Below are positions 1-44,086 of a stretch of DNA of 44,086 nucleotides, in pieces. Position 1 is the first letter of the stretch, and each line of letters opens with the position of its first letter. Source of the DNA: an uncultured Verrucomicrobia subdivision 3 bacterium (GTDB taxonomy: Bacteria > Verrucomicrobiota > Verrucomicrobiia > Limisphaerales > UBA11358); contig CAJAQO010000017.1 of the NCBI GenBank assembly GCA_903944085.1, positions 1 through 44,086 of the forward strand, read 5' to 3'. Under the pieces are notes generated by a model. That model was given only the letters and a program-made list of their open reading frames with translations. It did not search any database and was not told where the DNA came from. The position numbers were made by a program, and so were the translations under genes.

Positions 1-429
1 GGACATTATCAAATCAGCACGCTCGTCGCCGCCGTGCGTTTGAGCGGACCTTGCGCTCCGTAGTTGTTTGACGGGACCATGGATGGCGAGATGTTTCTCG
101 CATGGGTGCGCCAAGGCTTAGGGCCCACACTGTAGCCGCCAGCTTTGGTAATTCTGGATAAACAGACCACCCACAAGGTAATTAGGGTTCGCGAGGCGAT
201 CGCGTCCGCCGGTGCCAGGTTGCGGTATCTGCCGCCTTATTCGCCAGACTTTAACCCGATTGAAAACATGTGGAGCAAGATCAAACAACTGCTGCGGAGC
301 TTGGCCCCGCGCACTGGTGAGGATTTGCTCCGCGCCGCCGCCCAAGCTTTTGCCGCGATTGCCATCACCGATTGCCATGGATTCTTCTTACACGCACAAT
401 ACGCTATCTGGTTTCTAGAACGCCTCTAG
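1..429 (+). pseudogene. IS630-family transposase relic (C-terminal half, two in-frame stops)
   Basis: One reading frame runs from base 1 to a TAG at 427-429 and is interrupted by TAG at 61-63 and TAG at 133-135. Before the second stop it reads ...MDGEMFLAWVRQGLGPTL. After it comes VILDKQTTHK, the strand carrying the second catalytic Asp, and then YLPPYSPDFNPIENMWSKIK, which carries the catalytic Glu in the NPIE motif. This is the typical C-terminal DDE core of IS630/Tc1-type transposases. The first catalytic Asp and the N-terminal helix-turn-helix would lie outside the window. The two stops make the copy inactive. No terminal inverted repeat was identified downstream of 429. Confidence 0.85.
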
Positions 430-579
430 TCCTTACCAGTTCGACGCCAATGCCAGCGGCTTCGTCGCCTATGTGCCCCCGGCGCGCAACAGAAACTCAA
501 CTTTAGACTATTAAGACACTGCCTCGCCGAGCCCTTTAACGTAACTTTGGATTGCGTTGTCGCCAAGCCAGCGACAGTC
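430..579. other. Short intergenic stretch, nothing recognised
   Basis: It lies between the IS630 relic and the end of the 981-aa surface-protein gene. No gene, clear hairpin or repeat was seen. Confidence 0.5.
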
Positions 580-3525
580 TTATTGTGGCATACTTTTAAT
601 CCGATAGAAACCTGCGGCCCTACCGGCCACCGCGTCCGAGATGGTTACGATTTTGCCTGTGCCGGCCACGGTCTGCAGGTCTGTCCACAGCGGGTCGCCA
701 AGCGAAGCTTTATATTGGACGACATATGACGTCTGGCTCTGGGTTATAAATGACCAGTTAAAATTCCCGTTGCTTAAATGAGGTTGCGGAACCCCGCCGC
801 CGCCAATAATGAGCGGAACAAACTGGCCAGCGGCCCCGGAACAATTGGCGGTAGCTGTGACGGTGCGGGCTTGACAAACATCCGTGCCACTAGCCGTGAC
901 TAGATTGGTTGTGGCGGCGGCCATCATGTTGGTGTTGTAGGTGATCACTCCGTTGGTAATAAAAGTGCTAAAACTATTGGTGCCAAAACTTGTCACGGTG
1001 TTGGTGGCAAAGTCCGCCACCATGTTTGTTGCATAAATTGTGACGGTGTTGGTAACGAAGCTAATCGCATTATTGGTGGCAAAGTCTATCACGTTATTGG
1101 TGCTGACCTCAGTCAAAATGTTGGTGCTGAATGCTGTCAACGTATTGGTTATAAATAACGAAACGGTGTTGGTGATGTAGCTAGTCACTTTATTGGTGGT
1201 GAAGTCCATCAAGCTGTTTGTGCTGAAACTCGTCACGATGTTGGTGTTGAACGAGGTAGCCATGTTTGTATCAATTATCGCAATATTATTAGTAATAAGG
1301 CTGAACACGATGTTTGTAGTGTCGTCTATTACACTGTTGGTGGCAAAACTCGTGATACTGTTGGTGGTAAAGGTAACTTGTGCGCAGCCAGATTTCGGCG
1401 TTCCTCGAAGGTAGTAGAACAAATTAGGTCCGTAGAGCACGTCCGTGGTCGTAAAGCACAGTTCCGCGACATTCGTGCCAACGCCAAAACGATCAGTTAC
1501 GTTTCCATTAATCAACCCAGTGACAAAGATGGTGCCGAAAGTGGAATTGCCAGCACTATCATGGCGGAGGTAATAGAAATTATCCGCTCCATACCCCACA
1601 TCCGTGGCCGTAAAGACCAGCGCATCCACACCCTCACCGATGGTGAAACGATCAGTGACCGGCCCACCTTGGGCAGGATCAATCGTCCCAAAGATAGAAT
1701 TACAGTTGGTGTCATGGCGAACATAATAAAACAAATTAGCCCCATAGCCAACATCCGTGGCCGAAAATGTCAAAGCATCAAAATTTGTGCCAACAACCTT
1801 TTCATCGGCAACTACGCCAACGACTCCGCCTGGCGTAATGGTGCCAAAAGTCGATAGACCTATAGCATCATGCCGAAGATAGTAGAATATGATTGGACCG
1901 TAACCCATATCCGGAGCCGCATAAGTCAATGCGTCAAAGCTATATTGCGGGAGGATGAAACGATCCATGGTAGTTCCTGTGGAACCTGTGGGAGCAATCG
2001 TATCAAAGAAGTTGACATTGGCAGCACTGTCGTTGTGGATGGAGTAAAACGTGGTCGCGCCATAACCATGATCAGAATCCGAAAAGGTTAAACCATAGAA
2101 GTTGGTGCCGACCACGAAACGATCGGTTACAGTTCCAATACTACCAGCTGGAGAGATGGTTCCGAAGGTGGACGCGACTGCGGTATTGTGTATGGTCCCA
2201 GTTGTATTTGTCGTAACGGTGATTGTGTTGTTTGTCGTGACAACAAATGTCGTATTGGTTGAAACTACGCTAACTGCGTTGGTTGCAACTATTGGAACCA
2301 CGTTTGTTGTGACAATAATGATCGTATTCGTCGTGACCACTCCAACCGTGTTGGTCATGACGACTGTAACAACATTGGTGGTGATTACATCAATCGCATT
2401 CGTCGCAATAGTGGATAGCACATTCGTTACGACAGCAACGGTCGTATTGGTTATGACCACGCCGACCGTGTTGGTCGTGACGACGGATACAATATTGGTG
2501 ATGATCTGGCCGATGGTATTCGTCGAAACGGTGGAAATCAAATTAGTTGTGATTACCCCGACCATATTGGTCGTAATGACGCCGAAAGTATTGGTCGAAA
2601 TAACAGAAGCCGTATTGGTCGTGACCACCTCGACCGTATTAGATAAAACGTTGGTAATGCAAGGAATGACATAACTGCCGGCGAAAACTGCCGCCGCGCC
2701 CGGAGCAAGCGAAAGAGGTCCCAACACCAACGAATTGTCGCTCGGTTGGCTGCTCAACACAAAGACATTTGCTAATGTTACATTACCTGAATTGCTGACA
2801 GAACCGCTAAAAACGGCCAAACCGCAGTCTGTCGGGCAGTTTATCGAGACCGCGAGACTTGGAGTGGTTCCGGGGCAAGGCATTTCGATTATAATGATTT
2901 GATTGTCCTGCGGCCACGTCAGCGCGACCACCACAGCCACTTTGTTGCCCAATTGCGGAACCCAGGCTGGCGCATTCGAAATGGTGTCACTGACCAGTTG
3001 ACTGACGGCCTCCTGATTGAAATAGGGATAAGGTGGAGTCGCCACGGCAGGGCCACCTATAAAGTGCCAAATCGCTCCTTGGACGTCCCAATAGTTATAT
3101 CCAGCGCGATGGTTCAAAATGTAATTTACTTCCTTCCAAACATCCTGGTTGACCAGCGTATTGGTATTATCGGTGTCCAACACGAGAAATTGGTTCAGAT
3201 TTGGGTCAGTGCTGCCATAAACGCTTCCCGAATATCCGTAACCCTGAATCCCCGGCAGCAGCGAGGTTTGCGCATCCACGCACCAACTCGCATAAACTCC
3301 CGGCGACATCGCACCGTTGGTTTCCACCGTTGCAGTCAGAAAACTATCGCTGACTGACGGCGGATAGGCCCAATTGAGCGTGAAATCAATGAGATTGTTT
3401 GGGGCCGATGGCAGACCCAGCGGGCAACACTCGCAATTCGTTTGAGCGTTGGCTTTTGGAATACTCATCCAGCCTGACAATGCCGCAAAAAAAACCAGAG
3501 CGGCCAATTTAGACAGCGGTTTCAT
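580..3525 (-). CDS. Secreted surface protein: putative Cys-Gln thioester domain, two TN-octapeptide arrays, five ~52-aa repeats
   Basis: The protein is 981 aa. A signal peptide covers about residues 1-27 (cut after KANA). Residues ~30-215 resemble a thioester (TED/TQXA-like) domain: C82 in SWCVD and Q149 in DVQGAIWHF match the paired [aromatic]-C and Q-x-A-I-W motifs whose Cys and Gln side chains form an internal thioester in Gram-positive adhesins. A DUF11/CARDB-like segment follows (~220-300). Residues 303-446 are 18 perfect-length octapeptides starting TN. Residues 452-712 are five ~52-aa repeats (core FGTI...DRF...LTF...YG.N.FYYLR). Residues 721-880 are 20 more TN octapeptides. The C-terminal ~60 residues match the ...YVVQYKASLGDPLWTDL...FYRIKS type of ending seen in verrucomicrobial secreted proteins. 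It starts 22 bp after the VPDSG-CTERM gene, so they are probably co-transcribed. The architecture suggests an adhesin with a repetitive stalk (inference). The thioester assignment rests on motif resemblance only. Confidence 0.8.
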   Translation of the reverse strand: MKPLSKLAALVFFAALSGWMSIPKANAQTNCECCPLGLPSAPNNLIDFTLNWAYPPSVSDSFLTATVETNGAMSPGVYASWCVDAQTSLLPGIQGYGYSGSVYGSTDPNLNQFLVLDTDNTNTLVNQDVWKEVNYILNHRAGYNYWDVQGAIWHFIGGPAVATPPYPYFNQEAVSQLVSDTISNAPAWVPQLGNKVAVVVALTWPQDNQIIIIEMPCPGTTPSLAVSINCPTDCGLAVFSGSVSNSGNVTLANVFVLSSQPSDNSLVLGPLSLAPGAAAVFAGSYVIPCITNVLSNTVEVVTTNTASVISTNTFGVITTNMVGVITTNLISTVSTNTIGQIITNIVSVVTTNTVGVVITNTTVAVVTNVLSTIATNAIDVITTNVVTVVMTNTVGVVTTNTIIIVTTNVVPIVATNAVSVVSTNTTFVVTTNNTITVTTNTTGTIHNTAVASTFGTISPAGSIGTVTDRFVVGTNFYGLTFSDSDHGYGATTFYSIHNDSAANVNFFDTIAPTGSTGTTMDRFILPQYSFDALTYAAPDMGYGPIIFYYLRHDAIGLSTFGTITPGGVVGVVADEKVVGTNFDALTFSATDVGYGANLFYYVRHDTNCNSIFGTIDPAQGGPVTDRFTIGEGVDALVFTATDVGYGADNFYYLRHDSAGNSTFGTIFVTGLINGNVTDRFGVGTNVAELCFTTTDVLYGPNLFYYLRGTPKSGCAQVTFTTNSITSFATNSVIDDTTNIVFSLITNNIAIIDTNMATSFNTNIVTSFSTNSLMDFTTNKVTSYITNTVSLFITNTLTAFSTNILTEVSTNNVIDFATNNAISFVTNTVTIYATNMVADFATNTVTSFGTNSFSTFITNGVITYNTNMMAAATTNLVTASGTDVCQARTVTATANCSGAAGQFVPLIIGGGGVPQPHLSNGNFNWSFITQSQTSYVVQYKASLGDPLWTDLQTVAGTGKIVTISDAVAGRAAGFYRIKSMPQ
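886..1365 (-). repeat. 24-bp coding tandem repeat, array 2 (20 TN-octapeptide units)
   Basis: It encodes residues 721-880 of the 981-aa protein. TN recurs every 8 residues without a single length error, and the other six positions alternate hydrophobic and polar (for example TNTVTSFG, TNIVTSFS). Array 2 favours Ser/Phe/Ala at positions 6-8, whereas array 1 favours Val-Val-Thr. The DNA units are diverged, so this is an old array rather than a recent slippage product. Confidence 0.9.
1390..2172 (-). repeat. Five ~52-residue coding repeats between the octapeptide arrays
   Basis: It encodes residues ~452-712. Each unit reads roughly (S/N).FGTI.P.G...(V)TDRF..G...ALTF.A.D.GYG...FYYLRHD. Unit lengths are 53, 53, 52, 51 and ~52. 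The regular FYYLR ending and the DRF motif suggest a small all-beta module, possibly blades of a propeller, but the fold cannot be assigned from sequence alone. Confidence 0.85.
2188..2619 (-). repeat. 24-bp coding tandem repeat, array 1 (18 TN-octapeptide units)
   Basis: It encodes residues 303-446: 18 consecutive units such as TNTFGVIT, TNMVGVIT and TNTVGVVT. TN is invariant, position 5 or 6 is usually Val or Ile, and the last residue is mostly Thr or Ser. The strict period of eight is compatible with a beta-solenoid or extended beta stalk. Confidence 0.9.
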
Positions 3526-3547
3526 ATAAGTATAAACATTGTAATTT

Positions 3548-3730
3548 TCACTTGATAAGTTTCCATTTCAGGAAGCAAATCCCACCAAGCGCAGTCCCGA
3601 TCATTAATACAGTCGAACCACCATCGGGAATATTTACCGGCGCTGGCGGCACGGCCTGCAAACTCCCGGTCAGGCCGAAATAAACTGCGGCGACCGCCGC
3701 GAAGATGAAGATTGGTGAGTTTTTTTTCAT
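3548..3730 (-). CDS. Mini VPDSG-CTERM sorted protein (60 aa)
   Basis: The protein is only 60 aa. An N-terminal signal peptide (MKKNSPIFIFAAVAAVYF...) is followed, after roughly ten residues of mature sequence, by IPDGGSTVLMIGTALGGICF and the basic tail LKWKLIK. The last part has the layout of the VPDSG-CTERM sorting signal (a V/I-P-D-x-G motif, a transmembrane stretch and a basic end) that exosortase-type enzymes recognise in Verrucomicrobiota. The mature peptide would therefore be very short. It is the first gene of an apparent operon with the 981-aa thioester-like protein. A near-perfect 24-bp palindrome lies 86 bp upstream. No exosortase gene is visible in the window. Confidence 0.8.
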   Translation of the reverse strand: MKKNSPIFIFAAVAAVYFGLTGSLQAVPPAPVNIPDGGSTVLMIGTALGGICFLKWKLIK

Positions 3731-3816
3731 GTTTGGTTCTTTTTAAAAGTTGGTTGACTTTATCTGCATTGCTTTGGGCGATGTATTAAGGAATTTAGTT
3801 GAAAATTCTTTGCGGC

Positions 3817-3840
3817 ACTATGGGGTGTTCACCCCATAGT
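3817..3840. promoter_or_regulatory. Palindromic operator candidate, site 1 (TGGGGTGTTCACCCCA core at 3821-3836)
   Basis: The arms are 11 bp and perfectly complementary around a central TT. The core is shared with four other sites in the window. The site lies 86-110 bp upstream of the ATG of the VPDSG-CTERM gene and is not near any other start codon. As a short-spaced perfect palindrome in a promoter region it fits a dimeric regulator site better than a terminator, since no T-run follows on either strand. Confidence 0.65.
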
Positions 3841-3892
3841 TAGCACCGGTAAAAGCAACATTTCTGGATTATTAACGAGATCATCCTCGCAA

Positions 3893-4582
3893 TTAAAAAC
3901 TTTGCCTGCCGGTTTGCCCCGGATCCAGTTTACTTGGCGCTTTGTTTGTGGCTGCTGTCGTTTGCCAGCACATTCCCAGACACCACCACAAACCCATCAA
4001 ACCCGCAAATATCCCCAGCGCCGTGGGCACCGGTTCAGGCACCGCCGTGATACCCAGCGACCAACTGTTCAAGGTGCTCGTGCCGCCTCCGCTCACCTCG
4101 TCCGCAAAAAACAGCTCCCACGTTCCATCCGCCGCTGACCCGTTGAAATTTGCCAAGCTTCCCGCCGCATTATATGTCCCATTCAACACGGACCCGCTTG
4201 TCTCGTTCTGGATTGAACCGTTGACCGCCATGCCGTCCTGCAAGGTAATGTTCATCCCCGCGCCACTTGCCCCCAACGTATTCCCGCTGCTCACTCCCGG
4301 CTCGTTCATCAGTTGGACCCGCGTCCCGTTCGGTGCCACCAGATATGCATACAAATCCCCGTTGTGGCCGCCGCTGATATTCAAGCCCACCGTCAGCAAG
4401 CCCACCGTCTGTTCCGACGGTATATCGCTCACCGTCCCGCCGAACGTCACCCCCACCGGATTCCCGTTCGGGATCGCCCCCACGGAGCTTCCGCTGTCGA
4501 ATGTTTCCGTGTAAAGCGAGCCTCGCGCCCCGGCCACCGCTAGCAGCACCGTCATCGTCCCCAATAGAAGTTGTTTGTTCAT
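3893..4582 (-). CDS. Secreted P-domain protein with PEP-CTERM-like tail
   Basis: The start is taken at the internal ATG at 4582 (MNKQLLLGTMTVLLAVAGARG), which gives a clean signal peptide and 229 aa; an in-frame upstream extension to 4618 begins just after the previous stop. Residues ~45-175 match the proprotein convertase P domain (GGHNGDLYAYLVAPNGT, DGTWELFFADEVSGGGTSTL, SWSLGI). The C-terminus has VPEPVPTALGIFAGLMGLWW, a PEP-CTERM motif plus membrane span. However, the usual Arg cluster is missing and a ~23-residue polar tail (QTTAATNKAPSK...) follows, which is atypical. It lies 36 bp downstream of the 835-aa gene and is probably its operon partner. Confidence 0.8.
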   Translation of the reverse strand: MNKQLLLGTMTVLLAVAGARGSLYTETFDSGSSVGAIPNGNPVGVTFGGTVSDIPSEQTVGLLTVGLNISGGHNGDLYAYLVAPNGTRVQLMNEPGVSSGNTLGASGAGMNITLQDGMAVNGSIQNETSGSVLNGTYNAAGSLANFNGSAADGTWELFFADEVSGGGTSTLNSWSLGITAVPEPVPTALGIFAGLMGLWWCLGMCWQTTAATNKAPSKLDPGQTGRQSF

Positions 4583-4618
4583 TTTAGTTTTACTCAAGGT
4601 TTCCGGGTTGTCGCCCAC

Positions 4619-7126
4619 TCACGGCTGCCATTTCAAACGGTAACATGCCGACGACGGCATATTACCGCCCAAGTCGCTAAAGTTGTCGTTCACGTTGATC
4701 ACCCCATTGGTCGCCGCTGTGTTGGTCGAGATATCTACCCAACTGGTCAGGTTGGTCGAACGTTCCGCGATGTAACTATGGCCGGGAATACCGTAAGCCA
4801 TCAGGGTGGTTGGTTTGCCGCCGACAATCTTCACAATCGAGTTCGTTCCGGTGACGCTGCTGTTCACCACAATATTCACATATCCAAGGTTCGTCCCGCC
4901 CTGGCCGTCGCTGATGCTGTAGCGGATCTGGTCGGCCACGTTCGGGCCGTTGGTGTAGAGAATCCAACTGCTGTTGGTCGTCAGATTCCCATGATTGGTC
5001 GTCGCCAGAGTGATGCCAGTCAACAAAACGGTGTCGCTGTCAATGTCGCTCCAGTTGGTTGCCACGTCCGAAAAGGCAATCAGCAGATTCAATCCGGCCG
5101 TCCGCGTCACGGTCATCGGCGCTGCCACGGGCGGATGATTCGTCACGACCTGACCACCGGCAAGCGTGTTCGTCGAGCCAAAATAATTGCCGTCGCCGGC
5201 ATACTGTGTGGTGATGAGATTAGTCCCGCGCGGCAGGAGGGTCGTGGCACTGCTACTGGCGGTGCCGCTGATGAGGAGATTCGTGCTAAATGCCACACCA
5301 TTGGTCAAAACCAGCACGCTGCCGGTGGCGGTGGCTGGCAAAGTAGTCGTGAAATTTAAAGAATCCTTGAAGCCTGACGGGTTTTTTGAGGAGGCGAGCG
5401 TTACGGATGTGCTGGCTTTGGTGACCGTCTCCGATTGCGTGGCCGAGGTGATGGTGCTGGGCGAGGTGCTGGCTGCCGTGATGGTGGGAGTGTCAGACTT
5501 GGTGTCGGTGTAAGTGAAATTGGCGTTACTCGATCCGCTGGCGATTGATAACGAAGCCGGCATGAATGTCGCGGTTCCGGTTGAGGAACTCGACAAGATT
5601 ACCATTCGAGTGCCTTCTGCTGTGACTGGATTGCCAAATTTATCCTGCCGCTGCACGGTGATGTTGCTGGACGCCACACCCAACGCCGTTGTCACAGCCA
5701 TGGAAGTGAACGCCATCTGCGTCGCCGCGCCCGCCGAAAAAACGATGGCGCCGCTTGTGACGGCAGTTAAACCGGTCTCACCCGCCGTGGCCGCCGCCGT
5801 CAAGGCCATCGTGTCCGACTTTGAATAGACCGGTGTCGAGATTGTGACGCTGTTGCCGCTAGTCGAAATAGTTCCCGTGAGCGTCCCGCTCAACGTGCCG
5901 CCACCGGTTGCCTTGCTCAAGGTGATCGTAGTATTGCTCGTCGGGCTTGCCGGGTTGCCGTTGCCATCCTGCGACTGCACCGTCACGCTCAAAGCCGTTC
6001 CCGCCGTCCCGCTGGCTGGCACAGTTATATAAACCAGCTTGCTGGCTGCCGGGCCGTTGGCAACGGTCAAATAGCCGGTCGTGTTAGCGAAATAAGTCGT
6101 ATTGTTGTGCGTCCGGCCGGAGTATCCCCAAGTGCCGGAAGCTTGCGTCACGCCATTGAGTGTGAGGTTGCCAGCGGGGATATTCGCACCGGAAGCCACA
6201 CTGACCACAGTGCCTGATGCGATGCTTAAATTTCCGCTGACCGAGGTGCCGGCAGGTAAACCATATGTGCCAACACCGTTGAGTAGCAGGCTGGTATAGG
6301 CTCCGGCGGGGACATTTTCAGATCCGCCACTGAGAGTAAAGATTCCACCTGAGATATTGCATGTCCCGTATCCCGTAATGGGGCCGGGAATATTTACGGT
6401 GCTTCCCGGCAAAGCTGTAAAGTTGCCGCTGCTGTTTAAGAGCAGGCCTCCGGCGAAAGTCGCGGTGGCACCCGAGCTAATCGTTAAGTTGCCGCCGTCT
6501 ATGGCGGTTGCGCCTCCGTTGAAAGTTGCGGTGGCGTTCAAGTTGATCGTCAGGCTGCCATTATACATGGTCAACGCACCGGCGGTTAGGCTGCCATTTG
6601 TGACTGTGAGGCTGCCGCCGCTATTCACGGTGATAGCACCAGAAGTCAGGCTGCCTCCCGAAACCGTGGCGTTTCCGTTTACGTTTAGGGCGTTGGCCCC
6701 GGCATTTAGCGTTCCGTAAATGTTCAAGGTGCTGTCGACCACCCAGGTTATTCCGCCTGAAGAAGCATTAACGGTAGCACCCGGGTTGATCGTAAAGGTG
6801 CAATACTGATTTACGGTTATGGCCCCGGCGATCAGGGTGCCGGCCGCGACCGTGACGCTGCCGCCAGTGCCGTCATTTATGATGAGTGCGCCAATGGTTA
6901 AGTTATTGGTCACAATGGGATAATAATTGCATGGGTAACCGATGGTGATGTTAGCACCCGAAGCAGGCACGCTTTGTATATTTAAAGGCATATCCCAGCT
7001 TGGGGTCCAATTAGTCCGATTATTCCAATCGGTTGAAACGGTGCCATACCAAATAGTTTGAGCACCAGCTTGGCTTCCCCAAAAAAGCATCAGCACCGCA
7101 AAGTAATTACAAATATTGTGTTTCAT
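4619..7126 (-). CDS. Large secreted Ig-like / beta-helix surface protein (835 aa)
   Basis: A signal peptide covers about residues 1-22 (...GSQAGAQ). An N-terminal beta-strand-repeat region follows to ~350, with repeating motifs such as VNSGGSLTVTNGSLTAGALT. Two tandem invasin-like (Big_1-type) domains come next, both with the V.V..QD..GNP pattern (VQSQDGNGNPASP and VQRQDKFGNPVTA). After these are a bacterial Ig-like domain of the Y.GD.NY..S type and a cadherin-like segment (DVATNWSDIDSDTVLLTGI ... IRYSISDGQGGTN). The C-terminal domain is verrucomicrobial-style (YIAERSTNLTSWVDIST ... CYRLKWQP). It is probably exported and surface-exposed. It heads the operon with the P-domain protein. A degenerate copy of the GGGGTG palindrome lies 123 bp upstream of its start. 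Confidence 0.85.
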   Translation of the reverse strand: MKHNICNYFAVLMLFWGSQAGAQTIWYGTVSTDWNNRTNWTPSWDMPLNIQSVPASGANITIGYPCNYYPIVTNNLTIGALIINDGTGGSVTVAAGTLIAGAITVNQYCTFTINPGATVNASSGGITWVVDSTLNIYGTLNAGANALNVNGNATVSGGSLTSGAITVNSGGSLTVTNGSLTAGALTMYNGSLTINLNATATFNGGATAIDGGNLTISSGATATFAGGLLLNSSGNFTALPGSTVNIPGPITGYGTCNISGGIFTLSGGSENVPAGAYTSLLLNGVGTYGLPAGTSVSGNLSIASGTVVSVASGANIPAGNLTLNGVTQASGTWGYSGRTHNNTTYFANTTGYLTVANGPAASKLVYITVPASGTAGTALSVTVQSQDGNGNPASPTSNTTITLSKATGGGTLSGTLTGTISTSGNSVTISTPVYSKSDTMALTAAATAGETGLTAVTSGAIVFSAGAATQMAFTSMAVTTALGVASSNITVQRQDKFGNPVTAEGTRMVILSSSSTGTATFMPASLSIASGSSNANFTYTDTKSDTPTITAASTSPSTITSATQSETVTKASTSVTLASSKNPSGFKDSLNFTTTLPATATGSVLVLTNGVAFSTNLLISGTASSSATTLLPRGTNLITTQYAGDGNYFGSTNTLAGGQVVTNHPPVAAPMTVTRTAGLNLLIAFSDVATNWSDIDSDTVLLTGITLATTNHGNLTTNSSWILYTNGPNVADQIRYSISDGQGGTNLGYVNIVVNSSVTGTNSIVKIVGGKPTTLMAYGIPGHSYIAERSTNLTSWVDISTNTAATNGVINVNDNFSDLGGNMPSSACYRLKWQP

Positions 7127-7467
7127 AAGGGGTGGGTTTGGTGAGGTCGCACTGGCGCAACAATCTTACCGCCGAGGATCATCACCTCTGCGGTAAGCAG
7201 ACTGAACCTAATCTGGCCCCAATATATGCTGCGCACTCGCAAGATATATGGGGTGTTTCCCGTATCTGGTGGTTGCAGGCCAGGAGTGCTTATTTACCCG
7301 GCGTTGTGGGCGGAGCCGGTGGACTCGCCGGGGAGTCTTTCAGCACTTGAAGTTCGCGGTGATTCACCTTTCCGGTGCCGAGCTGATGTTGCGGGAGCAC
7401 CTCGGAATTTCACAGGGTTGAATCTTATGGGGTATTCACCCCATTCGCTTCTCCATGTCCAAATGAT
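7127..7467. other. Divergent intergenic promoter region
   Basis: This 341-bp stretch lies between the divergent 835-aa surface-protein gene and the ABC exporter operon. It holds one full palindrome (7428-7443) and one degenerate copy (7249-7264, TGGGGTGTTTCCCGTA, 12 of 16 positions as in site 1). No gene is supported here; the reading frames through it are not recognisable. Confidence 0.6.
7428..7443. promoter_or_regulatory. Palindromic operator candidate, site 2 (TGGGGTATTCACCCCA)
   Basis: It differs from site 1 by one base in the centre (A for G) and keeps the outer TGGGGT/ACCCCA arms. It ends 24 bp upstream of the ATG at 7468 of the ABC exporter operon. A site this close to the start would overlap the core promoter, which suggests repression, or activation if the mRNA is leaderless (inference). 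Confidence 0.6.
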
Positions 7468-8286
7468 ATGGTTTCCAGTGGTAACATGAGCAATCTCGTT
7501 CTGGAAATTAAAAATCTGACCCGCCGATTTGGTGTGTTCACAGCCGTGGATGATTTGACGCTTTCGGTCAATGCCGGCGAGGTCTTCGGCCTGCTCGGCT
7601 CCAACGGCGCGGGCAAGACCACCACCATCAAAATGCTCACCACGCTGCTGCCGCCCACGTCGGGCGAGGCGCGCGTGGCCGGATTTTCCATCACCACACA
7701 GGCGGTCGGTGTGCGCCGCGCCATTGGTTATGTGCCGCAGGCCGTTTCCGTGGACGGTTCGCTTACCGGCTACGAGAACCTGCTCATCTTCGCCAAACTT
7801 TACGACCTGCCGCACCGCGAGCAGCAGGCGCGCATCGCGGAGGCATTGGATTTCATGAACCTCGCCGCCGACGCAAAACGGCTCGTGGGCGAGTATTCCG
7901 GCGGCATGGTGCGGCGTCTGGAAATCGCGCAATCCACGCTGCACCGACCCAAGGTGCTGTTCCTCGATGAGCCCACGGTCGGGCTGGATCCAATTGCGCG
8001 CGACGCGGTCTGGAAACATTTGATTGATATGCGCGCCAATTACGGCACAACACTTTTCTTCACCACGCATTATCTGGAAGAGGCGGAGAGCCATTGTGAC
8101 CGCATCGCGATCATGCACCAGGGCAAACTGGATGCGCTGGGCACTTGCAAGGAATTGGAAGCCTCGCTGGGTCCGGGTCACACATTGAATGATGTCTTTG
8201 TCCACTATGCCGGCAGCGCATTGGATACCGGCAACAACTTCCGCGCCGTTTCCGCCGAACGTGCCACGGCTGAGCGGCTTGGCTAA
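7468..8286 (+). CDS. ABC-2 exporter ATP-binding protein (DrrA-like)
   Basis: This is a 272-aa ATPase. Walker A is GSNGAGKTT, the Q-loop region is GYVPQAVSVDGSLTGYENL, the ABC signature is EYSGGMVRRLEIA, Walker B is VLFLDEPTVGLDP and the switch His is in FFTTHYLEEAE. These are the landmarks of the DrrA/NodI group of drug, lipid or polysaccharide exporters. The ATG at 7468 gives the longest protein; an ATG at 7486 (MSNLVLEIKNLTRRFG) is equally plausible and neither has a good Shine-Dalgarno. The permease follows after 3 bp, so the two form a pump. The substrate cannot be predicted. Confidence 0.92.
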   Translation: MVSSGNMSNLVLEIKNLTRRFGVFTAVDDLTLSVNAGEVFGLLGSNGAGKTTTIKMLTTLLPPTSGEARVAGFSITTQAVGVRRAIGYVPQAVSVDGSLTGYENLLIFAKLYDLPHREQQARIAEALDFMNLAADAKRLVGEYSGGMVRRLEIAQSTLHRPKVLFLDEPTVGLDPIARDAVWKHLIDMRANYGTTLFFTTHYLEEAESHCDRIAIMHQGKLDALGTCKELEASLGPGHTLNDVFVHYAGSALDTGNNFRAVSAERATAERLG

Positions 8287-8289
8287 AAT

Positions 8290-9084
8290 ATGACCGCCAC
8301 TTTTATTCACCCACTGACCTCCTTCGTCCAGAAGACCTTTGTCATCACCGAATTTGAACTGCGCAAGCTGCGCCACGATTTTACGGAACTTATCACCCGC
8401 GCGCTGCAACCCGCGCTGTGGCTGCTCATTTTCGGGCAGGTGTTCGCGCGCAGCGGGGCGATGCACACCGGTAACATTCCCTACTTGGATTTCATCGCGC
8501 CCGGCATCTTGGCGCAGAGCGTTTTGTTCGTGGCCATTTTTTATGGCATTAATGTGATCTGGGAACGTGATCTTGGCATTGTGCAGAAATTCCTCGCCAG
8601 CCCGACGCCGCGCGCGGCTCTGGTGCTCGGCAAAGGATTCTCCGCCGGAATCCGCACGCTTTCGCAGGCGGTTATTGTTTACAGTCTCTCGCTGCTGCTT
8701 GGCGTGAAGCTGAATTGGAGTCCGCTGGCACTCTTCAATGTGTTGGTCATCGTTATTCTGGCGGCGACGTTGTTCTCGACCTTCTCGCTGGTCATCGCGT
8801 GCATTGTGAAAACACGCGAACGCTTCATGGGCGTCGGCCAGGTGTTGACCATGCCGCTGTTCTTCGCCAGCAATGCAATCTATCCCACCGACATCATGCC
8901 TGGCTGGTTGAAGATGGTCTCACACTTGAACCCGTTAACTTACGTCGTGGATGCCTTACGCACCTGCATGTTGGCCGGCAGCCCGAGCACCTTGGGCTTA
9001 AGCCTCGACTATGCGGTGATTCTTATGACCATGACAATTCTGGTATTCGTTGGAGCGAGATTATATCCACGTTTGGCGACTTGA
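8290..9084 (+). CDS. ABC-2 type transporter permease (DrrB/NodJ-like)
   Basis: This 264-aa polytopic membrane protein has about six hydrophobic segments (for example ALWLLIFGQVF, LAQSVLFVAIFYGINVI, VLVIVILAATLFSTFSLVIA and the C-terminal VILMTMTILVFVGARLY). The ABC-2 family landmark NAIYPTDIMPGWLKMVSHLNP, followed by LTYVVDALR, is present. It is translated 3 bp after the ATPase gene and forms the membrane half of that exporter. No third component is present. Confidence 0.9.
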   Translation: MTATFIHPLTSFVQKTFVITEFELRKLRHDFTELITRALQPALWLLIFGQVFARSGAMHTGNIPYLDFIAPGILAQSVLFVAIFYGINVIWERDLGIVQKFLASPTPRAALVLGKGFSAGIRTLSQAVIVYSLSLLLGVKLNWSPLALFNVLVIVILAATLFSTFSLVIACIVKTRERFMGVGQVLTMPLFFASNAIYPTDIMPGWLKMVSHLNPLTYVVDALRTCMLAGSPSTLGLSLDYAVILMTMTILVFVGARLYPRLAT

Positions 9085-9119
9085 AGCATGAGTTGCCGAG
9101 AATTGGATTGACCAACGAT

Positions 9120-10154
9120 TCACTTCGCAGGCTTTTCTAAATGGCCGCCGAAACCATAGCGCATGGCCGAAAGCAGCTTGTCCTGAAAATCGGCGTCGCC
9201 GCGCGAGCTGAAGCGCGCATAGAGTGCTGTGGTCAGCACCGGCGCGGGCACGCCTTCATCAATCGCCGCCTTGATGGTCCAGCGGCCTTCGCCCGAATCA
9301 GAGACCCGTCCAGCAAACCCGGCGAGGGCGGAATCTTTGGCAAGCGCTGCCGCCGTCAAGTCCAGCAACCACGACGCGATCACGCTGCCGCGCCGCCAGA
9401 CTTCCGAGATATCGGCCAGATTCAAGTCGTATTGATAGTGTTCCGGCGCGCGCAATGGCGTGGTTTCCGAGTTGATTTCGCCTTGCTGCTTGCCAATGTT
9501 GGCACCGCGCAAAATGCCCAAACCTTCGGCATACGCGGCCATCATTCCGTATTCGATGCCGTTGTGAACCATTTTCACAAAATGCCCGGCACCACTCGCG
9601 CCGCAATACAGGTAGCCGCGCTCGCAAGTTCCGCCAAGCTGTTCACGTCCCGGCGTGCAGCCAATATTACCGCTGCCCGGCGCGAGCGTGGCAAAAATAG
9701 GATCAAGCCGCTGAACCACAGTTGGATCACCGCCGATCATCATGCAATAGCCACGTTCCAATCCCCACACACCGCCACTGGTTCCCACATCCACATAATG
9801 AATTCCTTTTGGCGCGAGTTCTTTCGCTCGCCGGATGTCGTCTATGTAATAAGAATTGCCGCCGTCAATAATTGTGTCGCCCGCTTCGAGCAAAGGCAGT
9901 AGGTCAGCAATGGATTTATCCACGACTGCCGCCGGCACCATCAGCCAAATGGCGCGCGGCTTTTCAAGTTGTTTGACCAGTTCAGCGAGCGAGGCCGCAC
10001 CAACCGCTTTGTCCTTGGCCAAACGTTTCACCGCTTCCGGCAATTGATCGAAGACGACGCACTGATGGCCGTCCTGGATAAGCCGGCGCACCATGTTGGT
10101 GCCCATCCGGCCTAAACCAATCATGCCAAGCTGGGCCGAAGATTTATTATTCAT
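9120..10154 (-). CDS. gnd: 6-phosphogluconate dehydrogenase, decarboxylating, short form
   Basis: It oxidises and decarboxylates 6-phosphogluconate to ribulose 5-phosphate in the oxidative pentose phosphate pathway. The start is set at the ATG at 10154 (MNNKSSAQLGMIGLGRMG), giving 344 aa; the longer frame would begin at a TTG at 10190. The Rossmann motif GMIGLGRMGTNMV is at the N-terminus. IIDGGNSYYIDD, DVGTSGGVWGLERGYCMMIGG and the catalytic KMVHNGIEYGMM (Lys and His-Asn) follow. The length matches the compact NAD-preferring YqeC/GndB type rather than the ~470-aa form. It converges on the ABC permease and is separated by 65 bp from the stress-protein gene upstream. Confidence 0.92.
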   Translation of the reverse strand: MNNKSSAQLGMIGLGRMGTNMVRRLIQDGHQCVVFDQLPEAVKRLAKDKAVGAASLAELVKQLEKPRAIWLMVPAAVVDKSIADLLPLLEAGDTIIDGGNSYYIDDIRRAKELAPKGIHYVDVGTSGGVWGLERGYCMMIGGDPTVVQRLDPIFATLAPGSGNIGCTPGREQLGGTCERGYLYCGASGAGHFVKMVHNGIEYGMMAAYAEGLGILRGANIGKQQGEINSETTPLRAPEHYQYDLNLADISEVWRRGSVIASWLLDLTAAALAKDSALAGFAGRVSDSGEGRWTIKAAIDEGVPAPVLTTALYARFSSRGDADFQDKLLSAMRYGFGGHLEKPAK

Positions 10155-10203
10155 CAGGAATATAATCGGAGTTCTTGTCGGGGATTCCAAAAGGTGCAGC
10201 GAA

Positions 10204-10758
10204 TTATGCCGTCATCACCGATGCCTCATTGCTGATACGTTTGGGGCGATGTTCTGTCAACGCTTCGGGATTGGTGTTTTTGAGGATTTCCCGGGCGTGG
10301 ATTGTTTCGATATCCGAACCGTGGGCGATCAACACATACTTGCCGTTCTTCAACGCCGTCTCGTATTGGATAATGCTGTTCTTGGGAATGCCCATGCTGT
10401 AAAGCCCGGCACCCAGCGCGCTCAAACCGCCGGCCACAACCGCGCCTTCCAGTGTGGCGACGATATAACTTACTACTGGTCCAGCAAACAGCAACGGGCC
10501 GACCCCGGGAACAAAGAAAAATGCCGAACCAAATAACAAGCCCCATAAACCACCCCAATAAGCCCCCAGTTTTCCCCAGTATTTCATGCGGTCGCCGGCG
10601 TTGTAATAGCCGATCACGTGTTCATCGGTATGATAGTCGCGGCCGATGATGGAAAGTTTTTTCATGTCGAAGCCGGACTTGTTCAGTTCGTTGATGGCGG
10701 CCTCGGCTTCGGTGTGTAATTTGAAAACTGCCACCGCGCAATTTGTCTTGGTCATCAT
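10204..10758 (-). CDS. Stress-type membrane protein (general stress protein 17M-like / DUF1269-like)
   Basis: The start is chosen at the ATG at 10758 (MMTKTNCAVAVFKLHTEAEA; the adjacent ATG at 10755 is also possible), giving 185 aa. An N-terminal ferredoxin-like module (AVAVFKLHTEAEAAINELNK ... LSIIGRDYHTDEHV) is followed by a glycine-rich double membrane hairpin (GGLWGLLFGSAFFFVPGVGP ... VVAGGLSALGAGLYSMGIPK) and a C-terminal module beginning IIQYETALKNGKYVLIAHG. This layout is typical of stress-induced integral membrane proteins of unknown biochemical role. Palindrome site 3 lies 62 bp upstream, tying it to the same putative regulon as the DUF892 gene. Confidence 0.75.
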   Translation of the reverse strand: MMTKTNCAVAVFKLHTEAEAAINELNKSGFDMKKLSIIGRDYHTDEHVIGYYNAGDRMKYWGKLGAYWGGLWGLLFGSAFFFVPGVGPLLFAGPVVSYIVATLEGAVVAGGLSALGAGLYSMGIPKNSIIQYETALKNGKYVLIAHGSDIETIHAREILKNTNPEALTEHRPKRISNEASVMTA

Positions 10759-10820
10759 ATTGGTTCTTTCAGATAGCATAGATTGCACTTCCATTTTAGG
10801 CCGTTGCGGGAATTTTACGA

Positions 10821-10836
10821 TGGGGTGTTCACCCCA
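10821..10836. promoter_or_regulatory. Palindromic operator candidate, site 3 (TGGGGTGTTCACCCCA)
   Basis: The 16-bp core is identical to site 1. It sits 62 bp upstream of the ATG at 10758 of the stress-type membrane protein. Flanking bases are not conserved with site 1, so selection appears to act on the core. Confidence 0.65.
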
Positions 10837-10880
10837 TTGTTCGCCTTGCCCAAAAGCGAGAGTTCTTTCATGGACAAATT

Positions 10881-10972
10881 ATGAATGCTCCTGATCCATT
10901 TACTCCCGTTCGCCTGCGCGATGGAAACGTCAAACCGCGTTGTCATGGCACGCAGCCGAAGCTGAAGCACGC
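10881..10972 (+). pseudogene. Possible N-terminal fossil of an Old Yellow Enzyme gene
   Basis: The frame from ATG 10881 gives DPFTPVRLRDG. After one frame change the DNA reads SNRVVMA-RSRS and then a stop. Together these resemble the start of OYE-family proteins (FTP..LRD..L.NRvvMAPmTRSR), with small deletions. No further OYE homology was recognised downstream. The match is very short and could be chance. Confidence 0.25.
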
Positions 10973-11539
10973 TACGAGCGACCGAAGCGCGAGGTCATTC
11001 CTAAATTTTACGCGCGCAACGAAACAGGCGTTTCCGTTGACTGGGCTATACCATGTCAAATTTGGATTTGGCGATGTTGCAGCAGTTGTTTTTTCCCGTC
11101 ATCTTGGTGCCGCGCGCGAAAGCCAAGACCGCCACAGGTCGTCATCGTTGCAGCCGTTGCCGGACCAACAGGAACCATTGTCCTTGATGAAACCGTGCAG
11201 CAAATTCGTGTCATGCCGAAACAGCCGAGTTGGTCGTCCATTCGCAGGCATCAACCACCAATTGAATCTCGTTCGCAGCCTGCCAAAATAGCCGTTGGTT
11301 CCGCTGACAAAATATCAGGCATTCGAATACCCGTTCACAATCATGGCCGCGTCACCCGCGAGATAAGCCACAGCGGACTTCGCCATTGCCAAAATCAAAA
11401 AACGCCGCCTCCGCGCCATCTGGCGGCGAATTAGGACGGTTCTGGGGTCAGGCTATCAAGTTGCCACACCCTGGCGCGGATGGCCATTACGCTGCGGTGT
11501 AACGAATGAACAGCGACAAGAGTTCACAGCATCCCTCGC
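10973..11539. other. Gene-free stretch between stress-protein and response-regulator genes
   Basis: Reading frames on both strands here give no recognisable protein, and their composition looks like decayed or non-coding DNA. The only structured element noticed is the imperfect TTAC palindrome at 11487-11502. Confidence 0.5.
11487..11502. promoter_or_regulatory. TTACRC-N4-GTGTAA palindrome, copy 1
   Basis: TTACGCTGCGGTGTAA, with one mismatch between the arms. It lies about 40 bp past the 3' end of the NarL-type response-regulator gene. The flanking CCA...CGA bases are shared with copy 3. Confidence 0.4.
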
Positions 11540-12226
11540 TCATTTGCCGAGGTATTTGACCACAGCTTCCGTGCGCGAGCTGACTTGCAGTTTCTCGTAA
11601 ATGTTGTGGCAATGCTTGCGCACGGTTTCGATGCCGACGCCCAGCATGTCAGCAATTTCCTTGTAAGGCAGTCCCTTTGAAAGCAGCTCAAGCACTTCCC
11701 GCTCCCGGACGGACAACGGCTGTTCCGCGCCAGGCCGCGATGGTTGATGGTGAAAATGCTGGACGATTTTTCGGGCGATCAGGCTGTTCAACGGCGAACC
11801 GCCGTTCGCCGCGTCGCGCACCGCTTCCAGAACTTGCGTGCCGGAGCCGGCGGTGCGGCCTTTCAACAGATACCCGACGGCCCCGGCCAGCAGCGATTTG
11901 AAAATCAGGTCTGCATCTTCATAAACCGTGAGCATCACGTATTGCGTGCCGGGAAGCTGGCCCTTCAGATGGCGCACGCAATCAATGCCGCTCATCTTGG
12001 GCAGGTTGATGTCCATGAGCACGACATCGGGATGGTGGCGCGGGATTTCCTCCAACGCCGCTTCCGCCGAGCGATGACTGCTCACGCAGGTAAAACCTTG
12101 GGCGTGGGAAAGCTGATGCACCAGTTGCTCGCGCACCACGTTGTCATCCTCAACGACACAGACACGCACCACCCGCGCCGGCTGGCCTTCGGCGTGTTCC
12201 GTTTTCGTGACGGTGTTCATTCTCAT
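11540..12226 (-). CDS. NarL/FixJ-family response regulator
   Basis: The protein is 228 aa. The receiver domain spans about residues 19-135, with acidic residues E26-D27-D28, the phospho-acceptor D72 in VVLMDINLPKMSG, T100 in MLTVYED and K122 in YLLKG. The C-terminal LuxR-type HTH (about 165-222) contains LSVREREVLELLSKGLPYKE and VGIETVRKHCHNIYEKL. It begins 5 bp after the stop of the large sensor kinase and is its obvious cognate partner and DNA-binding output. Two TTACRC-N4-GTGTAA palindromes flank it, suggesting autoregulation (inference). Confidence 0.93.
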   Translation of the reverse strand: MRMNTVTKTEHAEGQPARVVRVCVVEDDNVVREQLVHQLSHAQGFTCVSSHRSAEAALEEIPRHHPDVVLMDINLPKMSGIDCVRHLKGQLPGTQYVMLTVYEDADLIFKSLLAGAVGYLLKGRTAGSGTQVLEAVRDAANGGSPLNSLIARKIVQHFHHQPSRPGAEQPLSVREREVLELLSKGLPYKEIADMLGVGIETVRKHCHNIYEKLQVSSRTEAVVKYLGK

Positions 12227-12231
12227 CAGTT

Positions 12232-15200
12232 TTAGCTGGAATGTCCGTTCGCGCCAATTACACGACCGTGTAACTGCTCGCGCGGAACGATCAAACGAAT
12301 TGTCGTGCCTTGCCCGGGCTGGCTGACGATTTCCAAATGTCCGCCGATGTCCTCCAGCCGCTGGCGCATGTTGGGCAGACCGTTGCCCTCGCCGTTCACC
12401 TGGCCGGGGTCGAAGCCTCGGCCATCATCCGCCACGGTGATGGTCAACGTGCGGTCATCCAATTGCAACGCCACCCTGGCCTCGACCGCCGCCGAATGCG
12501 TCGCCACGTTTTGCAGCGCCTCGCGCGCGGCGAGCAACAACTTGTGTCGCACTTCGGCGCTCAACGCGACCGGCGGCAGGACCGTTGGCACATCCAAAAT
12601 ACACCGCACGCGGGCCAAACTCATGTGCTGCTGGGCGAACTGGCTCAAGTAATTGGCCAAACTTTCCAGCGAATCATGCCGGGGATTGATCGCCCACACA
12701 ATTTCATCCAGCGACTGAATCGTCTTCCGCGCTGTGGCCGGAATCAAGCGAAACCAATGAGCAAAATCCTGCGCCTCCGGCTGCGCGGCCTCGACGCGCT
12801 GGCTCAGGAACACGATTTGCGTCAAGTTTGCGCCCAGATCGTCGTGCAAATCCTGCGCGATGCGTGAGCGTTCTTTTTCCAGGCTGCGCTGGCGTTCGGT
12901 CTGTTCGCGCAATTGGATTTCCGACGCGAGCTGCGCCGTGCGTTCCTCCACTTGCCGGCGGAGTTGTTTGATCCAAATGAACGCCGCGAGGATGACAAAA
13001 GCCATGCCGCCCATCGCCGCCAGTGCGCGCCGCACCGTCCACCACGGCGGACGCGCGAGAACCACGAAGTCCGCCGTCGAGCGCGGTAAGATCCGCACCG
13101 CGCCGACCCGCAGCCCGAGTTCGGCGTAAGGCATCTGATCAATCTGGCAAACGCCGGTCACGCGCAGCCGCGTGCCGGGATCAAACGCCGGCAGTTCCAC
13201 ATTGGTCGAGACGAGCACCTGCAACGTCCGGTCGGTCCATTCCAACGCCAAAGCGGTGTGCGCGCCCAGCGAGTTTTGTCCGCGCACGACGCCTTCAAGG
13301 GTGACGAGCGCGGAGTCGAGCGTGCCGGCGGCGATGGCACTTGGCGTGGCTTCTTCCTTCGCCACCGGCACCGAGCCGACCACTTTGCGCGCGATGACTT
13401 CCGTCAACACCGGCGAGTAGCCGCGCGTTTCGGGAAAGCCGACGACTTCCAGCTCGTCGCCCGGCGAGAATTTCACATCGGCGGGCCGGTCGTTTTGTGG
13501 AATCTGCCAGAACAGCCAGCGCGACCGCCCGAAGCGCGCATCCAGGAAAATTTCCTGCTTCAAAACCCCCATCGCGCTGCCGCTTTGGTCTTGCAGAAAA
13601 AATCTCTGGTTATCCTGCAACGTCAAAACGCCCTTCAAATGCACGCGATGAAACGATTCGCGCGGCCCGCTCAAGCCCAGCAGGCTGCCGATCGGCTGGA
13701 TTGGTTTGGAGAAAGGATCCACCGGCGCCTCGACCACTTCCAGTTGCTCCAGCGAAGGGATGAGCAGATGAATACCCTGAATCCGTCCGCGATCATCGAG
13801 GGCCGTCACGCCCACGCCACGCACGCGCACCGCCGCATCCACCAAACCATTGACCACGCTCGCACTCCCGGCACCGATGCTGGCCATCACTTCGCGGCCG
13901 TAGCAGATCATCAGCAAGTGCGCGCCATCGGTCGAGCGCACGACGCCTTCCATTTCGATCCATTGGGCGTCCATCCGGCCGCTCATCAACTGGCTCAACG
14001 ACAATCGCTGCGGCGGCGGAAATTTTCCCCGCCCCAGCACGGTGATGTGATCGGCGGAAACCACCGGATTGCCGCCATCACCCAAGCCGCCCCAGCCGCG
14101 AATCTCGACAAACATTCCCACGTCCGTGATCTTGCGGCTCTCCTCGGGCGGGAACACCACCTGAATGCCCGCCGTGTCGTCTTGAATAAACGCGCCGACG
14201 AGATCGGTGATCACGCCGCGGATTCTCACTTGCGGACGATTGTTCAACTGCGCCTGACTGAGTTTCCGTATCTGTTCGATCTTCGTGATGGTGGTCGCAC
14301 TGGGTGCCGGCGGCAGCGAGGCCTGCGGATTGGCGAACGACAAGGCATCGCTTTTTTGCACCGCCTCCAATCCGGCGGCCCACAAACTTGCCGCCACCCA
14401 TTGGCCCTGCTCATTGAACGCGCAGCGGCAGATGCCGCGCACGGAAACGCGCGTCCCGGCCGGTGGCAACTGGGCGAGTTGGCCCTGGCGCAAGCTCACC
14501 CGCATCGCACGGTTGCCGTCCTGCACCTCGAAGAAGCATTGCTGCTCCGCACTGCCGCGAAACTGAATTTCACCTTCGGTCTCAATCCATTTCAAATCGG
14601 CACCCGGCGGCATGGACTGCTCCAGCGAAATGTGTTCGGGCGCTGCCGGCGCCGGTTCGTCTTGAGCCTGCACGCGCAGGGATGCGATTTCCACCTGGTT
14701 GCTTTGCCATTCGCTGCGGCCGGTGAGCGTCACGCGCTGGCCGGGCTTGAATTGCTCCGCATTGGGCACGGCATGAATTTCAATGCCGCCCGTCGCATCC
14801 ATCAAATACAAATCCGCGCTCGGTTCCCCGCGCCCGGCCACAACGCCTGCCAGTTGCACTTGATATCCGTCCGCCGCGCGGGCGCGCAACGCGAGCAACT
14901 GGGTGAGGTTGGTCAGCAACACACCGGCCGGCGATGTGTATTGCCACTGAATCCAGCTCGCGCAGGTAATTCGGTTCGTCGGCCGATCCAGCCATTTGGT
15001 TTCCACACGGCCATCAAAAACATTCGCCACCGTTTCCGCCGGCGGATTGTCGCCCTGCGCCGTGATGACATCCGTGAAGACCGGATTGGGACTCAAATCA
15101 TCTGCCGTCGCGCCCATCAGCTCAATTTCGGCAAGCTGCACCGAGTTGGCCCCGCGCCGGTCACGCACATGGTCAATTTGCAGGCGATACATTGCAAACG

Positions 15201-15579
15201 CGGACGGCTTGGCGATTTCGAAAACGCGCCGCTCATGCCGCTCGGAGAAAAATTCGTTGGTGCGCGCATCGAGCGTCAGCCACGACTTGCCGCCATCGTG
15301 AGAACCGAGCAGCCGCCACTCCACGGGATCGCGCTGGGGAAAATCGTTGGCCGAAATCAGCGCGTATTGCCGGATGACTTTGCCGTAGGATTCGAGTGAT
15401 TCCGCCGAAAGTTTCCAACCCGCCAGCAACAACAGGCATAGCAGTGGGAAGATGGAGAATGGCGGATGGTGCCATCTTCCATCTTCAATTTTCCGGCCGC
15501 GTTCCGGGCAAAAAATACGGTGCTGGATTGGAGGCTTCACGGTGCTCGCACAGCTTACTCGCTGGCGGAGATCCAGCAA
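12232..15579 (-). CDS. Giant sensor histidine kinase with repeated OB-fold-like ectodomain
   Basis: Up to 1115 aa. A hydrophobic signal segment (PLLCLLLLAGWKLSAES) is preceded by ~40 odd residues. The coordinate given starts at a TTG (15579); a GTG at 15540 is more likely and no ATG is available. The ectodomain begins with a discoidin-like region (WRLLGSHDGGKSWLTLD, VANVFDGRVETKWLD). Several OB-fold-like repeats follow, with recurring V.(V/I)RGV and F.(V/I)QD phrases. One membrane span is at ~850-871, then a short coiled coil. The HisKA_3 dimerisation domain has H912 in RIAQDLHDDLGANL, and HATPase_c has ALQNVATHS, DDGRGFD and NGLPNM. It is a membrane sensor for an unknown ligand, perhaps carbohydrate, as in discoidin-bearing sensors. 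It is paired with the NarL-type regulator 5 bp downstream. Confidence 0.88.
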   Translation of the reverse strand: MLDLRQRVSCASTVKPPIQHRIFCPERGRKIEDGRWHHPPFSIFPLLCLLLLAGWKLSAESLESYGKVIRQYALISANDFPQRDPVEWRLLGSHDGGKSWLTLDARTNEFFSERHERRVFEIAKPSAFAMYRLQIDHVRDRRGANSVQLAEIELMGATADDLSPNPVFTDVITAQGDNPPAETVANVFDGRVETKWLDRPTNRITCASWIQWQYTSPAGVLLTNLTQLLALRARAADGYQVQLAGVVAGRGEPSADLYLMDATGGIEIHAVPNAEQFKPGQRVTLTGRSEWQSNQVEIASLRVQAQDEPAPAAPEHISLEQSMPPGADLKWIETEGEIQFRGSAEQQCFFEVQDGNRAMRVSLRQGQLAQLPPAGTRVSVRGICRCAFNEQGQWVAASLWAAGLEAVQKSDALSFANPQASLPPAPSATTITKIEQIRKLSQAQLNNRPQVRIRGVITDLVGAFIQDDTAGIQVVFPPEESRKITDVGMFVEIRGWGGLGDGGNPVVSADHITVLGRGKFPPPQRLSLSQLMSGRMDAQWIEMEGVVRSTDGAHLLMICYGREVMASIGAGSASVVNGLVDAAVRVRGVGVTALDDRGRIQGIHLLIPSLEQLEVVEAPVDPFSKPIQPIGSLLGLSGPRESFHRVHLKGVLTLQDNQRFFLQDQSGSAMGVLKQEIFLDARFGRSRWLFWQIPQNDRPADVKFSPGDELEVVGFPETRGYSPVLTEVIARKVVGSVPVAKEEATPSAIAAGTLDSALVTLEGVVRGQNSLGAHTALALEWTDRTLQVLVSTNVELPAFDPGTRLRVTGVCQIDQMPYAELGLRVGAVRILPRSTADFVVLARPPWWTVRRALAAMGGMAFVILAAFIWIKQLRRQVEERTAQLASEIQLREQTERQRSLEKERSRIAQDLHDDLGANLTQIVFLSQRVEAAQPEAQDFAHWFRLIPATARKTIQSLDEIVWAINPRHDSLESLANYLSQFAQQHMSLARVRCILDVPTVLPPVALSAEVRHKLLLAAREALQNVATHSAAVEARVALQLDDRTLTITVADDGRGFDPGQVNGEGNGLPNMRQRLEDIGGHLEIVSQPGQGTTIRLIVPREQLHGRVIGANGHSS
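12258..12273. promoter_or_regulatory. TTACRC-N4-GTGTAA palindrome, copy 2
   Basis: TTACACGACCGTGTAA: 7-bp perfect arms around AC. It lies inside the last codons of the sensor kinase gene and 31 bp upstream of the response-regulator ATG. That position would allow regulation of an internal promoter of the regulator. Confidence 0.5.
15448..15486. repeat. Long hairpin at the 5' end of the sensor kinase gene
   Basis: GAAGATGGA (15448-15456) pairs perfectly with TCCATCTTC (15478-15486). The inner ATGGC/GCCAT arms pair after two mismatches. It falls just upstream of the signal-peptide codons, exactly where the protein's N-terminus looks unnatural, so it may be an inserted palindromic element or may control translation. 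Confidence 0.5.
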
Positions 15580-15592
15580 CTACAAGAAACGC

Positions 15593-15619
15593 GTGCGGCC
15601 GGTCAAAGCCCGGCCTCAC
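15593..15619 (-). terminator. Hairpin after the 2021-aa surface-protein gene
   Basis: On the minus strand GTGAGGCCGG pairs with CCGGCCGCAC around a 7-nt loop (GCTTTGA), with one A/G mismatch. It lies 31 bp after the stop of the surface-protein gene. There is no clean U-run, so it may attenuate rather than terminate, and the kinase gene downstream could receive read-through. Confidence 0.45.
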
Positions 15620-15650
15620 CCTTAAAGATTCAACGTGCGCCCCGAACCCA

Positions 15651-18600
15651 TCACGGTTTGCGCAGGCGATAAAAGACATCTTTCTGTGCTGGATTGATCG
15701 TCACGTTCAAGCTGGTGACGGACTGTGAACCGGGGATGTCGAACCAATAATTGGTGCCAGCCAGGCTCACGCTGTTGGATTGGGCAATCCAGCCGAGATG
15801 ATCCGCCGGCCAACCCAAGGTGAGCACGCCGCCGCTCACGCTGAAGGTGATGTTGGTGGGATTCGACGCGATGGTGGAGGCCAGCACGGTGATGCTGCCG
15901 GCAGCACTGGTCAAGGTGTCAGCACCGGTAACTCCAGTCCAGACCGCCGGGAAGTTGGCGGGATAACTCGCCGCCAGCGTGGCGTAGGGATAAGTGCCGC
16001 CGTTCAATGTGGCGCCGTTGATGATGACGTTTTGAAACACGTCATTCTGCGTGAGATTCATGCGGCCGTTCAAGATGAGCGTGCCGTTGGTGTTGTTGAG
16101 GGGATAGGTGGTTTGCAGCGCGGCGTTGGTGCCCACGGTGATGATGTTGGTGCCCAGCGCGCCGGGCGTGCTGCCGACGAGCGTGCCGGCCTCGACGTTC
16201 CAAGTGCCGTTGAAGGTATTGTTGGTGCCGGCAATGTTCAGCGCCGTCGCTGCGGTGGTTTGGAAGGTGGCGTTGGCCCAGCCGATGTAATCCATCGTGC
16301 CGCTGCCGGTGAGGGTGGCGCTGATGGTGACGGAGCGTCCGCCGGTGGAACTCAGCCCGGCAATCGGCGTGTTGGCTAGAACATTCATTTCCGTGCCGCC
16401 GATGATGTGGTTGCCGTTATTGTCGGTGAAGGAAAGAATTTCACCGCCGTTCATCACCAGCTTCGTGTAAGCCGAGCCGGTGCCTTTCAAGATCAGCGCA
16501 CCGAGCGTGGCGGTGGCCGGGCTGGAGTTGAACCCGCCGTCGCCAAGAACATTCAGGAGGTTGCCCGGAAACTGCGCAATGGAACCAACATTGGGCGTGC
16601 GCAAGCCGGCGGCGGGCACGATAAAATAAATGCTGCCCGGCTTGCTCACGGCGGATAGGGATGCCGCCAAGCCATCGCTCCAAGCGGAGCCGGTGTTCCA
16701 ATCGCTGCCCGCGGCTTCCACCGTCGAGTTGGTGATATTCTCCGCCGGGCCAACCGGGTTCACGGTCAGCGTGGCCACGGAACTGGTCACCACACCGAAG
16801 TTATTGGTGACCACCAGCACAAAGTTGGTGGCGTCCGCTAAGGCAAGATTGCTGATGACCAAGCTGGCGGAAGTGGCGCCGCTGATGCGGCCGCCGTTGA
16901 CAATGTTGGCGTAAGCGCCCACGCCGTCGAAAGTCATCCATTGATAACTCAAGGGCTGCGTGCCGCTGGCAGGCGCGCTGATCGTGGCGGTTTGCTGCGC
17001 GTAAAGGGATTGCGAAACCGGCTGCGATACGATCACCGGTGGGAAGTTCGAAACGCCCGAAGCCGCGCCGTAGATGGTCTCCAATTGGCGCTGGGTCAAG
17101 GCCGATGCGTAGATCGCCGCGCCATAAAGCGAGCCGTTGAATTCGCGGTTCCCGGTGCTGATATTGTCCGCGCCGACTAAGGTGTTGCCGGAGAAACTTT
17201 GAACGACATGCGTGTAAGGATTCGAAGCCGACAACAGGCCGTTGGTATTGAAGATATAGACCGTGGCATTGGTTGGCGTAATTACCAAGGCGACATAGGA
17301 CCATACTCCAGACGGCGGAGCGATCTGTGAATTCCAACCATAAGTGCCGGCTTCATTGTTCCAAGTGTAGCCCAACGCGGGATTGCCGTTAATGTCCGTG
17401 CCGCCGGAGATGTTCAGTCCGGCAACCGTGCTTCCGTTGCGGCAAAATACTATGCCCGAGAACGCCGCCGGCGTGCTGGGATTGATCCAAGCCGTAAGAG
17501 TAACCGTGTTGGTATTCAAATTCAGCGGCGGAATCGTTACTTGGGAATTAGTGACGAAACCCTGGGACTGAAGCGCCGTTGTCGTCGAACTAAAGCCGGG
17601 GAACCCACTGCTCGAAGTCGGCCCGGTTATGCCGTTGAAGCCGTTTTGCGCTGAAACACCATATACTCCATCCAAGTCGCCGGCATAGTCGAAGGCAATG
17701 GCCGTGCCGGTCGAAGGATCGTTGGTCTCTTGCATCATATACAGAGCGGACGGTCCAGCCGCGACCGCGGCCGCTTCGTAATTGGTTGGCGACAAAATCG
17801 TCAGCAGCGCCGGACTGCTCGTGATGGAACCGCTGATGTTGGTGATGATCACATCATAATTGGCCGCGTCGTTGGTGGAGGCGCTTGAAATGTGCATGGT
17901 GGCGGTGGCGGTGCCAACTAAGTTGCTGCCGTCCGCCAAAGGCACGCCGTTTTTTCGCCAGTTATAAGCCAGGCCGGCTGAATTGGTCAATTGCAGCGCG
18001 ACGGAGAAATGTGCCTTGTAACCTGGATAAGCGCTATCGGGCGCGGGCTGGCTGACTATGACCGGAACCAGCACCATGCTGGTGATGACCAAATCAATGG
18101 ACTTGGCCGCGGTGTTATTGGTGAGATAGCCCAGCGGACTTGACGTGGCTGGCAGCGTGACCCCAAGGGCGGTCAAATTATTTCCGCCATCCACCAAGCC
18201 GGGAGCCGCCGTCGTGTATTTGATGACACGAACGGAAGCGGGCAGCGAGTTAATCGTGGGCAGCGCCGTGAGATTGATGGTGCTGGCCGCGCCGACGGTG
18301 CCGATGGTGCCGACACTGAGGTTAGTGGTGGCGAGATTCGCGATCAAAGTGCTGTTGTTGAACGTCAATGCGCCGGCGATGGAAAGTTGCGTCGCCGCCC
18401 CGGAAACATCCAACGTCGCCCCGGCATTGTTGGAAATGGACGAACTGCTGTTGATGGAACCGGCGTTGGTCAAAATCAGCGTGCCGGCGTTGATGACGGT
18501 GTTGCCAGTGTAAGTGTTCGCCAGCGGCAGCGTGAGTGTGCCGCTGCCTTGCGAAATCAAACCGCCCGCGCCGGAGAGAACATTGTTGATCGTCACTGCA

Positions 18601-21600
18601 TTTCCGTTGTTGTCAAAGGTCAGCTTGCCGGAAATCAGGTTCACCGCGTTCGTGCCGCTGGTGTTCGTGAAGCCGAGGAAAAAATTTGCCGTGGCGGTCA
18701 GCGCCTGAATGCCGCCGCTGTTCACGTTGATGGTGCCGAGGCCCGCGCCTTTGCTGAATCCATTCACCGAACAGACGCCGCCATTCAAGTTCACCGTGCC
18801 GACATTGCCGACCAAGTCCGCCACGCGGATGACCGTGCCGTTGTAGAAACTGGCATTGTCCTGCAGCGTCAACGAACCTTGCCCGGTGCCGTTGTTGCCG
18901 ATGACCACGATGTTCGCCGCGGTGGAACCATTATTCCAATAGGCGTTGTTCTCAAGCAGCAAGCCGCCGGAGCCGCTATTGTTGCCGCCAATCCACAAGG
19001 CGTCCACCGGATTTTGCGAGCCGCCCGTCTGGTTCTGATAAACCTGCGCATTGCCGGAGACCGTGAGCAGGTTGTTCGTATTCTCCGCCGACGCCGAACC
19101 AATGACGACTTTGGGCAAATACGCGGTTGCATTGCCGCCGATGTTATACACGCCGTTCGCGCCGGCGATGCGCGTGTCAGTGGTCACGGTGGTGGTGCCG
19201 TCCTGAATGATCAACGTTGTGTTGTCGGTCACCAACTGCAAGTTCGCGATCGTCGTCGTGGCATTGGTGATGGCCAGCGTGCCGCCGGCGGTCAACTGAA
19301 CAGTGTTGAGGCTGGAGTTATTGCCGGTGAGCGTCAGCATGTTTGTGCCGGCTTTAAAGAGGTTGGCTCCGCCGCTGAAATTACCGCCGTAAGTGGTCGG
19401 CTGATTGTTGCCGCCGACCGTGATAGCGACGGGTGAACTCGCGGCGTTCAACATCGAAATGTCGCCGGTGCCGGCCAAGCCGCCGAGCGTCGCCGCCGTG
19501 ACACTGCTCGCGAACGCCAGGCTGTTCGGAAGATTGTTGCTCACGGTGCTGTTTTGCAGCGCCGACGTATTGCCAATAATCAACTGGCCGTTGTTGATGG
19601 CCGAAACGCCGGTAAGCGTGCTGGCGCCGGTGAGGGTGACCGTGCCGCTGCCGTTTTGCGCGATGGCACCGGGACCGGAAATGGTATTTGCCACCGTCGC
19701 GTTGTCCGTGCGGTTGAAGACGAGCGTCGCGCTGTTGGTGATCGCGGCGGAGCCCAGATCGCCGCCGGCATCGTTGTTGCCCAATTGAACCGCGCCAGAG
19801 TTGATGGAGATGGTCGAGAAAGAATTTGCCGCCGTGTTGTCCAGAACGAAAGTGCCGCTGCCGTTCTTCGTCAGAATTCCGCCGCCAGCAACGCCGAAAT
19901 TGCCAGCGAGAATGTAAGTCTTCGTGGCGCTGTTGCTCACCACGCTAGGCGAGTGCGTGCCGGTCAGCGTCACCGTGATCGGGCTGCTGCCGGTGGCACT
20001 GTCATCAAACGCCACGGATGCGCCTTCGACATAATTCGTCGGGCCGACGCCGGAAAGCAAATTCCAGTTGAGTGAAGTGGTGTCCCAGTTGTTGTTGCCG
20101 ACGGCCCATTTCACTGGCTGCGATGCCTGCGCGTAAATCAGTTTCAACTGCTTGGCAGTCGTGTCATTAGTCAACGTCGGAACATAACCCGCCACCGCCG
20201 GCACCGAACCAACCACAAAACTGCCGGAGCCGCTGATCGAGCCGTAGCTCATTAGTAAATAAATGTTCGGCCCGGTCAAGCCGCTGCCGGTCACGTTCAC
20301 AGTCACCGTTCCGTTCAAATTCAAAGGCCCACTGACCGTCACTGCGGGAATGGTGGTGCTGGCGTTGGCGTTCAAAGTAAAATTGTTTGTAAGGCTGCCG
20401 GCAGTTCCCAGCGTGAGGCTGCTGTTGGCCAGCGACGCTCCCGATGCGTTGACCTGCACTTCCAACGCTGCGCCGTCCGCCAGGGTGTAAGCGCCCGCGC
20501 CACTGCTCGCGGTGGTGGTGATCAGCTTGCCGGCGCTTACAACGGTCGGGCCGTTGTAAGTGTTCGCGTTGGTCAAAGAGAGCGAGCCACTCGCGACGGA
20601 GCTGGTCACGATCAGGCCGCCGTCGGTGACGTTGTCGCCGCTGAGCGTGCTATGCAAGAGCGGTTGGCCGATAATGATCGGCGTGCCGTTGACATCAATA
20701 GTTGAAGCTGTATTGCGGACATTAGCCCTGGTTAATCCGTTCATGAACGCATTGGTGAGAGCCGACACGCCGGGGTTGACCGCCTTGAGCGTGCCGCCGT
20801 TGAAGTTGAAAATGCTCACCGAGCTGGCGGTGGTTTTGATTTGTTGGGCAATGATGGTGCCACCGTTGAGATTGTTCGTGGCGACACACGTTGCGGCGGA
20901 ACCGTTGCCAAGGACGATCGGCGTCTTGGGCACGTTCAAAGTGCCGCTCACGACCGTCACCGTGCCGGTTGAAGCCGCCGCCGCACCCAGCACAAAACTC
21001 GCGCTGCCGGTGTTGTTGAAGGTGCCGCCTTCAATGCTCAAGATGCCGGATGAACCCGAAGTATAACCGATCCGCACCGCACTGCCGGCGCCGGTATGCG
21101 AGGCCATGCCGCCCGTCAATACGCGCAGGGTTGATCCGGGCGCACCGTCCACCGCGAAGGCAACGGGATTGGGCTGGGTGATTGTTCCGCCGTTGGCGAT
21201 GATCAACTGGCCGGCGAGCGTCGTGCCCTGATTGACATAACTTCCGTTGGCAGTGATGCTCAAGGTAATGTTGGTGCCAATGACCGCAGTCTTGCCCGAA
21301 GCTACATTCGCCGCGGCAGTCGCAGTCGTCGTAATCGTCACCGGCACGCTGCTGGTCAAACTGTAGCCGGAGTTGGTGAAAAAAATCCCCGTCGCGGAAA
21401 GATTTCCCGGCACGCTAATTCCATAAGAACCATCCACGCCGGCAAAAATGGCGGTATTGCCATTCGTCCACGTCGAGTTTCCTGTCGTGCCGGTGCCGTT
21501 GTTCCAATTATTAACCGTCGTCGTGTCCCAAGTGCCAAAGACCGGCACGGCGATTGAGCCAGCGGGTCCGGTCCAGCTCTGATTAATCGCGAAGGCAGAT

Positions 21601-21716
21601 TGGGCAAGCACCAGCGCGAAAAAAACCGCGACCGAACTTTGCAGCCAACATTTTTGAATTGAAGCAGGATTTCCGACCTGGGGGGCGGAAGTCGCGGAAC
21701 GGTTCTGGTTTCTCAT
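15651..21716 (-). CDS. 2021-aa secreted autotransporter-associated beta-strand repeat protein with LamG and Ig domains
   Basis: A signal peptide covers about residues 1-43 (...VAVFFALVLAQSAFA). Residues ~45-1200 are a Gly/Asn/Thr-rich beta-strand region with many autotransporter-associated (PATR-type) units, for example LTLPLANTYTGNTVINAGTL, LTKNGSGTFVL and AQNGSGTVTLTGASTL. An Ig-like domain (~1215-1305) comes next. A LamG/concanavalin-like domain follows (~1310-1550; ALYMMQETN, then LYGAAIYASALTQRQLETIYG), then a second Ig-like domain (~1550-1640) and further beta repeats. The C-terminus ends ...DVFYRLRKP as in other secreted proteins of this lineage. There is no C-terminal beta-barrel, so it is not a classical autotransporter. 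The likely role is in the cell envelope or adhesion. A TTACAC-N4-GTGTAA palindrome lies 165 bp upstream. Confidence 0.88.
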   Translation of the reverse strand: MRNQNRSATSAPQVGNPASIQKCWLQSSVAVFFALVLAQSAFAINQSWTGPAGSIAVPVFGTWDTTTVNNWNNGTGTTGNSTWTNGNTAIFAGVDGSYGISVPGNLSATGIFFTNSGYSLTSSVPVTITTTATAAANVASGKTAVIGTNITLSITANGSYVNQGTTLAGQLIIANGGTITQPNPVAFAVDGAPGSTLRVLTGGMASHTGAGSAVRIGYTSGSSGILSIEGGTFNNTGSASFVLGAAAASTGTVTVVSGTLNVPKTPIVLGNGSAATCVATNNLNGGTIIAQQIKTTASSVSIFNFNGGTLKAVNPGVSALTNAFMNGLTRANVRNTASTIDVNGTPIIIGQPLLHSTLSGDNVTDGGLIVTSSVASGSLSLTNANTYNGPTVVSAGKLITTTASSGAGAYTLADGAALEVQVNASGASLANSSLTLGTAGSLTNNFTLNANASTTIPAVTVSGPLNLNGTVTVNVTGSGLTGPNIYLLMSYGSISGSGSFVVGSVPAVAGYVPTLTNDTTAKQLKLIYAQASQPVKWAVGNNNWDTTSLNWNLLSGVGPTNYVEGASVAFDDSATGSSPITVTLTGTHSPSVVSNSATKTYILAGNFGVAGGGILTKNGSGTFVLDNTAANSFSTISINSGAVQLGNNDAGGDLGSAAITNSATLVFNRTDNATVANTISGPGAIAQNGSGTVTLTGASTLTGVSAINNGQLIIGNTSALQNSTVSNNLPNSLAFASSVTAATLGGLAGTGDISMLNAASSPVAITVGGNNQPTTYGGNFSGGANLFKAGTNMLTLTGNNSSLNTVQLTAGGTLAITNATTTIANLQLVTDNTTLIIQDGTTTVTTDTRIAGANGVYNIGGNATAYLPKVVIGSASAENTNNLLTVSGNAQVYQNQTGGSQNPVDALWIGGNNSGSGGLLLENNAYWNNGSTAANIVVIGNNGTGQGSLTLQDNASFYNGTVIRVADLVGNVGTVNLNGGVCSVNGFSKGAGLGTINVNSGGIQALTATANFFLGFTNTSGTNAVNLISGKLTFDNNGNAVTINNVLSGAGGLISQGSGTLTLPLANTYTGNTVINAGTLILTNAGSINSSSSISNNAGATLDVSGAATQLSIAGALTFNNSTLIANLATTNLSVGTIGTVGAASTINLTALPTINSLPASVRVIKYTTAAPGLVDGGNNLTALGVTLPATSSPLGYLTNNTAAKSIDLVITSMVLVPVIVSQPAPDSAYPGYKAHFSVALQLTNSAGLAYNWRKNGVPLADGSNLVGTATATMHISSASTNDAANYDVIITNISGSITSSPALLTILSPTNYEAAAVAAGPSALYMMQETNDPSTGTAIAFDYAGDLDGVYGVSAQNGFNGITGPTSSSGFPGFSSTTTALQSQGFVTNSQVTIPPLNLNTNTVTLTAWINPSTPAAFSGIVFCRNGSTVAGLNISGGTDINGNPALGYTWNNEAGTYGWNSQIAPPSGVWSYVALVITPTNATVYIFNTNGLLSASNPYTHVVQSFSGNTLVGADNISTGNREFNGSLYGAAIYASALTQRQLETIYGAASGVSNFPPVIVSQPVSQSLYAQQTATISAPASGTQPLSYQWMTFDGVGAYANIVNGGRISGATSASLVISNLALADATNFVLVVTNNFGVVTSSVATLTVNPVGPAENITNSTVEAAGSDWNTGSAWSDGLAASLSAVSKPGSIYFIVPAAGLRTPNVGSIAQFPGNLLNVLGDGGFNSSPATATLGALILKGTGSAYTKLVMNGGEILSFTDNNGNHIIGGTEMNVLANTPIAGLSSTGGRSVTISATLTGSGTMDYIGWANATFQTTAATALNIAGTNNTFNGTWNVEAGTLVGSTPGALGTNIITVGTNAALQTTYPLNNTNGTLILNGRMNLTQNDVFQNVIINGATLNGGTYPYATLAASYPANFPAVWTGVTGADTLTSAAGSITVLASTIASNPTNITFSVSGGVLTLGWPADHLGWIAQSNSVSLAGTNYWFDIPGSQSVTSLNVTINPAQKDVFYRLRKP

Positions 21717-22209
21717 AGATCGGATTTGGCGTCAGGTTGTTTCGTTTTGCTGGTGTCGAGTAACAGCCCAGACATCATTCGCAACGAATTCAAAGCGCCA
21801 ATTCACGGCGGCGTTCCAGTTGCGACGATACAGCTTGGGCTGGAGGTAAGACAATCGCACAGCCGCAGCGGAGGCGTCCATTACACTTTCGTGTAACGGC
21901 GGAATAATCCGATGAGTCATTCGGGGGCAACTTGCCTGGGCTCGATTTCACTTCGCGACCAAACACAAAATCCAATTCGAGTCGCAATAACCAGCCATAG
22001 CACGAATAATGCTGGCGTTCTCGTATAACCAGAAACACCCGCAAATTACGGCATTTTTAAAACAGGACGCCGCAATTATACGAAGCGCCATAATGCTGCC
22101 CTGCCGCAGAGGTATTTTCGGCTCGCGTTGCCACAACGCGCGCCAGAAACCACGGTTTTGCACATTGCATTTGCGCTGAAGCAAGAGATTTGACGCAGCA
22201 ACCGCCAAT
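21717..22209. other. Intergenic region upstream of the 2021-aa gene
   Basis: No credible gene is seen; the reading frames here are rich in Cys/Arg/Trp and match nothing known to me. It contains palindrome copy 3 at 21881-21896. Confidence 0.5.
21881..21896. promoter_or_regulatory. TTACRC-N4-GTGTAA palindrome, copy 3
   Basis: TTACACTTTCGTGTAA, with perfect 6-bp arms, centred about 172 bp upstream of the start of the 2021-aa surface-protein gene. The bases just outside (CCA before, CG after) match copy 1. Confidence 0.5.
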
Positions 22210-22767
22210 TTATTCCGACGACTTTGCGATTGAACTACTCCAACCCACAACTTCTCCAACCGCCTCGACGGTGGGAAGCCGTGAATCGCGGCTGGCCTGA
22301 TAAATTTTCGGCCGGCGTAATTTTATCGCGGTATCGTTGGTCGAGCGCAGGACATTTTTCACCAGGCCCAACAAAGTCATGACCGTATAGGGCTTGAATA
22401 ATTTATGGGCGCGCAGAAGCCACGGGTATTGGGACGATTGCACTGGGGGCATCGTTTCTACGGCGATTATAACCGGCAATGGCATGTTGGCCGAACGTAG
22501 CTTTTTGACCAGACCAACGCCGCTCAAGCCTGGCAGTTCGTTCTCGGTAATCAGAAGATTGTAGCTATTGGTTTGCATCTCCAGCCACCCGGCATCGCCA
22601 TCTGCGGCGATGCCCACCTCGTAACCATGCCGCCGCAGTCCTTCAACATTTAGCCAACAAATGTCAGCATCGCCATTCACAACGAGAATGCGATAAGGCG
22701 GATTCGTCTGGCATTGCAAGGGAAAGCCAGCGGTTGCTCCATCTTGCGAGGTTTTGATTTTACTCAT
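22210..22767 (-). CDS. Atypical receiver-domain protein with Glu at the phosphosite
   Basis: The protein is 185 aa with a CheY-like fold at about residues 25-140 and no recognised output domain. The strand normally carrying the phospho-acceptor Asp reads LLITENELPGLSG, which puts E75 four residues before the Pro, where Asp is usual. The N-terminal acidic pair is also altered (VVNGDAD). The conserved Lys remains (K125 in LFKPY). This is either a phosphorylation-independent pseudo-receiver or a Glu-locked active mimic (inference). It lies downstream of the PAS kinase gene on the same strand but has its own palindrome (site 4), which ends 38 bp upstream of the ATG. Confidence 0.82.
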   Translation of the reverse strand: MSKIKTSQDGATAGFPLQCQTNPPYRILVVNGDADICWLNVEGLRRHGYEVGIAADGDAGWLEMQTNSYNLLITENELPGLSGVGLVKKLRSANMPLPVIIAVETMPPVQSSQYPWLLRAHKLFKPYTVMTLLGLVKNVLRSTNDTAIKLRRPKIYQASRDSRLPTVEAVGEVVGWSSSIAKSSE

Positions 22768-22805
22768 TTCCTAGGAATATTCTCCGGAAAGTCTTCCTAG
22801 CGATA

Positions 22806-22821
22806 TGGGGTATTCACCCCA
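22806..22821. promoter_or_regulatory. Palindromic operator candidate, site 4 (TGGGGTATTCACCCCA)
   Basis: It is identical to site 2. It lies 38 bp upstream of the receiver-protein ATG and 70 bp after the end of the PAS kinase gene, so it marks a separate promoter for the receiver gene. Confidence 0.6.
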
Positions 22822-22891
22822 GCAAACTCGATCAAATCTGGCTTGACCATGTGATCTTCCGCGAGCAGAACAGTGATTCACTCTTAAGTGT

Positions 22892-24265
22892 TCAAGCATT
22901 GGTTGCAGATGATCGTTTTCCATCCTTTTTTGCGGCTTCGATGGTAGCAGGAATCTGGGCGGTTACGGCGGTGCCATGACCGGGCGTGGATTTGACCGAG
23001 AATTTGCCGCCAACCATCTGCAATCGCTCCCTCATGCCGAGCAATCCCAATCGGCCATTTCCTTTCGTGCGGAGGACACGTTTCACATCGAAAGATTTGC
23101 CGTCGTCGGTTATCGTCAGGCAAATCCAGCCCGGCAGTTTTTTAATTTCAACTGCCACCGCGCTGGCCTGCGCATGGATGGCCACGTTATTGAGGGCTTC
23201 CAGCGCGACACGATAGAGGACGGCACTCTGGCCGATGGGCAGTTGGTTTACCGCCGCGTAGGCAATCAAACGCGCCCGCACGCCTGTCCGCTTCATAAAA
23301 TCCTTCAGACAAGTATGCAGCGCGGGAATCAGTCCCAAATCATCCAAAACCGTCGGGCGCAGTTCCACGGCGAACCGATGCACCATGGCCAGTGATTTTT
23401 CCACCAGACGTTGCGTCTCCTTGATTTTCCGCCGGAGGCTCGCGGGATTGTCCGCCGGCTTTGGCGTCAAGGATGTCAGATGGACACTAATACCCACCAA
23501 TGTTTGCAGGACTGTATCATGCAGTTCGCGGCTGATGCGCTTGCGTTCCGCTTCCTGCGCGAGCAGGATTTCGTGGGACAATTGCCGTAATTGTTGCTCG
23601 CTGGTCTTGAGGGCCTGCTCCAGCTTTTTGCGCCGGATGATTTCCTGCTCCAACTTCCGGTTCGAGGCGGTCACTGCCTCAAGTCGGGACCGGGCTGCCT
23701 CCGCGACCTTGCGCGCGGTGATGTCCATCACGGCGACGCGACATTCCTGTCCGTTGAGCAAGCATTGGGCTTCGATGTTCACGAACCGGAGCGGCTGGCC
23801 TTGGCAGGCAAGCTCAAAATCACCGGCTTGTTTGTTCTGGCCCGCAAAAACGTGTTCCAGAAAGGCGCTGAACGCCGGACGAAACTTGGCGGAAATCAGC
23901 CGCCCAAAAGACTGCCCCACCAAACGGGAACGTTCGATTCCGACCAGCGTTGCCCCGGTCAGGTTGGCCTGCAGGATGGCACCCGTTGCGGAGAGGGTAA
24001 AATATCCGCTTGGCGCGAAGTCGTAGAGGTCGGTGTAATTATCCAGCGCCACTTCCAGTTCATCCCGCGCTTGCCGCAACTCGGCGTTCTGCATCTCCAG
24101 CTCAATCTGATGGACCTGCAATTCATGGAGCAGCCGTTTGGCGTCGGCGTCGGACGTTGGAACCACTGCGGTGGACCGCTGGTGTCGTGGCCGCTCGCGC
24201 AACCGGTCTTCGGCGCGGCGGCGCAGTTGAGCGGGCTGGTCAGCGGTTGGCGGCTTGAGCTTCAT
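22892..24265 (-). CDS. Soluble PAS-domain histidine kinase (HisKA_3 type)
   Basis: The protein is 457 aa with no membrane span, so it is cytoplasmic. An N-terminal coiled segment (HELQVHQIELEMQNAELRQA) leads into a PAS domain (~80-190; YDFAPSGYFTLSATGAILQA, ending VAVMDITARK). The HisKA_3 box RKRISRELHDTVLQTL has H249, and the HATPase domain shows EALNNVAIHA, TDDGKSFD and GLLGMRERL. This is the NarL-partner class of kinases, yet the adjacent receiver lacks both a DNA-binding domain and the Asp. It sits 25 bp after the CheB-CheR fusion gene and is probably in the same operon. Confidence 0.9.
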   Translation of the reverse strand: MKLKPPTADQPAQLRRRAEDRLRERPRHQRSTAVVPTSDADAKRLLHELQVHQIELEMQNAELRQARDELEVALDNYTDLYDFAPSGYFTLSATGAILQANLTGATLVGIERSRLVGQSFGRLISAKFRPAFSAFLEHVFAGQNKQAGDFELACQGQPLRFVNIEAQCLLNGQECRVAVMDITARKVAEAARSRLEAVTASNRKLEQEIIRRKKLEQALKTSEQQLRQLSHEILLAQEAERKRISRELHDTVLQTLVGISVHLTSLTPKPADNPASLRRKIKETQRLVEKSLAMVHRFAVELRPTVLDDLGLIPALHTCLKDFMKRTGVRARLIAYAAVNQLPIGQSAVLYRVALEALNNVAIHAQASAVAVEIKKLPGWICLTITDDGKSFDVKRVLRTKGNGRLGLLGMRERLQMVGGKFSVKSTPGHGTAVTAQIPATIEAAKKDGKRSSATNA

Positions 24266-24290
24266 GGCCGAGTGAGTTGCCGGTCACCAG

Positions 24291-26966
24291 TTACAACTTG
24301 GCTTTACGCTTCCGTCGATTCAACTCGGTCGATTGTTTGGTGACGTGCTGTTCCAAGACGGATTGATTTTTCCGCAACTTGGCCTCCAGCGTCTTGGACC
24401 CGGTGATGTTCGCAAAAGTGATCACCACGCCGTCAATCCGGTCATCCTGCGTGCGATAAGGCATGATGCGCACGGTGAACCAGCGGCCATCGCGGGTGCC
24501 GATCGGTTTTTCCACCGCGGCCAGTTTCCGCAGCACCTCCCGCGCGTCGTCGGACAATTCCGGGTAGCACAGTTCCGAGGCAAGGTCGGTGATGGGCCGC
24601 CCGGCATCCCCCGCGATGAGCTTGATGATTTTCGTCGTTTGCGGCGTGAAGCGCCGCACATTGAGTTCCTTGTCCAAAAACAGGGTTGCAATATCCGTGC
24701 TGTCGAGCAGGTTTTTCATGTCGTTGCTGGCCCGCGATAGTTCGTCCACCTTGGCCTGCAACTCGGTGTTGACGGTCTGAAGTTCCTCGTTCATGGATTG
24801 CATTTCCTCCTTCGAAGTGGTGAGTTCCTCGTTGGTGGATTGCAATTCTTCATTCGTGGACTGCAACTCTTCATTGGCCGACCGGAGTTCCTCCTGCGAA
24901 GTCTGCATCTCTTCATGGGTGGCCCGCGCCTCAGCGCGCACCTGTAAAAGTTCCTGCTCCAATTCAGCCAGCCGGGGGCTGCGGGCTGGCAACTTTGCGG
25001 ATCGGCCGGATGCGGTGGCGGTCGTGGGCGCGGCGGTGTCGGTGAAAACGATCATAACCAAACCACGCAAGGACTCAGGTTCAGTGAGTTGCTGAATGGT
25101 CACATCCACATACTGGGCGCCGCCATTGGTTCCAACTTTGAGTCCATGCAAAGCCACGCTTGTTTTTTGGCGGAGCGCTTCTGCAAAGGCGCGCGTGAGT
25201 TCGTAGCGCAGCCCTTCGCGAGCCATCGCGAAGAGGTTCCAGTTGGCCTTGCCCGCCGCCGGCTCCAGATATTTGCCGGTCCGTCCGCTGACGTAAAAAA
25301 TATCACCCGTGTCATTGGTCAGCACGGCTGGCGGGGCATAGTGTTGCAAGACCAGTTCGTCCGCCAGCGACTGAAGGCTGGTGGGCGGTTTGGTGGCCGA
25401 ACGCACTTCGGTTCCAGCGGGCGGCCCAGCGCTAAAGGAAGAAGGAAAAACGATTTGTTCCGGCCGCAGGATGGATTCCTTCCGCCGGAAAATCCGCGAC
25501 TTGCCAACGAGCGGGGTGAATAAATTTGCGAATTCACCAATCGTCTCCGCGCTGCCTTGAAATAAAATGCCGCCGGGATTAAGGCTGTAGTGAAACAGCG
25601 GAATCAGTTTCTTCTGCACATCCGTCGTCAGGTAGATCAGCAGGTTGCGACAGCTCAAAATGTCCAGCTTGGTAAAGGGCGGTTCCAAAATGAGATTCTG
25701 TGGCGCAAAAATCACCAGCTCACGAATCTCCTTGCGCACCCGGTAGCCGTGTTCCTCCTTGGTGAAAAATCGCTTCAGTCGTGCGGCCGAAACATCGGCG
25801 GAAATATTGGACGGGAAAACACCCTGCCGTGCCTTTTCGATCGCATCCTTGTCCAGGTCGGTGGCAAAGATTTGAATCTGGAGGTTTCGCTTCGGTTTGA
25901 GTTCATCGAGCGCTTCCCGCAGCTCGATGGCCAAAGAATAAGCCTCTTCGCCGGTGGAACAACCGGGCACCCAGGCGCGCAACGCCTGACCGGGCGGGCG
26001 ATCCGCCAGCAATGCAGGGATAGCTTGGGCGCGCAACTGCTCCCAGGCGGCGGGATCGCGGAAAAAGTTCGTCACGCCAATCAGCAGCTCCTTGAAAAGC
26101 AGATTCAGCTCCTGTGAATTTTCCTGCAGGTAGCGGACATACGCCGACATCTTGCTGATCTGATGAATGCCCATGCGGCGCTCAATCCGGCGGTAAAGCG
26201 TGTTTCTTTTGTAAAAGGAAAAATCATTGCCCGTGTGGGCGCGCAGCAGGACGACGACTTTTTCCAGGGCGCTCTGCGTCTTGGCTTCCATTGTTTCTTC
26301 CGTCCGCGCGATGTGCGGCGTGCGTTGTAAATAGGCAAGAATTTTCCCCGGCAGCTCGTCCGCCGGAGCCACGATGTCCGCCAGCCCGGCATCAATCGCG
26401 CTGCGCGGCATGGAGTCGAATTTCGCAGTCGCCGGCTCCTGCACCAGCACCACGCCCGCTGCCTCTTTGATCGCCCGCAGGCCCAGCGTGCCGTCGGAAC
26501 CCATGCCCGAAAGAATCACTCCGACGCTGTGCTCCTGCTGGTCCTGTGCGAGAGAACGCAGGAAAAAATCAATCGGCAGTCGCAACCCGCGCGGGGCCAA
26601 GGGCGCGAGCAAATGGAGCACGCCGTGCAAGAGGGACATGTCTTTGTTCGGCGGAATCACATAAACGCAATCCGGCCGCACTACCGTCCGAACCTTGACC
26701 TGGACGACTTTCATGCTCGTGGAGCGCTGGAGCAGTTCGGACATGACGCCTTTGCGCGTCGGGTCCAGATGCTGAACGATGACAAAGGCCATGCCGCTGC
26801 CCACCGGCACATTTTTCAAAAATTGTTCCAGAGCTTCGAGTCCGCCAGCGGACGCACCAATGCCGACGATCGGAAACGCGGCTTTCACTCGGTCGTCAGC
26901 GGCTTTCAGGTGAATGTTTTTGACGGGAGTTTTGGGTGAGCGGGCCGGTGAAGCTTTCTTGTTCAT
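24291..26966 (-). CDS. CheB-CheR-PAS fusion signalling protein
   Basis: The protein is 891 aa. The CheB methylesterase domain (~30-215) keeps its triad: S39 in GIGASAGG, H66 in VQHLDP and D158 in SGMGSDG. The CheR methyltransferase domain (~225-500) has the SAM-binding GCSTGEEAYSLAI and the CRNLLIY motif. A PAS-like region follows at ~535-660. Then comes a striking coiled coil in which EELQSTNEELQSTNEELTTS repeats, and a final PAS domain (~750-860; STDIATLFLDKELNVRRFTP). Such CheB-R fusions are often found outside chemotaxis clusters. No MCP, CheA or CheW lies nearby, so a non-chemotactic signalling role is likely. It probably shares an operon with the PAS kinase. Confidence 0.92.
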   Translation of the reverse strand: MNKKASPARSPKTPVKNIHLKAADDRVKAAFPIVGIGASAGGLEALEQFLKNVPVGSGMAFVIVQHLDPTRKGVMSELLQRSTSMKVVQVKVRTVVRPDCVYVIPPNKDMSLLHGVLHLLAPLAPRGLRLPIDFFLRSLAQDQQEHSVGVILSGMGSDGTLGLRAIKEAAGVVLVQEPATAKFDSMPRSAIDAGLADIVAPADELPGKILAYLQRTPHIARTEETMEAKTQSALEKVVVLLRAHTGNDFSFYKRNTLYRRIERRMGIHQISKMSAYVRYLQENSQELNLLFKELLIGVTNFFRDPAAWEQLRAQAIPALLADRPPGQALRAWVPGCSTGEEAYSLAIELREALDELKPKRNLQIQIFATDLDKDAIEKARQGVFPSNISADVSAARLKRFFTKEEHGYRVRKEIRELVIFAPQNLILEPPFTKLDILSCRNLLIYLTTDVQKKLIPLFHYSLNPGGILFQGSAETIGEFANLFTPLVGKSRIFRRKESILRPEQIVFPSSFSAGPPAGTEVRSATKPPTSLQSLADELVLQHYAPPAVLTNDTGDIFYVSGRTGKYLEPAAGKANWNLFAMAREGLRYELTRAFAEALRQKTSVALHGLKVGTNGGAQYVDVTIQQLTEPESLRGLVMIVFTDTAAPTTATASGRSAKLPARSPRLAELEQELLQVRAEARATHEEMQTSQEELRSANEELQSTNEELQSTNEELTTSKEEMQSMNEELQTVNTELQAKVDELSRASNDMKNLLDSTDIATLFLDKELNVRRFTPQTTKIIKLIAGDAGRPITDLASELCYPELSDDAREVLRKLAAVEKPIGTRDGRWFTVRIMPYRTQDDRIDGVVITFANITGSKTLEAKLRKNQSVLEQHVTKQSTELNRRKRKAKL

Positions 26967-27052
26967 GCGCTTTTTGTTTGCTGCGCTGGAGTATGACAGC
27001 TTTGCTTCCGACTGCCTAGCGTGGTGACGCTATATTTGCCCAAGTCCGGCAA

Positions 27053-27751
27053 TCATTTATTTTTAGCCGTCGGCCGGCCATTCTTTGGTTGATGGCGGTT
27101 CCAGACTAGGGCGATCAGCATGGGTGCGATCTTTTCCAGCGGCAGAATATAATCCACATCGCCGGTTTCGATGGAAGTCTCCGGCATGCTGAAATTTTCC
27201 GACGTGGGCCGGTCTTGCGCGATGACCGTGCCGCCCTTGTCCTTGATGATTTGCACGCCAAAGGAGCCGTCGCCGTCACCACCCGTTAGGACAACCGCAA
27301 TAGCGTTCTTTTTGTAAACCTCCGCCACTGAAGCAAACAACGGCTCGGCGGAGGGACGGGCAAAATGAATTTTTTCCGCATGCGAAGAAGACAACTTTAG
27401 GCGATCGCCTTTGACCACAAACAGATGGTGGTTCGGCGGCGCGACAAAGACCTTGGAAGGAACGAGCACGTCGCCCGTGTGCGCCTCGGCGACTTGCAGC
27501 TGCGTGCGGCATTTCAGAATCTCGGTCAGCAGACTTTTGTGATCGGGCGCAACGTGCATCACGATGGCAATGGCCGCCGGAAAATCCGCCGGCAAGCCGC
27601 CCAGAATGATGGACAAAGCCTTCAAGCCGCCCACCGACGCAGCCATGGCGATGACGGGGAACGAATGACTGACCGAAGCCACCGGGAGTTCCAGACGCGC
27701 ACCTTGGACCGGCTTGGTTAACCGGCGTGCCGATACAGATTTCGCTTTCAT
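27053..27751 (-). CDS. Stand-alone CheB-type methylesterase domain protein
   Basis: The protein is 232 aa with no receiver domain. The catalytic triad is recognisable: S39 in MAASVGG (usual GASAGG), H66 in VMHVAPDH and D161 in LTGGDGDGS (usual LTGMGSDG), so the Ser and Asp loops are variant. It also has FVAPPNHHLFV and SMPETSIETG, standard CheB motifs. It lies 86 bp upstream of the CheB-CheR fusion on the same strand. With no chemoreceptors in the window, its substrate is unclear. Confidence 0.88.
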   Translation of the reverse strand: MKAKSVSARRLTKPVQGARLELPVASVSHSFPVIAMAASVGGLKALSIILGGLPADFPAAIAIVMHVAPDHKSLLTEILKCRTQLQVAEAHTGDVLVPSKVFVAPPNHHLFVVKGDRLKLSSSHAEKIHFARPSAEPLFASVAEVYKKNAIAVVLTGGDGDGSFGVQIIKDKGGTVIAQDRPTSENFSMPETSIETGDVDYILPLEKIAPMLIALVWNRHQPKNGRPTAKNK

Positions 27752-27797
27752 GGACTGGAAAAATTTATTGTTAAGCTTGGATGCGTTCCTTGGTGCC

Positions 27798-28496
27798 TCA
27801 ATTTTTCAATAGTTTCAGCAACGCCTTGGCCGCTTCGGCGGAGGAGGCGGGATTTTGGCCTGTGACCAGCAATCCGTCAGTTTGCACATAAACTCCCCAA
27901 TCCGGCCCTTTGCTGTAATACCCGCCCGTTTTTTTCAACTCGTCTTCCAGCAAAAACGGCACCACCTTGGTCAGCTTCACGGCCGCTTCCTCGGTGTCGG
28001 AAAAACCGGTCACCTTCTTGCCTTTTATCAATGGATCCCCATTGGGCAATTTGGCCTTGAGCAAAGCACAAGGCGCATGACAAACCAGGGCCATGGGTTT
28101 TCCCTGTTGCTGGAACGCTTCGATCAGCGCGATGGAATTCGTATCCTTGACCAAGTCCCATAATGGACCATGGCCGCCAGGATAAAAAACGGCATCGTAG
28201 TCCGCAGCGTTGACCTCGCTTAATTTTATTGTGTGCGCAAGCTTCTTTTTGAGCGGTTCATCTTTGTCGAAACGCTGGGTAAATTTAGTTTGAGCAGCAG
28301 CCAGTTGACTGCTGGGATCAATTGGAGGTTGTCCGCCTTTTGGAGATGCCAGAGTAATTTCCGTGCCGACATCCGCCAGTTCATAATAAGGCGCTGCAAA
28401 TTCCTCCACCCAGAAACCGGTTTTCTTGCCGGTGTCACCCAATTCGCTGTGCGAGGTCAGGACAATTAGAATTTTCACGATGATATGAGCTGCCAT
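27798..28496 (-). CDS. DJ-1/PfpI family protein (Hsp31-like glyoxalase/chaperone)
   Basis: The protein is 232 aa. The nucleophile elbow ALVCHAPCALL holds C139 followed by H140. The N-terminus ILIVLTSHSELGDTGKKTGF followed by WVEEFAAPYYE is typical of the Hsp31/YajL-type branch, and FYPGGHGPLWDL is also conserved. Members act as glutathione-independent glyoxalases or stress chaperones. The ATG at 28496 is used; a GTG at codon 7 would remove six residues. It lies in the stress part of the minus-strand island, 61 bp after the 41-aa membrane protein gene. Confidence 0.9.
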   Translation of the reverse strand: MAAHIIVKILIVLTSHSELGDTGKKTGFWVEEFAAPYYELADVGTEITLASPKGGQPPIDPSSQLAAAQTKFTQRFDKDEPLKKKLAHTIKLSEVNAADYDAVFYPGGHGPLWDLVKDTNSIALIEAFQQQGKPMALVCHAPCALLKAKLPNGDPLIKGKKVTGFSDTEEAAVKLTKVVPFLLEDELKKTGGYYSKGPDWGVYVQTDGLLVTGQNPASSAEAAKALLKLLKN

Positions 28497-28557
28497 TTGT
28501 GTTTCCGATTTAAGCGGTAAATATTGGTCATAGCGCGGACGGATTATTTAAGGTCAA

Positions 28558-28683
28558 TCATTTGCCGACCATTTTCGCCACGATGAAAATGAGCACGGCT
28601 CCGCCCAACCCGCCTCCGAAAAGCAGATAAATCAAGGAATAACCGGCCGCCGCAAACATCGGTGTTATTAAAAGTGCAAGCAT
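28558..28683 (-). CDS. Small hydrophobic membrane protein (41 aa)
   Basis: An ATG at 28683 opens a 41-codon frame ending TGA at 28558. The product begins MLALLITPMFAAAGYSLIYL, continues LFGGGLGGAVLIFIVAKMV and ends GK. It has one or two membrane spans with a Gly-rich turn and a basic end, like the short hydrophobic proteins often found beside stress genes. It fills the gap between the DUF892 and DJ-1 genes on the same strand. No family was recognised. Confidence 0.6.
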   Translation of the reverse strand: MLALLITPMFAAAGYSLIYLLFGGGLGGAVLIFIVAKMVGK

Positions 28684-28752
28684 AGTTGTGAATGGGTAAA
28701 AGGTTGATAGCCCGGCACACATCTCGCGAATAGTGCCGGGCGATGACGATGA

Positions 28753-29352
28753 TTACACCAAAGCTCCAGCGCGCTGGCGGTTCATCCCTGCGGGTTTGAT
28801 CCCACGACGCACAGTCGCCGGCTGCTTCTCCGAGCACTCTTTTTCCGAATCATTGTGGCAACCACATTCACCCAAAGCTTCTTTGTCACTGCTTTTGAGT
28901 GCCAGCTCGGTGAGCGTTGCGTTGGCAGCCTTCTCCTCGCCAAGAATTTCTTCCAGGAGGTCGGCAGCCTTGCTGTTGCCCAACAGTTCCGCCCATTCGT
29001 GCAGGGCACCATAGGAGGCGATTTCGTGATGTTCCACCTTCTGTGCGGCTGAAATCAACGCCGCATTGAGGGCTGGCGAGCCTTTGAATTCGGCCGCAAT
29101 GTCGCCGCCTTCTTCCAGAAGCGCCACAGTGGTTTTGCAGGTTTTACCTTTGGCCTTTTGATCCAGCGATTGGAAAACCTGTTCCAGCTTCGTCACGTGA
29201 CCCTCGGTTTCCTTCAAGTGGGCGAGCAACGCCGCCTTCAACTTTTCGCACGTGGCGGCTTTGGCCAGCTTCGGCAAAGCTTTGACAATCCGACGCTCGG
29301 CGTCATACATGTCCCCGACTTCGTCCAGGAATAGATCTTTGAGTGTTTTCAT
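28753..29352 (-). CDS. DUF892 ferritin-like stress protein (YciE/YciF family)
   Basis: The protein is 199 aa. The four-helix ferritin-like bundle shows the family opening MKTLKDLFLDEVGDMYDAER, then HLKETEGHVTKLEQVFQ, KVEHHEIASYGALHEWAELL and LLEEILGEEKAANATLTELA, which supply the Glu/His residues expected of a di-iron site. The C-terminal tail has CGCHNDSEKECSEK, a small Cys-rich extension. The family is linked to osmotic and oxidative stress in other bacteria. It heads the minus-strand stress and signalling island and carries palindrome site 5 in its promoter. Confidence 0.92.
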   Translation of the reverse strand: MKTLKDLFLDEVGDMYDAERRIVKALPKLAKAATCEKLKAALLAHLKETEGHVTKLEQVFQSLDQKAKGKTCKTTVALLEEGGDIAAEFKGSPALNAALISAAQKVEHHEIASYGALHEWAELLGNSKAADLLEEILGEEKAANATLTELALKSSDKEALGECGCHNDSEKECSEKQPATVRRGIKPAGMNRQRAGALV

Positions 29353-29778
29353 GTTTGTATTTTGTTTGTTTTATGTGAGCAATTTTGTTTTGTCAGAAGC
29401 ACCATAGCTGGCTGTCTGGATACTCACCATGGGGTGTTCACCCCACAGCGGAACAACATTCAGACGGTTGGACTTTCGTTGACGCAGCCAGTGGCGTTAA
29501 ATGATCTCGTGCCAGTGTCACAAACTTTGCGGCTCCCCGTTCGCCAGCCGTTGGCCGGATGCATTGCGCCGGATTTTGCGGGCGACCGGCCAGTGTTCCG
29601 GCGTTTATCTGGCATGAGCGATTGAATCCACCATGATTGTTTCGGTATCAAAACCAATGCACACGATTGCGTTGCGCGACTTGGTCGAGTTTGTCCTGCG
29701 GGCAGGCGATCTCGGCGGTGCGCGTGAGCTCGTCGGCTTCGACCGGGACCTCGCTGGCATTCGCGGCCACCAGAAAAA
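29353..29778. other. Intergenic stretch upstream of the DUF892 gene
   Basis: It holds palindrome site 5. A minus-strand frame beginning after the DUF72 fragment (ending about 29648, ...QDKLDQVAQRNRVHWF) may be the 3' end of another decayed gene, but no family was recognised. No intact gene is supported. Confidence 0.45.
29430..29445. promoter_or_regulatory. Palindromic operator candidate, site 5 (TGGGGTGTTCACCCCA)
   Basis: The core is identical to sites 1 and 3. It lies 77 bp upstream of the DUF892 start codon, in the same promoter-region position class as the other sites. Confidence 0.65.
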
Positions 29779-29895
29779 TCAACGCTTGCGCCCGATGGGA
29801 TACTTCCATGACGAGGTGCCGATGAAAACGCCACTTCCGGCGAGTTCGGCAACCTGCTGCTGGATTTTGTCCCGGTCGAACGCCATGGGGAACAT
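29779..29895 (-). pseudogene. 5' fragment of a DUF72 (YecE-like) gene
   Basis: An ATG at 29895 opens 38 codons ending in TGA. The product includes FDRDKIQQQVAELAGSGVFI and then GTSSWKYP. This is the characteristic N-terminus of DUF72 proteins (gV.iGTSsWkYpgW), which are normally ~240-300 aa. After the Pro the frame runs IGRKR and stops, so the rest of the gene has been lost. It sits 26 bp after the aldo/keto reductase on the same strand, as if it were the decayed last gene of that operon. Confidence 0.7.
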
Positions 29896-29921
29896 TCACT
29901 CAGAACATGACGGTCTGCAAT

Positions 29922-30953
29922 TTAAACCGGCGGCGGATTTCTTTCAGCGAACCCGCGTTGGTGCCAATACGGATAGATGGGAGGCGTCGCACTGGCGACA
30001 TCCAGTTTGGCGATTTGGTCCGGCGTGAGTTTCCAGCCGATGGCTCCAAGATTGGCGTGCAATTGTTCTTCATTGCGCGCACCGATGATCAGCGTGGAAA
30101 CCGTTGGTCGTTGGAGCAGCCAGTTTAGGGCGATTTGCGGAACGGTCTTGCCGGTTTCTTTGGCGACTTCATCAATTGCGTCAACCACCCGATAGAGGTA
30201 TTCATCGGCAATCTGCGGACCGATGTCGGCATTGAGCTTGGATTGCAGGCGGGAGTTCGGCGGCAACGACTGGCCGCGCCGGATTTTGCCGGTGAGCTTC
30301 GCCCAGCCCAATGGACTCCACACCACCGCACCCACTTTTTGATCCAGCCCCAGCGGCATTAACTCCAATTCATATTCACGGCCAACCAATGAATAGTAGG
30401 CTTGGTGCGCCACATAACGGGTATAGCCATATTTCTCGGCGATCGCCAGTGATTTCATCAAATGCCAGCCGGAAAAATTGGAGCAGCCCAAGTATCGAAT
30501 CTTCCCCGCGCGCACCAGATCATCGAGCGTGCTCAATGTTTCTTCAATGGGTGTGACAGCATCAAAACCGTGCAACTGAAACAGATCAATGTAATCAGTG
30601 CCGAGTCGTTTCAGCGCAGCCTCGACCGCGCGGATCAAATGAAACCGCGAGGAGCCAACGTCATTCGGGCCGTCGCCACTGCGGAACGTGGCTTTGGTCG
30701 AAATGAGAACTTTATCGCGTCGGCCGGCGATGGCTTTGCCGAGAATCTCCTCGGCTTGCCCGTCGGAATAAATATCGGCGCTGTCGAACATCATCAGCCC
30801 GGCTTCCAGGCAAATGTCCACGAGCCGCGTCGCTTCGGGCGCACCGCTGTTGCCCCAGGCGGAGAAGAGCTCGCCTTTGCCGCCGAAGGTTCCGGTTCCC
30901 AGAGTTAACACCGGGACTTTGAATCCCGAACCGCCAAGCTGTCGATATTCCAT
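29922..30953 (-). CDS. Aldo/keto reductase
   Basis: The protein is 343 aa with an NADPH-dependent (beta/alpha)8 barrel. The catalytic tetrad is visible: Asp and Tyr in MMFDSADIYSDG, Lys in VLISTKATF and His in DLFQLHGFD. The cofactor end has WLLQRPTVSTLIIGARNEEQ. The opening MEYRQLGGSGFKVPVLTLGT is typical of the YhdN/YajO-like branch. It is the last intact gene of the OYE - LLM oxidoreductase - AKR set, starting 4 bp after the LLM gene, so it is probably under the ArsR-type regulator. Confidence 0.93.
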   Translation of the reverse strand: MEYRQLGGSGFKVPVLTLGTGTFGGKGELFSAWGNSGAPEATRLVDICLEAGLMMFDSADIYSDGQAEEILGKAIAGRRDKVLISTKATFRSGDGPNDVGSSRFHLIRAVEAALKRLGTDYIDLFQLHGFDAVTPIEETLSTLDDLVRAGKIRYLGCSNFSGWHLMKSLAIAEKYGYTRYVAHQAYYSLVGREYELELMPLGLDQKVGAVVWSPLGWAKLTGKIRRGQSLPPNSRLQSKLNADIGPQIADEYLYRVVDAIDEVAKETGKTVPQIALNWLLQRPTVSTLIIGARNEEQLHANLGAIGWKLTPDQIAKLDVASATPPIYPYWHQRGFAERNPPPV

Positions 30954-30957
30954 ATTA

Positions 30958-31965
30958 TTAGTTGATTGGTTTGAGAAATAATCCGGCCACGATTTTATAC
31001 GAATGTAATCGGTCTTCCAGCCGGTAGAAGTCCGAAAACAAAATCAATTCATTTGCCCGCGTCAGTTTCAAAAACTCCCGCAGCTTGCGCTCGACCGTTG
31101 CCGGTCCGCCGATCACCGCCGCGCCGAGATGCGATTCGACCGCGCGCTGTTCGCCACTATCCCACAAACCAGCCATGCTTGCCACCGGTGGCGGCGTGAA
31201 GATGGGCTGGCCACGGATCAACCGCAGAATTCTTTGGTGCGCGGAAGTGGCCAGATGCTCGGCCTGCGCGTCCGTATCCGCCGCCAGCACCGGCAGTCCG
31301 ATCATTACGTAAGGCTGGCCCAATCTTGCTGAAGGCTTGAAATGCTCCCGATACAAGGCGATTGCCTCAATCATCATTTGCGGTGCAAATTGACCGGCGA
31401 AGGCAAAAGGCAAACCCAGCGCCGCCGCGAGCTGGGCGCTGAACGTGCTGGAACCCAGCAGCCAGATCGGAACATTAGAGTTGCCGCCGGGCACAGCCTG
31501 AATTCGTTGCCCCGGCAAAACCGGACCGAGCAGGAGCATCAATTCTTGCAACAATTCAGGGAAGCGTTCGCCGGCGTTCATACTGCGGCCCAACACATGC
31601 GCCACCAATGGCTCCCCGCCCACCGCGCGGCCCAGACCAAGATCGATTCGTCCAGGGTAGAGGACTTCGAGCGTGCCGAACTGTTCCGCAACCACCAAGG
31701 GCGCATGGTTCGGCAGCATGATGCCACCGGAACCCACGCGAATGGTTTTGGTGGCCCCCGCGACATGGCCAATTAAAACCGAAGTCGCGGCGCTCGCGAT
31801 GCCAGCCATGTTGTGATGTTCGGCCAGCCAAAACCGCCGGTAGCCCCAGGCCTCCGCCGCTTGGGCGAGCTTGACGGAGTTGTGAAAACTCTCCGCCACG
31901 GATCCGCCTTCGCGGACTGAGGCGAGATCCAGCACTGAAAGGACGATTGTGGAATCGCGCTTCAT
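30958..31965 (-). CDS. LLM-class (luciferase-like) flavin-dependent oxidoreductase
   Basis: The protein is 335 aa. The start [20 protein letters not shown] is followed by [50 protein letters not shown] and [20 protein letters not shown], which match single-component luciferase-like monooxygenases of the MsnO8/YhbW type. Its ATG overlaps the stop of the OYE gene by one base (TGATG), which implies translational coupling. The substrate is unknown. Confidence 0.92.
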
Positions 31966-33026
31966 CAGGCAGCCAGCGGCAGAAATGGATAGTCGGTATA
32001 GCCTTTCTGCCCGGAGGCATAAAAGGTGGATTGATCCGGCGTGTTGAGTGGCGCGCTTTGTTGAAAGCGTTTCGGCAAGTCCGGATTGGCCAGAAACGGC
32101 ACCCCAAACGCGACCGCATCGGCTTCGCCCGCCGCCAAAACTTGATTGGCGGTGGCCTGCGTGAACTTTTCGTTGGCGATATAGCTGCCGCCAAAAATCT
32201 TTTTCAATTGCGGCCCGAGGCGGTTGTCACCGAGCGATTCGCGGGCGCAGATAAAACCAATCCCCCGTTGGCCAAGTTCGGCTGCCACAAACCCAAACGT
32301 GGCCAGCGGATTGGAATCACCCATGTCATGAGCATCTCCGCGCGGAGCCAGGTGCATGCCGACGCGGTCCGCTCCCCAGACGGAAATCACGGCATCGGTG
32401 ACTTCGAGCATGAGCCGCGCACGATTCTCGATGGAACCACCGTAGGCATCGGTGCGGTGATTCGTCTTGTCCTGGAGAAATTGATCCAGCAGGTAGCCAT
32501 TGGCACCATGAATCTCCACGCCGTCAAACCCGGCCAGTTTCGCATTCTCCGCGCCCACGCGGTAAGCCTCAATGATGCCGGGAATTTCTTCAAGCGCCAA
32601 GGCCCGCGGCGTGACGAAAGCTTTTAGCGGGCGGACCAGGCTGACGTGGCCCGCCGCCGCGATGGCGCTGGGAGCGACCGGCAATGCGCCGTTCAAAAAC
32701 ATGGGATCGGAAATGCGGCCAACGTGCCACAGCTGAAGCACAATGCGGCCGCCGGCTTTATGCACTGCTTCAGTCACCAGTTTCCAGCCGGCCACTTGCG
32801 CCGCTGACCAGATTCCAGGCGTGTCGGCATAGCCCACGCCCATCGGCGTGACAGAAGTGGCCTCGGAAATAATCAAACCAGCAGATGAACGCTGGGCGTA
32901 ATAGTCGGCCATCAATTGGTTGGGAATGCGCTCGGCACCGGCCCGCGCGCGGGTCAGCGGTGCCAGGACGATGCGATTGGGCAGACTCCAGTCGCCAATG
33001 CGGACGGGATCAAATAAGGTGGGCAT
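31965..33026 (-). CDS. Old Yellow Enzyme family alkene reductase (NemA-like)
   Basis: This 353-aa FMN-dependent ene-reductase opens [20 protein letters not shown]. It has the FMN and substrate-site motifs [11 protein letters not shown] and [20 protein letters not shown] followed by [14 protein letters not shown], plus [10 protein letters not shown]. Family members reduce N-ethylmaleimide, nitro compounds and enones. It is the first gene of the three-oxidoreductase operon. A perfect 18-bp palindrome ends 46 bp before the ATG, and the divergent ArsR-type gene begins 123 bp away. Confidence 0.93.
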
Positions 33027-33072
33027 GTTGTTTCTCTAAATTTGTAATTTTCTATTTGTCTATTCGTTTATA

Positions 33073-33090
33073 GTTCGACAGATGTCGAAC
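33073..33090. promoter_or_regulatory. ArsR-type operator, proximal to the OYE gene
   Basis: GTTCGACAGATGTCGAAC is a perfect palindrome with 8-bp arms around GA. It lies 46 bp upstream of the OYE start, where binding would block the promoter. Confidence 0.7.
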
Positions 33091-33121
33091 CTAATGTCTG
33101 TTGCCGTCAATGTCAAAAATA

Positions 33122-33139
33122 ATTCGATGATTGTCGAAC
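33122..33139. promoter_or_regulatory. ArsR-type operator, proximal to the regulator gene
   Basis: ATTCGATGATTGTCGAAC matches the first operator at 13 of 18 positions, and its right half is intact. It is centred 49 bp from the first site and ends 10 bp before the regulator ATG, which suggests autorepression. Confidence 0.65.
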
Positions 33140-33149
33140 CACGCGTTTA

Positions 33150-33473
33150 ATGGCATGGTGCATTGTTGTGAAGACCTATAGCCATCCCGCGATGCACGAG
33201 ATTGCGCTGACCGCAGTGATGCAGGCGCTGTCGGATCCTTGCCGGCTGGCCATCGTCCGCGAATTGCTGGGCGCCAAAGGCCGTGCGCTGGCCTGCAACG
33301 AAGTCCGCCTCAATATTTCGAAGGCGACCCGGTCGCATCATTTTGAAGTGCTGCGCGCCGCAGGAATAATCCACACAAAAATGGACGGCACAAAATGCAT
33401 GACTTCCTTGCGACGGAGCGAATTGAACAAACGCTTTCCCGGGCTGCTTAAATTGATTGCCGCCGGCAACTGA
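33150..33473 (+). CDS. ArsR-family winged-helix repressor
   Basis: The protein is 107 aa, or 101 if the GTG at 33168 (VKTYSHPAMHE) is used. It reads ALSDPCRLAIVRELLGAKGR, then LNISKATRSHHFEVLRAAGI (recognition helix) and SELNKRFPGLLKLI, as in the ArsR subgroup found beside ene-reductases. Only two Cys are present and they are not in the classical metal-binding CxC helix, so a redox or electrophile signal is more likely than arsenic (inference). It is transcribed divergently from the OYE operon with two shared palindromes between them. Confidence 0.88.
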   Translation: MAWCIVVKTYSHPAMHEIALTAVMQALSDPCRLAIVRELLGAKGRALACNEVRLNISKATRSHHFEVLRAAGIIHTKMDGTKCMTSLRRSELNKRFPGLLKLIAAGN

Positions 33474-34027
33474 GACCTGGTTGGGTTCAGAACAAACTGA
33501 AGCAGGTCGTGGGACGCTTTCCAAACAGTTCTTGGACAGCATGCGATCCAGTAAGACTTCACACTTCCCGGAATTTGCGTGCAACACTCCGAACAATTGG
33601 TGAAACTCGAATCCGGCTGCTTGGATTGTGGCGGGGTCAAGCGGTGACGAAAAGACTCGGCCGGAGCGGGTCGAGTGTGCGGTCGCACCGCCATGAGCAA
33701 ACCAGCATCCGCTTCATCAAAACACCGCAGCGATGGACCGCAGCTGAGTTGCGCTTAGTGGGCCGGCTTACCGATGCGGAAATGGCGCGCCAAACTGGGC
33801 GCTTCTTGGCCTCGGTCCGGAATAAACGAGTTCAACTTAGAATTGCCCGATGCGTCCCGCGTCGAAGCCAGCATTGACCTCCGCACAATAGATCCGTCTT
33901 TTGGTTGGCAGGTGGGGTTCAATTATTTGAGTCCCAGGCGCGACCCAAGGCGTTTGGGTTTTGAATGGGTAACGTTTCAAGCGCATCAAATGCGCTCCAA
34001 TACCGCCAGCGGTAGTCTCCATTTTGT
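33474..34027. other. Long spacer with decayed coding sequence
   Basis: Apart from the Myb/SANT-like fragment at 33710-33844, nothing is recognisable between the ArsR-type gene and the DNR box at 34028. Confidence 0.5.
33710..33844 (+). pseudogene. Fragment of a SANT/Myb-like DNA-binding segment
   Basis: In one frame the DNA encodes QRWTAAELRLVGRLTDAEMA, then RQTGRFLASVRNKRVQL. This resembles the W(T/S).EE..LLG..(P/S)D.E.A...GR...AVR.+R motif seen in planctomycetal and verrucomicrobial DNA-binding proteins. The sequence on either side in the same frame looks non-coding, so this is a remnant rather than a gene. Confidence 0.4.
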
Positions 34028-34041
34028 TTGACCTGAGTCAA
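34028..34041 (+). promoter_or_regulatory. DNR/FNR-type box 1 (TTGACCTGAGTCAA)
   Basis: It lies upstream of the cupin operon. The box centre is 41.5 bp from the A of the cupin ATG (34076). A -10-like hexamer GATAGT lies at 34064-34069, which is -12 to -7 if transcription starts on the ATG itself. This fits a class II activated, leaderless promoter. Confidence 0.8.
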
Positions 34042-34075
34042 TTTTTACGGACGAGGTTCATGCGATAGTCTTTGC

Positions 34076-34435
34076 ATGAGCGAAAAACCTTTGATTGATG
34101 TGGCGCAGGAAAAAATCCTGTCGCTGGCCGAGGAAACCAAGTTTGCCGCTAACGGCATTGTGAGCCGGACCTTGTTGCGCACGGCGACTTCGCGAATTGT
34201 GCTGTTTGGTTTTGCCGAAGGCCAGGAACTCACCGAACACACGTCCACCCAATCGGCGGTCGTCCAGATTTTGTCCGGTGAATGTGAATTTTCCCTAGGT
34301 GGCAAACCTCACGCTGCCAAGGCTGGCGACCTGATTTATATGCCGCCCAATCTGGCGCACGCCGTGACTGCGACGAAGCAATTCTCCATGTTGCTGACGC
34401 TTTCAAAAACTGAACCAGTTTCTGTCAAATCGTGA
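34076..34435 (+). CDS. Small cupin-domain protein
   Basis: This 119-aa single cupin barrel has the two motif regions ELTEHTSTQSAVVQILSGEC and GDLIYMPPNLAHAV, with His residues placed for a metal site. Its position behind a DNR-type box and in front of two DUF2249 genes ties it to nitric-oxide or low-oxygen physiology. Its activity is unknown. The GTG of the next gene overlaps its stop codon (GTGA). Confidence 0.85.
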   Translation: MSEKPLIDVAQEKILSLAEETKFAANGIVSRTLLRTATSRIVLFGFAEGQELTEHTSTQSAVVQILSGECEFSLGGKPHAAKAGDLIYMPPNLAHAVTATKQFSMLLTLSKTEPVSVKS

Positions 34436-34602
34436 GCAAAAAGATTGTCGCATTGGATGTCCGGGAAGACCTGCGCAACGGGCACGAGCCGTTTTCCAAA
34501 GTGATAGGTGCCGTCGCTCAGATGCAACCGGATGAAAAACGGCTGCTGATTGCTCCATTTAAACCGACGCCGCTTATTTCCGTTCTGGGCAATGATGAGT
34601 GA
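34432..34602 (+). CDS. Truncated DUF2249 protein (56 aa)
   Basis: A GTG start overlaps the cupin stop (GTGA). The product reads KKIVALDVREDLRNGHEPFS, then VIGAVAQMQPDEKRLLIAPF and KPTPLISVLGNDE. The DVR motif, the helix and the LLIAPF.P.PL strand match DUF2249, but the protein stops where the family normally continues with a GF...W strand pair. It is probably a frameshifted or trimmed copy; the intact 82-aa homologue is encoded at 36051-36299. Confidence 0.65.
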   Translation: MSKKIVALDVREDLRNGHEPFSKVIGAVAQMQPDEKRLLIAPFKPTPLISVLGNDE

Positions 34603-34659
34603 AACCGCCCGGCAGATGGCGGGCATCCGCAATTTTTAACCAACCAACAAAACATAATT

Positions 34660-34965
34660 ATGAATACATCAACTGAAAACCTCATCGGTGCGGACAAAGT
34701 CATGGACGTTCGTTCCATCCCTTGCTCCGTGAAACATGGCCTCATTGTTCAGACCTTTCTCCAACTCGCCGTTGGCGACCACTTCATTCTGTTCAACGAC
34801 CACGATCCCGTCCCGCTTCGCTACCAGTTTGCCGCGCAATGGCCGGACACTTTCACCTGGGAGCATCTCGTCAACATTCCCGGCGAAGCCCGCGTGAAGA
34901 TCACGAAATTGAAAGTGCTAGGCAGCCCGGTCGAGCCGGTTGCGACCGCCTGCGGCGGCCATTGA
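34660..34965 (+). CDS. DUF2249 domain protein
   Basis: The protein is 101 aa. It has VMDVRSIPCSVKHGLIVQTF and LAVGDHFILFNDHDPVPLRY followed by QFAAQWPDTFTWEH, the classical DUF2249 pattern with the NDHDP.PLRYQ signature. The family is often found beside hemerythrins and denitrification genes and resembles TusA-like small folds; its biochemical role is not established. It is third in the cupin operon and is followed by a rho-independent terminator. Confidence 0.88.
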   Translation: MNTSTENLIGADKVMDVRSIPCSVKHGLIVQTFLQLAVGDHFILFNDHDPVPLRYQFAAQWPDTFTWEHLVNIPGEARVKITKLKVLGSPVEPVATACGGH

Positions 34966-34984
34966 AATTCTTAATCACAAAACA

Positions 34985-35016
34985 ACCGGCCTTGAGAAAT
35001 GACGGCTGGTTTTATT
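34985..35016 (+). terminator. Rho-independent terminator after the cupin/DUF2249 operon
   Basis: ACCGGCC (34985-34991) pairs with GGCTGGT (35004-35010), with one G-U pair, and is followed by TTTATTT. It lies between the converging DUF2249 and YgbA-type genes. Confidence 0.7.
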
Positions 35017-35035
35017 TCTAAAAGCAAGCAGCCGA

Positions 35036-35431
35036 TCAAATTTCCGGAGCCTTGCGAAATCCATCAAGCCAGTGGCGCAGGCTCAAGATCGGATGTTCCC
35101 ACAACATGCGTGGCCCGGCGTAACGCATCATGACACGGATTTGTTCGCGCCGGGTCTTTTGATAACAATGGACGGGACACTTCGCGCACGTGGGTTTGTC
35201 TTCGCCAAACCGGCAGCGATCCAGGCGCACATTGGCATAATTTAAAAGCCCCTGGCACTCTGCGCAAAGTGACATGGTAGTGTTGTGGTGATCGCGACAA
35301 TGTATTTTCATCATCGCCTCCATCGTTTTCCATTCGCGGTTAAGCCGTTTGCTGGAGAACGCGACAAGGCTGGTTCCATTCGTCGCCATGGGAATGGTTT
35401 GCGTCAGAACTGAATTGGCAGTCGTATTCAT
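35036..35431 (-). CDS. YgbA-type nitrous-oxide-stimulated promoter family protein
   Basis: The start is set at the ATG at 35431 (MNTTANSVLTQ), 131 aa, because the DNR-type box then falls at the canonical distance. The motif series is MMKIHCRDHHNTTMSLCAEC, LLNYANVRLDRCRFGEDKPT and CAKCPVHCYQKTRREQIRVM, then RYAGPRMLWEHP. This is the signature of the YgbA_NO family, with several conserved Cys and His likely to bind metal. Enterobacterial ygbA is controlled by the NO-responsive repressor NsrR; here the promoter has a DNR-type box instead. Confidence 0.9.
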   Translation of the reverse strand: MNTTANSVLTQTIPMATNGTSLVAFSSKRLNREWKTMEAMMKIHCRDHHNTTMSLCAECQGLLNYANVRLDRCRFGEDKPTCAKCPVHCYQKTRREQIRVMMRYAGPRMLWEHPILSLRHWLDGFRKAPEI

Positions 35432-35465
35432 GTGATGATTCTTGCACGAGAGCGAGTGAATATTT

Positions 35466-35479
35466 TTGATGCAAGTCAA
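35466..35479 (-). promoter_or_regulatory. DNR/FNR-type box 2 (TTGATGCAAGTCAA)
   Basis: It lies upstream of the YgbA-type gene. The box centre is exactly 41.5 bp from the A of the ATG at 35431. The hexamer at -12 to -7 is AAGAAT on the minus strand. The layout is the same as at the cupin and NO reductase genes. Confidence 0.8.
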
Positions 35480-35521
35480 AGATTCGACTGGTTTTCACCA
35501 AACGATAAAACATCGGGTTCC

Positions 35522-35535
35522 TTGACTTGAATCAA
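35522..35535 (+). promoter_or_regulatory. DNR/FNR-type box 3 (TTGACTTGAATCAA)
   Basis: It lies 81 bp upstream of the GTG of the DGC-domain gene. A class II promoter here would start near 35570 and give a leader of ~47 nt. Boxes 2 and 3 are 56 bp apart and serve divergent genes. Confidence 0.75.
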
Positions 35536-35616
35536 ATAAATACATGCTGAGTTCGCCGAAGATGGTTCTGTAAGAAACGATAAAAGCTTATGAAAAACGA
35601 CAATTAAAATCCGACC

Positions 35617-36054
35617 GTGCCAACCAAACCAACCACCGTGGTCTACGCCTGCTCCGGTTGCTCGGACGCCGGCGAAATTGCCGACCGCGTGGCCCGCCAA
35701 CTCACCCGCGATGGCGCAGCGAAGATGTCCTGCCTCGCTGGGATTGGCGGCCGGGTCAAAAGTTTGGTAGCGACGGCGGAACGAGCCGAGCGGATTTTGG
35801 TCGTGGATGGCTGCCCGTTGAATTGTGCCCGGCACACCCTTGAACTGGCCGGCTTCCATAAATTTGACCATCTTGAATTACACAAACTCGGTATCCGCAA
35901 AGGATCCACACCGGTGACGAATGAGATCATTTCGGATGGTGTGACGGCAGCCAAGAAAATGCTCTCGGCGACCGACGCGGAGTCGGCCTGCAACGAATGC
36001 CTCACACCACTGTTGCCGCCAGTCCTTGAATTATCCACCATCACCAAACCATGA
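35617..36054 (+). CDS. DGC-domain putative zinc-binding protein
   Basis: This 145-aa protein starts at GTG. It shows YACSGCSDAGEIADRVARQL, KMSCLAGIGG and the name-giving LVVDGCPLNCARHTLELAGF. The conserved cysteines C12, C15, C39, C66 and C70 are those proposed to bind metal in the DGC family. It sits between a DNR-type box and the DNR-type regulator gene, and its stop overlaps the next ATG (ATGA). Its function is unknown; the placement indicates a role in NO or N-oxide metabolism. Confidence 0.88.
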   Translation: MPTKPTTVVYACSGCSDAGEIADRVARQLTRDGAAKMSCLAGIGGRVKSLVATAERAERILVVDGCPLNCARHTLELAGFHKFDHLELHKLGIRKGSTPVTNEIISDGVTAAKKMLSATDAESACNECLTPLLPPVLELSTITKP

Positions 36055-36299
36055 ACATGCCACCGTTGGACAAATTTAAACGTTTTGATGTGCGCGCCCT
36101 GATCCAGCTCGGCGTCGAGCCCTTCCCGGAAATTCACAAACGCGTTAATGCGCTCCATTCGGAGGAAGGCTTAATTGTCGTCGCGCCATTTCTGCCGTCG
36201 CCCCTGGTCGAAAAACTGGCCGGTGACGGCTTCGCCAGTAAGGTGGAGCGCGGCACGGGCAGCGACTGGCTGGTTTACTTTTGGCGGAAGACGGATTAA
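36051..36299 (+). CDS. DUF2249 domain protein (82 aa)
   Basis: The protein shows FKRFDVRALIQLGVEPFPEI, GLIVVAPFLPSPLVEKLAGD and SDWLVYFWRK, a complete compact DUF2249 domain including the final aromatic strand. Its ATG overlaps the DGC-gene stop (ATGA), so the two are translationally coupled. It ends 8 bp before the regulator ATG. Confidence 0.88.
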   Translation: MNMPPLDKFKRFDVRALIQLGVEPFPEIHKRVNALHSEEGLIVVAPFLPSPLVEKLAGDGFASKVERGTGSDWLVYFWRKTD

Positions 36300-36307
36300 A
36301 TAGAGCC

Positions 36308-37024
36308 ATGTCAACCTTGGGCGACCTCAAAACCTTTGCGATCACCAATACGCTTCGCAGCTGTAAGCTTTTCACCGGCCTGCCACAAACGGATCTCGCG
36401 AACATCGCCGCCGTCACCGTGGTAAAATCTTTGGAAAAAGGAGACTATCTTTTTCATGAGGGCGACGCGGCAAGCGGATTTTACGTCATTCAACGCGGGG
36501 CGGTGAACATTCATCGGGTGACCGCCACCGGCAAGGAACAGGTTATCCACGTCTTCCGCACGGGCGACTCCTTTGCGGAGGTTGCCTTGGCGGCACCGAC
36601 GGGCTATCCCGCCGATGCCCGCGCATTGGAAAACAGCCAAGTTTTATTGGTGCAAAAGGATGGCATTCTCGCCTTGCTCAAACGCCAGCCGGAACTTGCG
36701 CTGCGAATGTTGGGTTCAATGAGCAGCCACCTGCGCGTGCTCGTCGGTCAAATTGAAGACCTCACCGTGAAGGATGTGGAGACGCGCCTGGCCAACTGGC
36801 TGGTGAAACGCTGCCCAAATCCGCAAAGCGACGCACCGGTGAAAATCGAGCTGACGACAAACAAGCGTGTGCTGGCGGCGGAGCTCGGCACGGTCAGCGA
36901 AACATTTTCCCGAACGCTGGCAAAATTTCGTGGACTGAAACTCATCGCTGTGAAAGGCAAAACTCTCACCGTGTTATCGCCTGCGAAGCTGCGCGCTTTG
37001 CTCAAACGCAACTTGGGAGAATAA
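36308..37024 (+). CDS. CRP/FNR-family regulator, DNR/NnrR-like
   Basis: The ATG at 36308 (MSTLGDLKTF) gives 238 aa; a TTG 27 bp upstream would lie inside the DUF2249 gene. The cyclic-nucleotide-binding-like fold spans ~20-140 (LEKGDYLFHEGDAASGFYVI), then a long dimer helix and a winged HTH. The recognition helix reads SETFSRTL, the E-x-x-S-R pattern (E198, S201, R202) that reads TTGAT-N4-ATCAA. The N-terminus has a single Cys and no FNR [4Fe-4S] cysteine cluster, so a DNR/NNR-type NO sensor is more likely than an oxygen-sensing FNR. It is the obvious candidate to bind the six boxes in this region. It ends the DGC - DUF2249 - regulator operon. Confidence 0.9.
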   Translation: MSTLGDLKTFAITNTLRSCKLFTGLPQTDLANIAAVTVVKSLEKGDYLFHEGDAASGFYVIQRGAVNIHRVTATGKEQVIHVFRTGDSFAEVALAAPTGYPADARALENSQVLLVQKDGILALLKRQPELALRMLGSMSSHLRVLVGQIEDLTVKDVETRLANWLVKRCPNPQSDAPVKIELTTNKRVLAAELGTVSETFSRTLAKFRGLKLIAVKGKTLTVLSPAKLRALLKRNLGE

Positions 37025-37050
37025 TTCAACGGCACGAACCCGGACACTCT

Positions 37051-38064
37051 TCAAGGCTGGCGCTGGGCTGCTTGCAGCTCTTGAATTTGTTGAGCCATTT
37101 CTTGAGGCGTGGCCGAGGATATCCAGTGGCCGGAAACTTTTCCGTAAACCAGTGTGATGAGAAAAATTCCGAGAATGCCCCACGCCACCAGCGCTGGCCT
37201 CACTCGACGCTTAGTAAATGCCACACTGACTCCAAGAGTGTTTGAAACCGGGCACGATTCCACGCATTCCAAACATAGCGAACATTCGTCCGAACGAACT
37301 GTAAGCAGCTGGTTTACCGGCAGTGAAGCCGGGCACGCTTTGGCGCATTTGCCACAATCAATACAGGAAGGAATGTCACGTTTTATACGGGTCGGGCTCA
37401 GTAGGCCTGCCAGGGCGGTCAGGGCACCATAAGGGCAAAGATAACGGCACCAGAAATGCCGGACCAAAACGGACAGCGCCACCAAGATCGCCAGGACAGC
37501 AACCGTAGTCGAACTGGGATGCAGGAAGAACTGCAGCAGGCGGACGTCCGCCAACTGATTAAAAGGACTATCCAAAAATGCCTGCAAATCGCCGAGATTC
37601 ATGCGGAAGCAGATCACGAAGGCGAAAAATCCCAGCAGCAGATATTTAATGGAGCGTAAAAATCTGTCCGGCCATTTGGGCAGGCTGAAGTTTTTTCTAA
37701 AAATCGCCCGACCCGCATCCGCCAATTTTTCCGAAAATAATCCGAACGGACAAACCCAACTGCAGAACGATTTTTTGAATAGAAATGAAATTGCCAGAAT
37801 TGCCGCGAAAATCAGCAACCCCGCCGGATGCACGTTTTGAATGATGCCGGTTTGCAGCCAATAGCGGGCGCTCATGAGCGCGCTGATGGGGAGAAAAGCC
37901 TCAACGCCCGGTGGCCGCGCAGCCGTCGGCAGAGCATTGCCAAGGCATGAATGATAAAACTCGATGAACCGCCAGCCAATCAACAGACAAACACCCAAGA
38001 AGATGAACTGCACCGTGCGGCGCAGACGATGTGGTTTCGCCTCATTTTTAACAAATGTTTTCAT
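37051..38064 (-). CDS. NapH/NosR-like membrane ferredoxin
   Basis: The start is set at the ATG at 38064 (MKTFVKNEAKP), 337 aa; the frame continues upstream through the DNR-type box, so the longer version is unlikely. Several membrane spans surround two CxxxCP motifs (CSWVCPFG and CRYLCPYG). Two [4Fe-4S] motifs follow (CIDCGKCAKACP, CSLCLECVESCP), with a final span near the C-terminus. This is the electron-transfer half of NosR/NapH/CcoG-type proteins without the periplasmic FMN domain. It may pass quinol electrons to a periplasmic N-oxide reductase such as the cytochrome encoded downstream (inference). Confidence 0.85.
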   Translation of the reverse strand: MKTFVKNEAKPHRLRRTVQFIFLGVCLLIGWRFIEFYHSCLGNALPTAARPPGVEAFLPISALMSARYWLQTGIIQNVHPAGLLIFAAILAISFLFKKSFCSWVCPFGLFSEKLADAGRAIFRKNFSLPKWPDRFLRSIKYLLLGFFAFVICFRMNLGDLQAFLDSPFNQLADVRLLQFFLHPSSTTVAVLAILVALSVLVRHFWCRYLCPYGALTALAGLLSPTRIKRDIPSCIDCGKCAKACPASLPVNQLLTVRSDECSLCLECVESCPVSNTLGVSVAFTKRRVRPALVAWGILGIFLITLVYGKVSGHWISSATPQEMAQQIQELQAAQRQP

Positions 38065-38112
38065 AAACAGGATTCCGTTGAATAAATATCGGTGGTTTTT
38101 TGCAAAACGTCT

Positions 38113-38126
38113 TTGACGCAAATCAA
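38113..38126 (-). promoter_or_regulatory. DNR/FNR-type box 4 (TTGACGCAAATCAA)
   Basis: It is centred 55.5 bp upstream of the NapH-like ATG. A class II start would fall 14 nt before the ATG, with GATATT as the -10-like hexamer on the minus strand. Confidence 0.78.
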
Positions 38127-38159
38127 ACAATTTAGTGAACGGTGCTTGTGACCACTACG

Positions 38160-38193
38160 AAAAATCCCGCCCGCGTTTGCACACGGACGGGAT
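38160..38193 (-). terminator. Rho-independent terminator after the NO reductase gene
   Basis: On the minus strand ATCCCGTCC pairs with GGGCGGGAT, with one G-U pair, around a 12-nt loop and is followed by TTTT. It begins 22 bp after the reductase stop and insulates the NapH-like gene, which has its own promoter. Confidence 0.75.
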
Positions 38194-38215
38194 CCAACAA
38201 ACGTGCACTAAAACT

Positions 38216-40549
38216 TCAACCGACTACGACGGGTTCCGGTATTTCCACATCCAGAACTTCAATCTGTTTGCCTTCGAGCGACCAGCCGGTTTTCAGACCG
38301 AGGATAAACCAGCAGATGCCAAAAATGCCGAAGGTGAACACCGTGTCACCAATGACGCGCAACCAGCGCAGCTTGGTCATCAGTGGCGATTGCATGAAAT
38401 CCGCCGAGCGGGCATACCACATGCCGTGTTCCACGCTCGCCCAGGTTTGCATCAAGCCGACCGGCAACAGACTCAGCACAATCATCAATACAAGGCCGAT
38501 GTTCAGCGACCAGAAGCTGAAACTCAGCACGCCGGATTTCCAGGCCGATTGCCGGGTCATGCTGCGCAGGCAAAACAACATGAGCGCAATGCCGAGCATG
38601 CCGTAGACACCAAAGAGGGCGGCGTGGGCATGCACCGCCGTCGTGTTCAAGCCCTGCATATAGTAGAGCGCGATGGGCGGATTGATCAGGAATCCGAACA
38701 GTCCGGCACCCACGAGATTCCAGAACGCGACGGCCACGAAGAAGTAGATCGGCCATTTGTAGGCAGACACCCAGGAGCGGGCTTTACCGTGTTGCAAGTT
38801 TTCAAAGCCCTCGGCACCGACGAGCACCAGCGGCACAATTTCCAGGGCACTGAAAATGGAACCGACAGCCAGAACGCCGGTCGGCGTGCCGCTGAAATAC
38901 AAGTGATGCATCGTTCCAAGAATGCCGCCGCCAAGATAAATTGCGGTCGAAAAGATCACCGCCGTCGTGGCCGTGGCCAGCCGCAACAATCCCATACGCG
39001 TAAACAGGAAGGCGATTACGACCGTGGCAAAAACTTCAAAGAAGCCTTCGACCCAAAGATGGATCACCCACCAGCGCCAATATTCAGCCATCGCCAGATG
39101 TGTCTGCCGTCCCCACATCAAACCGGCACCGTAAAACAACCCGATGGCCGCCGAGGCGAGCAAGAACAAACCAAGCAAGTGGCGATTCGGGCCAGGATTC
39201 TTGAATGCCGGCCAGAGCGCACGGCCCATGAGGAACAGCCACAAGAACAAGCCGATCAGTAAAAAGATTTGCCAGAACCGGCCAAGGTCAACGTATTCGT
39301 AGCCTTGATGGCCAAACCAGAAATTGGCGACGAAGCCGAGTTTTTGTTGCACACCAAGCCATTCACCAAACAACGAGCCAACGACGATGAGGAGCAGGCA
39401 AACGAATAAGAAATTAACGCCGAGACGCTGTCCGCGCGGTTCCCAACCCGAAACCGCAGGTGCAACATACAAGCCGGTGGCGAGCCAAGCGGTGGCGATC
39501 CAGAAGATACCAAGCTGCGTGTGCCAAGTGCGTGCGACAGCATACGGCAACCATTTCGCTAGCGGGATGCCGTAGAAACCATCGCCTTCCACCCCGTAAT
39601 GTGCCGTGACCGCGCCAAGTCCAACTTGCACGAGCATGAGCGCGGCGACGATCCAGAAATATTTCAAAACCGCCTGCATTGAAGGCGTCGTTTTGATGCC
39701 GAGCAACGGATCGGTTTTTGGAATCACGATGGCGTCCTCGCCTTCTTCTTCATGACGCTTCGCGGCCGTATACCAGACCATCGCGCCAATGCCGGCGAGC
39801 AGTGCGATGACGCTGACTACTGACCAGATCACAATCGAACTGGTGGGGTTATTACCGATGAGGTCTTCATGCGGCCAGTTTTGGGAATAGGTGACTTGGC
39901 TATTGGGTCGCTCCGTGCCGCAGGACCACGCGGCCCAAAAGAAAAAGGCGTTCATGAGGCGCTGACGTTCCGGCGTTTTAATTGTATTCGCGGGAATCGC
40001 ATAATTGTTACGGAGCGTTTTCAGTTCAGGATCATTTCCGAACAACGAGGCATAATGCGCGGCCACCGCTTGCATCGCCTCTGCACGCGTCGCGGAAACC
40101 GAGATGTTGCCGGTCTGCGCGTCGTAAGTGTTCGAGCGGATTTCTTTTTTCAGACGCTCGCGTAACGCTGCCTGGGTTTCCGCATCGAGCTGGGCGTAAG
40201 TTTTGCCGCCAGATTGCGCGGCCCAATGATCCAGCAACCAGGTCGCTTCACGGTGTAACCAGTCGGCTGACCAGTCCGGCGCGACATACGCGCCGTGACC
40301 CCAGATCGTGCCGACCTCCTGACCACCGATGGATTGCCAGACGTTCTGACCGTCTTTGATGTCCTGACCGGTGAACAGCACCGCGCCGTCAGTCGTGACG
40401 ACCTGATTGGGAATGGGCGGCGCGGCATAATAAATCTCCCGGCCATAATAACCCAGCAGCAGGAATGACAGTGTCATGGAGCCGATCAAGCCCAGCCAGA
40501 GGTTGCGGTAGGAGCGAGGTTTCTTTCTTGGTGATGATGTAATACTCAT
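38216..40549 (-). CDS. norZ: Quinol-dependent nitric oxide reductase (qNOR)
   Basis: It reduces 2 NO to N2O using quinol at the inner membrane. The ATG at 40549 gives 777 aa; the frame opens at a TTG at 40555. The N-terminal extension typical of single-subunit qNOR is present (GQDIKDGQNVWQSIGGQEVG, GHGAYVAPDWSADWLHRE, PNSQVTYSQNWPHE). The catalytic barrel holds the expected His ligands in TWHTQLGIFW (~345), WVIHLWVEGFFEVFA (~497, with the Glu near FeB), GTMHHLYFSG (~549) and AVHAHAALFGVYG (~642), within about 14 membrane spans. It is a single-gene unit with its own DNR-type box and terminator. With no nitrite or N2O reductase in view, NO detoxification is the likely role. Confidence 0.95.
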   Translation of the reverse strand: MSITSSPRKKPRSYRNLWLGLIGSMTLSFLLLGYYGREIYYAAPPIPNQVVTTDGAVLFTGQDIKDGQNVWQSIGGQEVGTIWGHGAYVAPDWSADWLHREATWLLDHWAAQSGGKTYAQLDAETQAALRERLKKEIRSNTYDAQTGNISVSATRAEAMQAVAAHYASLFGNDPELKTLRNNYAIPANTIKTPERQRLMNAFFFWAAWSCGTERPNSQVTYSQNWPHEDLIGNNPTSSIVIWSVVSVIALLAGIGAMVWYTAAKRHEEEGEDAIVIPKTDPLLGIKTTPSMQAVLKYFWIVAALMLVQVGLGAVTAHYGVEGDGFYGIPLAKWLPYAVARTWHTQLGIFWIATAWLATGLYVAPAVSGWEPRGQRLGVNFLFVCLLLIVVGSLFGEWLGVQQKLGFVANFWFGHQGYEYVDLGRFWQIFLLIGLFLWLFLMGRALWPAFKNPGPNRHLLGLFLLASAAIGLFYGAGLMWGRQTHLAMAEYWRWWVIHLWVEGFFEVFATVVIAFLFTRMGLLRLATATTAVIFSTAIYLGGGILGTMHHLYFSGTPTGVLAVGSIFSALEIVPLVLVGAEGFENLQHGKARSWVSAYKWPIYFFVAVAFWNLVGAGLFGFLINPPIALYYMQGLNTTAVHAHAALFGVYGMLGIALMLFCLRSMTRQSAWKSGVLSFSFWSLNIGLVLMIVLSLLPVGLMQTWASVEHGMWYARSADFMQSPLMTKLRWLRVIGDTVFTFGIFGICWFILGLKTGWSLEGKQIEVLDVEIPEPVVVG

Positions 40550-40583
40550 ACACAAAATCTAGCCGGTCCCGTGCAAAACAAGT

Positions 40584-40597
40584 TTGACCTGCGTCAA
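40584..40597 (-). promoter_or_regulatory. DNR/FNR-type box 5 (TTGACCTGCGTCAA)
   Basis: It is centred exactly 41.5 bp from the A of the NO reductase ATG (40549). The minus-strand hexamer at -12 to -7 is TAGATT. This is the third case of the leaderless class II layout. Confidence 0.82.
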
Positions 40598-40642
40598 CTT
40601 TTCGCGAATTTGTCGTGAATTACCGTATTCGCTATTCAGAAA

Positions 40643-40668
40643 TAAAAAAGCCCGGGGTGAGCCGGGGC
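40643..40668 (-). terminator. Rho-independent terminator after the membrane-protein gene
   Basis: On the minus strand GCCCCGG and CCGGGC form a G/C-rich stem with one bulged C, followed by TTTTTTATTT. It starts 16 bp after the stop of the membrane-protein gene and closes the octaheme cytochrome operon. Confidence 0.75.
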
Positions 40669-40684
40669 GGTGGAACAATATTGA

Positions 40685-41512
40685 TCAGTGACGACGGGAA
40701 TCCGTCTTTGCGTGATGCTTCCGGCCCAGCACCCACAGGCCGATGCCCGCCAATACCGCCAAATCGCAAAACAAGGTCGGCGCGAATATTGGAGCACCGT
40801 GAACGATGCGTAGAAAAATATTTTCACCATTGTTGTGCCAATCCGCCAGCGCATGGAAGCCAAAGCCCAACGCGCCCAACGCCGTCTGCGCCAGCATAAC
40901 CAGGCCGCACAATTTTAAAAATGTCCGGTCGGTTTTCATGACCAACGGCACGATCAAAAAGCCGACAGCCACTGCACTGCTGATGACCGGAATCCATTCG
41001 GTGCTGTGGAAGAATCCGTTTTGAGCGTGGTCGGTTAAACTAAAGATGAAATTACCCGCGAAGCCACCTAGCGCGAAGAAGATCACCCACTGCGCCCATT
41101 CGGTTTCTTTGTCGGCAACCATGCGGTTCATGATCAGTAGCGAGCCAAGGCCGGCGTAAGCAAGCGGTGCGGCAAAGGGCGCGGCATAAACCAGGCTGGC
41201 CAGAGTCCATTGCTGGAAAAACTGACTTTGCAGATGCAGCACCAAGCCGGTAATTCCGATGAGGACCGCTGTGCCGCCCACGACCAGGCCCAGCCAGCGC
41301 CAAAGCGACATTCGTCCAGTGGCCAAGGCCCACAGTGCGGGTAAAAGGAGCACCGGTGCCACCAGTGAAAAAATCAGCGGCGTGTATTCCGCCCGGGAAT
41401 GAAAGGCGTTGACGCTGTGCGCAAGAAAAATGTCGGGCGCGAGTCCGCCCAGATTGAGCAGCACAAACAGTTCAACCCAGGTGCGCGGCCGCCGGAGCCA
41501 GTTATTTTCCAT
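40685..41512 (-). CDS. Polytopic membrane protein paired with the octaheme cytochrome
   Basis: The ATG at 41512 (MENNWLRRPRTWVEL) gives 275 aa and overlaps the cytochrome gene end by 11 bp; a longer frame reaches 41551. There are about eight hydrophobic segments with interspersed His (FLAHSVNAFHSRAEY, SLTDHAQNGFFHSTEW, GFHALADWHNNGEN). The family is not recognised. The tight overlap with the cytochrome gene suggests a membrane partner, perhaps a quinol-linked heme or anchor subunit, but no heme-binding motif is provable from sequence. Confidence 0.7.
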   Translation of the reverse strand: MENNWLRRPRTWVELFVLLNLGGLAPDIFLAHSVNAFHSRAEYTPLIFSLVAPVLLLPALWALATGRMSLWRWLGLVVGGTAVLIGITGLVLHLQSQFFQQWTLASLVYAAPFAAPLAYAGLGSLLIMNRMVADKETEWAQWVIFFALGGFAGNFIFSLTDHAQNGFFHSTEWIPVISSAVAVGFLIVPLVMKTDRTFLKLCGLVMLAQTALGALGFGFHALADWHNNGENIFLRIVHGAPIFAPTLFCDLAVLAGIGLWVLGRKHHAKTDSRRH

Positions 41513-42734
41513 TGTCCTTGCGCAGTTGGGCGGCTTGTTCCTTAAGCTCAACCGTGTGTTGAAGAATCGGATAATTGCCGTGCCATTGCATATAATCGGC
41601 CCCGCCCATGAAGGCGGCGTGCTTCGCGGTGCGGCCGTAATAATGCCAGAGGTCGAAGTAGGTGAATTGAATCGTCTGGCTGAATGGATTGGTCGAGAGC
41701 AAGCCGTCCGCTTTCACTCCGTCCATGATGGCTCTCGCCGCGAGGACTTTTTCATTGGTGTCAGCCACCACCGCGGCCCCTTCCCGATATATGCGGTCGA
41801 CCAGCGGCGGTGTGTGGCACTGGAGACAGACAGACTTCATCTTGGCCTGCGCCCGCTCGAAATTGGGACGCGGCTGAGTGACTTCGGCGAACAAGTTATA
41901 CGAGAGCCTTTCCGACGGATCGTGCGTGACGCCGATGCCATTGAGCCCGCTCATATGGCAGGTTGCACACGTCGGGATAAACATATCCTTGGTCGTCAAA
42001 CTGTCCGACGGGGCCTTCAAATTTAACTGGTCCTTTTGCGCCTCGAACATGATGCCATGCTTGGATTGCGTGTAGATTTCAATTTGAGAATGATCTGGGC
42101 CGAGGTGGCATTGCCCGCAGGTGCTAGGCAATCGCGCGACTTCCACGGACGACGTGTGGCGGGTGTGGCAGAGCGTGCAATTACCGATGCTGCCGTCGGC
42201 GTTGGGTTTGCCAATAGCATGACAGGTGATGCAGCCGCTTTTCGTGGCGGATGTGCCTTCGAGCATCGTCAGCGGGTGCGGCGGCCGTTTCATGGAACCA
42301 GGATGCAGCTTCTCCATCTGCTCGATCATCTCCGGCGAAAAATCCTTGTTTCCCATGACCGCCACCCAGGACGGCGCGGCGTGGCGGCTGCGGGCAAACT
42401 GCTCATAAACCGCCAAATGACAGGCCCGGCAGTTGGCGGAGGTGATGCCATTGTTAATGACGAAACCGTTGTGGTTCGTGCCGGTCTGGCCGGCTAAAAC
42501 TTGATGACAATCGAGGCAGGTCACGCCTTTTTGCGCATGCTTGCTCATCTCGTATTCGTGGACGATGGAATACTGGTTGTTGCGATGGCACTCCGCGCAT
42601 TTTCCGCTCGCCCGGACAAAATCCGCTGTTGGTTGCTGAACTACGACGCTGGGCCGCTTTGAGTTGACCAGATACGCCGAGACAATCAAGCCCGTGGCGA
42701 TGATGATGGCAATGAAAACGGTGCGGAAGTTCAT
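41502..42734 (-). CDS. Octaheme c-type cytochrome, hydroxylamine oxidoreductase (HAO)-like
   Basis: The protein is 410 aa with an N-terminal membrane anchor or signal (TVFIAIIIATGLIVSAYLV). Eight CxxCH heme sites are at C46, C73, C102, C168, C186, C206, C256 and C303. The C-terminal half has DLWHYYGRTAKHAAFMGGAD followed by YMQWHGNYPIL, strongly reminiscent of HAO-family octaheme proteins. Family members oxidise hydroxylamine or hydrazine, or (as in epsilon-HAO) reduce nitrite or hydroxylamine. Whether the Tyr that crosslinks to the P460 heme is present cannot be decided by eye. It is periplasmic and membrane-tethered, co-expressed with the overlapping membrane protein and preceded by a DNR-type box. 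Confidence 0.88.
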   Translation of the reverse strand: MNFRTVFIAIIIATGLIVSAYLVNSKRPSVVVQQPTADFVRASGKCAECHRNNQYSIVHEYEMSKHAQKGVTCLDCHQVLAGQTGTNHNGFVINNGITSANCRACHLAVYEQFARSRHAAPSWVAVMGNKDFSPEMIEQMEKLHPGSMKRPPHPLTMLEGTSATKSGCITCHAIGKPNADGSIGNCTLCHTRHTSSVEVARLPSTCGQCHLGPDHSQIEIYTQSKHGIMFEAQKDQLNLKAPSDSLTTKDMFIPTCATCHMSGLNGIGVTHDPSERLSYNLFAEVTQPRPNFERAQAKMKSVCLQCHTPPLVDRIYREGAAVVADTNEKVLAARAIMDGVKADGLLSTNPFSQTIQFTYFDLWHYYGRTAKHAAFMGGADYMQWHGNYPILQHTVELKEQAAQLRKDNGK

Positions 42735-42831
42735 GAGATGAATTGAGTCTTTATATGATTGTTTTTGATGTCAATTAGAAGCGTGGTTTATTTCTGTAGT
42801 ATCAGAATACCCAAACACGCGGCGGTTATAT

Positions 42832-42845
42832 TTGACGTAGGTCAA
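42832..42845 (-). promoter_or_regulatory. DNR/FNR-type box 6 (TTGACGTAGGTCAA)
   Basis: It is centred 104.5 bp upstream of the octaheme cytochrome ATG. A class II start would give a ~62-nt leader, with TATTCT near the expected -10 position. On the plus strand only the conjugation relic follows. Confidence 0.7.
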
Positions 42846-42848
42846 AGA

Positions 42849-43709
42849 ATGATAAAATGTCTCTGGTTCGAAAACAATCATCGCACCCATTCTTTGCCTG
42901 CACGCGGGCCGTCGAACAACTTGGTTGAACTGATTGGGAAATGGCAACCCGTCGTCGAGCAAGCGCTGGCTCGCTGTGGTCGAAAAAATGATTTAATCGT
43001 GGTTGGCGTTGGTGAAGGCGAAGCCACCTTCAATCCGTTATCCGATCCTTCCCTGTCACCCGCTCAAATTGCGCAACAATTAATCCATGCCGCTTCGCTG
43101 ACAGGCCAGGAAGCCAGCCAGCGAGCCAGAGGGGAAGATCTGTTTTGGGCCACGGCTCGAACCGATGTTCTGACCAGTTTGATTGAACTGACCCAAACGA
43201 CCTTGCGAGATGCCGGCATTCGGACGCTTACGTTTGCACATTTGCAACGCGCTCGAGCGCTGCTTTCTCAATCCGATTCGGAGCTCAAAAAAATGATAGC
43301 AGGAGTCATTAGCCAACTTTCGGAAGCTTCGGAAAATGCACTCAAAGAGTGGGCCCGATTGCCTGACAACACCCGCTCTTGCATAAGCTCCTCGGTCGGT
43401 AACGTGCTATCGCCTTGAGCCCGGGAACCGCTCAGCCGATTGGTCAACCCTGATGAGCATCGGTCCATGATAAACCTCGGTGACGTCTTCCAATATGGCA
43501 AGGTCGTCGTGATTAATGTGGCGCAGACTGAGCACGCGGAAGATCTGTGGCCCGCCTGTCTCATGCTCAAACAGGCCCTGTTTAAACTGGCGCTAACGCG
43601 CGCTCAGCTTCCCATCAATTAGGAACGCATGGTCGCGATCATCATCGATGAGGCAAATCGACTGATTTCCAGCCATATTGTTCGGACTCATACTTGTGGA
43701 TACGAGCTA
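42849..43709 (+). pseudogene. Relic of a conjugative coupling ATPase (TraG/TraD/VirD4-like)
   Basis: One frame, broken by TGA at 43416-43418 and TAG at 43620-43622 and ending in two consecutive stops at 43710-43715, carries coupling-protein features in order. These are WQPVVEQALARCGRKNDLIV, FNPLSDPSLSPAQIAQQLIH, then EPLSRLVNPDEHRSMINLGD, VFQYGKVVVINVAQTEHAED and VAIIIDEANRLIS, which looks like a Walker B strand. The Walker A region expected upstream is absent, so the gene is 5'-truncated as well as stop-ridden. It suggests that an integrative conjugative element once occupied this flank. The family assignment rests on motif order rather than a full alignment. Confidence 0.6.
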
Positions 43710-43715
43710 CGATGA

Positions 43716-43893
43716 TAGGTGGTTGTCGTGCTCAAGCAACGGTTCGAGTTTGGGACAATGGGCACGCGCGGAACAGGCTCCAAAACGCATCACGCCAAAG
43801 CGTATGCCGAGTGCGGAAGTTCCCACGCGCGCCGTCCGCGGACCTGTCTGGGATTTTTGTGTGTGAGGCATAACCAAGAAAGTAAAGTGAGCT
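43716..43893. other. Junction between the conjugation relic and the IS256-type element
   Basis: No gene is seen. The left end of the IS256-type element probably lies near 43840-43870 (GACCTGTCTGGGATTTTTGT region), but the inverted repeat cannot be confirmed without the right end. Confidence 0.4.
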
Positions 43894-44086
43894 ATGTCTG
43901 CAACGAAAATGAATGAAGTGGCGGAGTCGCAGCGCGGGTCCGCCATGTTGGATCAACTGCTGGAAGGCTGCGAGAAGCCGGAGGATTTGCTGGCTCCGGG
44001 CGGGGCTTTTAACCGGCTGCGCAAGCGGCTGATCGAGCGGGTGCTGGGCACCGAGCTGAGCGTCCATCTGGGTTATGACCAGGGCC
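43894..44086 (+). CDS. IS256-family (Mutator-type) transposase, N-terminal part, cut by window end
   Basis: An ATG at 43894 opens a frame that runs to the end of the window without a stop. The product includes LDQLLEGCEKPEDLLAPGGA and RLRKRLIERVLGTELSVHLG, then YDQG. This matches the conserved N-terminus of IS256 transposases (...pEDLlg.dG....L...l.ERaL..El..HLGY..g). Only 64 codons are visible, so intactness cannot be judged. Confidence 0.85.
   Translation, partial: MSATKMNEVAESQRGSAMLDQLLEGCEKPEDLLAPGGAFNRLRKRLIERVLGTELSVHLGYDQG

Follow-up and report, generated by a model that had tools for sequence, protein, structure and literature searches.

Genes, boxes and promoters of the cluster

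The window analysed here is the whole stretch of 44,086 nucleotides from an uncultured Verrucomicrobia subdivision 3 bacterium, whose order comprises little-studied soil and water bacteria. It holds a gene cluster with six perfect FNR/DNR-type boxes, and not only the three noticed in a preliminary description. Those three, all exact matches to TTGAYNNNNRTCAA, belong to the promoters of a cupin gene, a ygbA-type gene and norB:

34028..34041, + strand: FNR/DNR-type box TTGACCTGAGTCAA for the cupin gene; centre 34034.5, at -41.5 from the ATG; kept in 22 orthologues
34064..34069, + strand: -10 hexamer GATAGT of the cupin promoter; TGC before it makes an extended -10; 6 nt to the ATG
34076..34435, + strand: cupin gene, 119 aa, predicted leaderless; Pfam Cupin_2 7.6e-11; orthologues conserved from M1
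35036..35431, - strand: ygbA-type gene, predicted leaderless; Pfam YgbA_NO 2.2e-42
35438..35443, - strand: -10 hexamer AAGAAT of the ygbA promoter, preceded by TGC
35466..35479, - strand: box TTGACTTGCATCAA for ygbA; centre 35472.5, at -41.5 from the ATG
38216..40549, - strand: norB, quinol-type NO reductase, 777 aa, predicted leaderless; Pfam NorB_cytochrome_c-like 2e-72, COX1 3.9e-60
40556..40561, - strand: -10 hexamer TAGATT of the norB promoter
40584..40597, - strand: box TTGACGCAGGTCAA for norB; centre 40590.5, at -41.5 from the ATG

The A of the ATG lies at 34076 (+) in the cupin gene, 35431 (-) in ygbA and 40549 (-) in norB, in each case 41.5 bp from the box centre. These coordinates, on both strands, bear out the earlier claim of three TTGAY-N4-RTCAA boxes at exactly this distance, and also that of hexamers of the form xAxAxT at -12 to -7; the looser pattern nAnnnT is likewise present in all three. 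Allowing one mismatch, the window contains 17 boxes as compared to 5.3 +/- 2.2 in shuffled sequences, and none of 100 shuffles reached 17.

The remaining perfect boxes stand further from their genes:

35522..35535, + strand: box TTGACTTGAATCAA, serving the divergently oriented DGC gene; centre 61.5 bp from the ancestral start codon (ATG at 35590); implied +1 at 35570
35558-35563, + strand: -10 GAAGAT of the DGC promoter, weak
35590..36054, + strand: DGC-domain gene; Pfam DGC 1.6e-29; orthologues begin at the ATG matching 35590
37051..38064, - strand: NapH/NosR-like 4Fe-4S membrane protein, leadered; TIGR02163 2.4e-22, under its cut-off
38113..38126, - strand: box TTGATTTGCGTCAA for the NapH-like gene; 55.5 bp to the ATG; implied +1 at 38078; -10 GATATT at 38085-38090
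41502..42734, - strand: multihaem cytochrome c gene, leadered; Pfam Multi-haem_cyto 4.8e-24
42832..42845, - strand: box TTGACCTACGTCAA for the multihaem cytochrome c; 104.5 bp to the ATG; implied +1 at 42797; -10 TATTCT at 42804-42809

The implied leaders are 14 nt (NapH-like), 20 nt (DGC) and 63 nt (cytochrome c). Codon 6 of the DGC gene (35605-35607) is TAA in this genome and the open frame picks up at a GTG at 35617; a box-to-start distance of 88.5 bp is misleading for this gene and was set aside, because the orthologue start corresponds to the ATG at 35590 and the stop lies at codon 6. At the DGC genes of genomes G240 and G244, as at a small number of other genes, a GTG micro-ORF with an ATGA overlap was seen.

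The centres of box and -10, with the box upstream, are about 32 bp apart, an offset at which GATAGT, AAGAAT, TAGATT, GATATT and TATTCT are all found, and at which GAAGAT is a weak match; relatives preserve it. Since three of the boxes imply leaders, the fixed element appears to be the box together with its -10, with the start codon on +1 in some genes only.

Conservation of the spacing in relatives

Among cupin orthologues (63-100% identity), the 41.5 bp spacing is found in 18 of 22 (one with a mismatch in the box), one has 42.5 and three have 40.5. In these last three cases the -10 has moved together with the ATG, so that the -10-to-ATG distance is still 6 nt. Within the genus, ygbA has an in-frame start, either ATG or GTG, at 41.5 in 16 of 17 cases, and the same spacing occurs in four other families. 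Unlike this constant box-to-start distance, the spacing to the neighbouring box at the ygbA loci varies (54, 55, 56 or 81). Close orthologues of norB show 41.5 in five of seven cases, with N-terminal lengths differing, and norB is leadered in two congeners as well as in other families; the box-to--10 offset is preserved in the leadered norB promoters. Besides 40.5 and 42.5, orthologues at 45.5 also exist. The precise NO-regulon architecture put forward in the preliminary description is therefore supported for the cupin gene, ygbA and norB, but not regulon-wide, as half of the six boxes imply leaders and norB is leadered in several relatives.

A logo of 43 promoters has A at -11 (98%), T at -7 (95%), G at -14 (88%), C at -1 (91%) and A or G at +1 (100%), so that the relatives' promoters carry a pyrimidine-purine initiator at -1/+1.

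A histogram of box-to-ATG distances had also been suggested. In this genome it is uninformative, because of the 46 perfect boxes found elsewhere than in the cluster nearly all are intragenic, and the spacing was therefore examined across the genus and the order, where a peak at the leaderless spacing did emerge. The 49 congeners gave 265 box/-10/RTG matches, of which 69 have the single leaderless spacing, while any other spacing accounts for about 6.5; the binomial probability is 1e-41, a figure that overstates the significance because genomes of one genus are not independent. Put differently, 69 of 184 box-N34-RTG sites of the genus carry A-11 and T-7, where about 5-6% would be expected. Across the order there are about 120 leaderless-gap matches in 79 of 320 genomes, compared to 24 genomes for a gap of 12 (a 6-nt leader) and one for the reversed pattern, and the leaderless-spacing pattern occurs in 42 of 118 genera. 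The gap-6 totals include coding repeats (e.g., LTIINRYEEYG, LMGVNGDITVEG) and GTGs of very short frames, which are not taken as genes. This peak and the orthologue conservation agree with the earlier judgement that identical spacing in three units is unlikely to be chance.

Shine-Dalgarno background

As had been noted from the sequence, the cupin gene, ygbA and norB have no Shine-Dalgarno-like tetramer in the 20 nt upstream of their ATGs. This had been counted as support for a leaderless reading, an argument that falls away because scarcity of Shine-Dalgarno sequences is a general property of this genome and hence not diagnostic for these genes. In the sampled genome there is little Shine-Dalgarno excess, a TAnnnT peak stands at -12, and leaderless signals are widespread. 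These genome-wide statistics come from samples of this genome (~0.79 Mb) and of genome G188 (0.4 Mb), analysed with a home-made gene caller whose start calls are rough, so that the leaderless fractions are probably underestimates.

Candidate regulator and targets

36308..37024, + strand: Crp/Fnr-family regulator, DNR-like, candidate activator of the boxes; Crp/Fnr domains

The protein aligns to DNR (3dkw, 1.3e-23), with other cyclic-nucleotide-binding-type homologues scoring slightly better, and its NCBIfam matches are all under cut-off. The regulator co-occurs with ygbA, being present in 16 of 17 genomes with ygbA versus 9 of 32 others. The translated regulator has only one Cys in its N-terminal region; an FNR-type cysteine cluster was not found there, and the FNR cluster ligands are thus missing. 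Nitrogen-oxide genes under the box are norB and ygbA here; in relatives the targets, named by eye, include a NosZ-like gene, DUF2249-like genes (the family that we take to be COG4309) and DGC genes. The regulator would sense NO, and the regulon would respond to it.

Proposed mechanism and alternative readings

Our analysis indicates, with a probability of roughly 0.86, that the cupin gene, ygbA and norB have class II Crp/Fnr-type promoters giving leaderless mRNA from the start codon. The mRNA would very probably lack a leader entirely and begin on the first codon, which stands at a set distance from the switch; this distance is preserved in related genomes. With the box standing in for a -35 element, a DNR-like regulator (most likely the product of 36308-37024) would bind there as a dimer; RNA polymerase would use the -10 at -12 to -7 (often TG-extended) and initiate at the first base of the start codon, A or G, giving an mRNA whose 5'-terminal AUG or GUG the ribosome could take directly. 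Such a scheme would work because the lineage uses little Shine-Dalgarno and has many leaderless genes. The conserved unit would be the box plus the -10, with the presence of a start codon on +1 differing by gene and lineage. While the architecture and its conservation are read directly from the genomes, the transcription start, activation, the regulator's identity and NO as the signal are deduced from them. The earlier proposal of class II promoters with +1 at the start codon thus gains support from the 41.5 spacing in orthologues, the constant 6 nt from -10 to ATG, the genus and order peak and the initiator. More speculatively, and rather improbably, the activator site would determine the point of translation regulon-wide in this Shine-Dalgarno-poor order: the main genes would begin on +1, while some leadered members could instead have the GTG of a leaderless micro-ORF there, its TGA overlapping the ATG of the gene (ATGA) and so relaying the ribosome to the real start.

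The constant 41.5 could simply be inherited background with few indels as yet, the position of the start relative to the box having no function. Many compared genomes are indeed from one genus and their upstream DNA is partly visibly related, but indels do change the box-to-box spacing at the same ygbA loci, the -10 shifted with the ATG in the three 40.5 cupin cases, unrelated genes have the spacing in common, and the pattern is found again in 42 of 118 genera; this reading is largely refuted and we consider it very improbable. The choice of +1 usually wobbles by 1-2 nt, and sequence cannot separate a leader of 1-5 nt from none. Transcription might then begin 1-5 nt to either side of the start codon, with 41.5 reflecting -10 placement only, as the orthologues at 40.5, 42.5 and 45.5 would allow. 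The peak at a single spacing and the C at -1 with A or G at +1, which put the initiator exactly at the start codon, make this unlikely.

Crp/Fnr proteins are able to repress, and the sign of regulation is not readable from sequence alone, so the box could be a repressor operator overlapping the promoter. This is very unlikely, given that the box stands where a -35 element would and that, whether or not a gene has a leader, it lies 32 bp from the -10, as expected of a class II activator site. A doubtful possibility, though one to be taken seriously, is that an oxygen sensor of the FNR type or a regulator resembling HcpR, and not an NO-sensing DNR, uses the box; the architecture would then be correct, but the genes would not form an NO regulon. 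FNR and DNR have a common TTGAT-N4-ATCAA-type box (PMC1274295), and the sub-threshold NCBIfam matches would fit such a reader; norB and YgbA here, DUF2249 and the NosZ-like gene in relatives, and an adjacent DNR-aligning regulator with its single N-terminal Cys argue against it.

Relation to known systems

The lambda PRM promoter (cI gene) has an activator near -42 and gives a leaderless mRNA, but this is one phage promoter whose activator is unrelated, and not a conserved bacterial regulon. At the class II FNR/CRP promoters of gonococcal and E. coli fnrS, TTGAT-N4-ATCAA lies at -41.5 from the transcription start, and the gonococcal transcript starts with an AUG that was tested and found untranslated (PMC3032703); the box position is the same here, whereas the predicted +1 falls in many genomes on the start codon of a conserved protein-coding gene. 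According to PMC1274295, DNR, NnrR and HcpR regulons, mainly in proteobacteria and some other groups, place an FNR-like box ahead of norB and further nitrogen-oxide genes, with COG4309 a recognised companion, and a term search there found no mention of leaderless mRNA. The FNR-like box at norB is shared, and the predicted leaderless architecture is the feature here. TA-led leaderless genes of bacteria carry TANNNT about 12 bp before the start codon and lack Shine-Dalgarno sequences (PMC3160421; Deinococcus-Thermus, PMC12340547). Verrucomicrobia are not among the groups given in PMC3160421, and these surveys treat the -10 alone, whereas here an activator box is also locked to the start codon. 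In Akkermansia muciniphila, of the same phylum but a different group, Cappable-seq found that about 10% of transcription starts coincide with start codons and show a YR initiator, and the passages of PMC4782308 consulted make no Crp/Fnr link; the starts reported here are predictions from sequence. Our literature searches, made largely in openly accessible journals, found no work combining leaderless mRNA with FNR, DNR, Crp or class II promoters.

Implications

If the proposed reading is true, the place of the activator site would reveal the start codon of a regulated gene, and starts and regulons of uncultured Verrucomicrobia could be annotated with precision in this way. The reading would also mean that an activator-controlled stress regulon has key members translated via the leaderless route in a phylum that uses little Shine-Dalgarno. 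It would then become testable whether NO stress selects for leaderless translation or whether the latter is simply what the lineage does by default. On this question norB, leaderless in one species group but with a leader in another although box and -10 are the same, would offer a natural experiment.

FNR/DNR-type boxes and the encoded regulator

The window, part of a 5.79 Mb draft genome in 335 contigs, contains six exact TTGAY-N4-RTCAA boxes, spanning 34028-42845 and lying upstream of the following genes (distances are from box centre to the first base of the start codon).

cupin gene, ATG A at 34076, + strand: box at 41.5 bp, hexamer GATAGT at -12 to -7
ygbA, ATG A at 35431, - strand: box at 41.5 bp, hexamer AAGAAT at -12 to -7
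norB, ATG A at 40549, - strand: box at 41.5 bp, hexamer TAGATT at -12 to -7
NapH-like 4Fe-4S gene: box at 55.5 bp, implied leader 14 nt
DGC-domain gene: box at 61.5 bp from the ancestral ATG, implied leader 20 nt
multihaem cytochrome c gene: box at 104.5 bp, implied leader 63 nt

The coordinates agree with the preliminary description, which had placed the cupin, ygbA and norB boxes at 41.5 bp with these hexamers. If every box marks a class II promoter (Crp/Fnr dimer at -41.5), the six leaders would be 0, 0, 0, 14, 20 and 63 nt. At the class II offset, two of the leadered promoters carry the -10 sequences GATATT and TATTCT, and the DGC gene has GAAGAT, which is weak. The ygbA and DGC genes are divergent, and the two boxes between them (35466-35535) are 56 bp apart, one for each gene. 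In the window genome the DGC-domain gene, whose ATG is at 35590, has a TAA at codon 6 (35605-35607); its orthologues share the ATG and read through. The explanation is either a genuine lesion of the N-terminus, with translation restarting at GTG 35617, or a fault in the assembly.

Also encoded in the cluster are DUF2249 proteins and a Crp/Fnr-family regulator (36308-37024, + strand), among whose best solved relatives is the DNR protein 3dkw (1.3e-23). With a single N-terminal Cys, the regulator lacks the usual iron-sulphur ligands of an FNR and is therefore not one of that type. In E. coli, YgbA is under NsrR control (PMC1274295), and its presence together with norB and DUF2249 makes a nitrogen-oxide role for the cluster likely. 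Of the named relatives of the window's norB, the closest come from metagenome-assembled Verrucomicrobia subdivision 3/Limisphaerales. A second, partial regulator homologue (83% identity over 84 aa) lies at about 5310-5561 of L042 (G000:C127:23309-23560), and the perfect box just past it is inside coding sequence and probably due to chance.

Conservation of the spacing

Among 22 close orthologues of the cupin gene in the genus, 18 have the start at 41.5, one at 42.5 (GTG) and three at 40.5; in these three the -10 has moved along with the ATG, and the distance between them stays 6 nt. The cupin start is confirmed by conservation of the protein from its first residue. For ygbA, an in-frame ATG or GTG lies at exactly 41.5 in 16 of 17 genomes, and in the 17th (G265) the ATG is present at 41.5 but out of frame with the remainder. 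The next upstream box at ygbA loci is 54, 55, 56 or 81 bp away, so indels do occur nearby. The norB spacing is 41.5 in five of seven close orthologues with upstream DNA, with N-termini that differ in length and sequence, and 72.5 and 73.5 in G256 and G274. Several congeners have a distant norB-type homologue (39-43% identity; L326-L334, L017, L018), mostly without an upstream box at class II distance. A further case at exactly 41.5 bp is a 679-aa gene of G244 (L307:711-2747), NosZ-like by eye only, whose box is accompanied by the -10 TAATGT.

Gene-independent counts bore out the expected enrichment of the 41.5-bp spacing, with a peak at the leaderless gap in both genus and order. In 49 genomes of the genus, the pattern box + N23 + A...T + 0-30 nt + RTG gave 265 matches, 69 of them at the single leaderless gap against about 6.5 at each other gap (binomial 1e-41, a significance overstated by the relatedness of the genomes). 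Of these 69, 60 sit in the 25 genomes having a close homologue of the window regulator; the architecture is conserved and co-occurs with the regulator. When the -10 was not required (box + N34 + RTG), 184 matches were obtained, and 37% had A-11 and T-7, as against about 5-6% expected. Order-wide, about 120 matches (79 of 320 genomes, 42 of 118 genera) fitted the leaderless pattern when the start codon was ATG, compared with 24 for a 6-nt leader, several of which come from those promoters by way of a second ATG, and one for the reversed pattern in the 320 genomes.

Outside the genus, ygbA has the 41.5 spacing in four further families, and 42.5, 45.5, 54.5 and more in others. The norB box lies 54.5 to 98.5 bp from the start codon in other families, and the -10s there (TATAGT, TAGGTT, TAAGGT, TATTGT, TAGACT) keep their offset from the box, so that box and -10 form the conserved module whether or not the start codon falls on +1.

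Predicted initiation site and leadered promoters

Alignment of 43 promoters on the start codon gave A-11 in 98%, A-9 in 79%, T-7 in 95%, G-14 (extended -10) in 88%, C-1 in 91% and A/G at +1 in 100%; C-1 occurs in 34% of other genes of the window genome. C-1 with a purine at +1 fits the usual YR initiator. Such an initiator is also described at mapped starts of Akkermansia (PMC4782308).

Several relatives have leadered promoters at which a micro-ORF begins with GTG on +1 and ends in a TGA that overlaps the ATG of the gene. In some leadered cases a short ORF of 7 to 35 codons has its RTG on +1, with the overlap reading ATGA (L300 (-), L303, L307, L308, L302, L314 (-) and L315 (-)); G188 has GCG where the GTG would be. 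Since most genes here read ATGA, we estimate that perhaps one such overlap in five would occur by chance, a high base rate. That the short ORFs serve as leaderless relay peptides is a tentative idea.

Proposed mechanism and leaderless genes in the lineage

According to the proposed mechanism, the box would be bound by a Crp/Fnr dimer that substitutes for the -35 contact, the polymerase would take the -10, and initiation would land on the start codon. We infer this transcription start, the activation, the DNR-like regulator as the activator and NO as the signal. Each component is already known singly: class II promoters, DNR regulons and leaderless genes. In the literature searched, we found no description of their combination, in which the activator box keeps a fixed position relative to the start codon across many genes and genera. 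Lambda PRM is one precedent.

The absence of Shine-Dalgarno sequences at the NO genes, pointed out in the preliminary description, is true but not distinctive: a tetramer at -20 to -5 precedes 8.7% of genes in about 0.79 Mb of the window genome, against 6.8% in a control window, and 10.2% against 6.1% in the relative G188 (sampled DNA pieces L280-L299 and L260-L279, also used for TAnnnT). TAnnnT peaks exactly at -12, in 18 of 485 genes of the window genome (3.7%, background 0.7%) and 27 of 313 in G188 (8.6%, background 0.8%), and 39-56% of TAnnnT genes have TTG at -35 spacing, compared with 12% of the remaining genes. Shine-Dalgarno-scarce organisms include some Verrucomicrobia (PMC10783764), and in Akkermansia about 10% of starts were measured as leaderless (PMC4782308); Verrucomicrobia are absent from the groups with leaderless genes in PMC3160421. 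The scarcity of Shine-Dalgarno sequences and the sharp TAnnnT peak at -12, with its -35-like TTG, indicate, at the level of sequence, that the lineage uses leaderless genes in general and that they are common in the genus.
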